From Alphaproteobacteria bacterium (GTDB lineage: Bacteria > Pseudomonadota > Alphaproteobacteria > Micavibrionales > Micavibrionaceae), in NCBI GenBank assembly GCA_016125135.1, contig WGMJ01000017.1, positions 62,001 through 126,000 on the forward strand: 64,000 nt of DNA, written 5' to 3'. Of this stretch, positions 1-64,000 are shown in pieces. Every line of letters starts with the position of its first letter. The stretch's first letter is position 1. Made by a program: the position numbers and the translations under genes. The notes below the pieces were generated by a model. It was given only the letters and a program-made list of their open reading frames with translations, was not told the DNA's origin and searched no databases.

Positions 1-32
1 GCTTTTGGGGAATATATTCTTCTTGCCGGATA

Positions 33-48
33 ACACAATATATAGTAG
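33..48. promoter_or_regulatory. NrdR-box-like site upstream of nrdA
   Basis: ACACAATATATAGTAG matches the NrdR consensus acaCwAtATaTwGtgt at 14 of 16 positions, failing only at the last two. It lies about 110 bases before the chosen nrdA start, and TAATAT at 51-56 could be the -10 element beside it. NrdR is the ATP/dATP-sensing repressor of ribonucleotide reductase genes, so the site fits its target. These boxes usually come in pairs about three helix turns apart; I see no convincing second copy. Confidence 0.6.
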
Positions 49-158
49 GTTAATATTAAGTTACACCGCTACAGATTGTGTCTCATCTACAACTCTGTAA
101 TCACCGTAAAAAACTTATAACTGCTTGTTTTGGGCACCCGCCCGGAAGGAATATGGCC

Positions 159-1985
159 ATGTTTGACGTCGCGCAAATGGAACGGGGCAACCGTGTAAAA
201 ATTGACCGCAGCCGCGACGCTTATTTAAGCGAATTCGGTGTGGCCACTTTATACGACCGTTACCTGCTGCCCGAAGAAGGCCCGCAAGATTTATTTGCAC
301 GTGTTGCCATGTATTACGGCGATGATAGCGACCACGCACAGCGCCTCTATGACTATATCTCCAAGCTCTGGTTTATGCCGGCAACGCCTGTTCTTTCAAA
401 CGGCGGTACATCACGCGGGCTTCCAATCTCCTGCTTCCTGAACGAATGCAATGACTCCCTCGAAGATATTGTAAACCTCTGGAACGAAAACGTATGGCTG
501 GCCTCGCTTGGCGGCGGTATTGGCTCTTACTGGGGCAATATTCGTTCTATCGGTGAGAAAGTCGGCCGTAACGGTAAAACATCGGGTATCGTGCCGTTCA
601 TCCGCGTGATGGATTCGCTAACTCTCGCTATTTCGCAAGGCTCCTTGCGTCGTGGCTCTGCTGCAATCTATCTACCTGTCTGGCATCCCGAGATCGAAGA
701 GTTTGTCGAGATCCGCCGCCCGACCGGTGGTGACCCGAACCGTAAAGCACTCAACCTGCACCACGGCGTTTTGATCCCAAACGCATTCATGCAGGCTGTT
801 GCACAAAATGACGAATGGGCGCTTCGCTCACCGAAAGACAATTCAATTGTTGACCGCGTAAACGCACGTGATCTCTGGATCCGTATTCTGACTGCGCGTA
901 TTGAAACGGGCGAGCCGTATATCGTGTTCATCGACCACGTGAATGATGCTATTCCGGCACACCACAAAATGGCGGGTTTGAACGTGAAAATGTCAAACCT
1001 CTGCTCCGAGATCACATTGCCAACAGGGCGTGACCATTTGGGTAATGACCGCACAGCTGTTTGCTGTCTCTCGTCGCTCAACCTCGAAACTTTTGACCAA
1101 TGGCAAGACCACCCGACCTTTATTGAAGACTGCATGCGCTTCCTCGATAACGTGCTGACAGACTTCATTAATAAAGCGCCGGATACAATGAAGCGCGCGA
1201 AATACGCAGCCATGCGCGAGCGCTCTGTGGGCCTCGGCGTGATGGGCTATCACTCATTCCTGCAATCAAAAATGATCCCGATGGAATCGGTCATGGCAAA
1301 AGTCTGGAACCGCCGTATGTTCCAACATGTCAAACGTCAGGTTGATGATGCGTCTAAAAAACTCGCACAAGAGCGTGGCCCATGCCCTGATGCTGCCGAA
1401 TACGGTGCGATGGAGCGTTTCTCGAACAAAATGGCAATTGCACCAACAGCGTCTATTTCTATTATCTGCGGTGGCGCGTCACCAGGGATTGAGCCAAACG
1501 CAGCAAATGCTTACAACCACAAAACACTTTCTGGCTCTTTTGCTGTTAAAAATAGCTACCTCGAGAAATTACTCGAAGAAAAAGGTAAAAACACAGAAGA
1601 AGTCTGGTCACATATCTTTACTGACGAAGGTTCAGTCCAGGGGCTTGATTTCCTCTCGCAGGAAGAGAAAGACGTTTTCAAAACTGCATTCGAGATCGAC
1701 CAACGCTGGCTCATCGAGCACGCAGCAGATAGAACGCCTTTTGTTTGTCAGGCTCAGTCGTTGAACGTGTTCCTGCCAGCCAATGTTCACAAAAAAGACC
1801 TGCACCAGATCCACTGGGAAGCATGGGAGAAGGGCGTAAAATCACTTTATTACTGCCGTTCGAAATCAATCCAGCGTGCAGAGTCAAACGCGAGCTGGAC
1901 GCGTTCAAAAGAAGGTGAAAAACCAACCCAACAACTTGAATTGGGCGAAGACAAAAAATACGAAGAATGCCTCGCTTGCCAGTAA
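159..1985 (+). CDS. nrdA: Ribonucleoside-diphosphate reductase, class I large subunit
   Basis: Catalytic alpha subunit that reduces ribonucleotides to deoxyribonucleotides for DNA synthesis. Visible class I landmarks are PISCFLNE (first redox Cys), SNLCSEITLP (the N-x-C-x-E thiyl-radical loop), TAVCCLSSLN (partner Cys), the SLYYC double tyrosine of the radical path, and a C-terminal CLACQ tail that accepts electrons from thioredoxin or glutaredoxin. No N-terminal ATP-cone is present, so dATP overall-activity control through that domain should be absent. The frame is open from 78, but GGAAGGA at 144-150 sits 8 bases before ATG 159 (ATG 153 is the alternative), giving about 608 residues. No nrdB is present in the window; the gene is followed directly by a terminator. 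Confidence 0.93.
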   Translation: MFDVAQMERGNRVKIDRSRDAYLSEFGVATLYDRYLLPEEGPQDLFARVAMYYGDDSDHAQRLYDYISKLWFMPATPVLSNGGTSRGLPISCFLNECNDSLEDIVNLWNENVWLASLGGGIGSYWGNIRSIGEKVGRNGKTSGIVPFIRVMDSLTLAISQGSLRRGSAAIYLPVWHPEIEEFVEIRRPTGGDPNRKALNLHHGVLIPNAFMQAVAQNDEWALRSPKDNSIVDRVNARDLWIRILTARIETGEPYIVFIDHVNDAIPAHHKMAGLNVKMSNLCSEITLPTGRDHLGNDRTAVCCLSSLNLETFDQWQDHPTFIEDCMRFLDNVLTDFINKAPDTMKRAKYAAMRERSVGLGVMGYHSFLQSKMIPMESVMAKVWNRRMFQHVKRQVDDASKKLAQERGPCPDAAEYGAMERFSNKMAIAPTASISIICGGASPGIEPNAANAYNHKTLSGSFAVKNSYLEKLLEEKGKNTEEVWSHIFTDEGSVQGLDFLSQEEKDVFKTAFEIDQRWLIEHAADRTPFVCQAQSLNVFLPANVHKKDLHQIHWEAWEKGVKSLYYCRSKSIQRAESNASWTRSKEGEKPTQQLELGEDKKYEECLACQ

Positions 1986-2005
1986 GCCTAAGAAATTCCT
2001 AGGAA

Positions 2006-2032
2006 AAACCCGCCAGTTGGCGGGTTTTTTAT
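2006..2032 (+). terminator. Rho-independent terminator of nrdA
   Basis: AAACCCGCC / GGCGGGTTT form a 9-bp stem with an AGTT loop, followed by a T run. It lies 20 bases after the nrdA stop and separates it from the methyltransferase gene. Confidence 0.9.
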
Positions 2033-2072
2033 TTTCTTGCTTAGGCTGCGCAGAAAAGTCTATGGTGATATT

Positions 2073-2798
2073 ATGTCGAGCGCACAGGAATATTGGGAAA
2101 AAGCACACAAAGCTGGCTATGATGACGTTTTTAGTCTGACAGAAGATGAAGCGTTGCGTACACGTATTGTTTCTGAACTTGCGTCCGACGTGCAAAATAT
2201 CCTTATCCCTGGCTGTGGTTCGCGTGGGCATCTGGAGAAGCATATTGCGCAAGCTTTTCCTCGCGCGCAGATTATCTGTACAGATTTCCCGAAAGTAGTG
2301 GAAATTGCTAAAGATAAAAATGGCGATATTAAAAATGTAGAATATCGTGTTTGTGACTCGGTAAGCGTGCATGAACTACCTGAAAAATTTGATGCTGTTA
2401 TAATTGTTAACGCTGTCGTTTCCGGAGAAAATCAGGAAAACGTAGAAATGGTTAAATCGTCTCTTCAGGCGTTAAGGGCGGGCGGCCAACTTATTGGATT
2501 TTTCCCCACCATTTTTTGCGCGCTTGATATTTCTTATAGAGCCTCAATGCCTGGTATACGTTCTTGCATAGATCTCGAAACAAGCACTTTCCATGACCCC
2601 GTCCAGAAGGAGGGTCAGATTTTCTATACGCCGCTTCAACTGCGTCAGATTTTCCAAGCAGCTGGGTACCAGCAAGCGCGTATTGAAATCTACTACTTAG
2701 ATACGCCGCATTTTGAGGCGGAGGCAGAGCGGCTATATGGTGTTGATAGTAGGAACACCCCGCTTTACCAACATCTTGTGCTAGCTCGCGCACCGTGA
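2073..2798 (+). CDS. Class I SAM-dependent methyltransferase, substrate unknown
   Basis: A protein of about 241 residues with a Rossmann methyltransferase core. The SAM-binding glycine loop is [15 protein letters not shown], followed by the acidic strand end ICTDFPK and a later [15 protein letters not shown] strand (motif IV region). The C-terminal half contains a [14 protein letters not shown] strand typical of these enzymes. The frame is open upstream to 2037, but that start lies only a few bases after the nrdA terminator; ATG 2073 is preferred. Its stop is 22 bases before queH, so the two may be cotranscribed. The sequence does not reveal the acceptor (small molecule, protein or RNA). Confidence 0.75.
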
Positions 2799-2820
2799 AG
2801 CAGCTGTTATTAAGAACCCT

Positions 2821-3510
2821 ATGACCTACACATCCGACACACTTGATAACCATATGGCGCTGGCCCTGCCAAATGGCGAGAGCAAAATATTGCTTCACTC
2901 ATGCTGTGCGCCTTGCTCGGGCGAGGTGATGGAGGCGATCCATGCATCAGGCATGGAGATGACAATTTTGTTTTACAACCCGAATATCCACCCGCGCAAA
3001 GAATATGAACTGCGCAAGGAAGAGAATATAAAATTCGCCGATAAAATGGGCATCAAGTTTGTCGAGCTTGATTATGATGATGATAACTGGTTTGAGCGCG
3101 CACGCGGCATGGAATGGCTGAAGGAGCGCGGTGCACGCTGCACAATGTGCTTCGATATGCGGTTCGACCGCACGGCTCTTTACGCAAACGAAAATGGCTT
3201 CAAGGTTTTTACATCGTGCCTTGGTATTTCCCGCTGGAAAAACATGGAGCAGATTAATGATTGCGGCGCGCGCGCGGCTGCAAAATATGAAGGTTTAAGT
3301 TATTGGGATTTCAACTGGCGTGCGGATGGTGGTTCAAACCGCATGCTGGAAATTTCAAAGCGCGAGCAATTCTACCAGCAGGAATATTGCGGTTGCCTCT
3401 ATTCACTGCGTGATACGAATAAAGAGCGAAAAGCCCACGGTGATGAGAAAATCAAAATCGGCGTGCATTATTACGGCACTGACTCGGAAGTTAAAGGCTC
3501 TTGTGCCTGA
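2821..3510 (+). CDS. queH: Epoxyqueuosine reductase QueH
   Basis: Catalyses the last step of queuosine synthesis, reduction of epoxyqueuosine to queuosine in the tRNA wobble base; QueH is the iron-sulfur enzyme unrelated to QueG. Family cysteines are visible in order: HSCCAPCSG near the N terminus (residues about 22-30), CTMCFDMR in the middle, the [11 protein letters not shown] segment, and [11 protein letters not shown] near the C terminus. Length (229 residues) is normal for the family. It follows the methyltransferase by 22 bases on the same strand. No other queuosine genes are in view. Confidence 0.9.
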
Positions 3511-3578
3511 TAAATCAATAACTTAATGTATTTTCATAAGGCTTGAATTGGCGGTAATGCCTGTGCTACGGTGCCTGC

Positions 3579-4538
3579 ATGGTCGATCTGCGGCGTGAAT
3601 TTTTGCAAAAAGCCGAAGCCCGCTTGCCTTTCGGCATGCGGCCCAGCCCCTTTACCGACCGCGGTGACTGGCTGGGGCAAAGCGAACTGGTGTTTGCACT
3701 CACAAATGGTTTCCCGACAACGCCTGGTCATACACTTGTTCTACCGGTTGATTTTTCGGTTTATCGCTTCCCCGAACTCGCACGAGACGAAATTGCCGAC
3801 CATCACCGCATGCTGAAATTCCTGAAGCCTGCTTTTATGAAGCACTTCCAGCCTGACGGGTTTAACGTGGGCTGGAATATGGATTTCTGTGGCGGGCAGT
3901 CAATCGCGCATGCGCATATGCATATTATGCCGCGCTATAACACCGTTAATTCACAACACGGTATAAACCCCAAAGGTGGCATTGCGCGCATGCCATTTGA
4001 AAGCCGTCCTACATATTACGATTCTAATGAGGGTCTGCCCGATGTCAGACAAATGAGAATTATTGCCGAGAATGAACATGCCGCCGCCGTTGCCTTGCCC
4101 GTTGAAAATGCAATGACGCAAGGCCACAGCCTCATTCTCCCCAAGGGCAACTACCGCAATGTTTTTACGTTGCCAACGGGCGCTTATACAGCCCAGCTTG
4201 ACCTCGCGCTCGACGTTATGAACCGGCAGCAAGACAGCGCTTCCCCGCCTGACGGGTATAATCTGGGTTGGGATGCCGGTAAGGCTGCGGGGCAGTTAAC
4301 ATCGCTGGCGTATCTGCATTTGGTGCCGCGTTATAATGGTGACATGGCAAGCCCGCGCGGTGGCATTATCCGCATCTTGCCGCAAGAAGCATGGCCGAAG
4401 GGCACTGACTATTATAATCAGGAGAATGCTGGCAAGGACATCCCGCTTACCGAGAGAATATCTTTCCCGTTCCATTTCTGGACGGACGTCAAGCGCACCA
4501 GTATACTTGATCTTAGGCGCCCGCCCGTGATGGCTTAA
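3579..4538 (+). CDS. Tandem HIT-domain protein with a degenerate second domain
   Basis: 319 residues containing two HIT folds in series; ordinary bacterial HIT proteins have one domain and are about 120-150 residues long. Domain 1 (about 25-120) has the full triad signature HAHMHIMPR with H111, H113 and H115. Domain 2 (about 160-255) is collinear (PGHTLVLP against QGHSLILP; GFNVGWN against GYNLGWD), but its triad region reads LAYLHLVPR, so only H247 is kept and two histidines have become Leu243 and Tyr245. Catalysis (nucleotidyl hydrolase or transferase) should therefore rest in domain 1. Substrate is unknown. The gene overlaps the convergent kinase gene by 4 bases. Confidence 0.85.
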   Translation: MVDLRREFLQKAEARLPFGMRPSPFTDRGDWLGQSELVFALTNGFPTTPGHTLVLPVDFSVYRFPELARDEIADHHRMLKFLKPAFMKHFQPDGFNVGWNMDFCGGQSIAHAHMHIMPRYNTVNSQHGINPKGGIARMPFESRPTYYDSNEGLPDVRQMRIIAENEHAAAVALPVENAMTQGHSLILPKGNYRNVFTLPTGAYTAQLDLALDVMNRQQDSASPPDGYNLGWDAGKAAGQLTSLAYLHLVPRYNGDMASPRGGIIRILPQEAWPKGTDYYNQENAGKDIPLTERISFPFHFWTDVKRTSILDLRRPPVMA

Positions 4539-5161
4539 GGCGTATAAAGAATATCCGCTTGGTCCCTGAGCTTCAAGGTGTAAGGAATAAACTGCGTTTC
4601 CTGCCGTGCGGCAAAACTTTTCCGTACAGCATCTTCATTGGCATTACGGGTGACAACATCACGTGCGATCCGCCTTTGTAGTCTTGTTTCATCCGGTACA
4701 TCAATAAAAACGGTTAAAGCCGGCTTGTTTTCAGCACTAAGGAAATCAAAATCACCCTCGATAAAAATGAAATCAGGTTTTTGTTCTACAGTTACGGGGA
4801 AATTCTCGTAACCAACACTCAGCGCTTCGCCGGTTTGCTCGTTATAGCGTGGCAGCCGCACGATATCGCCCTTTGCCATCGCGCCGAGTTTGTCGATAAG
4901 CCCGTTCAGGAACTCTGCATCGTATTTGGAAGTCGGGCTGGTTTTCCCCTCGAAATGTTCGCGCCTGTAAGTGCGTGTGCCAATCAGAAAGTCATCCGTG
5001 CTCATCACAACCGAATTGGCAAACTGTTTTTGTAAATCTGCAGCCAACGTTGTTTTGCCAGAGGCCGGCCCGCCATAGAGCGCAATAACACAAGGTTTTC
5101 CGGCTGGTGCAGCAATGGCGGCAACAGCCTGGAACAAGTCGTTTATATCGTGGTATTCCAT
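4535..5161 (-). CDS. P-loop kinase, uridine kinase/phosphoribulokinase-like
   Basis: About 208 residues. The Walker A motif is YGGPASGKTTLA near residue 33, followed by the STDDFLIGTRTYRRE segment typical of uridine-kinase-like enzymes and a hydrophobic strand ending in FIFIEGDFDFL (Walker B region). The DVPDETRLQRRIARDV segment resembles their lid and acceptor region. It probably phosphorylates a nucleoside or other small hydroxyl compound; the substrate cannot be read from the sequence. An AGGAGGA element (5172-5178 on the complement) serves either ATG 5161 or TTG 5167; I chose the ATG. It follows the FAD monooxygenase gene by about 20 bases on the same strand, so the two may be cotranscribed. 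Confidence 0.75.
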   Translation of the reverse strand: MEYHDINDLFQAVAAIAAPAGKPCVIALYGGPASGKTTLAADLQKQFANSVVMSTDDFLIGTRTYRREHFEGKTSPTSKYDAEFLNGLIDKLGAMAKGDIVRLPRYNEQTGEALSVGYENFPVTVEQKPDFIFIEGDFDFLSAENKPALTVFIDVPDETRLQRRIARDVVTRNANEDAVRKSFAARQETQFIPYTLKLRDQADILYTP

Positions 5162-5181
5162 GGGCAATCTATCCTCCTATA

Positions 5182-6387
5182 TCACATCGCACGCGGGCAT
5201 TTGCCGCCTGTAATAATACAGGTAATGGCAACAAGTGGAACGGCAACAATAACCAGGCCTACCACACCAACAACGCGCAATGTGGGCCTTATTGCATTTT
5301 TATAGAGATTGATACTGGCGAGCTTCATCGAGGCTGCGGTAAATTCTTCGAATACCTTTATAGGCCTGCGTGCATTATAAGCGGCGGCTTTATAAAGCAG
5401 GGGTGTATTCTCTGTGCTAGCGATAATTTCAGCCAGCTCCGAACCCATACGCAAGCCTACATTCACAGCGCGGTAAAACGGCATGCCCATCGCGGCATCG
5501 CCAACAAAGAACCAGCCAGCACGGTCACGCCCCTCTGGTTTTGCTGTAACGGCAAAGCGCTTCGAAGCATATTGCGAGAGCCGTATTTTGGTAATAACCT
5601 CGGAGTCCTCAATGCGCTTTTCATTCGTGTAATTTTGCCGTAAGTGCTGGAATTCGCGCACCTTGAAGGCAAAGCCGCCATTATAGGCAGTGGCCGCGTG
5701 CAATTGTTCAAAGCTTAGAGGTTGTTTTGCGGTGGCATTTGGCACACGGTCAAACGTATGTTTATCAACAATAAAACGAAGGCCGACTTCTGTTTGCCCG
5801 TTTTCTTCTTTTCCAACTGTCTCAACAACAATCAGGTCAACTTTATTATAAGTGTGCTCACGCAAAAATGCTGCCTGACCTTCTGCTTTGTACTTTACAT
5901 CAACGGAATGTAATAAATCTTTTTCAACCGTGCTATTTTCACCCAAGAGGCCTGTACGCATTTTACTGTGCGCACCATCGGCCGCTATGAATATTTTACA
6001 TTCAGGGTGGCGTTCCATCACTTGCTGGGGCGACTCCATTGCCTCGTAGGTAAAGTTGATACCCAGTTTTGCACAGTAATCTTTGAATAGTTTTTCAAGT
6101 GATTGTGTCCGCGCGGTTACAACTTTTTTTAGTTTTTTATGTTCTTGTAAGTCGGCAGCATCGTTGTTGAGACTTGCGATGTCTTTGTATAGCGCTCGCT
6201 CTTTTTTATCTTTTGTACGGGCTGCGTTTTTAACAAGCGAATTACGCTGGATGGTTAGTGTGTGGTCACGCACATATTCGGCACGGCGTTCGTAGATTTG
6301 TACATCAAGGTCGGGGCGACGCAATTTCGTCTGGATTGCTGTCCAGCAACCCACCGGTCCCCCACCGATAATAACGACATCCGCCAT
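5182..6387 (-). CDS. FAD-dependent monooxygenase, PHBH/MICAL-like, with C-terminal membrane anchor
   Basis: 401 residues. Three signature segments of aromatic-hydroxylase-type flavoproteins are in the right order: the dinucleotide loop IIGGGPVGCW at residues 6-15, the DG motif AADGAHSKMR in the middle, and the GD motif FVGDAAMGMPFYRAVNVGL near residue 315. A lysine-rich helical insert follows the N-terminal Rossmann unit, as in MICAL-type enzymes. The last 30 residues hold one hydrophobic helix (VVGVVGLVIVAVPLVAI), suggesting that the enzyme is tail-anchored in the inner membrane. Substrate is unknown. It heads a possible two-gene unit with the downstream kinase. Confidence 0.75.
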   Translation of the reverse strand: MADVVIIGGGPVGCWTAIQTKLRRPDLDVQIYERRAEYVRDHTLTIQRNSLVKNAARTKDKKERALYKDIASLNNDAADLQEHKKLKKVVTARTQSLEKLFKDYCAKLGINFTYEAMESPQQVMERHPECKIFIAADGAHSKMRTGLLGENSTVEKDLLHSVDVKYKAEGQAAFLREHTYNKVDLIVVETVGKEENGQTEVGLRFIVDKHTFDRVPNATAKQPLSFEQLHAATAYNGGFAFKVREFQHLRQNYTNEKRIEDSEVITKIRLSQYASKRFAVTAKPEGRDRAGWFFVGDAAMGMPFYRAVNVGLRMGSELAEIIASTENTPLLYKAAAYNARRPIKVFEEFTAASMKLASINLYKNAIRPTLRVVGVVGLVIVAVPLVAITCIITGGKCPRAM

Positions 6388-6463
6388 GTTATTTCCTGTG
6401 GCGCTACCCTAGCAATCGGGGCAAAGGTGATGCAAGGGCAAAATGGTTAACTATGGACGGTAC

Positions 6464-7123
6464 TTACAGAATGGAAGCGCCAGTTGATATGGCGAGTAGT
6501 TCGCTTTTATCTTTTATTTCAACGGTATCTTTATGAAGTGATATGATGCCTTTTTTTGCCAGACCAGCAAGAACGCGGGAGATGGTTTCCCTTGTCAGCC
6601 CTAGTTTCGCAGCCATTTCCTGGCGGCTTAGTATCGATATACGCTCTTTTTTCTGGCTTTCGGATTCTGATACAAGTTCGGCACACACTAATTGTTGGGC
6701 ATTCAGTACAACCATTCCCGTGATGCGATTTGTTTCTTCCCGTAGCAAGCCCGTTACCAGTTGTAACATATAGCGGCTCATACCTGGGCATGTTGTAACC
6801 ATCAGCATGAAGGCTGCACCATTCATTTTTGCAAGATGCGTTTTCCCCACAGCCATCATTGTGGCGGTTCTATGTCCGCCCGAAATTGCTGCGTAGTAAC
6901 CAAAAAAATCCCCTGCCTTCCGCAAGCGAAAATACGCAATGCCGCCGTCCGGACCGTAATTCACAGATTTAGTCGCGCCTTCGAGAATAAAATAGACGTC
7001 TGTTGAGTTATCACCATGTGTAAAAATGACTTCGTTATCATCAAAGGTAAGTTTATCGAGGCCATCCAGTTTAGCGGCCTGTTCTTCCGGCGGTAGAAAG
7101 GAAAGAAGTTCGAATTTTGTCAT
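6464..7123 (-). CDS. Crp/Fnr-family transcriptional regulator
   Basis: 219 residues: a cyclic-nucleotide-binding-type beta barrel (about 10-125), a dimer helix, and a C-terminal winged helix (about 150-210). The recognition helix is TRETISR (R178, E179, R183), the CRP-type pattern that reads GTGA half-sites. There is no N-terminal cysteine cluster, so it is not an FNR-type oxygen sensor. In the pocket, HRTA (R85, T86) stands where CRP has its phosphate-binding Arg-Ser, but CRP Glu72 appears replaced by Tyr; the ligand is uncertain. It is divergent from pyrB, with a palindromic CRP-like site 5 bases before its start codon, which suggests autoregulation. Confidence 0.88.
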   Translation of the reverse strand: MTKFELLSFLPPEEQAAKLDGLDKLTFDDNEVIFTHGDNSTDVYFILEGATKSVNYGPDGGIAYFRLRKAGDFFGYYAAISGGHRTATMMAVGKTHLAKMNGAAFMLMVTTCPGMSRYMLQLVTGLLREETNRITGMVVLNAQQLVCAELVSESESQKKERISILSRQEMAAKLGLTRETISRVLAGLAKKGIISLHKDTVEIKDKSELLAISTGASIL

Positions 7124-7127
7124 GGTG

Positions 7128-7143
7128 TGTGATCCAGATCACC
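7128..7143. promoter_or_regulatory. CRP-like operator between the Crp-family gene and pyrB
   Basis: TGTGATCCAGATCACC contains the inverted repeat GTGATC-CA-GATCAC and fits TGTGA-N6-TCAC(A). It begins 5 bases before the regulator start codon, over its ribosome-binding region, and ends 33 bases before the chosen pyrB start. The RET-x-x-R recognition helix of the adjacent regulator is the type that binds this half-site. Confidence 0.65.
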
Positions 7144-7176
7144 GATTATTACAGGAAAAACCACTATTTTCCAGTG

Positions 7177-8100
7177 ATGGCCATAAGATCCTATATTTCT
7201 GTAGATGATTTTGCGACAGAGGAATTTTTGCAGCTTTTTACACATACCGCTGAAATTAAAAAGAATCTGGCGATGAACAGGGCAGCGTACCTTGATAAAC
7301 TATGCGGCATATTGGGGGGCATGATGTTTTACGAGCCATCCACCCGCACCTCCGGTTCTTTCGAAAAGGCAGTCAAGCGGCTGGGAGGCCAGCTCTACGA
7401 CTTTAATATTGCCGCATCATCGGTCGCAAAGGGCGAAAGTGTCCTTGATACCGCTTGTATGGTCGCCGGCGGCACAGAGTTTCTGATTGTGCGCCATCCG
7501 CAACAGGGTATAGGTCGCCAAATTGCCAATGTAATCAATATACCGGTTATTAATGCAGGTGAGGGTACAGGGGAACATCCAACGCAGGCGTTGCTTGACA
7601 TGTATACAATATGGGAGAGGTTCAATAAAACACAGGTCCGTATCGGCTTGATGGGCGATCTACTCCATGGCCGTACCTGTCATTCTCTTATCAAGCTGGG
7701 AGCGAGACTGGGCGCGCATTTTTTCTGCATTGCACCTATCGCACTGCAGATGCCAAAAGAATATATCGCCTATGCAGAATCTTTGGGGTGTATTGTTTCT
7801 GCTCACGAAACAGCAGAAGAAGTGGCAGGGGAGCTTGATGTGCTTTATATAACGCGTTTGCAGAAAGAACGCTTGCCGCAAGCATTAAGGAGCCAGTATG
7901 AAATAGAGGGAAGTCCGTATAACGTTACGCCTGCCTTATTGGCGCATATGCCGGTGGAAAGTATCGTCATGCATCCGTTGCCGCGCGTTGATGAGTTAAG
8001 TGTAGAATGTGATACTGACCCACGGGCATGGTATTTTAAACAAGCCGAGAACGGCATCTACACGCGCATGGCTTTGATCCAGCATCTGCTATCTCTCTAA
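7177..8100 (+). CDS. pyrB: Aspartate carbamoyltransferase catalytic chain, E. coli type
   Basis: Condenses carbamoyl phosphate and aspartate in the second step of pyrimidine synthesis. Carbamoyl-phosphate-binding FYEPSTRTSGSF, the GEHPTQALLD motif and the HPLPRVDEL segment are all visible. The middle and end (CIAPIALQMP, VLYITRLQKERL, AWYFKQAENGIYTRMALI) resemble the E. coli catalytic chain more than the usual alphaproteobacterial PyrB that sits with pyrC. No pyrI regulatory chain is present. The frame is open from 7117, but that start would overlap the regulator gene and the operator; ATG 7177 matches the family N terminus (about 307 residues). It overlaps pheT by 4 bases, convergently. Confidence 0.9.
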   Translation: MAIRSYISVDDFATEEFLQLFTHTAEIKKNLAMNRAAYLDKLCGILGGMMFYEPSTRTSGSFEKAVKRLGGQLYDFNIAASSVAKGESVLDTACMVAGGTEFLIVRHPQQGIGRQIANVINIPVINAGEGTGEHPTQALLDMYTIWERFNKTQVRIGLMGDLLHGRTCHSLIKLGARLGAHFFCIAPIALQMPKEYIAYAESLGCIVSAHETAEEVAGELDVLYITRLQKERLPQALRSQYEIEGSPYNVTPALLAHMPVESIVMHPLPRVDELSVECDTDPRAWYFKQAENGIYTRMALIQHLLSL

Positions 8101-10508
8101 CCTCTTAATGCGCCACCTAGTTTCGCGGCCACATTGCCCGAGATTTTCTCGGACACAGCTTTCAGATCTTCTTCCGTCAACGTTTTTTGCGTTGGTTGTA
8201 ATGTCACTTCCACAGCAACTGATTTTCTACCCTCGGGGATGCCCTTGCCCGTGTATACATCAAACACGCGGGCATTGGTGATCAGTGCTTTGTCAGCATC
8301 TTTTACGGCACGCACAAGGTCGTTTGCGCTTGTGGCGGCATCAAGCAGAAACGCAAAGTCACGGCTCAGTGGCTGGAATTCAGGCAGTTGCAGTAGTGGT
8401 TTTGCGGTGCCTTTTGCTTTTACCTCGGGGATATTTTCGAGGAAAATTTCAGCGGCCACAGCAGCGTGCTCAATTTTTAATTCCTCAAGTATAGCGGGGT
8501 TCAGTTCACCAAAATAAGCAATTACATTCTGTCCCAGCTTCAGCGCCCCTGCGCGGCCCGGGTGGTAATAGCTTGGCACCTCGCGTGAAAGCTGCGCTTT
8601 CTCGCCGTTCAGGCCCATGCTTTCAAGGACTGCAAAAACATCCGCCTTAACATCAAAAAGGCCAGCAGGCGTTTCTTTCGCGAAGCCTTCTTCCCAGTGC
8701 TTGGGTGCAGTAAAGCCGAAGCGCAGCAATGTTGCTGTCCATGTTTGCTGGAAGTTCTTGTGGCTTACGCCGAATACAGGGCCGGTTTCAAAAAGGGCAG
8801 AGCTGCCAAGACCCTTGTCCCAGTTGCGTTGCGCGGCCTCAAGCAAGTTTGGCACAATTGAAGGGCGCATTGCATTCAACTGTTCGCTAATCGGGTTGCT
8901 CAGCACCATTGCAGGCGGTATTTGGCCGTCTTCAATAAAATGCGCAGCGCGCTTATCTTCCATGAATGACCATGTTACGCATTCGCTTAAGCCCCGTGTG
9001 GTAAGTGCCTGTCGTGCATGCCGGACCGCCTTGAAATTCGCTGTTGGCTTTTCTTGTGTCACGGGTGTATCACGTGTAACTGAAAGCACAGGCAGATTAT
9101 CGTAGCCGTGAATACGTGCGATTTCCTCAACAAGATCCGCTTCGCCCATAATGTCGGGACGCCATGGCGGCACAGCAACATCATAAACGTCGCCTTTTTT
9201 CGTCGGCGTAAAACCAAGTGTTTTTAAAATCTCGATTTGTTTCGCTTCCGGCACATCCATACCGGTGAGAGATTTCACGCGGGTTGTGCGTAATGTCTGG
9301 CTGGCTGGTGCTGCTGGTACATCGCCAGCTTTTACCACTTCGGATGCTTCGCCGCCACACAGCTCCATGATCAGGTTTGTGGCAATCTCAACCGCTTCAA
9401 CTGTAAAAGCGGGGTCAATACCGCGCTCGTTGCGGTAGCGTGCGTCGCTGTTAATTTGTAGCGTGCGGCCTGCGCGGGCAATGCGGAAAGCATCAAAATA
9501 AGCGCACTCAAGATAAACATTTTTTGTTTCTTCAGTGCAGCCTGTATCAAGCCCACCCATAACGCCGCCAAGGCCTACTACGCCGCTATCATCACAAACA
9601 GCGATAACGCCTTCACCAAGCGTATATTCCTTGTCATTCAGCGCCATTAATTTCTCGCCGCCGCGTGAAAGGCGTACATTAATATCGCCCTTCAGTTTGT
9701 CTGCATCAAAAACGTGAAGCGGGCGGCATAAATCAATGCTGAGGTAATTCGTGACATCAACAAGTGCTGATATAGGTTTCTGGCCAATTGATTTGAGCTT
9801 TTGTTGTAGCCATTCAGGCGATTGCTTGTTTGTAACATTCTTGATGTAGCGGCCCATAAAAAGCGGGCAGGCTTCCGTATCACTTGTTGTGACGCTGATC
9901 GGTGATTTGAATTTACCGGCAACTTTCCCTGCACGTGCAAGTGGTTTGAGTGTGCCAAGGCCAGCTGCTGCGAGGTCGCGCGCGATGCCGCGAATGCCAG
10001 CACAATCAGGGCGGTTTGGTGTTAAATTAATTTCAATCAGAATATCATTGAGGCCGTAAAGGTCAGCCATCGGTGTGCCGATTGGCGTATCTGCCGGTAA
10101 GTCAAGAATGCCGTCACTATCTTCCGAGAGCTGCATCTCGGCACCGCTCACCAGCATCCCGTTTGATTCAACATCGCGGATTTTGCTTTTCTTCAATGTA
10201 ACATCAAGGCCGGGGATATAGCTGCCTGAAGGCGCAAAAATTGCTTTCATGCCAGCGCGCGCGTTTGGTGCACCACACACAACTTGTAAAACTTCCGCAC
10301 CTGTATCAACTTTGCACACACGCAAACGGTCCGCATTTGGGTGCTTCTCGGCTTCAACAACATGGGCCACCTTGAAAGGCGCATAAATAGCGGCGCGGTC
10401 TTCCACGCTCTCGACTTCCAGCCCTATCGCAGTCAGGCTCTTACAGATTTCTTCCGTGCTTGCTTTTGTATCCAGATGGTCTTTCAGCCAGCCTATTGTG
10501 AATTTCAT
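8097..10508 (-). CDS. pheT: Phenylalanine--tRNA ligase beta subunit
   Basis: 803 residues, full length. Starts MKFTIGWLKDHLDTKAS. A tRNA-binding OB fold (about 40-150) contains HPNADRLRVCKVDTG and VVCGAPNARAGMKAIFAPSG. A B3/B4 region follows (DVTNYLSIDLCRPLHVFDADKL pattern, in part), then B5, and the C-terminal FDX-ACB anticodon-binding domain begins near FQPLSRDFAFLLD. It works as an alpha2-beta2 enzyme with PheS. pheS is normally directly upstream of pheT, but here the upstream neighbour is an unrelated gene on the other strand, so pheS must lie elsewhere. Confidence 0.95.
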   Translation of the reverse strand: MKFTIGWLKDHLDTKASTEEICKSLTAIGLEVESVEDRAAIYAPFKVAHVVEAEKHPNADRLRVCKVDTGAEVLQVVCGAPNARAGMKAIFAPSGSYIPGLDVTLKKSKIRDVESNGMLVSGAEMQLSEDSDGILDLPADTPIGTPMADLYGLNDILIEINLTPNRPDCAGIRGIARDLAAAGLGTLKPLARAGKVAGKFKSPISVTTSDTEACPLFMGRYIKNVTNKQSPEWLQQKLKSIGQKPISALVDVTNYLSIDLCRPLHVFDADKLKGDINVRLSRGGEKLMALNDKEYTLGEGVIAVCDDSGVVGLGGVMGGLDTGCTEETKNVYLECAYFDAFRIARAGRTLQINSDARYRNERGIDPAFTVEAVEIATNLIMELCGGEASEVVKAGDVPAAPASQTLRTTRVKSLTGMDVPEAKQIEILKTLGFTPTKKGDVYDVAVPPWRPDIMGEADLVEEIARIHGYDNLPVLSVTRDTPVTQEKPTANFKAVRHARQALTTRGLSECVTWSFMEDKRAAHFIEDGQIPPAMVLSNPISEQLNAMRPSIVPNLLEAAQRNWDKGLGSSALFETGPVFGVSHKNFQQTWTATLLRFGFTAPKHWEEGFAKETPAGLFDVKADVFAVLESMGLNGEKAQLSREVPSYYHPGRAGALKLGQNVIAYFGELNPAILEELKIEHAAVAAEIFLENIPEVKAKGTAKPLLQLPEFQPLSRDFAFLLDAATSANDLVRAVKDADKALITNARVFDVYTGKGIPEGRKSVAVEVTLQPTQKTLTEEDLKAVSEKISGNVAAKLGGALRG

Positions 10509-10640
10509 TTTATGCGTCTTCTTTCGTTCCCTCTTTTTCTACAGGCCATATATAAGGAAACATATAAGAATTTAATCCATTTGTAAAGGACAAAATCCCT
10601 ATTTTATAAAAACGTATGAAAAACAAAGGCTTAAAAGGCA

Positions 10641-10675
10641 GCGGCCAGTCTCATATCGCTATGAATACTGGCCGC
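10641..10675. repeat. Inverted repeat in the pheT upstream region
   Basis: GCGGCCAGT and ACTGGCCGC form perfect 9-base arms around a 17-base spacer. It sits mid-way in the 319-base gap between pheT and the HExxH protein gene (10509-10827). On the minus strand it would lie in the pheT leader or upstream of its promoter. No clear T run follows it on either strand. Apart from this, the gap holds AT-rich sequence, with a plausible weak minus-strand promoter around 10555-10590 and no supported gene. Confidence 0.5.
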
Positions 10676-10827
10676 ATGGGAAACAAACGCCGCAGAAACC
10701 AATATGTTCCCATAGCCTGAAAAAATTCTGCAATCGCAATAAAACTTCATTTTTTTCTTGAACCTATGCCGAAAATTTCGCTAGGGTCAGTTAAATAATT
10801 AAAAATTAAGTAAAACAGGGATCGGCG

Positions 10828-11820
10828 ATGAGATTATCAGGAACAGGCAAAAGCCTGGGGCTTTCAATTATTTTTGCGGCTTCTGCCCTTACGGGGCCTT
10901 CAGCCATTGCACAGGTTGCACCAACAGCACCTTCGACCAGTTATGAAGAAAATATGGACGAGCAAATTGTAGTTACCGCACCACAATGCTACAGCCCAAC
11001 GACCGATAATCGGGCGGGCCCTCATGCGGGTTTGGTCAATGAAGCTGTGCAGATTCTAAATAGTACACGCGCTGGCCGTTACTTATATCAGCAAGGCTAT
11101 ATCAATTATCCGGAAGGGCGTGCGGAAACGCCCTTGCGCATTTGTATGCTGGAGTCGTTAAACGATAGTTTGGACGGTGCACATTATGATTTCGAAAGTA
11201 ATATTTTCTATACGCGCACAAATGTAACGCCCGCACGTTTAGCCAGTTCGTTGGGGCATGAATTGTCGCATCGTGAACAGGAATCTAATGGTGCAGTCAC
11301 GGAAATTACCTCGCTTACGCCTGATGATGGTGTTTTTACTGTCGTAACAATGGAAGCCTCAGCAGGTGCTATTCAAGCCGCGCTTGATGCCGAGCTTATG
11401 CAACAGGGCCACAGGCTCTATACAGCCGAGCAACTTGCTGATCCGCATTCTGATATTGTGCAAGTCCGGAATTTACAGACATTTTATGAAGCTGCTGGCA
11501 ATAATGTATTCGGCATTCGCAGTGATTCCGATATTGTAAACGGTATGGCGGCAGTCTTTGACCGGATGGTCTATGATAATAGCCTGCGTCACCGCTCGCG
11601 CGACCGTGTTGTACGCTCTTTCTGTTCTCTGATATCAGATATGGGCATATGGAGTGAGCGTGAAATAAACCGTGGTGATTTCTTGCGCGATGTTGTCGGT
11701 GGATCTCCGTATTCCAACAGAAGTTTTGTGCCAGCCGGACGGTTCCAGCGCCTTGATATTCTCACAACCTATGGCGCAGAGAACCGTATATGCCGTTACG
11801 GCGGCATGATGGCTGATTGA
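10828..11820 (+). CDS. Secreted putative metallopeptidase (HExxH) of unknown family
   Basis: 330 residues with an N-terminal signal peptide (basic start, hydrophobic LGLSIIFAASALTG, likely cleavage after AIAQ near residue 30). The mature part contains LGHELSHREQ, an HExxH motif that fits a zincin metallopeptidase, at about residues 148-157; no third zinc ligand can be assigned by eye. The rest is unfamiliar: four or so cysteines (AAPQCYS, RICMLE, RSFCSLI, NRICRYG) could form disulfides in the periplasm. A good AGGGATCGGCG stretch precedes ATG 10828. It is monocistronic and convergent with the LysR gene downstream. Confidence 0.65.
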   Translation: MRLSGTGKSLGLSIIFAASALTGPSAIAQVAPTAPSTSYEENMDEQIVVTAPQCYSPTTDNRAGPHAGLVNEAVQILNSTRAGRYLYQQGYINYPEGRAETPLRICMLESLNDSLDGAHYDFESNIFYTRTNVTPARLASSLGHELSHREQESNGAVTEITSLTPDDGVFTVVTMEASAGAIQAALDAELMQQGHRLYTAEQLADPHSDIVQVRNLQTFYEAAGNNVFGIRSDSDIVNGMAAVFDRMVYDNSLRHRSRDRVVRSFCSLISDMGIWSEREINRGDFLRDVVGGSPYSNRSFVPAGRFQRLDILTTYGAENRICRYGGMMAD

Positions 11821-11835
11821 TTCAGCGGCGCCACT

Positions 11836-12696
11836 TTAAGCAGCGTGTATGGTCTGCCATAGTTTTTCCGGCATAGCGGCCAAAGGCTTTTGCAGTCGTA
11901 GTAATGATATTTTGCATGGCAGACGGGCGTTAGCCACAGGCACCAAATAACCATCTTTCAAGTCTTCTTTAATAAGGCTTTCCTGCAAAATGCTGATGCC
12001 AAACCCCGCTAGTGTCATGGCTTTCAGCAGTTCACTTGAGGGGCTTTCAAAAACAGTGCGTGCATCGGTAAGCCACGCCACATTTTTTATTGCTTCTTGC
12101 TTGCAGGCATACATATACGAATCTTTAGGGTAGGAAAGTATATCTGTGAGAGTTTTGTCAGTATGTGATGCGCGGACGGGAATAAAACAATCCTCACCAA
12201 TATCCACGCTGTCTATTCCATCCATATCAAAGCAAGGGTTTACGCCCTCAGCTGTTAGGATAATAGCAAGGTCGGCGATACCATTGCGCAAATCCTTCAC
12301 CGAACGTGAGCTTGTATCTGTTGTCACGCGGATCATCAGGTCAGGGACTTGCCGTTGTAATTTCTTGTACCAATCCGGAAAGAACGTCACGGAAAGTGAA
12401 TGCGGCATGCTGAGGTAAACGGGATTCGGCATATCGCTGACATGGCTTTGCACATCTTCCTTGGCGTTTTTAATGCTTTCAAGTAATGTACGGGCGTGGG
12501 TTAAAAAACGCTCGCCCACCTTTGTAAGCGAAACAGGTGTAGTCGTGCGGTCAACCAATGTTGTATCAAGGCTGGCTTCAAGCGACTGGATACGCCGTGA
12601 GAAAGCTGACTGCGTTACAAAACGCGCTTCAGCCGCTCTTGAAAAAGAACGGCTGTCAGCGAGCGCTATAAAATCGGCAATACTATCTATATCCAT
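11836..12696 (-). CDS. LysR-family transcriptional regulator
   Basis: 286 residues. The first 65 form the typical winged helix-turn-helix: DFIALADSRSFSRAAE, FVTQSAFSRRIQSLE, and the wing LVDRTTTPVSLTKVGERFL. The remainder is the substrate-binding-like effector domain. It lies 28 bases downstream of a HAD hydrolase gene on the same strand rather than divergent from a target, so its regulon cannot be guessed from context. It is slightly shorter than the usual 295-310 residues, with the loss spread through the effector domain. Confidence 0.9.
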   Translation of the reverse strand: MDIDSIADFIALADSRSFSRAAEARFVTQSAFSRRIQSLEASLDTTLVDRTTTPVSLTKVGERFLTHARTLLESIKNAKEDVQSHVSDMPNPVYLSMPHSLSVTFFPDWYKKLQRQVPDLMIRVTTDTSSRSVKDLRNGIADLAIILTAEGVNPCFDMDGIDSVDIGEDCFIPVRASHTDKTLTDILSYPKDSYMYACKQEAIKNVAWLTDARTVFESPSSELLKAMTLAGFGISILQESLIKEDLKDGYLVPVANARLPCKISLLRLQKPLAAMPEKLWQTIHAA

Positions 12697-12724
12697 CAGC
12701 TAACTATATACAGCTTTGCTGGAA

Positions 12725-13342
12725 TTACAATTTTAACGCATCGCGTACGGTTGTGGCGTCTTTAAAGACAATGCCATTCCAGCCTACAGCCTGCCGTGCC
12801 GCCGCAACATTGCTTTCTTTATCGTCGAAGTAGTACACATCATGACCCGCAAGGTTAAAGCGTGCGTGAGCACGCTTAAAGATTCCCGGATCTGGCTTCT
12901 TGATGCCTTCCTCACCGGAAACAACAATATCGTTAAACAGCCCGGTGATGGGCTGGTAAGCGGTTTTCAAAGCCTGGAAGGTATCTGCCGCCCAATTGGT
13001 CAGGCCATAAATCTTGTAGCCCTTGTCAGCAATTTCCTGAATTGTTTCTTCCATGTTTGGCAATACTTCACGGACTTGTTGAAGGAAATTGTGGTCAGCT
13101 TCAAATTCACGGATAAAAGGCGCCCAGTGCGGGTGCTGTTCTGCTAATGCATTTGTCACATCCCGCATGTTACCAATATTCGCAGCCGAGCGTGCTTTTT
13201 TCGTGAAAATATTCTGGAGGAAGAATTCCAGCTCACCACTTTTATTATGTTCTTCGAAAATCTCACGGTACATTTCAGTCGCGGATGTCCTGAAAATAAC
13301 GCCGCCAAAATCAAATACAACTGCTTTTTTCTCTAGTGTCAT
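12725..13342 (-). CDS. HAD-superfamily hydrolase, subfamily IA
   Basis: About 205 residues. Motif I is VVFDFGGVIF (nucleophile and acid/base position DFG, with Gly in place of the second Asp as in epoxide-hydrolase-like and some haloacid-dehalogenase members), motif II is GLTNW, motif III is KKPDPGIF, and motif IV is YFDDKESN. It probably acts on a small phosphate ester or related substrate. The frame extends to GTG 13354, but GGAGG lies 5 bases before ATG 13342, which is the supported start. It is likely transcribed with the downstream LysR gene. Confidence 0.85.
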   Translation of the reverse strand: MTLEKKAVVFDFGGVIFRTSATEMYREIFEEHNKSGELEFFLQNIFTKKARSAANIGNMRDVTNALAEQHPHWAPFIREFEADHNFLQQVREVLPNMEETIQEIADKGYKIYGLTNWAADTFQALKTAYQPITGLFNDIVVSGEEGIKKPDPGIFKRAHARFNLAGHDVYYFDDKESNVAAARQAVGWNGIVFKDATTVRDALKL

Positions 13343-13435
13343 TGTATCCTCCACAAGGTTATGAAGGCAATGTAGATGTGGCAGCGAACTTTGTGAAATT
13401 CATTAACTGCATAAGGTATGCAGAAACGGAATAGG

Positions 13436-15370
13436 CTAGTTCTTCCACCGCTCCAGCCACGCTTGGAACATTAGAATAACCCAAAGTTCGTTCGGGTAGT
13501 TAGCAGTGCCATCGCGGTGGCGCTGCCAGAGTGTTTGTACCTTGCTGTTATCAAGATAGCCTTGTGCAAGAATGGTTTCGGTCGAGAGTAAGTCTCCTGC
13601 CCAGTCTTTCAAGCCACCACGAAGCCAGTGTGTAATAGGCGGCGAGAAGCCACGTTTGGGCCGCTCGAACATTTCTTCCGGTACATGGCGTTTCAACACT
13701 TGTTTGATAATCCACTTCCCGCTGTCTCCGCGTAATTTATATGAAAGCGGCAAGCGTGTCATAAATTCAAATATACGTGTATCAAGAAATGGTGCGCGAC
13801 ATTCCAGCGCTACAGCCATGCTGGCACGGTCAACCTTTGTTAAAATATCATGTGGCAAATAGAAAAGCGTATCGCGGATCAGCATCTCTTCCTGAAAGTT
13901 TGTGCGCGTCGGGAAAGTATTTTTCAAACTATCCCATGTTGTGTCAGGCGTTTTCAGGAAATCATTCGCGTTATTAATGTAGCCCATCAAATACCAGAAA
14001 ACATCTTGTTCGGTTTTGAGATCTAGAAGTGTAACGCCTTTCAGATAACGTTCGGTTTTCAAGCTATCGCCGCCTGCAAGGCCTGAAAGCGCAGGGAATA
14101 AGGCGGGGCTTTCCAGCATCTTCGCGGCGGCCGCGCGTAACGGGTGTGGGATAAATTTCAGCATGTTCCAGAGTTTTGGTACCAGCCAGTGGCGGCGGTA
14201 TCCGCCTGCCATTTCATCGCCACCATCACCAGAAAGTGCAACGGTCACATGCTTGCGCGCAAAGGCCGATACAAGATGAGTGGGAATTTGTGATGGGTCG
14301 GCAAATGGCTCATCAAACATCGTTGGCAGCTTTGGTACAACAGCAAGGGCATCAGCATCCGTCATATATTGTTCGTGATGCTCGGTGCCAAGATGCTGCG
14401 CCACCTCTTTGGCAAATTCAGCCTCGTTATAATTCTTCTCTTCAAAGCCAATCGTATAGGTGCGTACCTTTTGCGCACTTTCCTTTTGCATGAGAGCCAC
14501 AACAGTGCTGGAATCAATCCCGCCCGAAAGGAATGCGCCCAGCGGCACATCTGAAATAAAGCGGTCTTTCACGCATTGGCGCAGCAATGTTTCCAATGCA
14601 TCAATGGCTTCGGTTTCTGAGAGTTGCAGCTTGTTTTGTGCGCCATGTAATGAAGCCTCATTTGCACTCCAATGCGGATTAAAGAGTGCAGAGAGATCTT
14701 GTTTTGGCTTTAAATTCGCCAGCTTTAATGTCGCGCGGTGGGCAGGGGGCACCATCCAGACATTTTCAAAAATACAAAATGGGGCCGGCACGCAAGCAAA
14801 TTTCAGATACAGCGAAAGTGCATGCTGGTTCAGTGCGGGGTGAAAGTTAGGATGCGTATGGAATGATTTCAGCTCTGATGAAAAAAAAACATCATTGCCT
14901 GCCCAGCCAACATAAAGCGGCTTTTTCCCAAAATGGTCGCGCCATATATGAACAGCTTCTTCCTGCTTGTCCCACAGAATAAGCGCAAACATGCCACGTA
15001 TTTTTCCAAGCCCCGCATCAACACCCCATTCTTCAACACTTGCCAGAATGGTTTCGGTATCTGACGTACCACGAAATTTATGTCCTTTTGCGGCCAACAC
15101 TTCGCGCACATCATTATGCGTGTAAAATTCACCATTAAATGAAAGCATATAACGCCCTGATGCCGATTCCATAGGCTGATAACCAGCGGGCGAGAGGTCG
15201 ATAATCGCAAGGCGGCGTTGGGCTAGGGCAACGGGCCGCGTGTCATCATGCCATGTGCCTTCTGAGTCAGGGCCACGATGCGCAATCGCATTATTCATTC
15301 GTGACAAAATATCAACGCGCTCCTCTTTGGAGCGGTTTGAAAGAAAAATTGCACCGGTAATGCCACACAT
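13436..15370 (-). CDS. asnB: Asparagine synthase (glutamine-hydrolysing)
   Basis: 644 residues. The N-terminal class II glutamine amidotransferase starts at Cys2 (MCGITGAIF), with AHRGPDSEG and LAQRRLAIIDLS following. The C-terminal synthetase domain has the PP-loop LSGGIDSSTVVALM near residue 280 and an ALSGDGGDEMAGGYRRH segment. It transfers glutamine amide nitrogen to aspartate through an adenylated intermediate. Members of this family also sit in polysaccharide or secondary-metabolite loci, but no such neighbours are present. Transcribed alone, divergent from gabD. Confidence 0.9.
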   Translation of the reverse strand: MCGITGAIFLSNRSKEERVDILSRMNNAIAHRGPDSEGTWHDDTRPVALAQRRLAIIDLSPAGYQPMESASGRYMLSFNGEFYTHNDVREVLAAKGHKFRGTSDTETILASVEEWGVDAGLGKIRGMFALILWDKQEEAVHIWRDHFGKKPLYVGWAGNDVFFSSELKSFHTHPNFHPALNQHALSLYLKFACVPAPFCIFENVWMVPPAHRATLKLANLKPKQDLSALFNPHWSANEASLHGAQNKLQLSETEAIDALETLLRQCVKDRFISDVPLGAFLSGGIDSSTVVALMQKESAQKVRTYTIGFEEKNYNEAEFAKEVAQHLGTEHHEQYMTDADALAVVPKLPTMFDEPFADPSQIPTHLVSAFARKHVTVALSGDGGDEMAGGYRRHWLVPKLWNMLKFIPHPLRAAAAKMLESPALFPALSGLAGGDSLKTERYLKGVTLLDLKTEQDVFWYLMGYINNANDFLKTPDTTWDSLKNTFPTRTNFQEEMLIRDTLFYLPHDILTKVDRASMAVALECRAPFLDTRIFEFMTRLPLSYKLRGDSGKWIIKQVLKRHVPEEMFERPKRGFSPPITHWLRGGLKDWAGDLLSTETILAQGYLDNSKVQTLWQRHRDGTANYPNELWVILMFQAWLERWKN

Positions 15371-15434
15371 GGTCGTTATTAAACCACAGAGCGCAGGGCT
15401 ATGAAAGCGGGGCTATTTGCGCTATTAAAAAAAG

Positions 15435-16847
15435 ATGCAAAACACATCTTTCAGGCAAGAAGCCTATATTAATGGTGCGTGGGAAACCTCCACAAAAACT
15501 TTTCCCGTAACAAATCCGGCGAGTGGTCAGGTGCTGGCACAAGTGCCAGACCTTGGCACAGAAGCTTTTGAAAAAGCTGTGCAGGCTGCACAAGCTGCTT
15601 TCAAACCGTGGGCGGCTCTATTACCTAAAGAGCGCGGCGCTTATTTGAAAAAATGGAGCGCACTGATTGCAGAAAATGCTGAAAGCCTTGCACAGCTTCT
15701 TACAAGCGAGCAGGGTAAGCCAATTGAAGAATCGCGTAATGAAGTCAATGGTGCTGCCGGAACAGTTGAATGGTTCGCTGAAGAGGCGCGCAGAAACTAC
15801 GGGGAGATTGTTCCCCCGCCGCGTGAAAATTTGCGGCTTGAAGTGCAATACGTGCCACTTGGTGTTGTGGCGGCTATTACTCCGTGGAATTTTCCGGTCT
15901 CTATGGTTACGCGCAAGGTTGCACCTGCCATTGCAGCTGGATGCACTGTTGTGCTGAAGCCTTCCGAAGAAACGCCACTCTGCGCACTCGCACTGGCCTC
16001 ATTGGCTGAAAAAGCTGGCATCCCTAAAGGTGTTGTAAATGTTGTAACAGCAGGCGCTGCAGGCGCTGCGGCGTTTGGCCAATTGATGTGTAGCCATACA
16101 CTTGTGCGCAAGATTTCTTTCACGGGTTCAACGGCTGTTGGAAGAATTCTGATGCAACAAGCGGGTGCACAGATTAAAAAAGTCGGTCTAGAACTTGGTG
16201 GCAATGCGCCGTTCATTATTTTTGCTTCGGCCGATCTTGAAAAAGCGGTTGAGGGTTTGATCGCAAATAAATTCCGCAATGCGGGGCAAACCTGCATTTG
16301 TGCAAACCGCATTTTTGTCGAGAAGGGCGCCGAAGGAAAAATCATCAAGCTGCTAGAAGAGAAACTGAAAGAAGCAAATATCGGGCCGCTCATCAACAAG
16401 GAGGCCAAAGAAAAAGTCGAAGAGCTTTTAGCGGATTCACAAAAACACGGTGCCAAGGCTGTAACGGTCTCACGCAATAATGGCGAAGGGCTGTATTGTA
16501 ACCCCGTTATTCTGACGGGTGTGCCAGTGCAGGCACGGATCTTCCGCGAAGAAATTTTCGGGCCCGTTGCCCCCATTTACAGCTTCGAATCGGAAGATGA
16601 GGTCATTGTAGCGGCCAACGACACCGAGTACGGGCTGGCCGCCTACATATATAGTGGGGATCTGGCACAAGGGCAGCGGATCATGGCCGGTCTGGATTAT
16701 GGCATGGTGGGCTTCAATCAGGTGCCTTTAGCCTATGAGGGGGTGCCCTTTGGAGGCATGAAACAGTCCGGAATTGGCCGCGAAGGAGGCCATTGGGGAA
16801 TGAAGGAATTCATGGAAATCAAATACTTAGCCATAGAAACACGATAG
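15435..16847 (+). CDS. gabD: NAD(P)-dependent succinate-semialdehyde dehydrogenase
   Basis: 470 residues of the aldehyde dehydrogenase superfamily. ITPWNFPVSMVTRK is the cofactor-binding signature of the SSADH branch, LELGGNAPFI holds the general base Glu253, and NAGQTCICANR holds catalytic Cys287 with the adjacent second Cys seen in GabD. It oxidises succinate semialdehyde to succinate, typically closing the GABA shunt. No GABA aminotransferase gene adjoins it. The next gene is the giant adhesin, separated by its own promoter. Confidence 0.88.
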   Translation: MQNTSFRQEAYINGAWETSTKTFPVTNPASGQVLAQVPDLGTEAFEKAVQAAQAAFKPWAALLPKERGAYLKKWSALIAENAESLAQLLTSEQGKPIEESRNEVNGAAGTVEWFAEEARRNYGEIVPPPRENLRLEVQYVPLGVVAAITPWNFPVSMVTRKVAPAIAAGCTVVLKPSEETPLCALALASLAEKAGIPKGVVNVVTAGAAGAAAFGQLMCSHTLVRKISFTGSTAVGRILMQQAGAQIKKVGLELGGNAPFIIFASADLEKAVEGLIANKFRNAGQTCICANRIFVEKGAEGKIIKLLEEKLKEANIGPLINKEAKEKVEELLADSQKHGAKAVTVSRNNGEGLYCNPVILTGVPVQARIFREEIFGPVAPIYSFESEDEVIVAANDTEYGLAAYIYSGDLAQGQRIMAGLDYGMVGFNQVPLAYEGVPFGGMKQSGIGREGGHWGMKEFMEIKYLAIETR

Positions 16848-16867
16848 TTCCCCGTTAAAAGTTAATA

Positions 16868-16892
16868 AATTATGAAGTCTTTTTTCATAATT
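16868..16892. repeat. Perfect inverted repeat before the adhesin promoter
   Basis: AATTATGAA and TTCATAATT are perfect 9-base arms around a 7-base T-rich spacer. The repeat ends 3 bases before the -35 hexamer of the adhesin promoter. It may be a regulator operator; it could also be a weak terminator for gabD, though no T run follows it. Confidence 0.55.
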
Positions 16893-16894
16893 GC

Positions 16895-16923
16895 TTGACG
16901 TAGGGTTAATTTTCCGTTAATAA
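16895..16923 (+). promoter_or_regulatory. Promoter of the giant adhesin gene
   Basis: TTGACG (16895-16900) and TAATAA (16918-16923) are separated by 17 bases, a good housekeeping-type promoter. The predicted start is about 40 bases before the adhesin ATG, which has AAGGAG 6 bases upstream of it. Confidence 0.6.
16906..16920. promoter_or_regulatory. CtrA-type box within the adhesin promoter
   Basis: TTAATTTTCCGTTAA is a perfect TTAA-N7-TTAA. It lies between and over the -35 and -10 elements of the adhesin promoter, where CtrA binding would directly affect RNA polymerase. Motif definition is from Caulobacter CtrA; binding here is inferred. Confidence 0.5.
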
Positions 16924-16972
16924 TAGACCACCTCAAAGTACCAAAGTAGTGGGTTTTTATTAAGGAGCATTC

Positions 16973-19900
16973 ATGCCTAAGGATATCTGCACAGTAACTG
17001 AAAGCAACGCAGCGGTTAAGATCGAGTCATTCAAGACAAACGACATCCCTGCAACCTCAGCCGGCGTTCAAAGCTATAATGTTTTGCCAAGCGGCGCGCT
17101 CGAGATCCTGACTGTGTCGGGCGATAAAATCGTTATCGAGAATTTCGCGAAAATCGCAAAAGAAACAACGAAAGAAAATACAAAAGATACTTATCTGCAA
17201 TTCTCGGACGGTACTGTCGTTTCTGTCCGCGAGCTTGCCCAGAATCAGGCGCCAGAACTGTGCACAAGCCCTGACAAGAAAGCCACCGAAACAACTTTCA
17301 CAACAATCGAAGCGCCTGAAGCAAACGCTGTTGTAACAACATCGTTGCCTGCTGGCAGCCTTGCCCGTTTTGGCTTCAATTCAGATGAAATCCAGTCTGC
17401 CACACGTGTTGATGACGACCTTGTTATCACCTTCAAAAACGGTGGTTCTGTAACAATCGATAATTACTTCTCGACAGAAGCAGGCCTGCCTGCCGCACTC
17501 ACACTGGCCGATGGCACAGTGATTGATGTCAGCGAGCTTCTGGCTTCTTACAATCTTGATAAAATTCAATCAGCTGCCGGTGATGAAGAAAAAGAAGCCG
17601 CAGAAAAAGTTGCTAAAGTAGAACCAAAAGCAGGCGAGCCAACAGCCGAAGATCTCGCCAACATCGAGCCAGCCGCCGGTGTTGAAGGTGGTTCTGCCGG
17701 TCGCGGTTTTGGTTTCCAGTCAGTTTTCACGCCTGATGCACTGGGTGCTGTTCCTGCAATCGGCCCGATTGGCCCCACAGCTTTGCAATTTGGCCTGCCA
17801 GAAGTTGAAGAGCAGCCATTCCTGCTGAACGCAGCGCCTGCGGGCATTCCACCAGTCACGCCGCCAACATTGTTCATTCCACCATCAGCACAGTTCGAAG
17901 ATACAGCGCAACAACTGTTGATGAATGTAACAAATAACGGTGGTGCAAACTCGTTCCTGACAATCACAGTTTCCAATATTCCTGCTGGCTGGACAGTTAC
18001 AGGCGCAGGCTGGGTTAACACAGCCCCTGGCGCATGGACAGTCACACTGCCAAACGGTGTAAACTTTACAGGTGGCCCGATCCTTTTGCCACCACACGAC
18101 AGCGATATCGATATTCCGAATGTTGATGTAACTGTTACACAAACAGATTCAATTGGCGGCGGCTCAACGTCAACAACACAAACCGTCACAGTGACTGTGG
18201 ATGCTGTTGCTGATACACCACTTGTGAACGCAACAACTTCTGCAGTGCTTGAAAACAACCCTGCACCGCTGAACATTACAACATCTGTAACTGACGTTGA
18301 TGGTACAGAAGCGATTACACACCTGCTTATCAGTGGCGTGCCTGCCGGTTTCTCGCTGAATAACGGCGCTGTCGATATGGGCGGCGGTGTATGGCAACTC
18401 ACACCAGCGCAATTGCCTGGTCTGCAAGTAACAGCGCCAACAGGCTTCTACGGCAACGTAACAATTCTTGTTACAACTGTGAACTACGATACACCAACTG
18501 ATGGTGAACTGACGCTTGTAAACAACGAAAATCAGGCGTCACAGCCAGTAACACTGGTTTACCAGCCAGTGGTTATTGACCCGACTGTCGACGTTGCCGG
18601 TGCAACAGATACAGTGGTTGTAAAAGAAGATGGCACTGTTTTCATGCCGATCGTAGCGACAAACCCGAATGGTGTTGGCAGCGTTATGACAGTGATCATG
18701 ACAATTCCTGCTGCACCAGGCTGGACAATTGATACAACAGGCTGGACAGATATCGGTGGCGGCCAATACCAGATCGTGCTGAATGATGGCGCCGACTACA
18801 CAGGCGGCATTACGCTCACACCTCCTGCAAATTCCGACGTTGATTTCCCGGGCAATATCAGCGTCAGCGCAACGGTTGCTGACGGCATCCTTTCTGCAAC
18901 TGTGACTGACGCAGGCACAGTCATTGTTGATGCGGTTGCCGATACGCCGACAATCAATGCTGCTGATAATTCTGGCGTAGAAAACACAGCGCTTGCTGTA
19001 AACATCACAGCCGCCCTGACAGACCTTGATGGTTCTGAAACTATCGTGAAATATCAGATCAGCGGCGTACCTGCTGGTTTTGGCTTCTCGGCTGGTACAA
19101 ACCTTGGCGGCGGCGTATGGGAATTTACACCTGCGCAAATCGTTGGTCTGACAGCAACAGCGCCTGCAAACTATGTTGGTACAATCAACCTGACAGCAAC
19201 AGTTTTCAACAGTGAAACAACATTGTCAGGCGGTGAGACAGACCTTACTGACAACGACAGCAGCAATAGCGATCCATTAACGCTGACATGGACAGACACA
19301 CCGGTTCTGCCGCCAGTTGTTGATGTTGCCGGCGCAACAAACAGCGTTATTGTAAAAGAAGATAGCTCGATATTCATGCCAATCGTGTCTACAAACCCGA
19401 ATGGTGTTGGCAGCGTGATGGTTATCACAATGACAATTCCTGCTGCACCAGGCTGGACAATCAATACAGCTGGTTGGACATCAATTGGCGGCGGTCAATA
19501 CCAGATCACGCTGAATGATGGCGCTGATTACACAGGTGGTATTACGCTTACACCACCTGCGAACTCTGATGTGGATTTCCCGGGTAACGTCAGCGTATCT
19601 TCAACAGTTACATTGGCAGGTAATACAGCAACGGCATCTGATGCTGGTACAGTGATTGTGGATGCGGTTGCAGATCTTCCGACAATTAATGCGGCAGACA
19701 ATGCCGGCGCACAGAACACAGCGTTGGCTGTGAATGTTGCGGCGGCTGTAACAGATACAGATGGTTCAGAATCAATCGTGAAATACCAGATCAGCGGCGT
19801 GCCTGCTGGTTTTGGCTTCTCGGCTGGTACAAACCTTGGCGGCGGCGTATGGGAATTCACACCAGCGCAAATCGTTGGTCTGACAGCAACAGCCCCAGTG

Positions 19901-22900
19901 AATTTCATGGGTTCAATCACGTTGAACGCAACGGTATTCAATGCTGAGACAACAACATCAGGTGGCGAGCCTGATACAGCTGATAACACAAACCAGAATA
20001 GTGACCCGCTGACACTGACATGGGTTGGCACACCGGTTGTTGATGTTGCAGGTAACACAAATATTGTAACAACAAACGAAGATACATCGGTGTTCTTGCC
20101 GATCGTGGCAACAAACCCGAACGGTGCGGGCAGTGTTATGGTTGTGACCATGACAATTCCTGCTGCGCCAGGCTGGACAATCGATACAACAGGCTGGACC
20201 CCAATGGGTGGCGGCGTTTACCAAATGACACTGAACAATGGGGCTGATTACAATGGCGGCATCACATTAACACCACCAACCAACTCAGACGTTGACTTCC
20301 CTGGGGTTATCAATGTTCAGGCTTCTGTGACAGACCACGGTGTAACCGTAAACGCATCAGACAATGGCGATGTAATTGTTGATGCGGTTGCTGACCTTCC
20401 AACAATTACAGCGGATGGTTCCACAGGTCTTGAAAATACAGGCCGTCCAGTCACGATCAACGCGGCTGTTACAGATACAGACGGTTCTGAAACAATTACT
20501 CACTACCAGATTTCTGGTGTGCCTGCTGGCTTCGGCTTCAACCAAGGTACAAATCTGGGTGGGGGCGTATGGCAATTCACACCAGCGCAAATTGTTGGTC
20601 TACAAGCCACAGCACCAGCAAACTACGTTGGTACAATCAACCTGACAGCAACAGTGTTCAACAGCGAGACAAATACAAGCGATATCGAACCTGATCTGAC
20701 AGATAACAACAACCAGAACAGCGATCCGCTATCAATCACATGGACAGACACACCAGTTCTGCCGCCAGTTGTTGATGTGGCGGGCGGCACAAATACAGTG
20801 ATCGTAAAAGAAGATAATTCTATCTTCATGCCGATCGTTGCGACAAACCCGAACGGTGCTGGTAGCGTTATGGTTGTCACCATGACAATTCCAAGTGCGC
20901 CAGGCTGGACAATCAATACAGCAGGCTGGACATCAATTGGTGGTGGCCAGTACCAGCTAACATTGAATAACGGCGCTGATTACAATGGCGGCATTACACT
21001 CACACCGCCTGCAAACTCTGATGTTGATTTCCCTGGTAATGTTTCGGTTACAGCGGCTGTAACGCTTGCAGGCAACACAGTCAGTGCAACAGATGCTGGT
21101 ACAGTACTGGTAGATGCGGTTGCAGACTTTGTTACGCTGAACGCACCAGATGCAATCGGTGACAGAAATGACCCGATCCCAGTCACATTTACAGTGAACA
21201 AGGGCGACGCAACAGACGGCTCTGAAACAATTACAGGCTACCAGATCTCAGGTGTGCCTGCTGGCTTCAGCTTCTCTGCCGGTACAAATATGGGCGGCGG
21301 CGTATGGCAATTCACACCAGCACAAGCTGTTGGTCTGACAATGTCATCACCATTGAACTTCACCGGCTCAACCCCAACGATGACCATGACTGTCTACACA
21401 GCGGAAACAAATCTGGGTGGTTCTGAAGTAGATTTCACAGACAACACAAACCAGGCGTCAGATACATTCTGTGTAACATGGGATTTCACAGTTGGTACAC
21501 CAACTTTGAATGCGCCATCGGTTTCAGTGAAAGAAGATAACTCGGTCTTTATTCCAATTACAGCAACGCTCGGTGACCCGCTAGATAGCATGAAACTGAC
21601 AGTTTCAAACATTCCTGCTGGTTGGACAGTGACAGCACCGGGTTGGACAAACCTTGGTGGTGGTGTTTGGGAAATTCAACTGGCAACAGGTCAGAACTAT
21701 AATGGTGGCATTACAGTAGCGCCGCCAGCCAACTCTGATGCCGATATTCCGAATATGCAAGTTACTGCTGTTGAGAGCTTCGGTGGTGACAGTGCAACAA
21801 TCACAGTGCCTGTTTATGTTACAACAGATGCTGTTGCGGATATCGCAAATATCAATGCGGTTGATAATAGCGGTCAGGAAAATACACAACTTGCTGTTGG
21901 TATTACGGCGGGCGTGACGGATCTTGATGGTTCTGAAACAATCGTGAAGTACCAGATCACAGGCGTACCTGCTGGCTTCGGTTTTACAAGCGGTACAAAC
22001 ATTGGCGGCGGCGTATGGGAGTTTACACCGGCCCAGATCGTTGGTTTGAAGGCAACTGCGCCAACAAACTATGTTGGTACTATCAACCTGAATGCAGTTG
22101 TGTTCACGGCTGAAACAAATACAAGCGGTATCGAACTTGATACGTCGGATAACACACGCACAACGCTTGATCCGTTCTCGTTGACATGGACAAATATTCC
22201 GGTGAATCCACCTACTGTTGATGTTGCCGGCGGCACAAACACAGTAATCACAAACGAAGATACATCTGTGTTCATGCCAATCACAGCAAACAACCCGAAT
22301 GGTGCTGGTAGTGTTATGGTTGTGACCATGACAATTCCGAGCGCACCAGGCTGGACAATCAATACAGCGGGCTGGACATCCATCGGTGGTGGCCAGTACC
22401 AGATCACGCTGAACAACGGCGCTGATTACAATGGCGGTATTACACTAACGCCACCGGCCAACAGCGATGTTGATTTCCCTGGTAACATTTCTGTTACAGC
22501 TGCGGTTACACTGGCTGGCGATACAGTCAGCGCTACAGACGCTGGTACGGTGATTGTTGATGCGGTCGCCGATGTGCCGACGATAACAGCTGATGGTTCA
22601 ACAGGTCTGGAAAATACAAGCCGCCCTGTAACGATTAATGCCGCGCTAACGGATACAGATGGTTCTGAAACAATTGTGAAATACCAGATCAGCGGCGTAC
22701 CTGCTGGTTTCGGCTTCAACCAAGGTACAAATCTTGGTGGCGGCGTGTGGGAGTTCACACCGGCACAGATCGTAGGTTTGCAAGCAACATCACCAACAAA
22801 TTTTGTTGGCTCGATCAACCTTGTGGCAACAGTTTTCAACGCCGAGACGAATACAAGCGGCGTAGAGCCTGATCTGACAGACAATAACAACAGCAACAGC

Positions 22901-24340
22901 GATCCGCTGACAATCACCTGGACGGACACACCGATCAATCCTCCGGTTGTTGATGTTGCGGGCGGCACAAACACAGTAATCACAAACGAAGATACATCTG
23001 TGTTCTTGCCGATCGTGGCAACAAACCCGAATGGTGCTGGCAGCGTTATGGTTGTGACTATGACGATCCCGACAGCGGCGGGTTGGACAATCAATACAAG
23101 CGGTTGGACATCGCTCGGTGGCGGTCAATACCAGATCACGCTGAACAATGGCGCTGATTATAACGGTGGTATTACACTGTCACCGCCAGCACAAAGTGAC
23201 TACGACTTCCCGGGCAATATCTCGGTAACAGCGGCAGTGACACTGGCTGGTAATACAGTAACAGCAACAGATGCAGGTACAGTGATTGTTGATGCGGTTG
23301 CGGATAGCATGACAATTGATGCTGGTCCGAACCAGACATCAACGCTGAACACACAGATGACGATGAATATCAGCTTCGGCGCTTCTGTTGATACGGACGG
23401 CTCTGAATCACATGTCTTCCAAGTGCTTGGTGTACCAACAGGCTTCAGCTTCAACAAGGGTACAAACCTTGGTGGTGGTATCTGGCAGTTTACAGAGGCA
23501 CAACTCAGCAACCTGAAAATCAGCTCAACAACTGATTTCAAAGGCAATCTTGATCTGACCGTGCGTGTTATCAACACAGAAACAAACACCCATGGTGTCG
23601 AACCTGATCTGACAGATAACCAGTTCATCGCAAGTGACACTGTGCGTCTGACATGGGTTTGTAACGATACAATTCCTGTTGTTGCCAATAAAGAGCACAC
23701 GATTACAGAGATCAGTGGCGTGAGCGGTAACCTGAACGCACAATTCTTCTGTGAAGGTGCGGCAACGGGTGGCGGTTACAAAACAGGCAACACGTTCACC
23801 TATAGCGGCATCGACTGGGACTTCCTGACATCGTCTTGTCAGAAAATAACAGTGACAAGTGGATCGAACAGCTATGTTGGTATCCGTGCGGATGGCCAGA
23901 AAGTATTTGAACTTGTAATCAATGCGACAACAGGCGACTACACATTCACAATGTACAAGTCGCTTGACCACTATGATGTTGTTGCGCCTTACGGCGTGCC
24001 CGAGAACATTGTCCTGAACTTCGGCGGTTATGTTGAAGATCTGGACGGTGACCGTGCAAACTTCAATATCCGCATCAACGTAAAAGATGGTTCTGATATT
24101 GACTATCTGTACGGTGTTGGCCCCGCGTACACCCCGGCTTCTGCCCCATCAGCCATGATGGCGCCATCATCTGGTGATGTTGTGTATGGCAGCAACTCGG
24201 TTGACGATGCGATCGGAAACTTCGTATCCGGCGGTTCCAACTCTTCTAACATTGCCAGCGCTTCAGGCCCTGCCAATGATAATGGTTCGGGCGCTGAATA
24301 CGGCTTCGAGTTGAACCAGCAAAACACACAAATCCTTTAA
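16973..24340 (+). CDS. Giant repetitive surface adhesin, probable type I secretion substrate
   Basis: 2455 residues without an N-terminal signal peptide. Residues 1-200 hold two related segments of BapA-prefix type (DKIVIENFAK...FSDGTVVSVREL and GGSVTIDNYF...LADGTVIDVSELL). An acidic Ala/Pro linker (200-307) follows, with two AAG motifs (SAAG 200-203, PAAG 233-236). Residues 308-2237 are eight two-part Ig-like repeats of about 241 residues. The 218-residue C-terminal part ends in a Ser/Gly/Asn/Ala-rich, weakly charged tail (last residues NTQIL) suited to type I export. There are no RTX nonapeptides. TolC, ABC and HlyD genes follow. The product probably mediates attachment or biofilm formation, by analogy to LapA/BapA proteins. 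Confidence 0.8.
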   Translation: MPKDICTVTESNAAVKIESFKTNDIPATSAGVQSYNVLPSGALEILTVSGDKIVIENFAKIAKETTKENTKDTYLQFSDGTVVSVRELAQNQAPELCTSPDKKATETTFTTIEAPEANAVVTTSLPAGSLARFGFNSDEIQSATRVDDDLVITFKNGGSVTIDNYFSTEAGLPAALTLADGTVIDVSELLASYNLDKIQSAAGDEEKEAAEKVAKVEPKAGEPTAEDLANIEPAAGVEGGSAGRGFGFQSVFTPDALGAVPAIGPIGPTALQFGLPEVEEQPFLLNAAPAGIPPVTPPTLFIPPSAQFEDTAQQLLMNVTNNGGANSFLTITVSNIPAGWTVTGAGWVNTAPGAWTVTLPNGVNFTGGPILLPPHDSDIDIPNVDVTVTQTDSIGGGSTSTTQTVTVTVDAVADTPLVNATTSAVLENNPAPLNITTSVTDVDGTEAITHLLISGVPAGFSLNNGAVDMGGGVWQLTPAQLPGLQVTAPTGFYGNVTILVTTVNYDTPTDGELTLVNNENQASQPVTLVYQPVVIDPTVDVAGATDTVVVKEDGTVFMPIVATNPNGVGSVMTVIMTIPAAPGWTIDTTGWTDIGGGQYQIVLNDGADYTGGITLTPPANSDVDFPGNISVSATVADGILSATVTDAGTVIVDAVADTPTINAADNSGVENTALAVNITAALTDLDGSETIVKYQISGVPAGFGFSAGTNLGGGVWEFTPAQIVGLTATAPANYVGTINLTATVFNSETTLSGGETDLTDNDSSNSDPLTLTWTDTPVLPPVVDVAGATNSVIVKEDSSIFMPIVSTNPNGVGSVMVITMTIPAAPGWTINTAGWTSIGGGQYQITLNDGADYTGGITLTPPANSDVDFPGNVSVSSTVTLAGNTATASDAGTVIVDAVADLPTINAADNAGAQNTALAVNVAAAVTDTDGSESIVKYQISGVPAGFGFSAGTNLGGGVWEFTPAQIVGLTATAPVNFMGSITLNATVFNAETTTSGGEPDTADNTNQNSDPLTLTWVGTPVVDVAGNTNIVTTNEDTSVFLPIVATNPNGAGSVMVVTMTIPAAPGWTIDTTGWTPMGGGVYQMTLNNGADYNGGITLTPPTNSDVDFPGVINVQASVTDHGVTVNASDNGDVIVDAVADLPTITADGSTGLENTGRPVTINAAVTDTDGSETITHYQISGVPAGFGFNQGTNLGGGVWQFTPAQIVGLQATAPANYVGTINLTATVFNSETNTSDIEPDLTDNNNQNSDPLSITWTDTPVLPPVVDVAGGTNTVIVKEDNSIFMPIVATNPNGAGSVMVVTMTIPSAPGWTINTAGWTSIGGGQYQLTLNNGADYNGGITLTPPANSDVDFPGNVSVTAAVTLAGNTVSATDAGTVLVDAVADFVTLNAPDAIGDRNDPIPVTFTVNKGDATDGSETITGYQISGVPAGFSFSAGTNMGGGVWQFTPAQAVGLTMSSPLNFTGSTPTMTMTVYTAETNLGGSEVDFTDNTNQASDTFCVTWDFTVGTPTLNAPSVSVKEDNSVFIPITATLGDPLDSMKLTVSNIPAGWTVTAPGWTNLGGGVWEIQLATGQNYNGGITVAPPANSDADIPNMQVTAVESFGGDSATITVPVYVTTDAVADIANINAVDNSGQENTQLAVGITAGVTDLDGSETIVKYQITGVPAGFGFTSGTNIGGGVWEFTPAQIVGLKATAPTNYVGTINLNAVVFTAETNTSGIELDTSDNTRTTLDPFSLTWTNIPVNPPTVDVAGGTNTVITNEDTSVFMPITANNPNGAGSVMVVTMTIPSAPGWTINTAGWTSIGGGQYQITLNNGADYNGGITLTPPANSDVDFPGNISVTAAVTLAGDTVSATDAGTVIVDAVADVPTITADGSTGLENTSRPVTINAALTDTDGSETIVKYQISGVPAGFGFNQGTNLGGGVWEFTPAQIVGLQATSPTNFVGSINLVATVFNAETNTSGVEPDLTDNNNSNSDPLTITWTDTPINPPVVDVAGGTNTVITNEDTSVFLPIVATNPNGAGSVMVVTMTIPTAAGWTINTSGWTSLGGGQYQITLNNGADYNGGITLSPPAQSDYDFPGNISVTAAVTLAGNTVTATDAGTVIVDAVADSMTIDAGPNQTSTLNTQMTMNISFGASVDTDGSESHVFQVLGVPTGFSFNKGTNLGGGIWQFTEAQLSNLKISSTTDFKGNLDLTVRVINTETNTHGVEPDLTDNQFIASDTVRLTWVCNDTIPVVANKEHTITEISGVSGNLNAQFFCEGAATGGGYKTGNTFTYSGIDWDFLTSSCQKITVTSGSNSYVGIRADGQKVFELVINATTGDYTFTMYKSLDHYDVVAPYGVPENIVLNFGGYVEDLDGDRANFNIRINVKDGSDIDYLYGVGPAYTPASAPSAMMAPSSGDVVYGSNSVDDAIGNFVSGGSNSSNIASASGPANDNGSGAEYGFELNQQNTQIL
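17894..23683 (+). repeat. Eight tandem two-part repeats encoding adhesin domains
   Basis: Each unit is about 720-732 bases and encodes module A (DVAG...TVIVKED, then GGQYQITLNNGADYNGGITL and TVIVDAVAD) followed by module B (ENT, TDTDGSETI, YQISGVPAGFGF, GGGVWEFTPAQIVGL, DPLTLTWTDTP). Clear module A starts lie at 18590, 19322, 20042, 20774, 22220 and 22952. The first (17894) and sixth (about 21500) units are more divergent in module A. Some copies are nearly identical at the DNA level: 45 bases at 22229-22273 recur exactly at 22961-23005, which points to recent duplication or gene conversion. Confidence 0.9.
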
Positions 24341-24371
24341 TTTTAGCGGCTTCCAGACCCTGAAATGGACG

Positions 24372-24397
24372 AAAAAGCCCCCGCATGGGGGCTTTTT
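24372..24397 (+). terminator. Terminator after the adhesin gene
   Basis: AAAAGCCCCC and GGGGGCTTTT pair around a GCAT loop and run into T residues, about 35 bases after the adhesin stop. It separates adhesin transcription from the tolC-like gene. Confidence 0.9.
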
Positions 24398-24511
24398 TCT
24401 GGCCATCTTTTTCGATAAGAAGGCTTGCCAAAAGGCAAAAAAAATAATAAAAACAAGGAGATTTTAACGTTCCGGGGGTAGTCTTATCCCCGTCATAAGG
24501 AAGTTTGCCCC

Positions 24512-26053
24512 ATGTCGACAAAAAATATGCTTCTTCTTGCCAGTGCAGCAATCGCACTTTCGCCTTTAGCGGCCTTCGCACAAGAAGAAATGCCACAGCC
24601 ACAAGCAGCACCTGTTGAATTACAGCAGGAAGCACCTGTCGCAGAGACAGTTGTTAATGAGCCGCCGCCAATGTTTGATGATGCAACCAATGTTGCACCA
24701 GCTGAAGCTGTGCCGCCTGCGCCCGTGATGGAACCAGCCATGGTTCAATCTACGCCCCCAGCGGTAGCCACCAGTTCAACAAAGGCGATTTCTAATTTAC
24801 AGCAGGCAATTGCAATTGGTGTTGTTTCGAACCCTGAATACAGCGCTGTTGCCAATAACCGCCGTGCCACAGACGAAGAATTGACACAAGCCAAAGCGCT
24901 TTACCTGCCTTCAATTGACTCTCGTCTTGATGGTGGTTGGGAGCGTTCCAACAACCCATCAACCCGTGGGGATCTTGATGGTAAGGACACTGAAACGCAC
25001 AGTAAGTATGACGGTAGCCTGACACTGACACAGATGCTTTTTGATGGTGGTGAAACACATTACGAGAACGAGCGTCAGCGCCACCGCGTTCGCTCGGCCG
25101 CGCACCGCGTTAAGGAAACAGCAGAATTTGTTGGTCTGGATATAACTGAGTCATATCTGGATGTTCTACGTCAGCGCGAACTTTTGAATATTGCCCGTGA
25201 AAACGTAGCCCAGCACGATGAAATATTGCGCATGATTACAGATGGTGCCGAGGCTGGTCGTTCAACCGATGCAGACGTTGAGCAAGCCCGCGCCCGTCTT
25301 GCTTCTGCCAACGCCTTGATTGCGAACAACGAAGAAAGCTTGCGTATTGCCGAGGCTGCTTACCGCCGTGAAGTGGGTGAGTTCCCTGGCGCGCTTGAAA
25401 AACCGCTAGCGCCAACAGGTACACTTTCATCAAATGTTGATGATCAGGTGAAAATGACACTGGCCCAATCGCCGACACTTGATATCCGCGAAGCAGATGT
25501 GAACGTGACGGAAGCTGAATGGAAAGCAACGCACTCGGCTTTCTATCCCCAAGTTGACCTGCAGGTGAATGGTCGTAAGGCGAATGACCTTGGCGGTGTT
25601 GAAGGTAACGACACAAGCACATCAGCCTTGATGGTGATGAACTGGAACCTCTACCGTGGTGGTGGTGATGTAGCCCGCACACGCGAGGCTGTTTACCGCC
25701 AGGCACAAGCCAAAGACGAGCGTAATAATACAGCCCGTCAGGTTGAAGACAATGTTCGCCAGACATGGGCCCGTATGATTTCTGCCGAAGAGCGCGCGAA
25801 ACAATTCGAACTGCAGGCTGAAGCTAATGCTGTTATTGTGAAGGCCTATCTTGACCAGTTCAACCTTGACCGCCGTACATTGCTTGATGTGCTTGATGCG
25901 CAAAACGAGTGGTTTGTATCACGCTCTAACGCTATTTCAAGCCGTTACCTGCAAACATTTGCTGTGTACCGCTTGCTGGCGCTAAAGGGTGGATTGCTGC
26001 CAAATTTCAGCGTCCCTTACCCGAGCGAAGTTGTGCTGAACGACAAAAAATAA
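24512..26053 (+). CDS. TolC-family outer membrane protein of type I secretion
   Basis: 513 residues. A signal peptide (LLLASAAIALSPLAAFAQ) is followed by about 85 residues rich in Pro, Ala, Glu and Val before the first TolC repeat (ISNLQQAIAIGVVSNPEY). The two OEP repeats are visible: LTLTQMLFDGG...ITESYLDVLRQRELLNIARENV...GRSTDADVEQARARLA, then LAQSPTLDIREADVNVTEAEWKATHSAFYPQVDL...LDQFNLDRRTLLDVLDAQNEWF. That is the layout of outer membrane channels paired with adhesin exporters (LapE/BapE-like). It forms the outer membrane conduit with the ABC and HlyD proteins encoded downstream. Confidence 0.9.
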   Translation: MSTKNMLLLASAAIALSPLAAFAQEEMPQPQAAPVELQQEAPVAETVVNEPPPMFDDATNVAPAEAVPPAPVMEPAMVQSTPPAVATSSTKAISNLQQAIAIGVVSNPEYSAVANNRRATDEELTQAKALYLPSIDSRLDGGWERSNNPSTRGDLDGKDTETHSKYDGSLTLTQMLFDGGETHYENERQRHRVRSAAHRVKETAEFVGLDITESYLDVLRQRELLNIARENVAQHDEILRMITDGAEAGRSTDADVEQARARLASANALIANNEESLRIAEAAYRREVGEFPGALEKPLAPTGTLSSNVDDQVKMTLAQSPTLDIREADVNVTEAEWKATHSAFYPQVDLQVNGRKANDLGGVEGNDTSTSALMVMNWNLYRGGGDVARTREAVYRQAQAKDERNNTARQVEDNVRQTWARMISAEERAKQFELQAEANAVIVKAYLDQFNLDRRTLLDVLDAQNEWFVSRSNAISSRYLQTFAVYRLLALKGGLLPNFSVPYPSEVVLNDKK

Positions 26054-26056
26054 TAT

Positions 26057-26400
26057 ATGCCGCGCACGCAATTATCGAGTATTCCTCGAACCTGTCATCA
26101 ATCATGACACAATACGATATTGTACAAAAAGTACATCAAGTGATGCTTGAATGTGGTCTCTTTACGCCGGCGGATATCAAAACAAGATCTTATGAAGCTG
26201 AAGATTTTTGTGTTGGGGCGAAGGGGCGCGATGGCAGTTTTATTCACGTATCTGTTTGGCTACTTGAGGGCCGAACAAACGAACAGAAGGGTGCCCTAAC
26301 GGGGGCCATTAAAGCTAACTTGTGCGGCGTTCTGAAGAACGTCGATCAGGTTTCAGTGGATATCCAAGACATGGTTCGGGATACTTATCGCAAATGCTGA
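26057..26400 (+). pseudogene. 5-carboxymethyl-2-hydroxymuconate isomerase-like gene with a 2-base frameshift at its start
   Basis: The 98-residue frame from ATG 26104 matches the inner and C-terminal part of CHMI/tautomerase-family proteins (GLFTPADIKTRSY, FIHVSVWLLEGRTNEQK, DMVRDTYRK). The same frame continues upstream without a start as HAIIEYSSNLSSI, the usual family N terminus after Met-Pro. An ATG-CCG pair (Met-Pro) is present at 26057 but two bases out of frame: removing one CG from the CGCGC at 26060-26065 restores MPHAIIEYS. The catalytic Pro1 is thus disconnected. It could be a young pseudogene, a sequencing error, or a shortened protein from ATG 26104. The gene lies between tolC and the ABC transporter gene. 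Confidence 0.7.
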
Positions 26401-26417
26401 AAGTGTTTTTAGGCAAA

Positions 26418-26432
26418 TTAAGTTTGTATTAA
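26418..26432. promoter_or_regulatory. CtrA-type box before the secretion ABC transporter gene
   Basis: TTAAGTTTGTATTAA is a perfect TTAA-N7-TTAA, 56 bases upstream of the ABC gene start. It is the second such motif in the adhesin locus. Confidence 0.45.
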
Positions 26433-26488
26433 TGCTTTAGGGGCCATGATACAGGTGCCTTTTTCTTTTTCCTTTCAAAGAGTTTGTC

Positions 26489-28765
26489 TTGAATAATCCC
26501 GCCGCCGACCAGCCAGAGCCACAATTAAAAGCACATGAACAGCCAACAGATTCATGGCCGCTTGAGGCTGACCGCTTGGCAGTTCACTCCTCTCTTGTTG
26601 AATGTGTACGTTTGCTGGCGGGTCACTTTGGCCGCCGCACCAGCACGAATGCATTAACAGCAGGTTTGCCAATCCCCAAGAGTGGCATCACACCGTCACT
26701 TTTAATGCGCGCTGCCGAACGTGCTGACCTGACAGCCAAGATGGCGCATAAAGGGTTGGAAGCACTGGCGATTGCACCGAACTTCCCTTGCATCCTTGTG
26801 CTTGAACGCAAACAGGGGTGCATTCTATGGGATGTTGAATATCCTGATAACCAGCGGCCTGAAAAAGTACCTGGCAAGCCAGTGAAGTTGCATGCTGAAA
26901 CAAAATTCCTTGTGACATTCCCTGAAACAGAGGGCGAGAAAAGATGGCTAACACTTGGCGAATTAAAAGCCATGTATGCCGAATATGTTTTCTTCGTAAG
27001 GCCCGTTGCAAGGTCAGATGACCGCGCAGGTCCTGCGACAATTGATAATGCGCGCGACTGGTTCTGGGGTACTTTAAAAGAGAACTGGTCGATCTACCGC
27101 GAAGTAATCGTTGCGTCGGTCATGGTTAACTTTTTCGCACTGGGCGGCACGCTATTTGCCATGAATGTGTACGACCGCGTAGTGCCGAACCTCGCTTTCG
27201 AAACGCTCTGGGTTCTTGCAGCTGGCGTTACAATTGTTTATTTGTTTGATTTCATCCTTAAAAACCTGCGCGCCACATTCCTTGATGCTGCGGGTAAACG
27301 GGCTGATGTGAAAATATCGGCAAAACTTTTCGAGCAAATCCTTGGCATGAATTTGGCAGCAAGACCAGCAAGTGCGGGTGTACTTGCCAGCAACATGCGT
27401 GAATTTGAAACGATCCGTGATTTCTTTACATCTGCCACCATGGCCGCGCTCATCGATTTGCCGTTCGCGTTTCTGTTTATCATCATTATCGGCGTTATTG
27501 GCGGGCCACTGGCGTTTGTTGTTTTATTGGCTGTGCCATTGGTTATTCTGGGTGGCTGGGCGTTACAAAAGCCCATGGAAAAAGTAATTAAAGAGTCATT
27601 GCACGAAAACGCACTCAAAAACGCACTTCTTTTTGAAACCATTACAGGCCTTGAAACGATTAAAACCATGGCGGCTGAAGGTAATATGCAGCGCCAATGG
27701 GAAGAACTGAACGAGAAGGCTGCAAAAACCGGTGCGAAGGTTCGTCGCATTTCAACATTTGCTATCAACTATTCAGGCCTTATCCAGCAGGTGAATAGTG
27801 TTGTGATGATGATTGCCGGCGTTTATATGATTGCAAACGCGTGGCTGACAATGGGGGGATTGATTGGTTGCGTTATTCTCTCTGGCCGTGCGCTTGCGCC
27901 GCTCTCACAAATTGCAGCGATCATGATGCGCTTCAACCAGTCTGTGCAAGCACTCAAGCAGCTTGAAGAATTAATGAGAAAGCCTGTCGAGCGCCCTGCC
28001 GGTAAACACTTCATTTCACTGAACCGCGTCCAAGGCCGCATTGAGTTTCGTGATGTTGTTTTCAAATATCCGGGCCAGACAGTTCCCGCTGTTGACCATG
28101 TCACAATCTCGGTAGAGCCGGGTGAGCATATCGGGATTATCGGTGCGGTGGGCTCTGGTAAAACAACGCTTGAACGGCTTATTTTGAATTTGTACCAGCC
28201 CGATAGCGGCTCTATTATGCTGGACGGATCTGACGTGCGTCAGATCGACCCCGGTGATTTGCGCCGTAACATTGGTTCCGTACAACAGAATGCCCAGCTA
28301 TTTTATGGTTCGGTACGCGAGAACATCACCATGGGTCATGAAACGGCACCTGACCGCGCTGTTCTGCGTGCTGCCGAACTGGCAGGGGTGATGGAGTTTT
28401 TGAAGGACTCTCAAACCGGCCTGGATACGCAGGTGGGCGAGCGTGGTGAAGCGCTCTCGGGGGGACAAAGACAGGCGGTCGCCATTGCCCGTGCGCTTTT
28501 GTATGATCCACCAATTCTTATTCTAGACGAGCCCACGGCTTCGATGGACCCTGCATCAGAGAACCGTTTGCGCAAACGTTTGGCCGAATTGACCAAAGAT
28601 AAAACAACGCTTGTTATAACGCACAAAGGCTCGATGCTGAACCTTGTCAGCAAAATTATTCTGCTTGATCGGGGGCGTATTGTGGCGTTCGGTCCGAAGG
28701 ACGAAGTGATCCAGAAATTACAGTCGCGCCAGTTTGGTACAGCCGCAGAACAGAGTGATATATAA
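26489..28765 (+). CDS. Type I secretion ABC transporter (permease-ATPase), LapB-like
   Basis: 758 residues. Residues about 30-150 form a C39-peptidase-like domain without a catalytic Cys, as in LapB/HlyB-type exporters. Five or six membrane helices follow (VIVASVMVNFFALGGTLFAM through VVMMIAGVYMIANAWLTMGG). The nucleotide-binding domain has Walker A GAVGSGKTT (Lys558), the signature LSGGQRQ, Walker B ILILDEPT and the H-loop VITHKG. It powers adhesin export across the inner membrane. The start is TTG 26489 with only a weak AAAGAG before it; the next in-frame ATG would cut into the C39-like domain. Its stop overlaps the HlyD start (TAATG). Confidence 0.92.
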   Translation: MNNPAADQPEPQLKAHEQPTDSWPLEADRLAVHSSLVECVRLLAGHFGRRTSTNALTAGLPIPKSGITPSLLMRAAERADLTAKMAHKGLEALAIAPNFPCILVLERKQGCILWDVEYPDNQRPEKVPGKPVKLHAETKFLVTFPETEGEKRWLTLGELKAMYAEYVFFVRPVARSDDRAGPATIDNARDWFWGTLKENWSIYREVIVASVMVNFFALGGTLFAMNVYDRVVPNLAFETLWVLAAGVTIVYLFDFILKNLRATFLDAAGKRADVKISAKLFEQILGMNLAARPASAGVLASNMREFETIRDFFTSATMAALIDLPFAFLFIIIIGVIGGPLAFVVLLAVPLVILGGWALQKPMEKVIKESLHENALKNALLFETITGLETIKTMAAEGNMQRQWEELNEKAAKTGAKVRRISTFAINYSGLIQQVNSVVMMIAGVYMIANAWLTMGGLIGCVILSGRALAPLSQIAAIMMRFNQSVQALKQLEELMRKPVERPAGKHFISLNRVQGRIEFRDVVFKYPGQTVPAVDHVTISVEPGEHIGIIGAVGSGKTTLERLILNLYQPDSGSIMLDGSDVRQIDPGDLRRNIGSVQQNAQLFYGSVRENITMGHETAPDRAVLRAAELAGVMEFLKDSQTGLDTQVGERGEALSGGQRQAVAIARALLYDPPILILDEPTASMDPASENRLRKRLAELTKDKTTLVITHKGSMLNLVSKIILLDRGRIVAFGPKDEVIQKLQSRQFGTAAEQSDI

Positions 28766-30258
28766 TGAACCAGCAAGTACCCAAGGAAATCCAGCAAGCA
28801 ATGCAATCAGCGCTTCAGCAGGCGCAACAGCAAAGCCAAGGCCAGCAGCAGGGGCAGCAAGAAGCAACTTTTCAAATGTCTGGCAACCTGAACATCAATA
28901 AGGCTGAAGACTGGCAGAAGATACGCGGGGCATGGGTTGATAACCAGCTCGAGAAACTGCAAGCACATGCAGAGCGCTTTTTTGTCACGGATGACGAGAT
29001 CCCGCTCTCACGCCATATTCTCCTGAGCATGATTACGTTGTTCTTTGTTATTTTTATTGTCTGGGCCAGTTTTGCAAAGATTGATGAAACAACGCACGGT
29101 GAAGGCAAGGTTATTCCATCCAGCGAAATCCAGATCATCCAGAACCTTGAGGGTGGCATTGTAAACAAGCTACTGGTGCGCGAAGGCGATGCCGTAAAAG
29201 CAGGGCAGGTTATTGTCCAGCTGCGTGATGTGGGTGCAGCCTCTGATTTCGGGGCGAATAGCGCAAAATATCTTGGCCTTTTGGCAACCATTACACGCTT
29301 GCAGGCTGAAGCCGAGGGTAAAAGCACAATCGAGTTTCCTGAGGAGGTTGTTACGGGTGTGCCACAAAGCGTTACTGAAGAGTTGAACGCGTTCAAGGCT
29401 AATCAGGATAAAATTTACAGCCAGACGAATGTATTGCGGCAACAGCGAGACCAGCGTGCGCAGGAAGTACGCGAACTTGAAACGCGCGCGCGTGACTTAC
29501 GCGGCGTCATTGCACTATCTGTACAAGAAAAAAGCATGATCGAGCCGTTGGTTGCCCGCGGGTCAGCGCCGAAGCTGGAATTGCTCCAACTCGAGCGCGG
29601 TATCAAGGAGCGCCAGACAGAACTAAACGGTGTTTTGCAGGGTTTACCGCGTGCACAATCAGCTGTTAGCGAGGTGGATGCCCGTATTGGCGAAATTGAG
29701 TCAACGGCTAAAGCGCAGGCGCAAACTGAGCTTTCTGCAAAGCTGGTTGAAATGAACACAATCAAGCAAACACTTGGCGCGTTGCAAGACCGTAAAGACC
29801 GGACGGATGTCAAATCGCCTGTGAACGGAACGGTGAAAGATTTGAAGGTCAACACGGTTGGCGGTGTTGTGCGTCCAGGTGACCCGATTGCCGAGATCGT
29901 GCCAATGGATGACCAGTTGTTGGTGGAAGCCAAAATCCGCCCAGCCGATATTGCGTTTATTCACCCCGACCAGAATGCGATGGTGAAACTCACGGCATAT
30001 GATTTCTCGATCTATGGTGGTCTCAAAGGGCACGTGATCGATATCTCCGCCGATACTATTACAAACGAGAAGGGGGAGAGTTTTTACCGCGTAAAAGTAC
30101 GTACCGAGAAAAGCATATTGGAGCGCAAAGGCGAGGTGCTACCCATTATCCCCGGTATGGTGGCGACGGTTGATATTCTAACTGGTAAAAAGACCATCAT
30201 GCAGTATCTGATGAAGCCCTTTATCAAGACCTTGGGCCGCGCCATGAGCGAGCGCTGA
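28765..30258 (+). CDS. HlyD-family membrane fusion protein of type I secretion
   Basis: 497 residues. An unusually Gln-rich cytoplasmic N terminus (about 50 residues) precedes one membrane helix (ILLSMITLFFVIFIVWASF). The lipoyl halves are EGKVIPSSEIQIIQNLEGGIV (start of domain) and VKSPVNGTVKDLKVNTVGGVV, with long periplasmic coiled coils between them. The C-terminal beta-barrel part contains VKLTAYDFSIYGGLKGHV. It bridges the ABC transporter and the TolC-like channel. One-base overlap with the ABC gene shows translational coupling. Confidence 0.93.
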   Translation: MNQQVPKEIQQAMQSALQQAQQQSQGQQQGQQEATFQMSGNLNINKAEDWQKIRGAWVDNQLEKLQAHAERFFVTDDEIPLSRHILLSMITLFFVIFIVWASFAKIDETTHGEGKVIPSSEIQIIQNLEGGIVNKLLVREGDAVKAGQVIVQLRDVGAASDFGANSAKYLGLLATITRLQAEAEGKSTIEFPEEVVTGVPQSVTEELNAFKANQDKIYSQTNVLRQQRDQRAQEVRELETRARDLRGVIALSVQEKSMIEPLVARGSAPKLELLQLERGIKERQTELNGVLQGLPRAQSAVSEVDARIGEIESTAKAQAQTELSAKLVEMNTIKQTLGALQDRKDRTDVKSPVNGTVKDLKVNTVGGVVRPGDPIAEIVPMDDQLLVEAKIRPADIAFIHPDQNAMVKLTAYDFSIYGGLKGHVIDISADTITNEKGESFYRVKVRTEKSILERKGEVLPIIPGMVATVDILTGKKTIMQYLMKPFIKTLGRAMSER

Positions 30259-30345
30259 GATTTGCAATGATTCTGCAAAATAAACGAAGCCAATATAAGC
30301 CAATATTCCCTTTGCGTCTTTTATGTCTTTAGGGTAATAAGAAAT

Positions 30346-32325
30346 ATGCTTGCAGCTTCGAAAAAAACCGAGATTTCCATCACTCTGCCTGACGGCAATA
30401 GCCGTAGCTATATGGCGGGCACAACGGGTATGGAGATTGCCGAGAGTATCGCAAAATCGCTGGCCAAAGCCGCGATTGCTATCGAGCTGAACGGCAAAAT
30501 GTGTGACTTGTCGCTGCCTATCCACGCAGATGCTAAAATAAGACTCATCAAACGTGAAGACCCTGAAGCACTCGAACTCATCCGCCATGATTGTGCGCAC
30601 GTGTTGGCTGAAGCTGTACAAACACTTTTCCCCGGCACACAGGTAACAATTGGCCCGAATATCGAGAACGGGTTCTTCTATGACTTTGCGCGTAACCAGC
30701 CGTTTACAACGGAAGACTTCGTGGCCATCGAAAAGAAAATGCAGGAAATTATAGAGCGTGGCGCATCTTTCGAACGCGAAGTATGGGACCGTAATGACGC
30801 AATAAAATATTTCCGCAGCAAGGGCGAAAACTACAAAGCCGAGATTATTGAAGATTTACCGGCAGACCAGACAATTACAATTTACCGTCAAGGCGACTGG
30901 CTTGACCTATGCCGTGGTCCGCACATGCCAACAGTGAAGCATGTTGGCAATGCGTTTAAATTGATGAAGGTCGCGGGTGCTTACTGGCGTGGTGATTCAA
31001 GCAAGGCCATGCTAACGCGCATTTACGGGACTGCGTGGCGTGACCAGAAAGAGCTTGATGCACATCTTCACTTACTGGAAGAAGCCGAGAAGCGTGATCA
31101 CCGTAAGCTCGGCCGTGAAATGGGGCTTTTCCATTTACAGGAAGAGGCACAGGGCAGTGTTTTCTGGCATGACAAAGGCTTTCGCATCTGGAAAGTGCTG
31201 GAAGGCTATATCCGCCGCAAGCAGGAAGAATTTGGCTATATCGAGGTGAAAACGCCACAACTGATACATAGTAAGTTCTGGGAAGCTTCAGGCCACTGGA
31301 GTAAATACCGCGAGAATATGTTTGTGGTACCCGATGTTGTGCCGAACACCGAAGAGGGTGAGAAGGTTTTTAAAGAGGACCCGAAAGAATTTATGGCGCT
31401 CAAGCCCATGAATTGCCCGGGTCACGTGCAAATTTTCAAACAGGGTATCAAGTCGTATCGGGACCTACCGGTCCGCATGGCAGAATTTGGCTGTTGCCAC
31501 CGCAATGAAGCGCATGGCGCTTTGCACGGGCTTTTACGCGTACGCCAGATGACGCAGGATGATGCGCATATTTTCTGCCGCGAGGAACAAATCTTCGACG
31601 AAGCAAAACTTTTCCTCGATATGTTCGTTTCCACCTATAAAGACTTCGGATTTAATGATGTTGTTCTTAAAGTAGCAACACGCCCCGAGGCGCGGATTGG
31701 TTCAGACGAGGTATGGGACAAGTCCGAAAAAGCGTTGATGGATGCTGCAACAGCTATGGGATACAAATTCGAAATTGCTGCGGGTGATGGCGCATTCTAC
31801 GGGCCGAAATTCGAATTCCACGTCAAAGATTCCATTGGGCGCTCTTGGACATGCGCGACATTGCAGATTGATTTTAATTTGCCTGTTCGCCTGGACGCAA
31901 CATATATTGGCGAGGATGGCCAGAAGCACCACCCTGTTATGCTGCACCGTGCGGTGTATGGTTCTTTCGAGCGTTTCCTTGGCATGTTGATTGAGTCATA
32001 CGCTGGTAAATTCCCGCTCTGGCTTGCGCCGGTGCAGGCTGTTATTGCGCCAATTACTTCAGAGGCTGCAGATTATGCACGTGAAATTCACAAGCAAATG
32101 TCGGCCATGGGCTTGCGTGTCGAGCTTGACGAACGCAACGAGAAGATCAACTACAAGATCCGCGAGCACTCAGTGAAAAAAGTTCCCTATATTTTTGTTG
32201 TGGGCGCGCGCGAAGCTGCCGATAAAACAGTTGCTATTCGTGAACTGGGCGGCGAGAACCAAAAGGTCAAAGGGCTTGAAGAAGCGCTGGCAGACTTCAA
32301 AAAAGACGCAAGCCCACCCTTTTAA
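30346..32325 (+). CDS. thrS: Threonine--tRNA ligase
   Basis: 659 residues, full length. The N-terminal TGS domain begins [11 protein letters not shown]. The editing domain follows ([18 protein letters not shown], then [10 protein letters not shown]). The class II catalytic core has [11 protein letters not shown] (zinc Cys), [20 protein letters not shown] (motif 2, zinc His) and [19 protein letters not shown] (zinc His and motif 3). The C-terminal anticodon-binding domain includes [17 protein letters not shown]. It is upstream of infC, the order seen in E. coli. Confidence 0.97.
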
Positions 32326-32387
32326 TGATATTTCCACCTATCACTATCTGTGTTAAAATAACCCTCTAACATTAAGGAAAGAGAAGC

Positions 32388-33131
32388 TTGAGTACATCCG
32401 GAAGACCCCCATCATCACGTCCACCATCAGGCGGCAATTCGCGCCCGCCATTTTCAGGCCCACGCCCCCATGGTTCCAATAGCGGCGCTGGACGGCCAGC
32501 TGGCAGTAGTGGTGGTTCACGCCCCCCGTTTCAACGTCCATCAGGTCCGCGCCCTTCAGGGCCACGGCCACCGTACCAAGGCGTAGATCGCGGTAACCCG
32601 CGTCCGCAACGTCCGAGTGATGACACAACCCGCATCAATGAAAATATCCGCGCTGCCGAAATCCGCCTTATCGATGCTGATGGCGAGATGATTGGCGTTG
32701 TCCCTGTTTCCAAAGGTATTGAAATGGCGCAAGAAGCAGGGCTGGATCTGGTGGAGATTTCACCAAACGCCGAGCCGCCTGTTTGTAAAGTTCTTGACTA
32801 CGGCAAGTACAAGTACGAACAACAGAAAAAAGCCAACGAAGCCCGCAAAAAACAAAAAACAGTTGATACAAAAGAAATAAAACTGCGCCCGGCTATCGGC
32901 CAGCATGATTTTGATGTGAAGCTGCGCCACGCCAACGAGTTTCTTGAAGAGGGGCACAAGGTAAAAGTCTCTATGCGCTTCCGTGGTCGCGAAATGGCCA
33001 ATGTGCAAGCGGGTAAGGATGTTTTTAACCGCTTCAAGGAAGGCCTGCTCCAAAACGGTAAAGTGGAAATGGAGCCACGCCTCGAAGGTATGCAAATGAT
33101 GATGTATGTCGTCTCCACGAAAGGGAAATAA
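32388..33131 (+). CDS. infC: Translation initiation factor IF-3 with a long Pro/Arg/Gly-rich N-terminal extension
   Basis: 247 residues, against about 170-180 usually. The IF-3 core starts near residue 80 (TRINENIRAAEIRLIDADGEMIGVV) and includes the VSKGIEMAQEAGLDLVEISP, PPVCKVLDYGKYKYEQQKK and C-terminal VKVSMRFRGREM segments. Residues 1-78 are low complexity with many PPSRPP, SGPRP and GGSRPP units, and look disordered and basic. The start is TTG 32388, behind a purine-rich AAGGAAAGAGAAG; no ATG precedes the core in this frame. IF-3 genes often use rare starts for autoregulation. rpmI and rplT, which normally follow infC, are absent; a prepilin gene begins 3 bases after the stop. Confidence 0.93.
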   Translation: MSTSGRPPSSRPPSGGNSRPPFSGPRPHGSNSGAGRPAGSSGGSRPPFQRPSGPRPSGPRPPYQGVDRGNPRPQRPSDDTTRINENIRAAEIRLIDADGEMIGVVPVSKGIEMAQEAGLDLVEISPNAEPPVCKVLDYGKYKYEQQKKANEARKKQKTVDTKEIKLRPAIGQHDFDVKLRHANEFLEEGHKVKVSMRFRGREMANVQAGKDVFNRFKEGLLQNGKVEMEPRLEGMQMMMYVVSTKGK

Positions 33132-33134
33132 GGT

Positions 33135-33860
33135 ATGAACCGTCACAATACTGCGTCATTTCAAAAAGGTTTCACCCTCGTCGAAATGGCGATTGTGATG
33201 GTTATTATCGGCCTGCTGATTGGTGGCATCCTTAAGGGGCAGGAGATATTGGCGGCCACTAAAATCAACACGACTGTGAAGGAGATACAGGCTATTGACG
33301 GGGCATTCAGCCTCTTCTACCAGAAATACGGTATGTTGCCGGGGGACATGACAACGCCAGCAACTTTTTTGCCTAATTGCACCGGTGCTTGCAACCAAGC
33401 GGGTGATAATGATGAAAACTATGAGGCGCAGTATCAGGCAGCGCTGGCTTCTACGGATGAGAGGTTCACCGCCTTTATACATCTAGCGGCGGCGGGGCTT
33501 GTTTCTGGTATTGAAAATACGGCGACGATTGAGGTTGGTAGAAGTGTTATGCCTTCCGCGGTTGGTGGTGCCTATACGGTTGGAACATTTGGCGCGAACA
33601 CGACATCTCCTAACTTTTATCAGGGCGGTTCGTATCTGGGGATGATTAAAAGCATTGCGACAGATGGTACTATAGGGCGCAATCCTATTATGACCTCCAG
33701 CGTGGCAGCCATAGATAGAAAAATTGATGATGGGAAGGCTAAAACGGGGTTGTTAATTATAACATCTTGCGCGGCTTGTTATGATGCCGTTGCTGGGACC
33801 TATAATGAGAATTATACAACAACAGCGACCGAATTCATGTATAAACTTAATGTTCCCTAG
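33135..33860 (+). CDS. Type IV prepilin-like protein (first of a pair)
   Basis: 241 residues with a class III prepilin leader: after a short basic start comes the cleavage site FQKG/FTLVEMAIVMVIIG, with Glu5 of the mature helix, then a hydrophobic helix LLIGGILKGQEIL. The C-terminal head is about 200 residues with cysteine pairs (NCTGAC, SCAAC) that could form disulfides. It is probably a pilin or pseudopilin processed by a PilD-type peptidase; no assembly genes are near. It starts 3 bases after infC and ends 10 bases before its paralogue, so it is likely cotranscribed with both. Confidence 0.85.
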   Translation: MNRHNTASFQKGFTLVEMAIVMVIIGLLIGGILKGQEILAATKINTTVKEIQAIDGAFSLFYQKYGMLPGDMTTPATFLPNCTGACNQAGDNDENYEAQYQAALASTDERFTAFIHLAAAGLVSGIENTATIEVGRSVMPSAVGGAYTVGTFGANTTSPNFYQGGSYLGMIKSIATDGTIGRNPIMTSSVAAIDRKIDDGKAKTGLLIITSCAACYDAVAGTYNENYTTTATEFMYKLNVP

Positions 33861-33870
33861 GAGGAATATG

Positions 33871-34614
33871 ATGAACCAAAAAGGATTTACGCTTGTAGAG
33901 GTAGCCATTGTTGTTGTCATTATCGGCCTGCTCATCGGCGGCGTAATGAAGGGACGCACACTGCTTGAAAGTGCGAAAATGAAAAGCTTTATTGCGAACT
34001 GTAAAAATATCGATACAGCGGTAACGCAATTCAACAGTAAATATCTGGGCATGCCCGGTGATTTGGCCAGTCCGGCAACAAAATTACCAAACTGTACTAC
34101 AGCGCCGTGTAATCTGGCGGGGAATATGGACAGGCTTATTCGTGGCGCAGGCGGCGCGGCTGCAATAAATGTTAATACATCTCCGCTTGCGGCGGACCAA
34201 GAGCGTATGGCTGCTTGGGCGCAGTTGTATGCGGCGGGTTTGATCACCAGTGTTAATGGCTCGGCTACGATGGAAATTGGTACGGGCCTTCCTGAAAATG
34301 GGTATAGCAATGGATTGATGGTGGGATACGTGAATGCTGTTAACGTCAGTTATGATATCACGGCGCAGAATGTATTAATGACGCTGGAAAGTGTAGACGC
34401 CACCACTGGCGTTTTTACAACAGAAGTTATGATTCCGTCGGTCGCGGCGAGGATAGACAGTATGGCAGATGATGGGTTGCCTAATCGCGGGACTATTCAG
34501 GCTAACTCAAGCGCTTTTGCCGCCGCCACAAATTGCCGTGCGTCGGACACAACTTACCGTGAGAACTCCGAGATCGCACGTTGTGGTCTTTATTATCTCC
34601 TCAGCGTCAGATAA
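33871..34614 (+). CDS. Type IV prepilin-like protein (second of a pair)
   Basis: About 247 residues. The N terminus MNQKG/FTLVEVAIVVVIIGLL is a prepilin cleavage site and helix, closely similar to the upstream gene (LLIGGxxKG is shared). The head also shares TPATFLPNCTGAC / SPATKLPNCTTAPC and late Arg/Asp-rich segments, so the pair arose by duplication. AGGAGG at 33859-33864 overlaps the previous stop codon and sits 6 bases before ATG 33871 (ATG 33868 is too close). The frame runs open from 33781 inside the first gene, but that part is not coding in this frame. Confidence 0.85.
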   Translation: MNQKGFTLVEVAIVVVIIGLLIGGVMKGRTLLESAKMKSFIANCKNIDTAVTQFNSKYLGMPGDLASPATKLPNCTTAPCNLAGNMDRLIRGAGGAAAINVNTSPLAADQERMAAWAQLYAAGLITSVNGSATMEIGTGLPENGYSNGLMVGYVNAVNVSYDITAQNVLMTLESVDATTGVFTTEVMIPSVAARIDSMADDGLPNRGTIQANSSAFAAATNCRASDTTYRENSEIARCGLYYLLSVR

Positions 34615-34618
34615 AAGA

Positions 34619-34638
34619 AACCCGGCTTGCGCCGGGTT
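34619..34638 (+). terminator. Hairpin after the prepilin pair
   Basis: AACCCGGC and GCCGGGTT pair perfectly around TTGC, 5 bases after the second prepilin stop. No good T run follows on the plus strand, so termination may be inefficient or factor-assisted. Confidence 0.55.
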
Positions 34639-34670
34639 CCCGTATCAATTATCAGGGTTAAAATTTATTG

Positions 34671-35021
34671 TTATGCTCTCATTGTTGTTAAAAGCGCAAC
34701 AGGGATCATACCAAGAATAACGCTTGTGGTATAACCAAGATATACGCCAAGTACAACCAGTACGATTGAAAGCAAGTCACTTGTAAGCTTCCGGCTTGTC
34801 AGTATCAATGACGATACAATAAGAATAAAGCCAGTGCCGATGAGTGTATGGACTGAATGGCCTTCAAAGAATGTTCCAACGCCCGATACAATACCTGCGA
34901 GTGACAGAATATGTACGAGGAATGTTGAAATACCAATCAGTAGTATCATCGAAGTCACATAAAACCAGAAAGCTTCGTTAACGCTTCTGTGTGTACCTAC
35001 ATCTAACATCTTCCCAAACAT
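34671..35021 (-). CDS. Small integral membrane protein, unknown function
   Basis: 116 residues with three or four hydrophobic helices: FYVTSMILLIGISTFLVHIL, HTLIGTGFILIVSSLIL, LLSIVLVVLGVYLG and a final VILGMIPVALLTT. Short polar loops connect them. An AAGGAGG element stands 5 bases before ATG 35021, which firmly supports this start. I do not recognise the family. Neighbours are an HNH nuclease gene upstream on the same strand (about 80 bases away) and the convergent prepilin genes. Confidence 0.7.
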   Translation of the reverse strand: MFGKMLDVGTHRSVNEAFWFYVTSMILLIGISTFLVHILSLAGIVSGVGTFFEGHSVHTLIGTGFILIVSSLILTSRKLTSDLLSIVLVVLGVYLGYTTSVILGMIPVALLTTMRA

Positions 35022-35102
35022 GACAACCTCCTTGTTGTTTTAACTGTTTTTGGTTTGCTTATCCAACTATCTTCATGCATCCCTGCCGTTTCGCCACCAT
35101 GG

Positions 35103-35720
35103 CTATTCGTCCAGTTCCGCATCCCAGTAAAGATAGTCCCGCCAACTTTGATGAAGGAAATTCGGCGGATATTTCCTTCCCTTGTCCTGCAGCTCGTAAA
35201 TGCTCGGCTCGTAAGGTTCCTGCAACGGGCTCATCCCGCATGTTTTAGTCAATGCGTGTCCCTTTTTTGTGTTGCAAGCCTGGCAAGCCGTTACGATATT
35301 GCTCCAGGTTGTCTTTCCACCCCGTGATTTCGGTAGTACGTGGTCGAAAGTCAATTCGTTTGATTTAAAGCAGTCGCCGCAATACTGGCACTGCCACCCA
35401 TCCCGCAGGAAAACATTAAAGCGCGTAAAGGCGGCTTTTCGTGCTGCGGGTATATATTCTTTTAAAACAATCACGCTCGGCAATTTCATTTCATGGCGCG
35501 ACGAGCGAACAATTCTGTTGTATTCGGAGATCACCGTTACGCTCTCGCGGAATACAGCTTTCACGGCTTCTTGCCATGAGAGAAGTGAAAGGGGCAAATA
35601 ACTAAGGGGTCTGAAATCGGCGTTTAATACAAGGGCGGGGCATTGTTCGAGCGGGGTGTGCGTATCGTAGCTGAATTGCTCGAATTCTCGGAGGTCATTA
35701 GCGGTGAGTTCAGCTATCAC
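35103..35720 (-). CDS. HNH endonuclease family protein
   Basis: 205 residues. The C-terminal half has a complete HNH unit: FLRDGWQCQYCGDCF (first CxxC zinc pair), ELTFDHVLPKSRGGKTTWSN (the DH with catalytic His, then Asn), and VTACQACNTKKGH (second CxxC). The N-terminal half (LVLNADFRPLSYLPLSLLSWQEA) is the conserved start of the stand-alone bacterial HNH family found widely in alphaproteobacteria. The start is GTG 35720 with AGGAGG 7 bases before it. It is chromosomal rather than phage-linked here, and its target is unknown. Confidence 0.88.
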   Translation of the reverse strand: MIAELTANDLREFEQFSYDTHTPLEQCPALVLNADFRPLSYLPLSLLSWQEAVKAVFRESVTVISEYNRIVRSSRHEMKLPSVIVLKEYIPAARKAAFTRFNVFLRDGWQCQYCGDCFKSNELTFDHVLPKSRGGKTTWSNIVTACQACNTKKGHALTKTCGMSPLQEPYEPSIYELQDKGRKYPPNFLHQSWRDYLYWDAELDE

Positions 35721-35930
35721 GCGCCAACCTCCTTCCTACTAAGGAGACTAAATCGAATATGATCACTTCTAAGGAAGCCCGTCATAAAAGCATAAGCCCT
35801 TTCTCTGGTATCCTATAATCAGTGTATGTGATTTCTATCCACAAATCCATGCACACCGCAGCAATTTCCATATTGCATCGCGATAAGTCCATCATTTGCA
35901 ACAGGTTTTTGAATGAGATAAAAAGCGCGT

Positions 35931-36629
35931 ATGACATGGCATATCAACCTTCTAACGCTCTTCCCCGAGATATTTCCGGGGGCGCTTGGCATGTCACTTT
36001 CAGGCCGTGCGCTCGAAAAAAACATCTGGTCTTATGCAGCAATCAACATTCGTGACTTTGCCAAAGACAAACATCAAACGGTGGATGATACCCCCTTTGG
36101 CGGTGGTGCGGGCATGATCATAAAGCCTGATGTGATTGAGGCGGCTGTACTTTCCCTCCCTCAGGCAGGCCGCAAAATTTACATGAGCCCCCGTGGCCGC
36201 GTGCTCAATCAAGAACTGGTGCAAGAGCTTGCCAAAGAAGAAGCGCTGACCGTGCTTTGCGGGCGTTATGAGGGCGTTGATCAGCGCGTGCTTGATGCAC
36301 AAGGATTTGAAGAGATTAGTGTGGGCGACTATGTGCTCTCGGGCGGTGAAATGGCAGCCCTTGTGATGATGGACGCCTGCATTCGCTTGCTGCCCGGTGT
36401 GATGGGGAACGATGAAACAGCAGGGGAGGAGAGCTTTTCTGATGGCTTGCTTGAATATCCGCACTATACAAAGCCTGCTGAATGGACAGATGTTACAGGG
36501 CAGGTGCATAAAGTGCCTGATGTGCTTCTTTCGGGCCATCACGAGAATATCCGCAAATGGCGGCATGCGCAGTCATTGGCGCTGACAAAGGCCCGCCGCC
36601 CCGACCTTCTTGGGAAAAAGCAGCCTTAA
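35931..36629 (+). CDS. trmD: tRNA (guanine-N1-)-methyltransferase TrmD
   Basis: 232 residues. Makes m1G37 beside the anticodon to prevent frameshifting. The SPOUT trefoil-knot core is visible: [13 protein letters not shown] at the start, [33 protein letters not shown]-type sequence ([12 protein letters not shown]), and [17 protein letters not shown] with [14 protein letters not shown]. Usual neighbours rpsP and rimM are not upstream, and rplS lies 2.3 kb downstream behind two unknown genes, so the standard operon is broken up. No strong ribosome site precedes ATG 35931. Confidence 0.96.
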
Positions 36630-36640
36630 ACTTTTGTTAA
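36626..36640. promoter_or_regulatory. CtrA-type box before the unknown paralogue pair
   Basis: TTAAACTTTTGTTAA is a perfect TTAA-N7-TTAA overlapping the trmD stop codon, 71 bases before the 173-residue protein gene. Confidence 0.4.
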
Positions 36641-36711
36641 ACAATTGAATCTATAGTCAGCCTCCCACCTTTGCTGGTGCAGTCTCATGCGTCGGCGTTC
36701 AAGAGAAAACA

Positions 36712-37233
36712 ATGGATAGAATAATTGAAAGCCATATCGATATGGCCGCAGAAACACAACGCTGCTATGAGGCTGTAAAGGCCATGGTTACGGCAGGGGC
36801 GTTATCGGAAGAGCATGCTTACTGGTTTACAGCGAATAAATTGTACCGCGCCGAATATCGCGCGCGCCCAGCTTTTTTGGCGGCCGAGGCGGGTCTTGGC
36901 CCCTTCAGAAATAATGAGGTTGTATCTGCTATTACTGCGGCAACCCAGCTTATAAGCGAGCATTTAGGAGATATCGAGATGGAGCCACGCGAGGCGCGGC
37001 TAAACAAGGAAACCTTTGCGCTCGCAGCCGATATACTCCCCGCAGCCCAAATGCGCTTACTGGAGGAATTTATGGTAGATGAAGGGCACGCCGCCCGTAC
37101 CGGTGCCAATAGCACCCTCCATGCCCGTCAGTCCTTTGAAAGGACGGCCAAGGCGTTGGCAGGCCATGCTCTTGAGGCCGGCCGTATGGACCTTGTGGCC
37201 CATATTTCACAGCGTTGCTTGCAGTATATTTAG
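36712..37233 (+). CDS. Unknown helical protein, short member of a paralogue pair
   Basis: 173 residues, not recognised. It looks all-helical and soluble, without signal peptide or membrane segment. The N-terminal part (MDRIIESHIDMAAETQRCYEAV, YWFTANKLY) is related to the middle of the next protein (MDRINPNRINKAPEAQRCF, FWYITNKLY). The C-terminal part (FALAADILPAAQMRLLEE ... LEAGRMDLVAHIS) matches the end of the next protein. Thus it equals one module plus the shared C-terminal domain of its neighbour. It begins 83 bases after trmD and is followed 73 bases later by its paralogue. Confidence 0.75.
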   Translation: MDRIIESHIDMAAETQRCYEAVKAMVTAGALSEEHAYWFTANKLYRAEYRARPAFLAAEAGLGPFRNNEVVSAITAATQLISEHLGDIEMEPREARLNKETFALAADILPAAQMRLLEEFMVDEGHAARTGANSTLHARQSFERTAKALAGHALEAGRMDLVAHISQRCLQYI

Positions 37234-37306
37234 CCAAAAGCCCCCATTTATTGATTGACATAGTGCATCATTTTGCCTATTTTCAGGCAAAAATAAAGGG
37301 TGTTTT

Positions 37307-38785
37307 ATGGATATCATTGGTCAGCATGAACCAGAATTGTGGCGTCCGGTTTTTGCCGAATTGACAGCACAGCGCGTGCAAGTTTCTACGGATCCGGAAA
37401 CAATCGAGCGCTATAAATCGGAACGTAGCGTCGGCACACCGTCAGACTGGGCGGTCATCTTACGTGACCTATTTCCGCTTTTCAAAGAAGCCAGTCTGAT
37501 CGTTAAAAGAAAAAACGGTAACCCTGCTCTTTATACAGACGAAGAAAATCTGCTCATGCAAATGAGAGAAATCTTCATCCGCACGCACAAGGATTTTGCT
37601 ATCGCTCTTAATCTGGAATTCAACGTACCGCAAGAAAAAGCGCTGAAAATTATTATGGCCTTCCTGACAAATGATTGTGACGAGTTCAGCAATTGCATCG
37701 ATGAGACAATCGCTGTTCTTGAAAGGGCCTATATTCTTGATGGTGTCATTTTTGTACCTGCAGATGAAGATAATGTTGTTGAGATCGGGAGTGATGAAAG
37801 CTTGCCTGAATTTGCAACCTACCCTGCAAAACATATGGACCGTATTAACCCTAACAGAATTAATAAAGCCCCTGAGGCACAAAGGTGTTTTATCGCTGTT
37901 CGGGCACTCTGTGGTGGTGAGGGCGGCCTCTCTGATACAGAAGCTTTCTGGTACATCACCAATAAACTTTACGCGCCGCAATTTGCGCTGACGCTCCGAA
38001 ATTTGGCTGAAATATCGAATGTAAGTTATAAGGCCACAGAGCTTATTTCTAATGCTATCGAGAGGGTGTCGGTGAAAGTCAGGAACTATATCGAGCAGTA
38101 TAATGTTCAACTGCCGCAGGAAGCCGCACGGGAAGATGAAGTAAACTTCATTCCTGTCCCGCCCGATACTGAAATTGCGGATGCTACGCCTGAAACAGGC
38201 CGCTTGTTTACACCTGACCGCAACGCCGTTATGCCGGAGTTCCTGTTTTTTTACGACCAGCTGCATACGCTTGATAATGCACAAGCACGGGATGTCGCTA
38301 CGGCAAATCTTCTCTACCAGCATGACACTTACATGTTGATGGATGAAATTGCGGCTTTATATCAGGTGCCAGCATCACATATCAATATGGCACGAAATGT
38401 TGCAATCTTATGGTTGCGCCAATTCGAAGGACAGCATGAAGAATGGGGTCGCCTCTGGAGCCATGTGATATCCCGTGTGGAAAGCACGACACGCTGGCAG
38501 AAACCGCCCCTAAGTGAAGCCGAGCTACCGCTCCACCGCGAAGCTTTTACACTGGCAGCCGATGTTTTAAAGCCTGCGCAAATGCGCATACTGGATGCTG
38601 TTATGGGCGAGCAGGCACAATATACATGTCTAAACGCATATGCCGAGGCTGATGGCATTGACCCCGTTTTTGCAAAACAGGCCTTTGGTGACGCTGTAAG
38701 GGCCGTCACTATGAAGGCTGTTGAGGCTGGCCGTATGGACCTTGTGGCGCATATTTCAGGCCGTTCTCTGCAGTTTATAAGCTAA
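37307..38785 (+). CDS. Unknown multi-module helical protein, long member of a paralogue pair
   Basis: 492 residues, not recognised. It appears to hold three diverged copies of a helical module: about 60-150 (IFIRTHKDFAIALNLEFNVP), about 180-265 (AQRCFIAVRALCGG, WYITNKLYAPQFALTLRNLA) and about 310-395 (NLLYQHDTYMLMDEIAALYQVP), then a C-terminal domain shared with the shorter neighbour (FTLAADVLKPAQMRILDAVM ... VEAGRMDLVAHIS). Near-identical DNA at the two 3' ends (34 of 36 bases, 37174-37209 against 38723-38758) suggests recent exchange. No signal peptide, membrane helix or catalytic motif is evident. It sits just before rplS. Confidence 0.75.
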   Translation: MDIIGQHEPELWRPVFAELTAQRVQVSTDPETIERYKSERSVGTPSDWAVILRDLFPLFKEASLIVKRKNGNPALYTDEENLLMQMREIFIRTHKDFAIALNLEFNVPQEKALKIIMAFLTNDCDEFSNCIDETIAVLERAYILDGVIFVPADEDNVVEIGSDESLPEFATYPAKHMDRINPNRINKAPEAQRCFIAVRALCGGEGGLSDTEAFWYITNKLYAPQFALTLRNLAEISNVSYKATELISNAIERVSVKVRNYIEQYNVQLPQEAAREDEVNFIPVPPDTEIADATPETGRLFTPDRNAVMPEFLFFYDQLHTLDNAQARDVATANLLYQHDTYMLMDEIAALYQVPASHINMARNVAILWLRQFEGQHEEWGRLWSHVISRVESTTRWQKPPLSEAELPLHREAFTLAADVLKPAQMRILDAVMGEQAQYTCLNAYAEADGIDPVFAKQAFGDAVRAVTMKAVEAGRMDLVAHISGRSLQFIS

Positions 38786-38844
38786 TTTCAGGCCATTTTT
38801 AGGCTCTTTTAAGGGAATCGGGCATAAAATGCTTGCTTTCGGGC

Positions 38845-38910
38845 GTCTTTCGGGACTATAAAAGCGAGCCGAAAAACGACAAGCGGACCGCGGTCCCTGA
38901 AGGTTCAGGG
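38845..38910 (+). promoter_or_regulatory. Hairpin-rich leader of rplS
   Basis: The 165 bases before rplS contain the 12-base palindrome GGACCGCGGTCC (38885-38896), a hairpin CCCTGA-AGGT-TCAGGG (38895-38910) overlapping it, and longer-range TTTCGG/CCGAAA pairing just upstream. The overlap means the two stems exclude each other. This could be a ribosomal-protein autoregulatory leader. No match to a known leader class is claimed. Confidence 0.35.
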
Positions 38911-38950
38911 TACTATTTCGGGTCCCATATAAGGCAGAAGAGAGAAGAAA

Positions 38951-39352
38951 ATGAACACACTACAAAAGTTCGAGAAGAGCCAACGCGAGAAATTATCAGC
39001 CGGTAAGGAAATCCCTGCATTCGGTCCCGGTGATACAGTTAAAGTTAACGTTAAAATTAAAGAAGGTGAGCGCGTTCGTGTGCAGGCCTATGAAGGCGTA
39101 TGTATCGCCCGCGCAAAACAAGGCGTGAACGAGTCATTCACTGTGCGTAAAATCAGCTTCGGTGAAGGTGTTGAGCGTGTATTCCCGCTCCTCTCGCCAA
39201 TGATCGAGAGCATCCAGCTGGTACGTCGTGGTTCTGTGCGTCGTGCAAAACTTTACTACCTGCGTGACCTGCGCGGTAAGAAAGCACGTATTACAGAGCG
39301 TACATCAGGCCATGGTGTTGATAATACTGAAAGCCAAGCTGTGGCCGAGTAA
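38951..39352 (+). CDS. rplS: 50S ribosomal protein L19
   Basis: 133 residues. Characteristic L19 segments are [44 protein letters not shown], and the C-terminal [23 protein letters not shown]. The protein sits at the interface of the two ribosomal subunits. It is followed by a short acidic tail (NTESQAVAE) common in alphaproteobacteria. AGAGAGAAGAAA precedes ATG 38951. A strong terminator follows, so this is a transcription-unit end. Confidence 0.97.
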
Positions 39353-39378
39353 TCTCGATAGACAAAAGAAACAAAATA

Positions 39379-39410
39379 AAAAACCCTTCGCGTTACGAAG
39401 GGTTTTTTAT
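39379..39410. terminator. Bidirectional terminator between rplS and the convergent small genes
   Basis: AAACCCTTCG and CGAAGGGTTT pair around CGTTA, with an A run before and a T run after, so it can stop transcription from both sides. Confidence 0.9.
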
Positions 39411-39427
39411 TTCTCAGAATATAGAGT

Positions 39428-39583
39428 TTATTTTGCTTTCTTCTCTTCTATCGCTAGCGTGCCATACGCTGCAGCGCCACCCCAGAAGCTCGCACAAAAT
39501 ACTTGCGCTTGTTCAGGCTGTGGTTCTGTTTGTACTGTCTGCAAGCCTGGCTGCATAAAAGTTTTCAGGTGTTCTCCCGTCAT
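39428..39583 (-). CDS. Small 51-residue protein, unknown
   Basis: Starts MTGEHLKTFMQPGL, then a Gln/Glu/Pro-rich stretch (VQTEPQPEQAQ), a short hydrophobic part (FCASFWGGAAAYGTLA) and a charged end (EEKKAK). The ATG lies 2 bases after the stop codon of the upstream 99-residue gene, and the last codons of that gene (GAAGGGAAAA) supply a purine-rich ribosome site, so translation is likely coupled. The hydrophobic stretch is short for a membrane span. No family is recognised. Confidence 0.5.
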   Translation of the reverse strand: MTGEHLKTFMQPGLQTVQTEPQPEQAQVFCASFWGGAAAYGTLAIEEKKAK

Positions 39584-39585
39584 GT

Positions 39586-39885
39586 TTATTTTCCCTTCAC
39601 AGTTGATCTTAAAATCGGTGCAATCCTGTCGAACACATAACCGTCCGGATGTGCGGCATAAAGTACAACTTCTTCATTTGTCAGGAAGTTTTCCAGCAAG
39701 TCTGCCGAGAGTTTGCCTAGGTAATGCCCTTGGTCACTGAAAATCGCGTGGATCGTGCCATCGGCACCGTCAAAAATAATGGCGTCCGAGCGCACAAAAG
39801 CAGGGTCTTCAAATTCAATCGCTACTTTTCCAGCCTTGTTGGCGAGAAAAGTTGCCTGTGCTTCAAGATGTTCATGATGTGGCAT
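39586..39885 (-). CDS. Small conserved-looking protein of unknown function
   Basis: 99 residues, soluble and mixed alpha/beta in appearance (AIEFEDPAFVRSDAIIFDG, HAIFSDQGHYLGKLS, EVVLYAAHPDGYVFDRIA). There is a His-rich start (MPHHEHLEAQ). No motif allows a function to be assigned. AAGGGAT precedes the ATG at 39885, a usable ribosome site. It is the first gene of a two-gene unit with the 51-residue protein gene, ending at the terminator shared with rplS. Confidence 0.6.
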   Translation of the reverse strand: MPHHEHLEAQATFLANKAGKVAIEFEDPAFVRSDAIIFDGADGTIHAIFSDQGHYLGKLSADLLENFLTNEEVVLYAAHPDGYVFDRIAPILRSTVKGK

Positions 39886-39954
39886 CGTAATATCCCTTTA
39901 CATAGGTATATTACGGAAAAAAGATGAATGAATGGCTAATGAAAAAACCCTTAT

Positions 39955-40437
39955 TTACCAAGGCATTGGGTGGGGGGCTATATAGCTCCAATCGGGATGT
40001 TCGGCGAGATCTTCGGCGATATAGGCCGATTGCCTGGCATCCATATAAAAACGCAAATAATCACGATCTTCAGCAAACACCCTCTCGGCACCGTCAATAC
40101 GGGCCTCTAGGCGTCTTAGATTGGCAATGCGTGTGCCAGCGGGGATGTCCGCTTCAAGCTGGGCATTCAGGAAACTATAGAAATCCTGACTGTTTTCAGG
40201 ACTAACGGCCACTTTCTGGTGCCGCCCTGCAATACGGGTGCTTTCAATTGCTCCCGTGTCGTCAACGCTATATAAAACAGTGATATTGCGCCCATCCAGC
40301 CCCTCGGCATCCAGTGTAATGGCATGGTCGTAGGTTGTGGGGGCCTCTTGCGCGTTAAGGGCCCGTATCGCCTCGTTTGCGACTAAAAGGGCCGCACAAC
40401 TGGCAAAAATGCTAACAAGACAGTGAGAAAATCGCAT
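39955..40437 (-). CDS. Secreted protein of unknown function
   Basis: 160 residues with a probable signal peptide (MRFSHCLVSIFASCAALLVANEAIRALNAQ, cleavage near residue 30). The mature part is polar (ITLDAEGLDGRNITVLYSVDDTGAIES, LRRLEARIDGAERVFAEDRDYLRFYMD) and probably a small periplasmic beta-rich domain. No catalytic motif is seen. The neighbouring genes give no functional hint. Confidence 0.6.
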   Translation of the reverse strand: MRFSHCLVSIFASCAALLVANEAIRALNAQEAPTTYDHAITLDAEGLDGRNITVLYSVDDTGAIESTRIAGRHQKVAVSPENSQDFYSFLNAQLEADIPAGTRIANLRRLEARIDGAERVFAEDRDYLRFYMDARQSAYIAEDLAEHPDWSYIAPHPMPW

Positions 40438-40573
40438 GGGGCGTATAATTACATAATATTATGAAAATTACAAGCCTTTGGGGCAATTCAGGCAATATTA
40501 ATATAGTTATTAATGGAATTACTATGCAACTATCCGCTTCAATCATTGAACGACTGGCTATCATTCGACGCAT

Positions 40574-40837
40574 GTGATGGATGTTGTTCGTCTTATGGTG
40601 CGTAATCCTGAAAATATCGAGAACCAAGCGGCTCTTTTAGAGCATTTGCAAAGAACGATTTTACTGTTCGAGACATTGCCCAAAGCATATGCGGAGGCAC
40701 TTAAAATAGATATGCCGGAAGTGCTTAGTCCATTCCCGCGAACACCGGAACTAATGCAAACTGAATGGCGCGAGCGCTTCTTCCTCATGAAGGGGATAGA
40801 TGCGCTTGGCCCTCTCCCAAAAGCTGCGCCACCCTGA
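40574..40837 (+). CDS. Small unknown protein, possibly coupled to a mini-ORF
   Basis: 86 or 87 residues from GTG 40574 or ATG 40577, helical with a Pro-rich end (VLSPFPRTPELMQ, LGPLPKAAPP). An 17-codon reading frame (40524-40577, starting MQLSASIIERL) ends at TGA 40575-40577, and the sequence ATGTGATGG makes its stop overlap this gene start. No independent ribosome site precedes the gene, so it may depend on that mini-ORF. The opposite strand is also open here, which lowers confidence. Confidence 0.4.
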   Translation: MMDVVRLMVRNPENIENQAALLEHLQRTILLFETLPKAYAEALKIDMPEVLSPFPRTPELMQTEWRERFFLMKGIDALGPLPKAAPP

Positions 40838-40914
40838 CCCTTCTTTAGAAATTCGTGCTGCCCGAAAAAATAATACAAAAAATTGTGCGCTGCATTTACG
40901 CGTTATTAAACAAG

Positions 40915-41090
40915 CCCGTGCTATGCTTAAACTATAAGCTAACTTTTAACAGGATGGATCGCATGATGTAGAGTGCGGTTGGGCAACGGCCTTGGGGCCG
41001 GCTCATTTATGGGTACGCCAGCTGTACTTGAGAGAAATTTCACATTGTTATAGGTAAGAAACAAGCGGCGGCCTTTTGGCCGCCGTTTTT
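40915..41090 (+). ncRNA. Candidate small RNA with terminator between the 86-residue gene and lpdA
   Basis: The 255 bases from 40838 to 41092 hold no convincing gene. TATGCT and TATAAG near 40922-40937 could be a -10 region. Downstream are hairpin-forming GGCCTTGGGGCC (about 40988-41000) and GTACGCCAGCTGTAC (about 41013-41027), and a strong plus-strand terminator at 41066-41090. As lpdA is convergent, this terminator must serve a plus-strand transcript, either the small gene upstream or an independent RNA. No known RNA family is recognised. Confidence 0.35.
41066..41090 (+). terminator. Rho-independent terminator before lpdA
   Basis: CGGCGGCC and GGCCGCCG pair perfectly around TTTT and are followed by five T residues. 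It acts on plus-strand transcripts and abuts the lpdA stop codon. Confidence 0.88.
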
Positions 41091-41092
41091 AT

Positions 41093-42484
41093 TTAGCTGT
41101 GTATTGCGCGGCCATGCACGGCAAGTGCTGCTTCCTTCGTCACTTCTTCCAGCGTCGGGTGCGCGTGGCAGGTGCGGAAAATATCTTCTGATGACCCGCC
41201 AAATTCCATCACAATCGCCGCTTCGGCAATCAGTGTGCCTGCTTCGGGGCCGACAATATGCACGCCGAGCACGCGGTCGGTTTTTGCATGGGCTAGAATT
41301 TTCACAAAGCCATCCGTTGCGCCCATCGCACGCGCGCGGCCATTGGCCGAAAAGGGGAATTTGCCGGCCTTGTATTCAACGCCTTCTTGCTTGAGTTGCT
41401 CCTCTGTTTTGCCGATCGCGGCAATCTCGGGGTGTGTGTAAACAACGCCGGGCACAAGATTATAGTCAATATGGCCGCTTTGGCCTGCTAGCATTTCAGC
41501 AAGAATAATACCTTCTTCTTCGGCCTTGTGTGCCAGCATTGGCCCTGCAATAACATCGCCAATTGCGTACACGCCCTTCACATTTGTCTGGAAGTGGTGG
41601 TCAACGGCAACGCGTCCGCGCTCATCTGTTGTAATGCCAGCCTCTTTCAATCCCAAGCCATCTGTATGCGCTTTACGGCCCACAGCAACCAGTACAACAT
41701 CAGCGCTTAGTGTTTCACCTTTGCCGCCTGAAGCAGGTTCAACGCGTAATGTAACACCTTTGCTGTCGGAAACGGCAGATGTTACTTTCATGCCGAGTTT
41801 AAATTCAAGCCCCTGCTTGGCGAGGATCTTCTGCGCTTCTTTTGCGACTTCACCGTCCATGCCGGGGAGGATACGGTCAAGATATTCGACAACTGTTACT
41901 TTAGAGCCAAGACGTTGCCATACGCTACCAAGCTCGAGGCCAATCACGCCACCACCAATCACCACCATGGTTTTCGGCACTTTGTTCAGCACCAAGGCGC
42001 CTGTTGAGGAAACAATTTGTTTTTCATCAATCGTAATGCCGGGAAGGGACACAACATCAGAACCGGTTGCGATGATGATATGTTTGGCAGCATATTTTTT
42101 GCCGGCAACTTCAACTTCGCCAGCCTTTGAAACTTTACCACCACCCTTTAGCCACTCGACCTTGTTCTTCTTGAAGAGAAACTCGATGCCCTTTGTGTTG
42201 GCGCCCACAACGTTATCTTTGAACTTCATCATATTGGCGAGGTTAAGCGACACGCCTTTGGTGTCGATACCCATACCGGAGAAATGGTGGTTCGCGGCTT
42301 CATATTTTTCAGACGCGCTTAAAAGCGCTTTCGAGGGGATACAGCCTACATTCAAACAAGTGCCACCCAGCGTATCGCGTTTCTCAACACAGGCGGTTTT
42401 CAGGCCCAATTGGGCGCAGCGTATCGCACATACATAGCCGCCGGGGCCGGCGCCGATAACAATGACATCGAATGAATCTGACAT
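41093..42484 (-). CDS. lpdA: Dihydrolipoyl dehydrogenase
   Basis: 463 residues. The FAD loop is VIGAGPGGYVCAIR, the redox disulfide is GGTCLNVGCIPSKALL, the NAD loop is VIGGGVIGLELGSVW, and the C-terminal interface holds the catalytic HAHPTLEE. It reoxidises lipoamide as E3 of 2-oxoacid dehydrogenase complexes. No E1 or E2 genes adjoin it; in many alphaproteobacteria this copy closes the sucAB-lpd operon, but here it is alone, and upstream (rightward) is a TrmB-like regulator gene. Confidence 0.95.
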   Translation of the reverse strand: MSDSFDVIVIGAGPGGYVCAIRCAQLGLKTACVEKRDTLGGTCLNVGCIPSKALLSASEKYEAANHHFSGMGIDTKGVSLNLANMMKFKDNVVGANTKGIEFLFKKNKVEWLKGGGKVSKAGEVEVAGKKYAAKHIIIATGSDVVSLPGITIDEKQIVSSTGALVLNKVPKTMVVIGGGVIGLELGSVWQRLGSKVTVVEYLDRILPGMDGEVAKEAQKILAKQGLEFKLGMKVTSAVSDSKGVTLRVEPASGGKGETLSADVVLVAVGRKAHTDGLGLKEAGITTDERGRVAVDHHFQTNVKGVYAIGDVIAGPMLAHKAEEEGIILAEMLAGQSGHIDYNLVPGVVYTHPEIAAIGKTEEQLKQEGVEYKAGKFPFSANGRARAMGATDGFVKILAHAKTDRVLGVHIVGPEAGTLIAEAAIVMEFGGSSEDIFRTCHAHPTLEEVTKEAALAVHGRAIHS

Positions 42485-42548
42485 GGCAGGAAATCCTTAT
42501 TAATATTGCTAGGGAAGGGTAAAACCAGCTTGGAATAAAGTCAAAATA

Positions 42549-43319
42549 TTAAAGGGTGGCGGGTAGAAGGTCCCAAATTATAAGGAATATTTTGCGAAAG
42601 GCCTGGGCGATTTGCTTGTTATGGATACAAATTCCAGCGACCGGCCTGACGAGTGAACAAATGTAAACACTGTCCCCGTAGATATCGAAGTTCACGTCAA
42701 AGTTATATTTTACTTTGCTAAATATTTTTGTTTCCCGAAGGACAGCGTGGTCTGTAAGCCAGATCTCCCCCGGGGTGGCTGGAGCAAGGATCCGCACAGG
42801 AATTTTAAGTTTAATGCGCTTGGCAACAAAATCGGTATAGCCTGGAAAAATATCTGTGATTGTGGTTTCGGACGCTATATGCGCTAGCCCGTTTTCCAGG
42901 TCGGTGTCCAGTTTCATTCTGGAGTAGAGATCGCCATAAAGCTCTTCTATTCCTTTGGCCCCTTCATAAAACCTCAAATCTGTCTGGATTGTATCAAGCG
43001 AAAGATTTTCAACGAACGGGAGGAATTTTTCCATCGTCTCGAGCATATTATGATGGCGCTGATGTATCGTTCTTGGCTCTTGGCTTACATATTTGTAGCG
43101 CTGCCCGATTTTCACGCGGCTCAACCATTGTTGGTCGATAAGCCGCTGGATAATGACATCAATCGTACTGCGGTTGAGCTTGGTCTCTTCGGCAATTTCA
43201 TGCGCGAACAGGCCTTGCTTATGTAGCAGGCAGGCGAGATAAACTTTTATCTCTTTGTCCCGCAGGCCGAATTTTTCCAAAAATTTTGAGAAGTCTGAAA
43301 GCATATGCAAGGCTAGCAT
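42549..43319 (-). CDS. TrmB-like transcriptional regulator
   Basis: 256 residues. The N-terminal winged helix (FLEKFGLRDKEIKVYLACL, AHEIAEETKLNRSTIDVIIQRLIDQQWL) is the TrmB/sugar-responsive type. A helical linker and a C-terminal effector-like domain (DLRFYEGAKGIEELYGDL, VRILAPATPGEIWL, DIYGDSVYICSL) follow. The FYEGAKGI segment is typical of TrmB-type domains. It is 79 bases downstream of the nucleoside hydrolase gene on the same strand, and may control the salvage island. The start could also be the internal ATG at 43304. Confidence 0.75.
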   Translation of the reverse strand: MLALHMLSDFSKFLEKFGLRDKEIKVYLACLLHKQGLFAHEIAEETKLNRSTIDVIIQRLIDQQWLSRVKIGQRYKYVSQEPRTIHQRHHNMLETMEKFLPFVENLSLDTIQTDLRFYEGAKGIEELYGDLYSRMKLDTDLENGLAHIASETTITDIFPGYTDFVAKRIKLKIPVRILAPATPGEIWLTDHAVLRETKIFSKVKYNFDVNFDIYGDSVYICSLVRPVAGICIHNKQIAQAFRKIFLIIWDLLPATL

Positions 43320-43398
43320 ATTTAATGGGAATTAAAAAAAATACAAAAAAATTATTATTTTTATTTTGAATTATGTAATTAAATAAAGGGGGCAGGTC

Positions 43399-44493
43399 TC
43401 AAGGTTGTCTTGCAACAAGCACGGCTGGGGCCGGTGCCGCATTTTCTTCTGGTGCGATCACTTGGTCGGGCAAAGCCTGCTTCAATGTGTTCACCATTGT
43501 CTGGAAAATAATTTCTGTTGCGCGTTCGCGTTGTACTTCATCACCTTGCAGTTTTTGGATAACTGTAACGCTCGGTCGCTGCGCTTCGCTCCATGCGATC
43601 CAGCATGCGCCGCGCATTTCAAATTCATCTGTAATTTTTACAGCGATCGGTAGGCGATTCCACATAAATAGTTTTTCATCGGCGACATGTTCGCTACGCA
43701 ACATAAAATAAAGAACTGTCATGGCATCGTGGATAAAGCTTCCGGTTGTTCCGAATTTCTTACTATCAATTTCAGCAGCTGCGTTAAGCAGCCCGCAGAT
43801 AATTTCGGCCGTTTCTGGCTTGAAGGTGTTTCTGATCTGGGCTTGGCGTTCCGGTGTAAAAACAAGATATTGTGTTAAATCAAGCGGAATAAGGGTTGTT
43901 TTTACGCCCGTGCCTGCGAGGACTTCATCGGCCGCTTTCGGGTCAGCCCAGAAATTAAATTCAGAATTCGGTGTAATATTGCCACGGCGTGTAAAGGTTG
44001 GGGTGAGCAAAGAAATAGCGCCGCCCATAATAATCTGCTCGGCAATTTTTGGTTTAAGGTCAGGGCGCTGCTGCAAAACGCTATTTATGTCAGTGCAGGG
44101 GCCAGTTACAAAAAACGTGATGGGCTCATCTGTATTTTCAAGAGTCTCGATAAGCCAGTCGACGATGTTTTTATCTTGCGCTTTTGCAGCGGGCGCAGGA
44201 AGCGCTACGCCGCCACGGCCATCATTTCCAAAAGCATCATCACTCTCTTGCGTATTTGCTTGACCAACAAAAACAGGAATTTCATTGTGGAGTCCTGTAA
44301 GCTCAAGCGTCATCAGGGCGTTCTCAGCAGCTTGCTCAACGCTACAATTGCCATGTGAGACGCCGATCCCTGAAAGCGCAATCTCGCCGCGCTTATGCAG
44401 GGCTGAAAGCAACAACTGGGCGACCATATCATCGGCGCCATGATCCCCAAGCAGTATGACCTTTTCTTTGACTGATTTTTTGGTAATGCCCAT
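43399..44493 (-). CDS. Inosine-uridine-preferring nucleoside hydrolase family protein
   Basis: 364 residues. Hydrolyses the N-glycosidic bond of nucleosides to base and ribose. The N-terminal metal cluster reads LGDHGADDM: Asp17, Asp21 and Asp22 stand for the classic D10, D14 and D15, but the first Asp of the usual DxDPGxDD is Leu15. The FVTGPCTDINSVL, MGGAI and FIHDAMTVLYF segments (last holding the His-Asp pair near the C terminus) fit the family. A 20-residue Ala/Pro tail is unusual. It is divergent from the first Gpt-type gene across a 190-base AT-rich gap in which I see no other gene. Confidence 0.85.
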   Translation of the reverse strand: MGITKKSVKEKVILLGDHGADDMVAQLLLSALHKRGEIALSGIGVSHGNCSVEQAAENALMTLELTGLHNEIPVFVGQANTQESDDAFGNDGRGGVALPAPAAKAQDKNIVDWLIETLENTDEPITFFVTGPCTDINSVLQQRPDLKPKIAEQIIMGGAISLLTPTFTRRGNITPNSEFNFWADPKAADEVLAGTGVKTTLIPLDLTQYLVFTPERQAQIRNTFKPETAEIICGLLNAAAEIDSKKFGTTGSFIHDAMTVLYFMLRSEHVADEKLFMWNRLPIAVKITDEFEMRGACWIAWSEAQRPSVTVIQKLQGDEVQRERATEIIFQTMVNTLKQALPDQVIAPEENAAPAPAVLVARQP

Positions 44494-44683
44494 GGGGCTT
44501 AATTAACATATTCACGGATCAAATTACAACAATTTTGTTAGAAATTCTATTTTTCTTTAAAAAAACAATATGTTGATTAATTTTTTACCACGATTTCCGG
44601 TGTTTTTCTCAAGGGCAATAATTTATGTTGAAATTCTTATGAAAATATAATATTAAGCTGGTCCTTTAAGAAAAGGCGTAAAA

Positions 44684-45187
44684 ATGGCGGAAAAGGAAGA
44701 GCGGCACCTTAGCTGGGACGAGATCCACGAGAAATGCGTTGCTCTTGCGGAGCAGGTGCAAAGCGGTAGCGACAAGTTCAAGGGGCTTGTGGCTGTAGCA
44801 ACGGGCGGTCTTACACCAACGCACATCATAGCCAAGATATTGGGAATCAAAGAAATTCATGCGGCGTGCATCTCGACCTATGAAGATGAAAATCCGTTCC
44901 AACGCGCTAAAGCCGTTATACATTCGCTGCCGCTTCTTGAAGATGAAGGCGCAGGCTATCTTTTTATCGATGATATGATCGATTCAGGCCGGACCTTCGA
45001 TATTTTGCGATTGCAGTATCCCAAAGCCAAGTTTGCCTGCCTTTACGCTAAGGAGCGTTCATTACAATTGGCTGATTTTATGGTTGAAAAAATGCGCGAA
45101 AACGGGTGGTTGGTTTTCCCGTGGGAAGCACGTTATGAGAAGCCAGCGGAGCAGAATTATGATGTTCCGAGGCCGCGCGTTTCGTGA
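44684..45187 (+). CDS. Xanthine-guanine-type phosphoribosyltransferase (first copy)
   Basis: 167 residues of the type I PRTase family, closest by eye to E. coli Gpt. The PRPP loop is YLFIDDMIDSGRTFD, preceded by VAVATGGLTPTHIIAKILGI and ACISTYEDEN, and followed by FACLYAKERS and the Gpt-like end LVFPWEARYE. It would convert a purine base plus PRPP to the nucleoside monophosphate. The aromatic base-contacting residue follows the Gpt pattern (PWE). It starts the plus-strand half of the salvage island. Confidence 0.85.
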   Translation: MAEKEERHLSWDEIHEKCVALAEQVQSGSDKFKGLVAVATGGLTPTHIIAKILGIKEIHAACISTYEDENPFQRAKAVIHSLPLLEDEGAGYLFIDDMIDSGRTFDILRLQYPKAKFACLYAKERSLQLADFMVEKMRENGWLVFPWEARYEKPAEQNYDVPRPRVS

Positions 45188-45258
45188 GTGGTATACAAAA
45201 ATTTGCTTTATAACTTCTGATTTGCTAAAGCTGACTAATCAGCAGGAAAGGTTACAAA

Positions 45259-45441
45259 ATGCAGTTTAAAAACTTGGGCCGAGCGAAAGCTTATTTTGAT
45301 AGAATTGCTGGCGTTGACTACCAGCCAATTCCGCATGAAATGAATGGCACAAGGGGCCTTGGTGTGATCGTGGGCGATAAAATTATTGCAACATTAAACA
45401 TTACCCCTGAAGGAGCTGTCAGTGCTATCTTCCCCCGCTAA
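45259..45441 (+). CDS. Small 60-residue protein in the salvage island
   Basis: Sequence begins MQFKNLGRAKAYFDRIAG; the remainder (RGLGVIVGDKIIATLNITPEGAVSAIF) suggests two beta strands. AGGAAAGG stands 7 bases before ATG 45259. Its last 20 bases overlap the second Gpt-type gene, whose ribosome site (GAAGGAG) lies inside it, so the two are translationally linked. Unknown family; possibly a partner of the second PRTase. Confidence 0.65.
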   Translation: MQFKNLGRAKAYFDRIAGVDYQPIPHEMNGTRGLGVIVGDKIIATLNITPEGAVSAIFPR

Positions 45442-45895
45442 GCGTATGATCGGCTGGCAAGAGGTGGAAGCAAGGTCACAGGACCTTGCGAAGCAGTTGC
45501 GTCGATTTGAAGAGATAAAAGGCATCATCGCTATTACAACAGGCGGCATGATTCCGGCATGCCTTGTGGCAAGGCAGCTCGGCGTTAAAAATATCCAGAC
45601 TTTTGCCATCTCCACTTATGACGACACAGAGCAGCGTGCCAATGCAAGCATCTTTCATGCGCCCGCTTTGCTTGACCATGGCGCTGGCTGGCTGGTCATT
45701 GATGATTTGGTCGACACGGGCCGCACGCTGGCGATTTTACGTGAGCATTATCCGCAGGCCGTCTATGGCTGCCTTTACGCTAAACCCGAGGGCAAATCGT
45801 TAACGGATTATGCCGTTGAAACGGTCGCACAGGACACCTGGCTGGTCTTTCCTTGGGAAATCGAAAGCAAAACTTACGAAAAAGCTGCCGCATAA
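45422..45895 (+). CDS. Xanthine-guanine-type phosphoribosyltransferase (second copy)
   Basis: 157 residues, paralogous to the gene at 44684. The PRPP loop is WLVIDDLVDTGRTLA, with IAITTGGMIPACLVARQLGV before and YGCLYAKPEGKSL and LVFPWEIE after. GAAGGAG lies 6 bases before GTG 45422, supporting that start over ATG 45446. The two copies differ enough (roughly half identical by eye) to suggest different base preferences. They are separated by the 60-residue gene. Confidence 0.87.
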   Translation: MLSSPAKRMIGWQEVEARSQDLAKQLRRFEEIKGIIAITTGGMIPACLVARQLGVKNIQTFAISTYDDTEQRANASIFHAPALLDHGAGWLVIDDLVDTGRTLAILREHYPQAVYGCLYAKPEGKSLTDYAVETVAQDTWLVFPWEIESKTYEKAAA

Positions 45896-45953
45896 GCTGG
45901 GGACATTTCCTCTTTACAGCTTGTAAAAAAGGCGTAACCTTAATAAAAAATAA

Positions 45954-45983
45954 TTGACTTTAGGACTCGAAATGAGTCATAAC
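45954..45983 (+). promoter_or_regulatory. Promoter of the structured leader before the CYTH-like gene
   Basis: TTGACT (45954-45959) and CATAAC (45978-45983) are 18 bases apart. It lies 60 bases after the second Gpt-type gene and would start transcription near 45990. Confidence 0.45.
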
Positions 45984-45989
45984 ATGTCA

Positions 45990-46143
45990 TCATTCTAAGG
46001 GAGCTATTAGTGGTTGCGTACATTTCACTCTCGGGAATACCAATAAAGGCGGGACACCCGCCTGCCGTTGCCAGCGGTTCTGGCATGAAGGGCTACGAGT
46101 CCCCGCGCGTTTGTATCGAAGGTCGCTTTGTGCGGCCTTTTTT
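45990..46143 (+). ncRNA. Structured leader RNA or small RNA ending in a terminator
   Basis: The 295-base gap before the CYTH-like gene holds, in order: hairpin GGCGGG-ACA-CCCGCC (46048-46062), hairpin TGCCAG-CGGTT-CTGGCA (46069-46085), a possible GGG/CCC stem (46090-46104) and a terminator (46119-46143). The element is about 155 bases. Beyond it, GTTGCC (46144-46149) can pair with GGCAAC (46181-46186), which touches the ribosome site of the next gene. The arrangement would fit a riboswitch-like attenuator or an independent small RNA. I could not match it to a known class. Confidence 0.45.
46119..46143 (+). terminator. Terminator within the leader before the CYTH-like gene
   Basis: AAGGTCGC pairs with GCGGCCTT (one T-G pair) around TTTGT, and is followed by a run of T. 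It lies 48 bases before the next start codon. Confidence 0.75.
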
Positions 46144-46190
46144 GTTGCCAAAATTCTGTAATGATAACTGCGTAAAAAGGGGCAACCACC

Positions 46191-47306
46191 ATGGCTGAGG
46201 GCAAGGTACTAAAATTTACGGCTCCAATGGTAGAAGTCGCGAATGATTTTGGCGGCGCTGTTAAAACTTCGGATGTGGCGAGTGCGCCTAAGGACGGTAT
46301 AGAAGTTGAATTCAAGCGCATTGAAAATTGGGATGGCATCGGCCAGAAGCCGATAGACAAGGTTCTGGACTTTTTGCGGACCGATGATAATGGCAGCCGT
46401 ATGGTGCTGGATAATGCGCGCCAAGAAACACTCTTTACCCGCCAACTTGATAAGCCGGGCAAGCCTTTAGCAAAAGAAAACGTTTCACTGCGTTTTCGCT
46501 ATGGCACCATTTTGAAGAACATAGAACTTTGCCTGAAGTGGAATGTGGTTGACCCGATGGACGCAAGCCGTACAGAACGCTACGAATGTTGTGTTGGCAT
46601 GGAAAGTGACGACCTGCCACCAGATTTCGAGGCGCTAAAAGCAAAATATAATCCGGCGAATGACCCGACAAAGCATCCCAAGGTCTACGAGGCGCTCTGT
46701 GCAAAGATTGCCGAAATTGAAGCTATTCCTGGTGATTTTGCAACGTCATACGATATTAAGGCTGAGCGCCGTTCCTATATCGTGACGCTAAATGATATGG
46801 ATCGCAAAACACTTGGCCTTGTTCACGCTGAAGATGTCGCCGAAGAAGACAAAAAAACCATCTTTATCGAGCTTATTCACGATACGGTTTCATACTGGGA
46901 TGAGAAGGCGAAGAAGTGGTGTGCTGAGCATGACGAGCTTGAAGATGAGGTTTTAACCAAGCAGGATGAATTTATCGATGCTGATGGTCGCTTTATCGCG
47001 CGTAATCTGACGACCCAGAATGTTTGTGATATTCAAAAGCATTTCCAGTCACTTGTGGCGTCTGTAGCAGGTAGTGGCCTTGAAACGACGCTTCGTAGCA
47101 AAAGCGAGCGCGCCCACGTATTTGCTTGCCATATGGAATCTGCACGCATGAAATATCCGAATATGCCCGCGCCGGCAAAGCTGACGCTGGCTATGATTGA
47201 AGCGCCTGTTGATGCATTTCTGCAGGCCTGTGATGATGCGATGCCAGCGCAAAACGAGCCAGCGGCTGACTGGGCAGGCTTGGCACGCCGGATTGACTTG
47301 ATATAG
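46191..47306 (+). CDS. Putative CYTH-like (triphosphate tunnel) protein
   Basis: 371 residues, not clearly recognised. The best structural hint is CYTH-like spacing: an ExExK-type strand GIEVEFKRI (about 36-44), a basic strand SLRFRYG, ELCLKWNVV with RTERYE, KAERRSYIV, and late acidic strands IFIELIHDTV and ELEDEVL. CYTH proteins form a beta tunnel that binds triphosphates and metal ions. The C-terminal 110 residues (NVCDIQKHFQSLVAS ... APAKLTLAMIEAPVDAFLQAC) look helical and extra. It sits between the PRTases and the kinase, so a nucleotide or polyphosphate substrate is plausible. Function is inference. Confidence 0.5.
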   Translation: MAEGKVLKFTAPMVEVANDFGGAVKTSDVASAPKDGIEVEFKRIENWDGIGQKPIDKVLDFLRTDDNGSRMVLDNARQETLFTRQLDKPGKPLAKENVSLRFRYGTILKNIELCLKWNVVDPMDASRTERYECCVGMESDDLPPDFEALKAKYNPANDPTKHPKVYEALCAKIAEIEAIPGDFATSYDIKAERRSYIVTLNDMDRKTLGLVHAEDVAEEDKKTIFIELIHDTVSYWDEKAKKWCAEHDELEDEVLTKQDEFIDADGRFIARNLTTQNVCDIQKHFQSLVASVAGSGLETTLRSKSERAHVFACHMESARMKYPNMPAPAKLTLAMIEAPVDAFLQACDDAMPAQNEPAADWAGLARRIDLI

Positions 47307-47371
47307 GCGCATTTATTGCACTTTCACATTTTTCCCGCTAGTCTTGGCCTTCAGTAAAAAGGCTGCTTTCT

Positions 47372-48376
47372 ATGTATCATTTCGCCGGAATTGGCAATAT
47401 CGCCGTTGACCTGATCGCACAGGTCGATGATGCATTTCTCGAGCGTTATAATTTTGCCAAAGGGCAATGCACCTATATTTCACCGCCATTAATGGAGGAA
47501 ATAAAAGCGGCGCTGGCAGGGAAATTTGGCTCCATATCAGGTGGTGCTGCAGCAAACGCAGCATGCTGTGTCGGTCTCTTGGGTGGACGCGCAGCCATTC
47601 TCGGTCGTTATGCCGATGATTCAACAGGATCGTTGTTTAAAGAGACAATGAAGCGCTACGGTGTTTCTTTGGCAACGGCGCCTAGAACCGGTGACGGAGA
47701 GTTCACAGCTCAAATCTTTTGCCTGACGACACCTGATACTGAACGCACCTTTGCAGCTTGTTATGGGTCTGCTGCCTTGCTGGATGAAACGGATATCCCG
47801 GAGAACACAGTGATGGGGAGTGATATACTGTATCTCGATGGCTATAGTCTGGTTGCCCCACGCGCGCGCGCGGCTTTTGAGTATGCACTCTCGCTGGCAC
47901 GTAAAAGGGGAAAATTTGTTGCCTTCAACCCGAATGATCGCTCGATAATAAACGCCTATAATGAGGATGTACGGCATTTCCTGAGAGTATCTGACATCCT
48001 TTTCCTTGCGGCGCCGGATGCTGTAGCGCTTTATGATGCGCATGATCTGGATGATGCCAAGAACAGGCTAGCGGCAACAGGTAAGCGGGCGGTAGTAACA
48101 GACGGGAGCGCGGGCTCATGGATTTTTGATGGTACGATCTGGCATTTTATCGAGATTGTCCAGCCTGACGGACCGGTTGTTGATACAAACGGTGCGGGCG
48201 ATAATTACGCGGGCGGGTTTCTCTATGGTCTGGCAACCGGTATGGATATCCAGATTGCAGGGCGTTTGGGCGCAGCTTGTGCGTCCTATGTTATTACGCG
48301 CTCCGGTGCCGTAGCGGATAAAGGTCTCCTCGAATTTATCAGGCTTAAAACGGGGTTGTTCGCTGATGCCGCCTGA
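47372..48376 (+). CDS. PfkB-family kinase, adenosine-kinase-like
   Basis: 334 residues. Starts FAGIGNIAVDLIAQVDDAFL and continues ISGGAAANAACCVGLLGGRAAILGRYADDSTG, the ribokinase N-terminal signature in its alphaproteobacterial adenosine-kinase form. The catalytic signature is DTNGAGDNYAGGFLYGL, with the general-base Asp, near residue 272. It would phosphorylate a nucleoside such as adenosine with ATP. It overlaps the deaminase gene by 11 bases, so the two are translationally coupled. Confidence 0.85.
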   Translation: MYHFAGIGNIAVDLIAQVDDAFLERYNFAKGQCTYISPPLMEEIKAALAGKFGSISGGAAANAACCVGLLGGRAAILGRYADDSTGSLFKETMKRYGVSLATAPRTGDGEFTAQIFCLTTPDTERTFAACYGSAALLDETDIPENTVMGSDILYLDGYSLVAPRARAAFEYALSLARKRGKFVAFNPNDRSIINAYNEDVRHFLRVSDILFLAAPDAVALYDAHDLDDAKNRLAATGKRAVVTDGSAGSWIFDGTIWHFIEIVQPDGPVVDTNGAGDNYAGGFLYGLATGMDIQIAGRLGAACASYVITRSGAVADKGLLEFIRLKTGLFADAA

Positions 48377-49247
48377 GGACAAGCTTTTTGAATCCATGCA
48401 GCGCGTTGTTGATGTTGTGCTGGATGGCCCGCACCCGACTTCAAAAGTGGCAGCGGGCGTACTAACCGATAAGATATTGACGTGTGCCACAAATTACTGG
48501 CCAGCAGATATTGATAAAAAAATCGGCGCTGATGTGGAGCTGGGGAATACCAGTGGGACAATCCATGCTGAAATGGCGGCTGTGCTCGCAACACCTGTAA
48601 CGGAGGGGGCGATTGTATTCGTTACAGATCCGCCATGTCCGAACTGTATGAAGAATATGATCGAAGCGGGTGTCATAGCGATTTATATTGATCATAAAGG
48701 CTTCCAGAAGGAATTTGCCCTGAAGCGCGGGGTTGATTTCCAGACTATGTCATTGGAAATGGCGCGGCTTGCTTCCATTAATGTTTACGAGATCCGCCGT
48801 AAAGAACGCAAAATAATCCCGATTGTAGAAACATTCGGTGATCGCCCTGTTGCGCCACCTGTAACCGATAATAAAGGCGCGCAAGCTGTTGCGAATGTTA
48901 TAAACGGGCAGGGCGATACAGAAACAATTTGTGTAAATGGTGGTATCGTTCTGCCTTTGAATGAAGCAGAGTTGCAGCAGGAAAAAGAAACATTCGGTAG
49001 TTTGAAGTATGATTTTATTCAAACCCCTTTAAATCGTCTGATGATGGTTATGCGCCGCCGGGGGCTTTCCTTTGCGGGTGATGTGACAGTAAATTCGTTG
49101 CCCGGCCCACGGGAAGCTGTCAATTATCTGGGGACAGGGCGTCGCACGCTCAAAATACGTGATCGTTCAATTGGTTCGGAAGCCAGTAAACTCGCTGTTA
49201 AAATGCTTGAAGAAGCAGAAGTTTTAAAAATAACAGATGCCGCTTAG
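48366..49247 (+). CDS. Cytidine/deoxycytidylate-deaminase-like protein with a degenerate second deaminase half
   Basis: 293 residues. The N-terminal half has a complete zinc deaminase site: TIHAEMAAVL (His67, Glu69) and DPPCPNCMKNMIEAGV (Cys91, Cys94). The C-terminal half (about 215-290) is collinear (LNRLMMVMRRRG, GPREAVNYLG, EASKLAVKMLEEAEVLKI) but lacks the His and both Cys ligands, so it is probably a structural pseudo-domain. E. coli cytidine deaminase shows the same design. The substrate (cytosine nucleoside, nucleotide or other aminated base) is not clear. Last gene of the salvage island, overlapping a convergent methyltransferase gene by 4 bases. Confidence 0.8.
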   Translation: MPPEDKLFESMQRVVDVVLDGPHPTSKVAAGVLTDKILTCATNYWPADIDKKIGADVELGNTSGTIHAEMAAVLATPVTEGAIVFVTDPPCPNCMKNMIEAGVIAIYIDHKGFQKEFALKRGVDFQTMSLEMARLASINVYEIRRKERKIIPIVETFGDRPVAPPVTDNKGAQAVANVINGQGDTETICVNGGIVLPLNEAELQQEKETFGSLKYDFIQTPLNRLMMVMRRRGLSFAGDVTVNSLPGPREAVNYLGTGRRTLKIRDRSIGSEASKLAVKMLEEAEVLKITDAA

Positions 49248-49960
49248 GCTTCATCACGCCAGCAGCGTAAAATATCCCAGCGTACTATAATATCTTGATA
49301 GCCAAGGGCCGTGAGTTTGTTTTTTAGTGCATCGAGCGTAGGGTAATCATGCGTGCCGTTAAAGCAGCGTATGTCATCTATCAGCAATACGCAACGCCCC
49401 TTATGATTGTGTTTTGCAATCGTTTCGACTTCTTTCATGATCGGCGTTTCAACGTCCGTCATACCTGTAATGCCAGCTGAGAAGTGCCCGTCCAGCCAGT
49501 AAAGTGTGTTGCCCTGAATTTGCGGCACGATTTGCGGCAAAACATCTTCCGACCCGCCAAGGAGAAATTCAATATTGGGGATATCGGCGTAAACCTGTTT
49601 ATTCAGGCCGTACAAACGCTCACTCACCTCAATCGTCCAGACCTTATCGACATGGGCTGCAACAAGGCTTGTTGTCATGCCCAGATATGTACCAGTCTCC
49701 ACAAAATTGCGTATACCATGTGCTTTAATCTCGTTGATAATCTCGAGGCGCTTCACCGCAGGCGGTGCAGGGTCCCATCCCTCGTCTTTGCCTTGCCAGC
49801 GGTCAGCAAGATAGCGGTCGATACCACGTGTTTCATAAAGGCCCGCCCAGCCCATATATTTCGCGAGCGGGGAACGGCGAAGTTTGTGCCGTAGCGGCAT
49901 TACAACGCGCATAATATTGAAGCGCGTATCTTCTTTGAGTTTTTCAAGAGCTGAGGGCAT
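49244..49960 (-). CDS. Class I SAM-dependent methyltransferase-like protein
   Basis: 238 residues. The SAM-binding loop is NFVETGTYLGMTTSLVA, followed by KVWTIEVSERLYGLNK (acidic ribose-binding strand) and NIEFLLGGSEDVLPQIV. Later come LYWLDGHFSAG and VLLIDDIRCFNG, the metal/acceptor region of CmcI- or TylF-like O-methyltransferases. The basic N-terminal 45 residues precede the fold. No substrate can be named. It ends 4 bases inside the convergent deaminase gene and starts 15 bases after the divL stop, so it may be cotranscribed with divL. Confidence 0.75.
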   Translation of the reverse strand: MPSALEKLKEDTRFNIMRVVMPLRHKLRRSPLAKYMGWAGLYETRGIDRYLADRWQGKDEGWDPAPPAVKRLEIINEIKAHGIRNFVETGTYLGMTTSLVAAHVDKVWTIEVSERLYGLNKQVYADIPNIEFLLGGSEDVLPQIVPQIQGNTLYWLDGHFSAGITGMTDVETPIMKEVETIAKHNHKGRCVLLIDDIRCFNGTHDYPTLDALKNKLTALGYQDIIVRWDILRCWRDEA

Positions 49961-49975
49961 TTGTCTGTTTCCGTT

Positions 49976-52261
49976 TTATTCCAGCGGCAAGACTAGCGTA
50001 ACTTTGGTGCCCGTGCCAAGTGTGCTCTCGACAGAAACACTACCATTATGTAGTTCGATGATGTTTTTAACGAGCGTGAGGCCCAATCCGGCACCGCCAC
50101 GGGCTTTGTCGCTGGCATTACTACCTTTCTGGAACGGCGAAAAGATACGTGATAAGTCCTCCTCGGGTATTCCTTTTCCGGTATCCTGCACGCTTATTAT
50201 CAGCGTTTCACTTTCTTTATGTGCGCCAAGTGTAATATTACCATGCTCCGGTGTATAGTTGATCGCGTTCTGGATCAAATTAACAATAGTTTGTTTCAGG
50301 CGGCGTTCATCGGCCATAAAAGCGGGGAGATCTGCAACTACGTCAAGGTGAAGCTCGACCTGTTTACTGCGTGCCCATTCCTGCGTCAGACCGGCGAGTG
50401 ACTTTAGTAAAATCTCCGGATCGACGAGTGATTTTTCAAGCGTCAGCATGCCCGCTTCAATCGTTGAAAGATCAAGAATATCGTTGATAAGGTGCAAGAG
50501 CCTATGACCCGCCTCGTGTGTACCTTTCGTATATTCTTTCTGCTTTTCGTTGAGCGCGCCGAAAAATTCGTTATCAAGAATCTCGTTGAAGCCAATAATG
50601 GTATTTAAAGGGGTGCGGAGCTGGTAGGAAACGTTCGCAAGGAAGTCCAGTTTGAGTTTTTCTGCTTCCTCAAGCGCCTGCGTTCTTTCACGCAACGCAT
50701 TTTCTACGCGCACGGTATCTGTTACATCGCGGTGCGTCACCATAATACCGCCATCGGGTAAGGGCAGGGCTGCATAGGCAATAACAACCTCATCCTCCCG
50801 CTCGATATAGCCAGTCTTATCAGACCGGTTGAGAACCTGTGCTAGAAACAGGTCACGCGCATCACGCCATTCAAGATCGGTAAAGAACCTACGGAATTTC
50901 TCGACAAGCTGTGTAATGTGCGGACTATCGGCTATATCTTCAGGGTGCAGCTTCCAGAGACGTGCAAAGGCCGGGTTATGAAGTCTTAGACGGCCATCAC
51001 CGCCATACACAGCCACACCCTCCGCCAGATTATCAAGCGTTTCTTCCTGCACGGCCGTCATGGTTTTCAAGGATGACTCAAGTTCAAGGCGTGACGTGAC
51101 ATCTTCGAATGTCATCATCATGCCGCCGAGCGGATGGGGGATAACCAACATGCGGTATGTGCTGCCGCTAGGCAGGTACATCATGTCTTCATGTGGTTTC
51201 AGTAGGGATGTAAACCAGCCCAGAATATTCTGTTTGTAGCTGCGGAAGTCAGCTTGCTCGGGCAAGCGCCGTGTTTCGCGGAGTTTTTCAAGAATGTCAC
51301 CGAGTTTTGGTTTGCTGTTCAGCCATTGTTCTTCAAGGCCCCAGAGCTTGGCAAAGTTGGAATTGTAGAATTCAAGCTGCTGGTTTGCATCGAATATACT
51401 AACCGCCGCCTGTAAATGTTCCAGCAGCTCCTGATAGGCTGTTGTGCCACGTTTTGCTTCAGCGAGTAGTTCTTCTTCACGACTTTTGTCCGTAATGCTC
51501 CCGATGGTGCCTTCAAAGTTTTCAAGCGCGGTTTCGCTAATCTGCCAGAGCTTGCGGGCGCCACTGACAATAACATGGCGTTCTGTTGTTTGAGTTTCGT
51601 TCTTGGCCAGTGCCTGTTCGGCCATTTGCCGTATGGTTTTAACGGAGTTCTCTGTTTTATTCTTATCGGGTGAAAGCGTATATTCAGCTTGCCCGGCGAT
51701 GATATCAGCCGGTGTTGATTTCAGGCCATCGGCGTAGAATTTATTACACCAATCTAATGAGCCATCCTTGCGTCGCAACCAGACGGGAACAGATAATGCA
51801 TCGGTGGCGGCCTGCAAGCGCCGGAAATTATATTTTACCTGCTCCAGCTCGTTCTTTACGTTCTCCAGCTGTGTACCGTGCGTTGTAATGTCACTGACCC
51901 ATATTGTATGGAAGCGTAATTGTTCCTTATCATCCTTGCCCTGCGAGCCAGTGAACATCAGCATACGGCCATCGGATGGAAGCTTTGCAGAGATGGAAAA
52001 GCCCCGCCCTGATTCTTTCAAGCGCACATACGCATTTTCAAGCGCAGCTGCATCCGCCATCGACAGGACGGACTGGATATCACCAAGGCTGTGTACCTTT
52101 TCGCAGCCCAGAATTTTTGTAAAAGTGCGACTGTAAACAATCTCGGCGCCGTTATTCAGGAAGCCGCACCACGCACCAGGAAACGCATCAAGGAACGCCT
52201 GCAACCGCGCTCTCTCGGTTTCAAGCTCTTCTATTTTCCGGCGGGATTTATTGAAAAACAT
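49976..52261 (-). CDS. divL: DivL-type cell-cycle pseudo-histidine kinase
   Basis: 761 residues, near Caulobacter DivL (769). Several PAS-like domains fill the first 510 residues. The dimerisation box reads FLANVSYQLRTPLN, with Tyr546 where kinases have the phospho-His; this Tyr is the DivL hallmark (Y550 in Caulobacter). The ATPase domain is intact: N box NLIQNAINYTPE, G1 DTGKGIPEEDL, G2 GGAGLGLTLVK. DivL senses DivK phosphorylation and steers the CckA-ChpT-CtrA relay. Unlike the Caulobacter protein, no N-terminal membrane helix is visible (start MFFNKSRRKIEELE), so localisation may differ. Confidence 0.9.
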   Translation of the reverse strand: MFFNKSRRKIEELETERARLQAFLDAFPGAWCGFLNNGAEIVYSRTFTKILGCEKVHSLGDIQSVLSMADAAALENAYVRLKESGRGFSISAKLPSDGRMLMFTGSQGKDDKEQLRFHTIWVSDITTHGTQLENVKNELEQVKYNFRRLQAATDALSVPVWLRRKDGSLDWCNKFYADGLKSTPADIIAGQAEYTLSPDKNKTENSVKTIRQMAEQALAKNETQTTERHVIVSGARKLWQISETALENFEGTIGSITDKSREEELLAEAKRGTTAYQELLEHLQAAVSIFDANQQLEFYNSNFAKLWGLEEQWLNSKPKLGDILEKLRETRRLPEQADFRSYKQNILGWFTSLLKPHEDMMYLPSGSTYRMLVIPHPLGGMMMTFEDVTSRLELESSLKTMTAVQEETLDNLAEGVAVYGGDGRLRLHNPAFARLWKLHPEDIADSPHITQLVEKFRRFFTDLEWRDARDLFLAQVLNRSDKTGYIEREDEVVIAYAALPLPDGGIMVTHRDVTDTVRVENALRERTQALEEAEKLKLDFLANVSYQLRTPLNTIIGFNEILDNEFFGALNEKQKEYTKGTHEAGHRLLHLINDILDLSTIEAGMLTLEKSLVDPEILLKSLAGLTQEWARSKQVELHLDVVADLPAFMADERRLKQTIVNLIQNAINYTPEHGNITLGAHKESETLIISVQDTGKGIPEEDLSRIFSPFQKGSNASDKARGGAGLGLTLVKNIIELHNGSVSVESTLGTGTKVTLVLPLE

Positions 52262-52330
52262 GGAAAGGCTATTTTATGCATTCTGCGCAGAATATGCGAA
52301 TCAAAACCTTGCAACTAACATATGTAAATT

Positions 52331-53194
52331 TTAATCGGTAGGGGAGGCGGGCGGCATATCCGTAGCGCGTACGAACATTTTTTGTGCTGGTTCGTATTTC
52401 ACCAGAATAGATTCCACGGTACCGTCTAGGAGCAATTCCTGATTGGCTGTGTTCAACATCGCTAAAAGCTTGTTTTCTCCCATCGGTACGCCAACACATT
52501 GCGGTACAAGACGCAGATTATAGGGGAGTGGCTTAATTGTGTCGGGGTTCTTTTCAATATAAGCAAGCGCGCCGATATAATCACTAAAGGTAACATCGGC
52601 TTTTCCTGAGGCCACCATTACAAAGTATTCGTTAATGGCAGCGTTCTGCGGAATACTGATTTCAGTCATGGCGGGGAAATGTTGTCGTCTGATAATCTGG
52701 CTCGTGTCACCATCAACAACGGCGGCCTTGATGCCTTTTTGAGAGAGTGTTGATATACCGCTATCAAACCGCGTGTCATTTACACGCACAAACGGTACAG
52801 CAGGAGAATACGCAAACGGATTTGTGTAGTAGATCAGTTTGCCACGTACAGCACTTGGCCAGCCGCCTGCACATTCTACATCGTAGCGGCCATTATTCAG
52901 GTCATTCAAATAGGTGCCGAGGTTTAGTTCTTCCGTCCACTCGATTTTCAAATCAAGAGCTTTGGCAAGTGCATTAAAGTAATCAACAACGTAACCTTTC
53001 ATTTCACCGCTATTAGGGTCTTTCAAAATTGCGGGCCACCAATTGATGTAGCCACAGCGAATGGTGCCGGTGCGCATAATGCGCTCATAAACCTTGTCGG
53101 CGTTATGAGACACTTCGACGGTGTTCATAAAGAAATGCGCCCCTACAGAAACTGCAAGGGCGACAATAAGTGGTAAAATAAGGTTTTTCGTCAT
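52331..53194 (-). CDS. Extracellular solute-binding protein, family 3 type
   Basis: 287 residues. The N-terminal hydrophobic segment (LILPLIVALAVSVGAHFFMN) is a signal or anchor. RIMRTGTIRCGYINWWPAIL starts the type 3 periplasmic binding fold, followed by MKGYVVDYFNALAKALDLKIEW, YDVECAGGWPSAVRGKLIYYT and ISTLSQKGIKAAVVDG. It probably binds a polar amino acid or similar ligand. No permease or ATPase genes are adjacent, so it may serve a transporter encoded elsewhere or act as a sensor subunit. It begins 3 bases after ahcY ends, implying cotranscription. Confidence 0.82.
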   Translation of the reverse strand: MTKNLILPLIVALAVSVGAHFFMNTVEVSHNADKVYERIMRTGTIRCGYINWWPAILKDPNSGEMKGYVVDYFNALAKALDLKIEWTEELNLGTYLNDLNNGRYDVECAGGWPSAVRGKLIYYTNPFAYSPAVPFVRVNDTRFDSGISTLSQKGIKAAVVDGDTSQIIRRQHFPAMTEISIPQNAAINEYFVMVASGKADVTFSDYIGALAYIEKNPDTIKPLPYNLRLVPQCVGVPMGENKLLAMLNTANQELLLDGTVESILVKYEPAQKMFVRATDMPPASPTD

Positions 53195-53197
53195 AGA

Positions 53198-54511
53198 TTA
53201 ATAGCGGTACATGTCCGACTTGAACGGGCCTTGCTGTTCCACGCCAATGTAATCAGCCTGATCTTTTGTCAGCTTGGTTAGTTTTACGCCGAGTTTCTCG
53301 AGGTGGAGTGCTGCCACTTTCTCATCGAGGTGTTTCGGCAGAACGTAAACATCTTTGCCGTACTTCGCGTTATTTGTCCAAAGCTCGATTTGCGCGAGTG
53401 TTTGGTTCGTAAAACTTGCGCTCATCACAAAGCTCGGGTGGCCTGTTGCACAACCGAGATTTACCAAGCGGCCTTCAGCAAGCAGAATAATACGCTTGCC
53501 GTCCGGGAACTCGATTTCATCAACCTGTGGCTTTACGTTGTGCCATTTCAGGTTTTTCAGCGCACCGACTTGAATCTCGTTATCAAAGTGACCGATATTA
53601 CAAACGATTGCGCGGTCTTTCATCGCGCGCATATGTTCGATGGTAATGATGTCCTTGTTGCCTGTTGTTGTCACAAAGATATCGGCAGATGGTGCCGCAT
53701 CTTCCATCGTCACAACCTGATAACCTTCCATCGCCGCTTGTAGCGCGCAAATCGGGTCAATTTCCGTTACAAGCACGCGCGCACCTTGTGAGCGAAGCGA
53801 CTCAGCCGAGCCTTTGCCCACATCGCCGTAACCAGCGACTACAGCCACTTTACCGGCCATCATCACGTCTGTTGCGCGGCGGATACCATCCACCAAGCTC
53901 TCGCGGCAACCATATTTATTGTCGAATTTCGATTTCGTCACACTGTCATTCACGTTGATCGCAGGTACAAGCAACTTGCCTGCGCGCACCATGTCGTGAA
54001 GGCGCAGAACGCCCGTTGTTGTTTCTTCTGATATACCTTTTACATCTTTCATGATGTCGGCATAGTCTGCGTGCATGATGCGTGTCAGGTCGCCGCCATC
54101 ATCAAGGATCATATTTGGTACCCAGCCGTTCGGGCCTTTAATTGTCTGGTGAATACACCATTCATAGTCTTTCTCTTCATCCATACCTTTCCATGCAAAT
54201 ACAGGAATGCCAGCAGCAGCGATGGCGGCAGCGGCATGGTCTTGTGTCGAGAAAATATTGCATGATGACCAGCGCACTTCAGCCCCCAGCGCGATCAGTG
54301 TTTCAATCAGAACGGCGGTCTGGATTGTCATGTGGAGACAGCCGGCGATACGGGCGCCCTTCAGGGGCTTCTTTGTGCCATATTCAGTGCGAAGTGCCAT
54401 CAGGCCTGGCATTTCGGTCTCGGCAATGGCTATTTCCTTACGGCCCCACTCGGCAAGGTTGATATCCTTGACTTTATAATCGTTCGGGACAGGGCTGAGC
54501 TGGGCGGTCAT
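53198..54511 (-). CDS. ahcY: Adenosylhomocysteinase
   Basis: 437 residues. Hydrolyses S-adenosylhomocysteine to adenosine and homocysteine, which relieves inhibition of methyltransferases. Visible landmarks: [54 protein letters not shown], the NAD loop [15 protein letters not shown], and the C-terminal KSDMYRY. Adenosine released here could be taken up by the salvage genes 5 kb away. In many alphaproteobacteria ahcY lies at the end of the chvI-chvG-hprK-pts cluster; the same neighbourhood is present but thinned here. Confidence 0.97.
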
Positions 54512-54602
54512 GTGAAAAAATCCTTGTTTTATGTTAAAAAATTAACGGGCTTTTTACCAGTTACGGGCAAAATTAGGGGGTAAAAAGGGAAAAGGCAAGG
54601 AT

Positions 54603-54923
54603 ATGTTTCATTATAAAGAGCACCCCTATCTAGACCGCGCTTTCATGATTTTAGACGGTGAAACGCCTGTCGGTGAATATACGGTTCTCGATCTTGAAGA
54701 AGATCTGCAACTCTCGGCTAGAAAACTCAATAATATTGTATGCCTGATGAACGGCAACCCGGATGTTGTACAGTTGGGCGAAGAAACGCAAAGCCAAACG
54801 TACTTTTATAAAAAGCCGCTTGTAGAAGAGGGTGCGCGCGCCGAAGTTATTTTCTACGAGCGTAGAACAGATGTTTCAAAGCCGAATGCATTATTGAATA
54901 TTGAAGGAGGCCTTCTTGAGTAG
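54603..54923 (+). CDS. Small protein of unknown function between ahcY and rapZ
   Basis: 106 residues, soluble, acidic, with MFHYKEHPYLDRAFMILDG at the start and a short winged-helix-like middle (DLQLSARKLNNIVCLMNGNPDVVQLG), then YFYKKPLVEEGARAEVIFYERR. AAGGCAAGGAT precedes ATG 54603. It lies on the opposite strand to ahcY and rapZ, in the place where ptsH/ptsM usually lie in related genomes, but it is not a PTS protein. No family is recognised. Confidence 0.6.
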   Translation: MFHYKEHPYLDRAFMILDGETPVGEYTVLDLEEDLQLSARKLNNIVCLMNGNPDVVQLGEETQSQTYFYKKPLVEEGARAEVIFYERRTDVSKPNALLNIEGGLLE

Positions 54924-54949
54924 ATTATTACAAGCCTATGCGGGGTCTG

Positions 54950-55852
54950 TCAGCGTTTCAAAGCCCGCTCTAAGTCTCGATGTCGCACCAGAACCTGCCG
55001 CCCAGCCTTCTTCACCCACCCCGCCAGCGTCTGGGATGTAAAAACCGAGCGGTGTTTCCCGCCCGTGCAACCTACGGCAATCGTAAAATAATTTTTGCCT
55101 TCTCTTTGATACGCTGGAATTAATGGTTCCAGCGTTTTTTGCAGGTTCGTAATAAAGGGCTTCCACAACTTATCTTTTTTAATGTAATCGCCAATAGGTT
55201 TGTCGAGGCCTGTCTTGGGCCTTAATTTTGGCTCCCAATGCGGGTTGGTGAGGAAGCGTACATCAACTACCCAGTCAGCCTCGCGCGGCACACCGTAGCG
55301 GTATGCAAACGACATGATATTGATGGTCATTGTACGGGCGCGGATATGTTTGAACTGGCTTTCGAGTACATGCCGTAAATCATGGGTCGAGAGGTTTGTT
55401 GTATCGATCGCCATGTCGGCCTGTGCCCGCACGGGGAAAAGCATAGCATCTTCCTGCTTTATACCGTCACGCACGGAACGGTCTTTCGCCAGCGGGTGTC
55501 GACGGCGCGTATCGGCAAAGCGTTGCTGTAAAACCTGATGATCACAATCAAGAAATAGCAGTGTAACATTCAATTTTTTGTTCTTGCGTAGGGTCTGCCA
55601 TGTTTCAAGCAGGCGTTCAGGTGCGAAGCCACGCGTACGGGTATCGAGGCCGAACGCAATCGAGTCGCTCATGGCCGGCTCTTTAAGCAATGTTTCAATC
55701 TGCGAAAGCGGGAAACTATCAAAAACCTCAAAGCCGATATCCTCGAATATCTTCAGGCAGCTTGTGCGCCCCGCACCGGAAAGGCCGGTCACGAGGACGA
55801 TATTGGTTTCTGCTTCTTCTGCTTTTCTGGCGGGGGGTTTTTTCTTTGCCAT
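54950..55852 (-). CDS. rapZ: RNase adapter protein RapZ (YvcJ family)
   Basis: About 300 residues. The P-loop is VTGLSGAGRTSCLKIFEDIG, followed by GFEVFDSFPLSQIE, and the C-terminal half ends with IAVGCTGGKHRSVFTSQTLA, the signature of the RapZ C-terminal domain. In enterics RapZ guides RNase E to GlmZ; in alphaproteobacteria its role is less clear, but it is typically adjacent to hprK and the nitrogen PTS. The frame extends to GTG 55870, overlapping chvG; neither start has a strong ribosome site, and ATG 55852 fits a Lys/Ala/Pro-rich beginning (MAKKKPPARK). Confidence 0.9.
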   Translation of the reverse strand: MAKKKPPARKAEEAETNIVLVTGLSGAGRTSCLKIFEDIGFEVFDSFPLSQIETLLKEPAMSDSIAFGLDTRTRGFAPERLLETWQTLRKNKKLNVTLLFLDCDHQVLQQRFADTRRRHPLAKDRSVRDGIKQEDAMLFPVRAQADMAIDTTNLSTHDLRHVLESQFKHIRARTMTINIMSFAYRYGVPREADWVVDVRFLTNPHWEPKLRPKTGLDKPIGDYIKKDKLWKPFITNLQKTLEPLIPAYQREGKNYFTIAVGCTGGKHRSVFTSQTLAGWVKKAGRQVLVRHRDLERALKR

Positions 55853-55859
55853 GGGTTTA

Positions 55860-57377
55860 TTATAGAGCACTCAGCGTAATAGTAAATTGTGCGCCCGATT
55901 TATCGGTACGGTTTCGGGCCGTTATCGTCCCGCTATGTGCTTCGACAATCTGTTTCGCAATAGCAAGGCCGAGGCCTGAATGGTTGCCAAATCCTTGTTC
56001 ACGTGGCCGCGCTGTGTAGAAACGGTCAAAAATAACATCCATATTTTCCGTGGGAATACCGGGGCCTGAGTCGCTAATGGTAATTTTCACTTCTTGCCCT
56101 GCTTTCTCAAGTTTAACAGTGGGCGCAGATGCATTGGCGGAGAAGGACAGTGCATTATCAAGAATATTCTCGATGGCTTGCGCAAAATACGCGGCACTCC
56201 CATAAAGCGTTATTGCAGGCTCTATATGCCAGCCTATCTTAATGGCTGGGTACATAAGCGTGTATTTCTGGCGGGTTTGTTCCAAGAGTGCGCTCAGGTC
56301 AAAATCATGCCGGTCTTCGCGGCCAAGCGCTGCGTCCAGCCGCGAGGCAGCCGAAATATCGGTAATCAGGCGGCTCATTCTCTGTAGATCTTTGCTAATA
56401 ATCTCGACCAGATCGGCCTTGGCCTGCTCATCTTTTAGCCGCGGTAATGTTTCGACGGCGCTTTTAATCGAGGTCAGCGGATTTTTCAGTTCATGCGCGA
56501 CATCGGCTGCAAAGCTTTCGATCGAACTAATGCGGCTTTTTAAAGCGTCTGTCATGCGCCGCAAGGACAAGGACAAAGCGGCAATATCATCGTTGCGGTA
56601 GCTGAAATCGGGGATCTCGCCATCATAGCGATTGTTCTTTTGCAACTTCTCGGCAGCATCCGACAATTTGCGCAAAGGGCGCACAATAAAACCCGCCAGA
56701 TAAAGCGAAAGCAGGGTTGTAATAAGAAACATAACAAGAAAAACGCGCAGAATATCATTGCGGAGCTTGAGAAAAATCGTATCAAGATCCCGTGTTTCCT
56801 TGCGTAGAAAAACAATACGGCTATCGGATAATGGTAAAGCGGCAGTCAGTACGAGTATATTTTCACCTGAAACCCATGCATTCATACGCGCTAGTTTCGC
56901 CTCGGCCGCCTGTTTAATAATAGTGACATGACGCATAGGCTCGGGCGGCAAATTGTATTTCAATGGAATAAAATTAATAAGCCTGTCAGCTGCATCAACC
57001 AGCCATATAAAAGGGTCAGGCGTATTGGTGTTTTTCTGCTTCTGCTTGGCTGCAGCAGGCAAGCCCTTTTGCATGAATATAATTTCTGCTCTTTCGTTAT
57101 AAACGCCCAAGCTGTAGTCCGGATGGGCCGCGCCCCATTGCTCCCAGTAACCTGTGTCAGTCAGAAGCTCAGGCTCGGCATTTACCAGAGTGGAATAAAG
57201 TGCCGCCTCGGCCTGGAATAGCTGCAGCTCGGCTTTAACAAGCTCTTCGCGGTAGGCGTTCAGTGATAATAACCCCAGTGCAAAAGCAAGTAGCGGCACA
57301 AGGCTGAGCGCTACAATAATAACAGTCAGGCGCTGTTTTTGGTTTGGTTGTTTGGAGGCCATATTTATTCGGTCCAT
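55860..57377 (-). CDS. chvG: Envelope-stress sensor histidine kinase ChvG-like
   Basis: 505 residues. Two membrane helices (LTVIIVALSLVPLLAFALGLLSL near 20 and VFLVMFLITTLLSLYLAGF near 215) bracket a periplasmic sensor domain. A HAMP segment follows (RPLRKLSDAAEKLQ), then the H box AADVAHELKNPLTSIKSA with His295, and the ATPase motifs ENILDNALSFS, DSGPGIP and HSGLGLAIAKQIV. It pairs with ChvI, encoded just upstream with a 13-base overlap. ChvG/ExoS kinases respond to acid and cell-wall stress in alphaproteobacteria. The start could also be the internal ATG 57362. Confidence 0.9.
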   Translation of the reverse strand: MDRINMASKQPNQKQRLTVIIVALSLVPLLAFALGLLSLNAYREELVKAELQLFQAEAALYSTLVNAEPELLTDTGYWEQWGAAHPDYSLGVYNERAEIIFMQKGLPAAAKQKQKNTNTPDPFIWLVDAADRLINFIPLKYNLPPEPMRHVTIIKQAAEAKLARMNAWVSGENILVLTAALPLSDSRIVFLRKETRDLDTIFLKLRNDILRVFLVMFLITTLLSLYLAGFIVRPLRKLSDAAEKLQKNNRYDGEIPDFSYRNDDIAALSLSLRRMTDALKSRISSIESFAADVAHELKNPLTSIKSAVETLPRLKDEQAKADLVEIISKDLQRMSRLITDISAASRLDAALGREDRHDFDLSALLEQTRQKYTLMYPAIKIGWHIEPAITLYGSAAYFAQAIENILDNALSFSANASAPTVKLEKAGQEVKITISDSGPGIPTENMDVIFDRFYTARPREQGFGNHSGLGLAIAKQIVEAHSGTITARNRTDKSGAQFTITLSAL

Positions 57378-58048
57378 TTATAACCAGCGCCGTAAAGGCT
57401 CTGGATGTTCTCGAAGTTGCTATCAACCTCGCGAAACTTGGCACGTATACGGCGTATATGGGTATCAATGGCGCGGTCATCAACGGCCATACTCTCGCCG
57501 TAAGCATCATCCATAAGCTGGTTGCGGCTTTTCACGATGCCGGGGGCTTTTGCGAGGGCCTGTAAAAGCAGAAACTCGGTTACAGTCAGGTTCAGTCGTT
57601 TGCCGTTCCAAAGGGCCTCGTAACGAGCCTCATCAAGTTGCAGTTTTTCCGCTGTTTGTTGTGTCGGCGCTGCCGCGCTTTGCGCGCTGCGTTTCAACAC
57701 GGCTTCAATACGGGCAAGCAGTAAACGCTGTGAAAAAGGTTTTGTAATATAATCATCAGCGCCGAGTTTAAGCGCCAGCACTTCATCAATCTCGTCATCC
57801 TTCGAGGTCAGCATAATCACAGGAACGTTGCTGCCCTGCCCGCGTAGCTGCTTTAGCATCTCCAGCCCGTCCATGCGGGGCATTTTAATATCAAGGATTA
57901 CCAGTTGCGGCGTGTCTGTTGCGAGCCCTTCCAGTCCTGAAGTGCCGTCGTGGAAAACAGTGACGCTATAATTCTCACTCTCCAGCAATAATTTCAGCGA
58001 AGCGGTAATATTCTCGTCATCATCAATAAGGGTGATTTTTATAGCCAC
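57365..58048 (-). CDS. chvI: Response regulator ChvI-like (OmpR family)
   Basis: 227 residues. The receiver domain has the acidic pocket IDDDE at residues 8-12, phospho-acceptor Asp53 (LVILDIKMPRMDG), a Thr switch in MLTSKDD and Lys in DDYITKPFS. The OmpR-type winged helix follows (LNLTVTEFLLLQALAKAPGIV, DRAIDTHIRRIRAKF, LYGAGYKW). It controls envelope and exopolysaccharide genes in relatives. It leads the chvI-chvG-rapZ unit on this strand. Confidence 0.93.
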   Translation of the reverse strand: MAIKITLIDDDENITASLKLLLESENYSVTVFHDGTSGLEGLATDTPQLVILDIKMPRMDGLEMLKQLRGQGSNVPVIMLTSKDDEIDEVLALKLGADDYITKPFSQRLLLARIEAVLKRSAQSAAAPTQQTAEKLQLDEARYEALWNGKRLNLTVTEFLLLQALAKAPGIVKSRNQLMDDAYGESMAVDDRAIDTHIRRIRAKFREVDSNFENIQSLYGAGYKWTE

Positions 58049-58099
58049 AAGGTTATTGTAGCTTGTTCAAGCGGTCTGAAAAAGCTGAATGCAGAAATA

Positions 58100-58125
58100 A
58101 AAAAAGCCCCCAAAGGAGCTTTTTT
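58100..58125. terminator. Terminator between the 54-residue gene and chvI
   Basis: On the minus strand AAAAAGCTCC pairs with GGGGGCTTTTT around a TTT(G) loop, with A and T runs on both sides. It lies 25 bases after the small gene stop and isolates it from chvI. Confidence 0.75.
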
Positions 58126-58149
58126 ATGTCTCTACTGAGAGGCACTTAA

Positions 58150-58314
58150 CTAGGCAACTCTTTGTGTCGGTGGTTGAAGTCTAGCTTCTCTATTAGCTTG
58201 TGAAGCTGCTTCCGCAGCTTGTCTGAGAGCATAACGATCTTGTCTACCGCAAGCCTGCTGCGCAAAAGCGCGTTGAGCGCCAGCGTCCTTTGCTGATACT
58301 GCCTTGATTACCAT
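58150..58314 (-). CDS. Small 54-residue protein with a strong promoter
   Basis: Begins MVIKAVSAKDAGAQRAF and is Ala/Gln/Arg-rich and helical (YALRQAAEAASQANREAR), ending with LQPPTQRVA. It contains one Cys. GGAGG stands 6 bases before the ATG, a near-consensus promoter lies upstream and a terminator follows, so this is a complete monocistronic unit despite the short length. No family is recognised; the composition would fit a small regulatory or structural protein. The opposite strand shows no alternative coding frame of note. Confidence 0.7.
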   Translation of the reverse strand: MVIKAVSAKDAGAQRAFAQQACGRQDRYALRQAAEAASQANREARLQPPTQRVA

Positions 58315-58344
58315 TTTGATCCTCCGTTACTCGTTTTAAATTGC

Positions 58345-58359
58345 TTAACTAAAACTTAA
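58345..58359. promoter_or_regulatory. CtrA-type box over the -10 region of the 54-residue gene
   Basis: TTAACTAAAACTTAA is a perfect TTAA-N7-TTAA. It overlaps the -10 element and likely start site of the small gene, a position that would suit repression. Confidence 0.4.
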
Positions 58360-58386
58360 TTTACGATAAAAATTTAGTTATGTCAA
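58358..58386 (-). promoter_or_regulatory. Near-consensus promoter of the 54-residue gene
   Basis: On the minus strand TTGACA (58386-58381) and TAAATT (58363-58358) are 17 bases apart. The -35 is a perfect consensus. The remaining gap from 58387 to 58505 is AT-rich with no gene seen. Confidence 0.65.
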
Positions 58387-58505
58387 TAAAAATTTTATAT
58401 CCAGCCCAAATCTTTATCTTTTCGAAAATTACTAAAACATAAGAAAAATTGAAATGCAATATAAAAGTTATTAAAAAACAGCTTTAATATTGGTTTTATA
58501 CAAAG

Positions 58506-59099
58506 TTATAAGGTCATCTCAACGGGCTTTTGCCCTGGCAAAAGCGAGACTGGCTGGCAAATATCAGGGTTTTTGGCAATATAGGCTTTAACCTGATCCA
58601 TAAGGGCCGACCCGACATGGTCAATAACCAGATTCCCGTTGGGAAAATGTCTGAAACGGAAAGGAATATCAAAGATCCGGTGGGCTTTAACCCAGTTCGC
58701 GCGGCCACAGCCTGCAATAAACTCGAAGCGATGTTTATTATTATCGGCAAAACGGCTTGGCGCAGCAGTGCCTGTTGTATAAGCCACACGGGCTATTAAT
58801 GTTGGCTGCCCTGCCACCTCGGCAAAGGTGCTGCCCAGAATAAGGGCTGGCCTTGTTTTGGCAGGGCCTGTTCTTTCTTCATTGGGCAGAATGGCCCAGA
58901 TGCGCGTCCCCGGGGTCAGGTCAGCAGGCGAGCTTGCTTTCACAAACTCGTTTTTCCATTTGGTAGGTTGTACCAATTGTCTGGCCTGCGCACCCATTGA
59001 CCCGTCCGTTTTTCCTGTTCGTCCCGCCGTTTTTCGATATTTTCTATTAAACTTCCATAAAGTAAGGAAAATCAAGCATAAAGTGATATAAAAAACCAA
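58506..59099 (-). CDS. PemK/MazF-like protein with an N-terminal membrane helix
   Basis: 197 residues. The central part (LTPGTRIWAILPNEERTG, AKTRPALILG, LIARVAYTTGT) follows the PemK/MazF barrel pattern: a first strand, the RPALIL strand, then a Thr-rich strand. An N-terminal hydrophobic helix (FYITLCLIFLTLWKF) followed by basic residues would anchor it, if TTG 59099 is the start; ATG 58997 would give a soluble 163-residue protein. No antitoxin gene adjoins it. It may be a fold relative rather than an RNase toxin. Confidence 0.55.
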   Translation of the reverse strand: MVFYITLCLIFLTLWKFNRKYRKTAGRTGKTDGSMGAQARQLVQPTKWKNEFVKASSPADLTPGTRIWAILPNEERTGPAKTRPALILGSTFAEVAGQPTLIARVAYTTGTAAPSRFADNNKHRFEFIAGCGRANWVKAHRIFDIPFRFRHFPNGNLVIDHVGSALMDQVKAYIAKNPDICQPVSLLPGQKPVEMTL

Positions 59100-59150
59100 A
59101 GGGGGCCCTTTTTTGTAATTTTATTTCACCTGTGGGCAGTGCGGGTAAGA

Positions 59151-59165
59151 TTAACACTTCATTAA
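59151..59165. promoter_or_regulatory. CtrA box before the PAS histidine kinase gene
   Basis: TTAACACTTCATTAA followed by C gives the full TTAA-N7-TTAAC consensus. It lies 112 bases before the kinase start and 52 bases before the divergent PemK-like gene start, so either gene may be the target. Confidence 0.55.
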
Positions 59166-59232
59166 CCAGCACTTTTCTATGCTTGGTAAAGAAATTCTTA
59201 AAAAAGGGGATTCGGGGAGCGGGTAAAATTAT

Positions 59233-59260
59233 GTAACCTTATAGTTCACGATTCGGTTAC
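59233..59260. repeat. Inverted repeat just before the PAS kinase gene
   Basis: GTAACC and GGTTAC are perfect 6-base arms around 16 bases, ending 16 bases before ATG 59277. This may be an operator or a leader hairpin next to the ribosome site. Confidence 0.35.
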
Positions 59261-59276
59261 GCCCTTCATGAGTTAA

Positions 59277-61355
59277 ATGCCAAAAGTTACTGCAACCAGA
59301 AAAACGCCTAAAAAAGCGACAGCACCGAGTGCGGCTGCGAAAAAATCGCGCGTGCCAAAGCAGGCGAGGAAAGCTGCCGTCACAAAGCCGCAGATTAAAA
59401 GTGCGCCACGTATGCTGCTTGATGAAGTGGGCGGATTTGTTGCTGTTGAAAAAGCGGTCTGGACGCTTTTTGAATGTCCGGCACCGGAGATCACCGGTAA
59501 AAATTTTCTGGATGTTTTCAGCTTTGTTACGCCTGATGATGCTTTTTGCGGAAGTCCTTTCAGTCAGAATGTTTTTGCAGACCGTGTGCGCACAGGCTGC
59601 CACGAGCTAGAGTTGCAGGGAAGCAAAGCAGAATTATATTTCGAAAAGCTCAGTCTGCCCGATGGCCGCGTTTTTGTGGTTGCTTCGCCCGAAACAGTTG
59701 ATGTGAAGAAAGAGATTGAAAGCCCGATCTTCAAGGCCGTTGTTACACCGAAACAAACGCCTGCACAAAATAAAACGCCCGTTAATTTACCGCAGCCCGA
59801 TGCTTTTCAGTTTTTATCCATGACACATGATGTGATGGCGGTTTGCGGACGTGATGGAAACTTTGCAAGGCTGAATAACACATTCACAATGATCCTTGGC
59901 TATACGCTGGAGCAGCTACAAAGTAAAAAATTGACATTTCTTGACCTCATAGACCGTGATGACCGTGCGGCCGTGCGGCCGACATGGCGCGTGTTGCAGA
60001 ATGAGGAAGGTGCAGGTGCGCATGTGGTTGATTTTGAGGCGCGTGTGCAGGCCGATGATAACACGCCGCGCTGGATGGACTGGCGCTTGAAGCGCGCAGG
60101 GGATGAGATTTATATTGTCGGGCGTGACCTGACGGAAATGAAAGCGCACGAGCAAGCCTTGATGCGCCATCAGCAGCAGCTTTCAGAGGCACAGGCCATT
60201 GGCCATATGGGGCACTGGTTCTGGCCGGTGGGCGATGCGGCTGTGGATTGGTCAGACGAAATCTACCGCATTTTTGGTGTAACGCGCGGCGGGTTTGTAC
60301 CCACGCTTGATAATGTGAACCGCATGCTACACCGGCGTGATGTTGGCCGTATGGCGCAAGCCTTCCAGCGGGCGATGATCGAGAAAAAAGATTACGAGAT
60401 GGAATTTCGTGTTCTGCGGCCCGACGGGCGCATGTGCTTTGTGAAGCTGCAGGGCAGATGTGAAATGGACCATGAGGATGAGGTCGTGGCGCTTTTCGGC
60501 ATTATGCAGGATATTACCGAGCGCACCCATTACGAGCATGAGCTTAAACAGGCCAAAGAACTTGCAGAGCGTGCATATGCCGCCAAATCACAGTTCCTTG
60601 CCAATATGAGTCATGAGCTGCGCACGCCACTGAACGCTATTATCGGCTTCTCCGAGATGATCCAGCGCCAGTTGCTGGGGCCTATCGGCACGCCCAAATA
60701 TATTGACTACATTACCGGTATCCGTGAAAGCGGTGAGCATTTGCTGGATCTTATTACCGACATTCTTGATATGTCGAAAATAGAAGCCGGTAAATATACG
60801 CTCGACCTTGAAGATGTGAATATCAGCAAGATTATCAGGCTGGCCGTACACATGATGGAAGGCCGCGCACTTGATGCGGGCGTTAAAATGCATATCGAGC
60901 TGGAGGCGGAGGATATTGTGGTGATTGCCGACAGACGCGCTGTTACACAAGTGTTCTTAAACCTGCTGTCCAATGCCGTGAAATTCACCGAGGTGCGCGG
61001 TAATGTTACGATTCAGGCTGCAAGGCGCGACGATTATATTGCTGTTAAAGTGCAGGATTCCGGTATCGGTATCCCTGCACACAAGCTCAGCTGCATTACA
61101 AAGCCTTTTGAACAGGTCTCGAACAGCTTCACGCGTAACCATGAGGGCACGGGCCTTGGTCTTGCTATTACAAAAGACCTTGTCGAACTACATGGCGGCC
61201 AGTTACACATTGAATCAATTGTAGGCGTGGGAACAACCGTTACAGTCCGGCTGCCTTATAATGCTGAAGGCACACGCCGTGATAACCATGACGATCCGGA
61301 TAATATCGAGTTTGGTGATGATAATGATCCGCGCCCGTTTAGTTGGGGTGCGTAG
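59277..61355 (+). CDS. PAS-domain sensor histidine kinase, PleC/DivJ-like
   Basis: 692 residues, soluble. A Lys/Ala/Pro-rich basic N terminus precedes a PAS-like region (about 35-130) and two clear PAS domains (about 180-290 and 310-425, the second ending in DITERTHYEHELKQ). The H box FLANMSHELRTPLNAIIGF has His446, followed by GEHLLDLITDILDMSKIEAGKY, the form seen in PleC/DivJ/PdhS kinases. ATPase motifs NLLSNAVKFTE, DSGIGIP and GTGLGLAITKDLV are intact. It could control DivK/PleD-like regulators, which fits divL in the window. A CtrA box lies upstream. Confidence 0.85.
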   Translation: MPKVTATRKTPKKATAPSAAAKKSRVPKQARKAAVTKPQIKSAPRMLLDEVGGFVAVEKAVWTLFECPAPEITGKNFLDVFSFVTPDDAFCGSPFSQNVFADRVRTGCHELELQGSKAELYFEKLSLPDGRVFVVASPETVDVKKEIESPIFKAVVTPKQTPAQNKTPVNLPQPDAFQFLSMTHDVMAVCGRDGNFARLNNTFTMILGYTLEQLQSKKLTFLDLIDRDDRAAVRPTWRVLQNEEGAGAHVVDFEARVQADDNTPRWMDWRLKRAGDEIYIVGRDLTEMKAHEQALMRHQQQLSEAQAIGHMGHWFWPVGDAAVDWSDEIYRIFGVTRGGFVPTLDNVNRMLHRRDVGRMAQAFQRAMIEKKDYEMEFRVLRPDGRMCFVKLQGRCEMDHEDEVVALFGIMQDITERTHYEHELKQAKELAERAYAAKSQFLANMSHELRTPLNAIIGFSEMIQRQLLGPIGTPKYIDYITGIRESGEHLLDLITDILDMSKIEAGKYTLDLEDVNISKIIRLAVHMMEGRALDAGVKMHIELEAEDIVVIADRRAVTQVFLNLLSNAVKFTEVRGNVTIQAARRDDYIAVKVQDSGIGIPAHKLSCITKPFEQVSNSFTRNHEGTGLGLAITKDLVELHGGQLHIESIVGVGTTVTVRLPYNAEGTRRDNHDDPDNIEFGDDNDPRPFSWGA

Positions 61356-61375
61356 CTGGGGCGCGTAATAACGGC

Positions 61376-62320
61376 CTAGGTTTCCGAAGCAGCAAAAACG
61401 TCGCCCAGCCGGCCCAGCCGTTTCCAGTAAGCCTCTTCCTGTTCCAGACACGCCTTGATACCTTCGCGGAAGCTCGGGTATTTTAGCTTTATGCTCAACT
61501 CTTCCTTGATGCGCTCGTTGCGAACCCGTTTATTCTCGGAATAGAAGCTCTGGGTCATTGGCGTCAAATTGGCATCTTCATAATTCACCATAGGTGGCAC
61601 CGGCTTGCCTAAGAGCTCGCAGGCATATTCTATGACTTCATGGCTGGCAGCGGGGGTGTCGTCTGCAACATCATACCAGCGGCCCGGGTTGGGCTTATGT
61701 ATGGAATGAATAAGCGTTTGCACAATATCTTCCACGTGAACGCGATTAAAGGCGTGGCCTTCCTTGTAAATGCGGCGGGCAATGCCAGCGCGTACTGAAT
61801 CAAGCGCACTACGGCCCGGACCATAAATGCCGGCAAGCCGGAAAATATGGAGCGGAATATTATATTGATAGAAAAGCGACATCCATTGTTTCTCTGCGCG
61901 CACACGACGCGTCCCGCGAATGGAAGTTGGTTGCAGTTCGCTATTTTCGTCAACACTGCCGCCACCGCGGTCACCATACACACCAATTGTAGAGAGATAG
62001 CCAAACCATTTCATGCGTTTCGCGCGCATAATATCTTCTGCGTGCAGGCGAAACACAATATCACCATCAGCATCGGGTGGTGTTGAAACAAGAACATGGG
62101 TGGCATCACCGAGCGCGGCATGCACATCACTAAGCGCTGTATCGTTGTCGAAAAGCTGGGCATCAATGCCAAGTGCCATCATGGCCTCTTGTTTTTCATG
62201 GCTGCGCGTTGTGCCAGCGATATGCCATTCGTCTTTCTCGATATTCCTTAATGTGTAGGCAAGAAATTCGGCCGTATAGCCAAAACCAAAACAAAAAAGG
62301 CGTTTTTGAGGCATTGGCAC
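61376..62320 (-). CDS. NAD(P)-dependent epimerase/dehydratase-like SDR protein (YeeZ-like)
   Basis: 314 residues. The N-terminal Rossmann loop is CFGFGYTAEFLAYTL, an atypical GxGxxA form, with IAGTTRSHEKQEAM following. Extended-SDR features are LVSTPPDADGD, STIGVYGDRGGGSVDE and the sugar-epimerase-like YNIPLHIFRLAGIYGPGRS. The catalytic Tyr-x-x-x-Lys is not in its usual place, as in YeeZ-type members. Substrate unknown. It is 11 bases downstream of the fzlA-like gene on the same strand. Confidence 0.8.
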   Translation of the reverse strand: MPMPQKRLFCFGFGYTAEFLAYTLRNIEKDEWHIAGTTRSHEKQEAMMALGIDAQLFDNDTALSDVHAALGDATHVLVSTPPDADGDIVFRLHAEDIMRAKRMKWFGYLSTIGVYGDRGGGSVDENSELQPTSIRGTRRVRAEKQWMSLFYQYNIPLHIFRLAGIYGPGRSALDSVRAGIARRIYKEGHAFNRVHVEDIVQTLIHSIHKPNPGRWYDVADDTPAASHEVIEYACELLGKPVPPMVNYEDANLTPMTQSFYSENKRVRNERIKEELSIKLKYPSFREGIKACLEQEEAYWKRLGRLGDVFAASET

Positions 62321-62331
62321 GAGGCGAACAG

Positions 62332-63000
62332 TTAAAAGTCTACATCTTCATAGTGTCCTGCCGGTGTGAAGCCGGGAATGCGGTCTTCTAGCAGCGGACG
62401 GAAAGATGGACGTGATTTTACGCGGGCATACCAGTCACGTGCGGCGTGGTGTTCATCCCACGGCACATCACCAATATAATCAATTGCAGAGAGGTGGGCG
62501 GCTGCAGCAATGTCTGCCAATGTGAATTGATCACCGGCAAGCCATTTTCTTTTCTCAGTCAGGAAGCCGATATAATCAAGATGGTAATGAATATTTGCGT
62601 GGCCTGCACGAATAGACGGGCCGTGCGGCTCGCCCAGGCGCAAGAAACGCTTCATCAGTTTCTCACCAACAAGGTTATCAGTAACTTCGCGGTTGAATTT
62701 GGTATCGAACCAGCCAATCATGCGGCGTGTTTCGGCGCGTTGTACGGGGTTGCTCCCCAGCAGATCAACATTCGGGTAAACTTCTTCTAAGTATTCGCAG
62801 ATAACCCAGCTATTCACGAGTGTTGTGCCATCGGGCTCTATTAGAACAGGCACATCGCCGGCGGGGTTCATGGCTAAAAATTCAGTCCGGCGCTCCCAGA
62901 TTTTTTCAATCCGCAGGTCAAACTCCAGTCCTTTTTCAGCAAGGATAATACGAACCTTGCGCGAAAATGGATGCAGCCAGAGGTGATAAAGCGTTCTCAT
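62332..63000 (-). CDS. fzlA: GST-family protein, FzlA-like
   Basis: 222 residues. The thioredoxin-like domain starts LYHLWLHPFSRKVRIILAEKG and contains NPAGDVPVLIEPDG. The helical domain has GWFDTKFNREVTDNL, FTLADIAAAAHLSAIDYIGDV and the end RIPGFTPAGHYEDVDF. The WFD-KF-REVT segment and the HYxDxDF tail are those of alphaproteobacterial FzlA, a GST-fold protein that binds FtsZ and couples constriction to cell-wall synthesis, rather than a detoxifying GST. Assignment rests on these motifs from memory. Confidence 0.75.
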   Translation of the reverse strand: MRTLYHLWLHPFSRKVRIILAEKGLEFDLRIEKIWERRTEFLAMNPAGDVPVLIEPDGTTLVNSWVICEYLEEVYPNVDLLGSNPVQRAETRRMIGWFDTKFNREVTDNLVGEKLMKRFLRLGEPHGPSIRAGHANIHYHLDYIGFLTEKRKWLAGDQFTLADIAAAAHLSAIDYIGDVPWDEHHAARDWYARVKSRPSFRPLLEDRIPGFTPAGHYEDVDF

Positions 63001-63068
63001 GTGTGGAAAAGTCTAGCCTATTCGGTAAAGTATGGCTATAGGGGGCTTTGAGGTGTTGGCGCGTGATT

Positions 63069-63749
63069 TTAGTGTGTACAGCCCGAGCCGCAACCGGATT
63101 CACTCTCGCGCACCGCCATTTCAAGCAGATTCAGGAACATTTCGGCACGTATACGGCAATTTTCGGCTTCTAGCAGCGCCTGCTTTTCTTTTGGCTCGAG
63201 CGGGCAGACCATTGCAAGGCAGGTAATCAGGCGTTCATCCGGGGTCACTTCAACAGCTTCCCAGTCGCATGTCAGGCCGTTCGCTTCGAAGTAGCGCTTC
63301 AACAAGCCCGTCATCCGGCTCCGCTCAATATCAAGACAAGGGCCTTCGGCTTTCATATCTTCACGGAAATCACTCCAGTCAGGGGTCACGCGGCGAAAAC
63401 CATTGAGCATGTCCTGCTCTTCAGTAATTTTGTAACGGCAAACACCAGTCAGTGTAATCTGGTAACGGCCATCTTCGGTTTCTTCAAAGCCTGTTACACG
63501 ACCCGCGCAACCAATATTAAAAAGATTTTTTGCAAAAGGATCATCGGCATTTTCTTCATGCCTTGGCTGCACCATGCCGATCAAGCGGTTTGTTTTCATC
63601 GCTTCATCAACCATGGCTAAATAGCGCGGCTCGAAGATATTCAGTGGCAAAGCCCCGCCCGGAAGGAGTAATACGCCTGTGAGCGGGAATATGGGCAGTA
63701 TCTCCGGCAGGTCTTCAAAATGGGGGAAGAGGGGGCTCTCTCTCATCAT
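63069..63749 (-). CDS. LON N-terminal-domain protein
   Basis: 226 residues. LPIFPLTGVLLLPGGALPLNIFEPRYLAMVDEAM is the start of the LON substrate-binding domain, here without ATPase or protease parts (quoted features: PLTGVLLLP and NIFEPRY). Later segments FNIGCAGRVTGFEE and YQITLTGVCRYKI complete the fold. The Cys-rich end (SGCGSGCTH) is notable. In alphaproteobacteria it often lies near thioredoxin and prolyl-editing genes; here the editing gene is just upstream. Role unknown, perhaps protein quality control. Confidence 0.88.
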   Translation of the reverse strand: MMRESPLFPHFEDLPEILPIFPLTGVLLLPGGALPLNIFEPRYLAMVDEAMKTNRLIGMVQPRHEENADDPFAKNLFNIGCAGRVTGFEETEDGRYQITLTGVCRYKITEEQDMLNGFRRVTPDWSDFREDMKAEGPCLDIERSRMTGLLKRYFEANGLTCDWEAVEVTPDERLITCLAMVCPLEPKEKQALLEAENCRIRAEMFLNLLEMAVRESESGCGSGCTH

Positions 63750-63773
63750 GGTAAGTAATATAGCGCGCTTTTG

Positions 63774-64000
63774 TTAAAAGGCCATTATGCGGGGGGTATA
63801 GCCGCAATCTGTCAGGAAGCGCTGTAAATCCTGCGGTGACAGGCTTACCGTCATGCTGTTAACCAGCGGGTGAACGCAGATCATTTCATGGTTGAACATG
63901 GCCTCATCGAGAATATTGATGACGTTCTTTTCACGATTATTCAGAATCGCAAATGGCGTCACTGAGCCAGGCTTTACACCAAGTGTATTTTCAAGCCGTT
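63774..64000 (-). CDS. ProXp-ala-type aminoacyl-tRNA deacylase, 3' part only
   Basis: The last 74 residues of a YbaK/ProX-family protein; the 5' part lies beyond the right edge. Read from the edge the protein runs RLENTLGVKPGSVTPFAIL, continuing with VINILDEAMFNHEMICVHPL, NSMTVSLSPQDLQRFL and CGYTPRIMAF. The GSVTPFA segment and the HPLxNxMT segment mark the ProXp-ala branch, which hydrolyses mischarged Ala-tRNA(Pro). The frame is open across 63960, so an internal GTG there is not a start. Confidence 0.85.
   Translation of the reverse strand, partial: RLENTLGVKPGSVTPFAILNNREKNVINILDEAMFNHEMICVHPLVNSMTVSLSPQDLQRFLTDCGYTPRIMAF

Follow-up and report, generated by a model that had tools for sequence, protein, structure and literature searches.

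What is left of a tautomerase gene when the codons for its initiating methionine and its catalytic proline stand in one reading frame and the rest of the protein in another? Such a gene lies inside a type I secretion operon in the window, that is, the whole stretch of 64,000 nucleotides of an alphaproteobacterial genome (family Micavibrionaceae) that was analysed here. Is this a mutation, an error in the sequence, a switch, or the source of a shortened protein with some other use? At a probability of roughly 0.6, the locus is read here as a horizontally gained gene of the CHMI family that has very recently become an ordinary pseudogene.

The break behind the start codon

The window reads ...AAATAATAT ATG CCG CGC ACG CAA..., with the ATG at 26057-26059; directly 3' of the tolC gene the letters are TAA TAT ATG CCG CGC ACG CAA. 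All features of the window described here lie on the forward strand. The old Met-Pro start is now out of frame: it opens a frame of 16 codons (26057-26107) that reads MPRTQLSSIPRTCHQS and closes at the TGA at 26105-26107, as expected from the first-pass annotation, which had placed ATGCCG out of frame with HAIIEYS. The frame of 26056 reads YAAHAIIEYSSNL... and is stop-free until the TGA at 26398-26400. Its remaining CHMI-family part, from HAIIEYS to RKC and the TGA (26065-26400), has every invariant residue, so that the rest of the frame is indeed intact, as had been claimed. Could the ATGCC be there by chance? With about six offsets at 4^-5 each, an out-of-frame ATGCC so near the homologous stretch would be expected in less than 1% of cases, and is thus unlikely to be a coincidence.

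The comparison with orthologues tells how such a gene should begin. A scan of genome contigs with the single protein gave no close relative; these were found by a profile scan only. The closest loci belong to Alphaproteobacteria: L002, from another family of the order (genome G039), at 51%; L050 and L051, at 51-53%; and L052, at 37%, the last three drawn from a sample of the class. L002 starts ATG CCC CAC GCC ATT ATC GAA TAC, and L050 and L051 start ATG CCC CAC/CAT GCC GTT ATC GAA. All four have ATG CCC CAY in a single frame, with a clear Shine-Dalgarno sequence upstream. Among the 53 named CHMI loci of the profile scan, 51 have Met-Pro-His in one frame and two have Met-Ala-His; the latter (L117 and L127) carry alanine in place of Pro1 and are otherwise normal members of the family. 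A shorter natural start at ATG 26104, which would have spoken against the break, was looked for, and no relative starts there.

Since ATG-CC(N)-CAY stands in a single frame in all compared orthologues, the comparison upholds the proposed two-base insertion: judged by this alignment, two bases too many lie between the start and codon 3 of the window copy. They are held in the CGCGC tract at 26061-26065, within which their exact place cannot be told. Because these bases follow the second codon, a full protein with the catalytic first proline can no longer be made. Another start with proline in frame 26056 was considered and rejected: the first ATG, GTG or TTG of this frame is at 26104, no codon upstream of HAIIEYS gives Met-Pro, and no proline codon adjoins any possible start there, so that Pro1 cannot be recovered in this way.

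Family, fold and neighbourhood

The assignment to a CHMI-like family, made in the first pass from the letters, agrees with the profile search: the product of frame 26056 matches Pfam CHMI (PF02962) at 1e-15, scoring 58.7 bits where the cut-off is 26.5, and the whole genome has no second PF02962 match. The AlphaFold model of the frame read from 26056 (pLDDT 85.3) has the two beta-alpha-beta units of about 115 residues that characterize CHMI (E3-10 H22-32 E41-48 / E62-70 H75-92 E98-106). The columns invariant across eleven homologues (H4, I6, E8, Y9, H27, K42, T43, R44, H64, G72 and R73) are all kept. Thus the gene shares its full frame, its invariant residues and its fold with the CHMI family of the tautomerase superfamily; unlike the family, it has its Met-Pro1 out of frame and is placed inside a secretion operon. 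As Pro1 does not directly follow the start methionine, the locus is, on its sequence, a broken member of the family and not a working one.

It is also unlike the true CHM Delta-isomerase (HpaF). Against that equivalog (NCBIfam PRK15031) it scores 21.6 bits, far under the cut-off of 215, and the genome has no match over cut-off for HpaE, the pathway partner of the true isomerase; therefore the known homoprotocatechuate route offers no reason to retain a CHMI gene. Matches to CHMI occur in 18 of 58 relatives, the window's own genome counted, and at 1e-8 in 21 of 142 order-level genomes.

The surroundings are those of protein export. The tolC-type outer membrane channel gene (24512-26053) ends 3 bases upstream of ATG 26057; beyond the CHMI frame follow an LssB-type ABC transporter gene of type I secretion (26489-28765), which adjoins tolC in relatives, and, in the same operon, an HlyD-family adaptor gene (28765-30258). 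Upstream lies a large repetitive adhesin (16973-24340), the likely cargo, which thereby adjoins its likely type I exporter; it is 2455 residues long, with a BapA-prefix-like start and T1SS-143-type repeats, both matches falling just under or below the family cut-offs.

None of the 18 family relatives that have tolC and lssB on one locus carries a CHMI gene between them, and the nearest orthologues are in other families; for these reasons the gene appears to be a lone arrival, through transfer or rearrangement. It has no Shine-Dalgarno sequence of its own. The calculated energy is -0.7 kcal/mol at ATG 26057 and -0.1 at 26104, compared with a median of -3.45 over 144 ATG genes of the contig and with -5.9 to -7.9 in L002, L051 and L052; the site at ATG 26057 is weaker than that of 77% of the contig's ATG genes, and weaker also than the median random position. 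Translation of the gene would then depend on coupling to tolC.

How could this arrangement have come about? The lineage would have gained a CHMI-family tautomerase gene by transfer, and the gene would have come to lie with tolC on one side and the ABC-transporter gene on the other, starting 3 bases after the stop of tolC and lacking a Shine-Dalgarno sequence of its own. A later insertion of two bases, a duplicated CG or GC right after the Pro1 codon, would have inactivated it; this is the probable order of events. Ribosomes starting at ATG 26057 would now make a 16-residue peptide, and at most some of them would re-initiate at the overlapping ATG 26104 to give a fragment of 98 residues that lacks Pro1 and strand 1. 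Such a fragment should be inactive as a tautomerase, to judge by the model.

Mutation, error or remaining use

Three explanations had been put forward at the outset, and two of them still stand: a very young pseudogene and an error in the sequence. The CHMI frame scores -4.02 in codon usage; the contig's long genes have a mean of -3.95 (SD 0.05), and the other five frames give -4.13 to -4.34. The usage of the CHMI frame is thus near-native, and it has no second lesion. Since the invariant residues and the codon usage are intact, the break is either very recent or an error. Might the living genome keep an intact Met-Pro-His gene, the two bases being an artefact of sequencing or assembly? This is a possibility of some weight, though a doubtful one. 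It would fit a single lesion in a gene otherwise so well preserved, and one such error in 2.2 Mb of sequence in 23 contigs would be unremarkable; decay has left no further mark on the CHMI frame, which is the weak point of the pseudogene reading. However, the CGCGC tract is no homopolymer, and the gene also lacks a Shine-Dalgarno sequence, as expected for a gene losing its use. A further argument against an error comes from the rest of the 184-kb contig. A codon-usage HMM could not separate frame breaks from ordinary gene overlaps, and a homology test was used instead, in which the contig was matched against ORFs taken from 1.2 Mb of G021, a relative in one contig. The test covered 84.7 kb of homologous coding sequence and gave no true frame break elsewhere; the three raw signals, two antisense shadow ORFs in the ribosomal-protein/fusA operon and one ORF of 85 residues, were dismissed. 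The test detected 29 of 40 simulated two-base insertions (about 73%), and by the rule of three such breaks occur, at the 95% level, no more often than about once in 20 kb. This leans towards a real mutation, with ample room left for a single error. A pseudogene is the most likely reading and a base error comes second, and we infer that the break is present in the living genome.

The third of the original explanations, a reversible slip at the CG repeat, has no support. The lesion does lie within a two-unit CG repeat just after the start, where programmed or reversible slipping might turn the enzyme on and off, but this is scarcely credible: two and a half repeat units fall far short of a contingency locus, which has a long repeat tract where this gene has only CGCGC, and no orthologue has a comparable tract. 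A programmed frameshift was rejected too, as there is no slippery heptamer, and from the letters the CCG and CGC tRNAs would re-pair poorly one base back.

Another question is whether the gene could work without Pro1, through re-initiation at 26104 or a rare start in frame 26056, in a use other than tautomerisation. A product of 98 residues could still be made from the open frame at 26104-26400, and the first in-frame ATG of the CHMI frame shares bases with the stop that closes the broken leader, as ATGA (26104-26107), a usual form for re-initiation, which is what might happen here. The rest of the CHMI frame is intact, and the two relatives with Met-Ala-His also do without the proline. Moreover, 346 sequences of the tautomerase superfamily without Pro-1 have been reported, with another residue after the initiating methionine and a good alignment with the superfamily (PMC5818174). 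Like these, the window gene encodes a protein without Pro1; however, they keep their start codon, and the start of the window gene was lost through a frame break. A product from 26104 would also lack strand 1 (model residues 3-10) with the conserved H4, E8 and Y9, while the Met-Ala-His relatives retain this strand, and there is no Shine-Dalgarno sequence at 26104. A working product of this kind is therefore quite improbable, and it is hardly to be expected that a re-initiated, N-terminally cut fold has been co-opted into the type I secretion operon. Were the fragment produced and put to use, the result would be a tautomerase fold that lacks the residue by which it is defined. Under the preferred reading of a recent pseudogene, or that of a base error, the locus as it stands would be one more single lesion, useful only as an annotation warning: automatic annotation will list a 98-residue 'CHMI' from ATG 26104, which cannot carry the catalytic proline.

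Broken and riboswitch-associated relatives

Two other CHMI genes among the 53 named loci are frame-broken, and each is split across two frames in mid-gene: one in Rhodopseudomonas sp. AAP120 (L116, about 3869-4190) and one in Tardiphaga robiniae Vaf-07 (L128, about 3815-4170). Like the window gene they have one frame break in a CHMI-like gene that is otherwise intact; unlike it, they are broken in the middle and have their own Met-Pro-His intact. Their presence indicates that it is not unusual for such genes to be lost, and that the genes are dispensable.

Several relatives in the family have a CHMI-like gene of another subfamily, roughly 22-37% identical to that of the window, right after a TPP riboswitch. 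The window's genome has no such gene of the thiC-operon type, no TPP riboswitch and, in a search run without a positive control, no thiC match, all of which its relatives have; thiamin pyrimidine synthesis has likely been lost in it. The idea that the window gene is a copy of a thiC-operon CHMI in the same genome was rejected, none being present there.

In the relatives, the riboswitch (RF00059) precedes the CHMI-like gene at eight loci (L003, L007, L012, L015, L016, L017, L020 and L022), and a thiC-like gene lies downstream in all five loci read (L041, L042, L044, L045 and L046); at four of these Pfam confirms it as ThiC. A literature search found no report of the riboswitch - tautomerase - thiC unit. 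The unit spans 5352-7592 in L044 and 5182-7357 in L045, and its composition suggests a thiamin-related role for this tautomerase.
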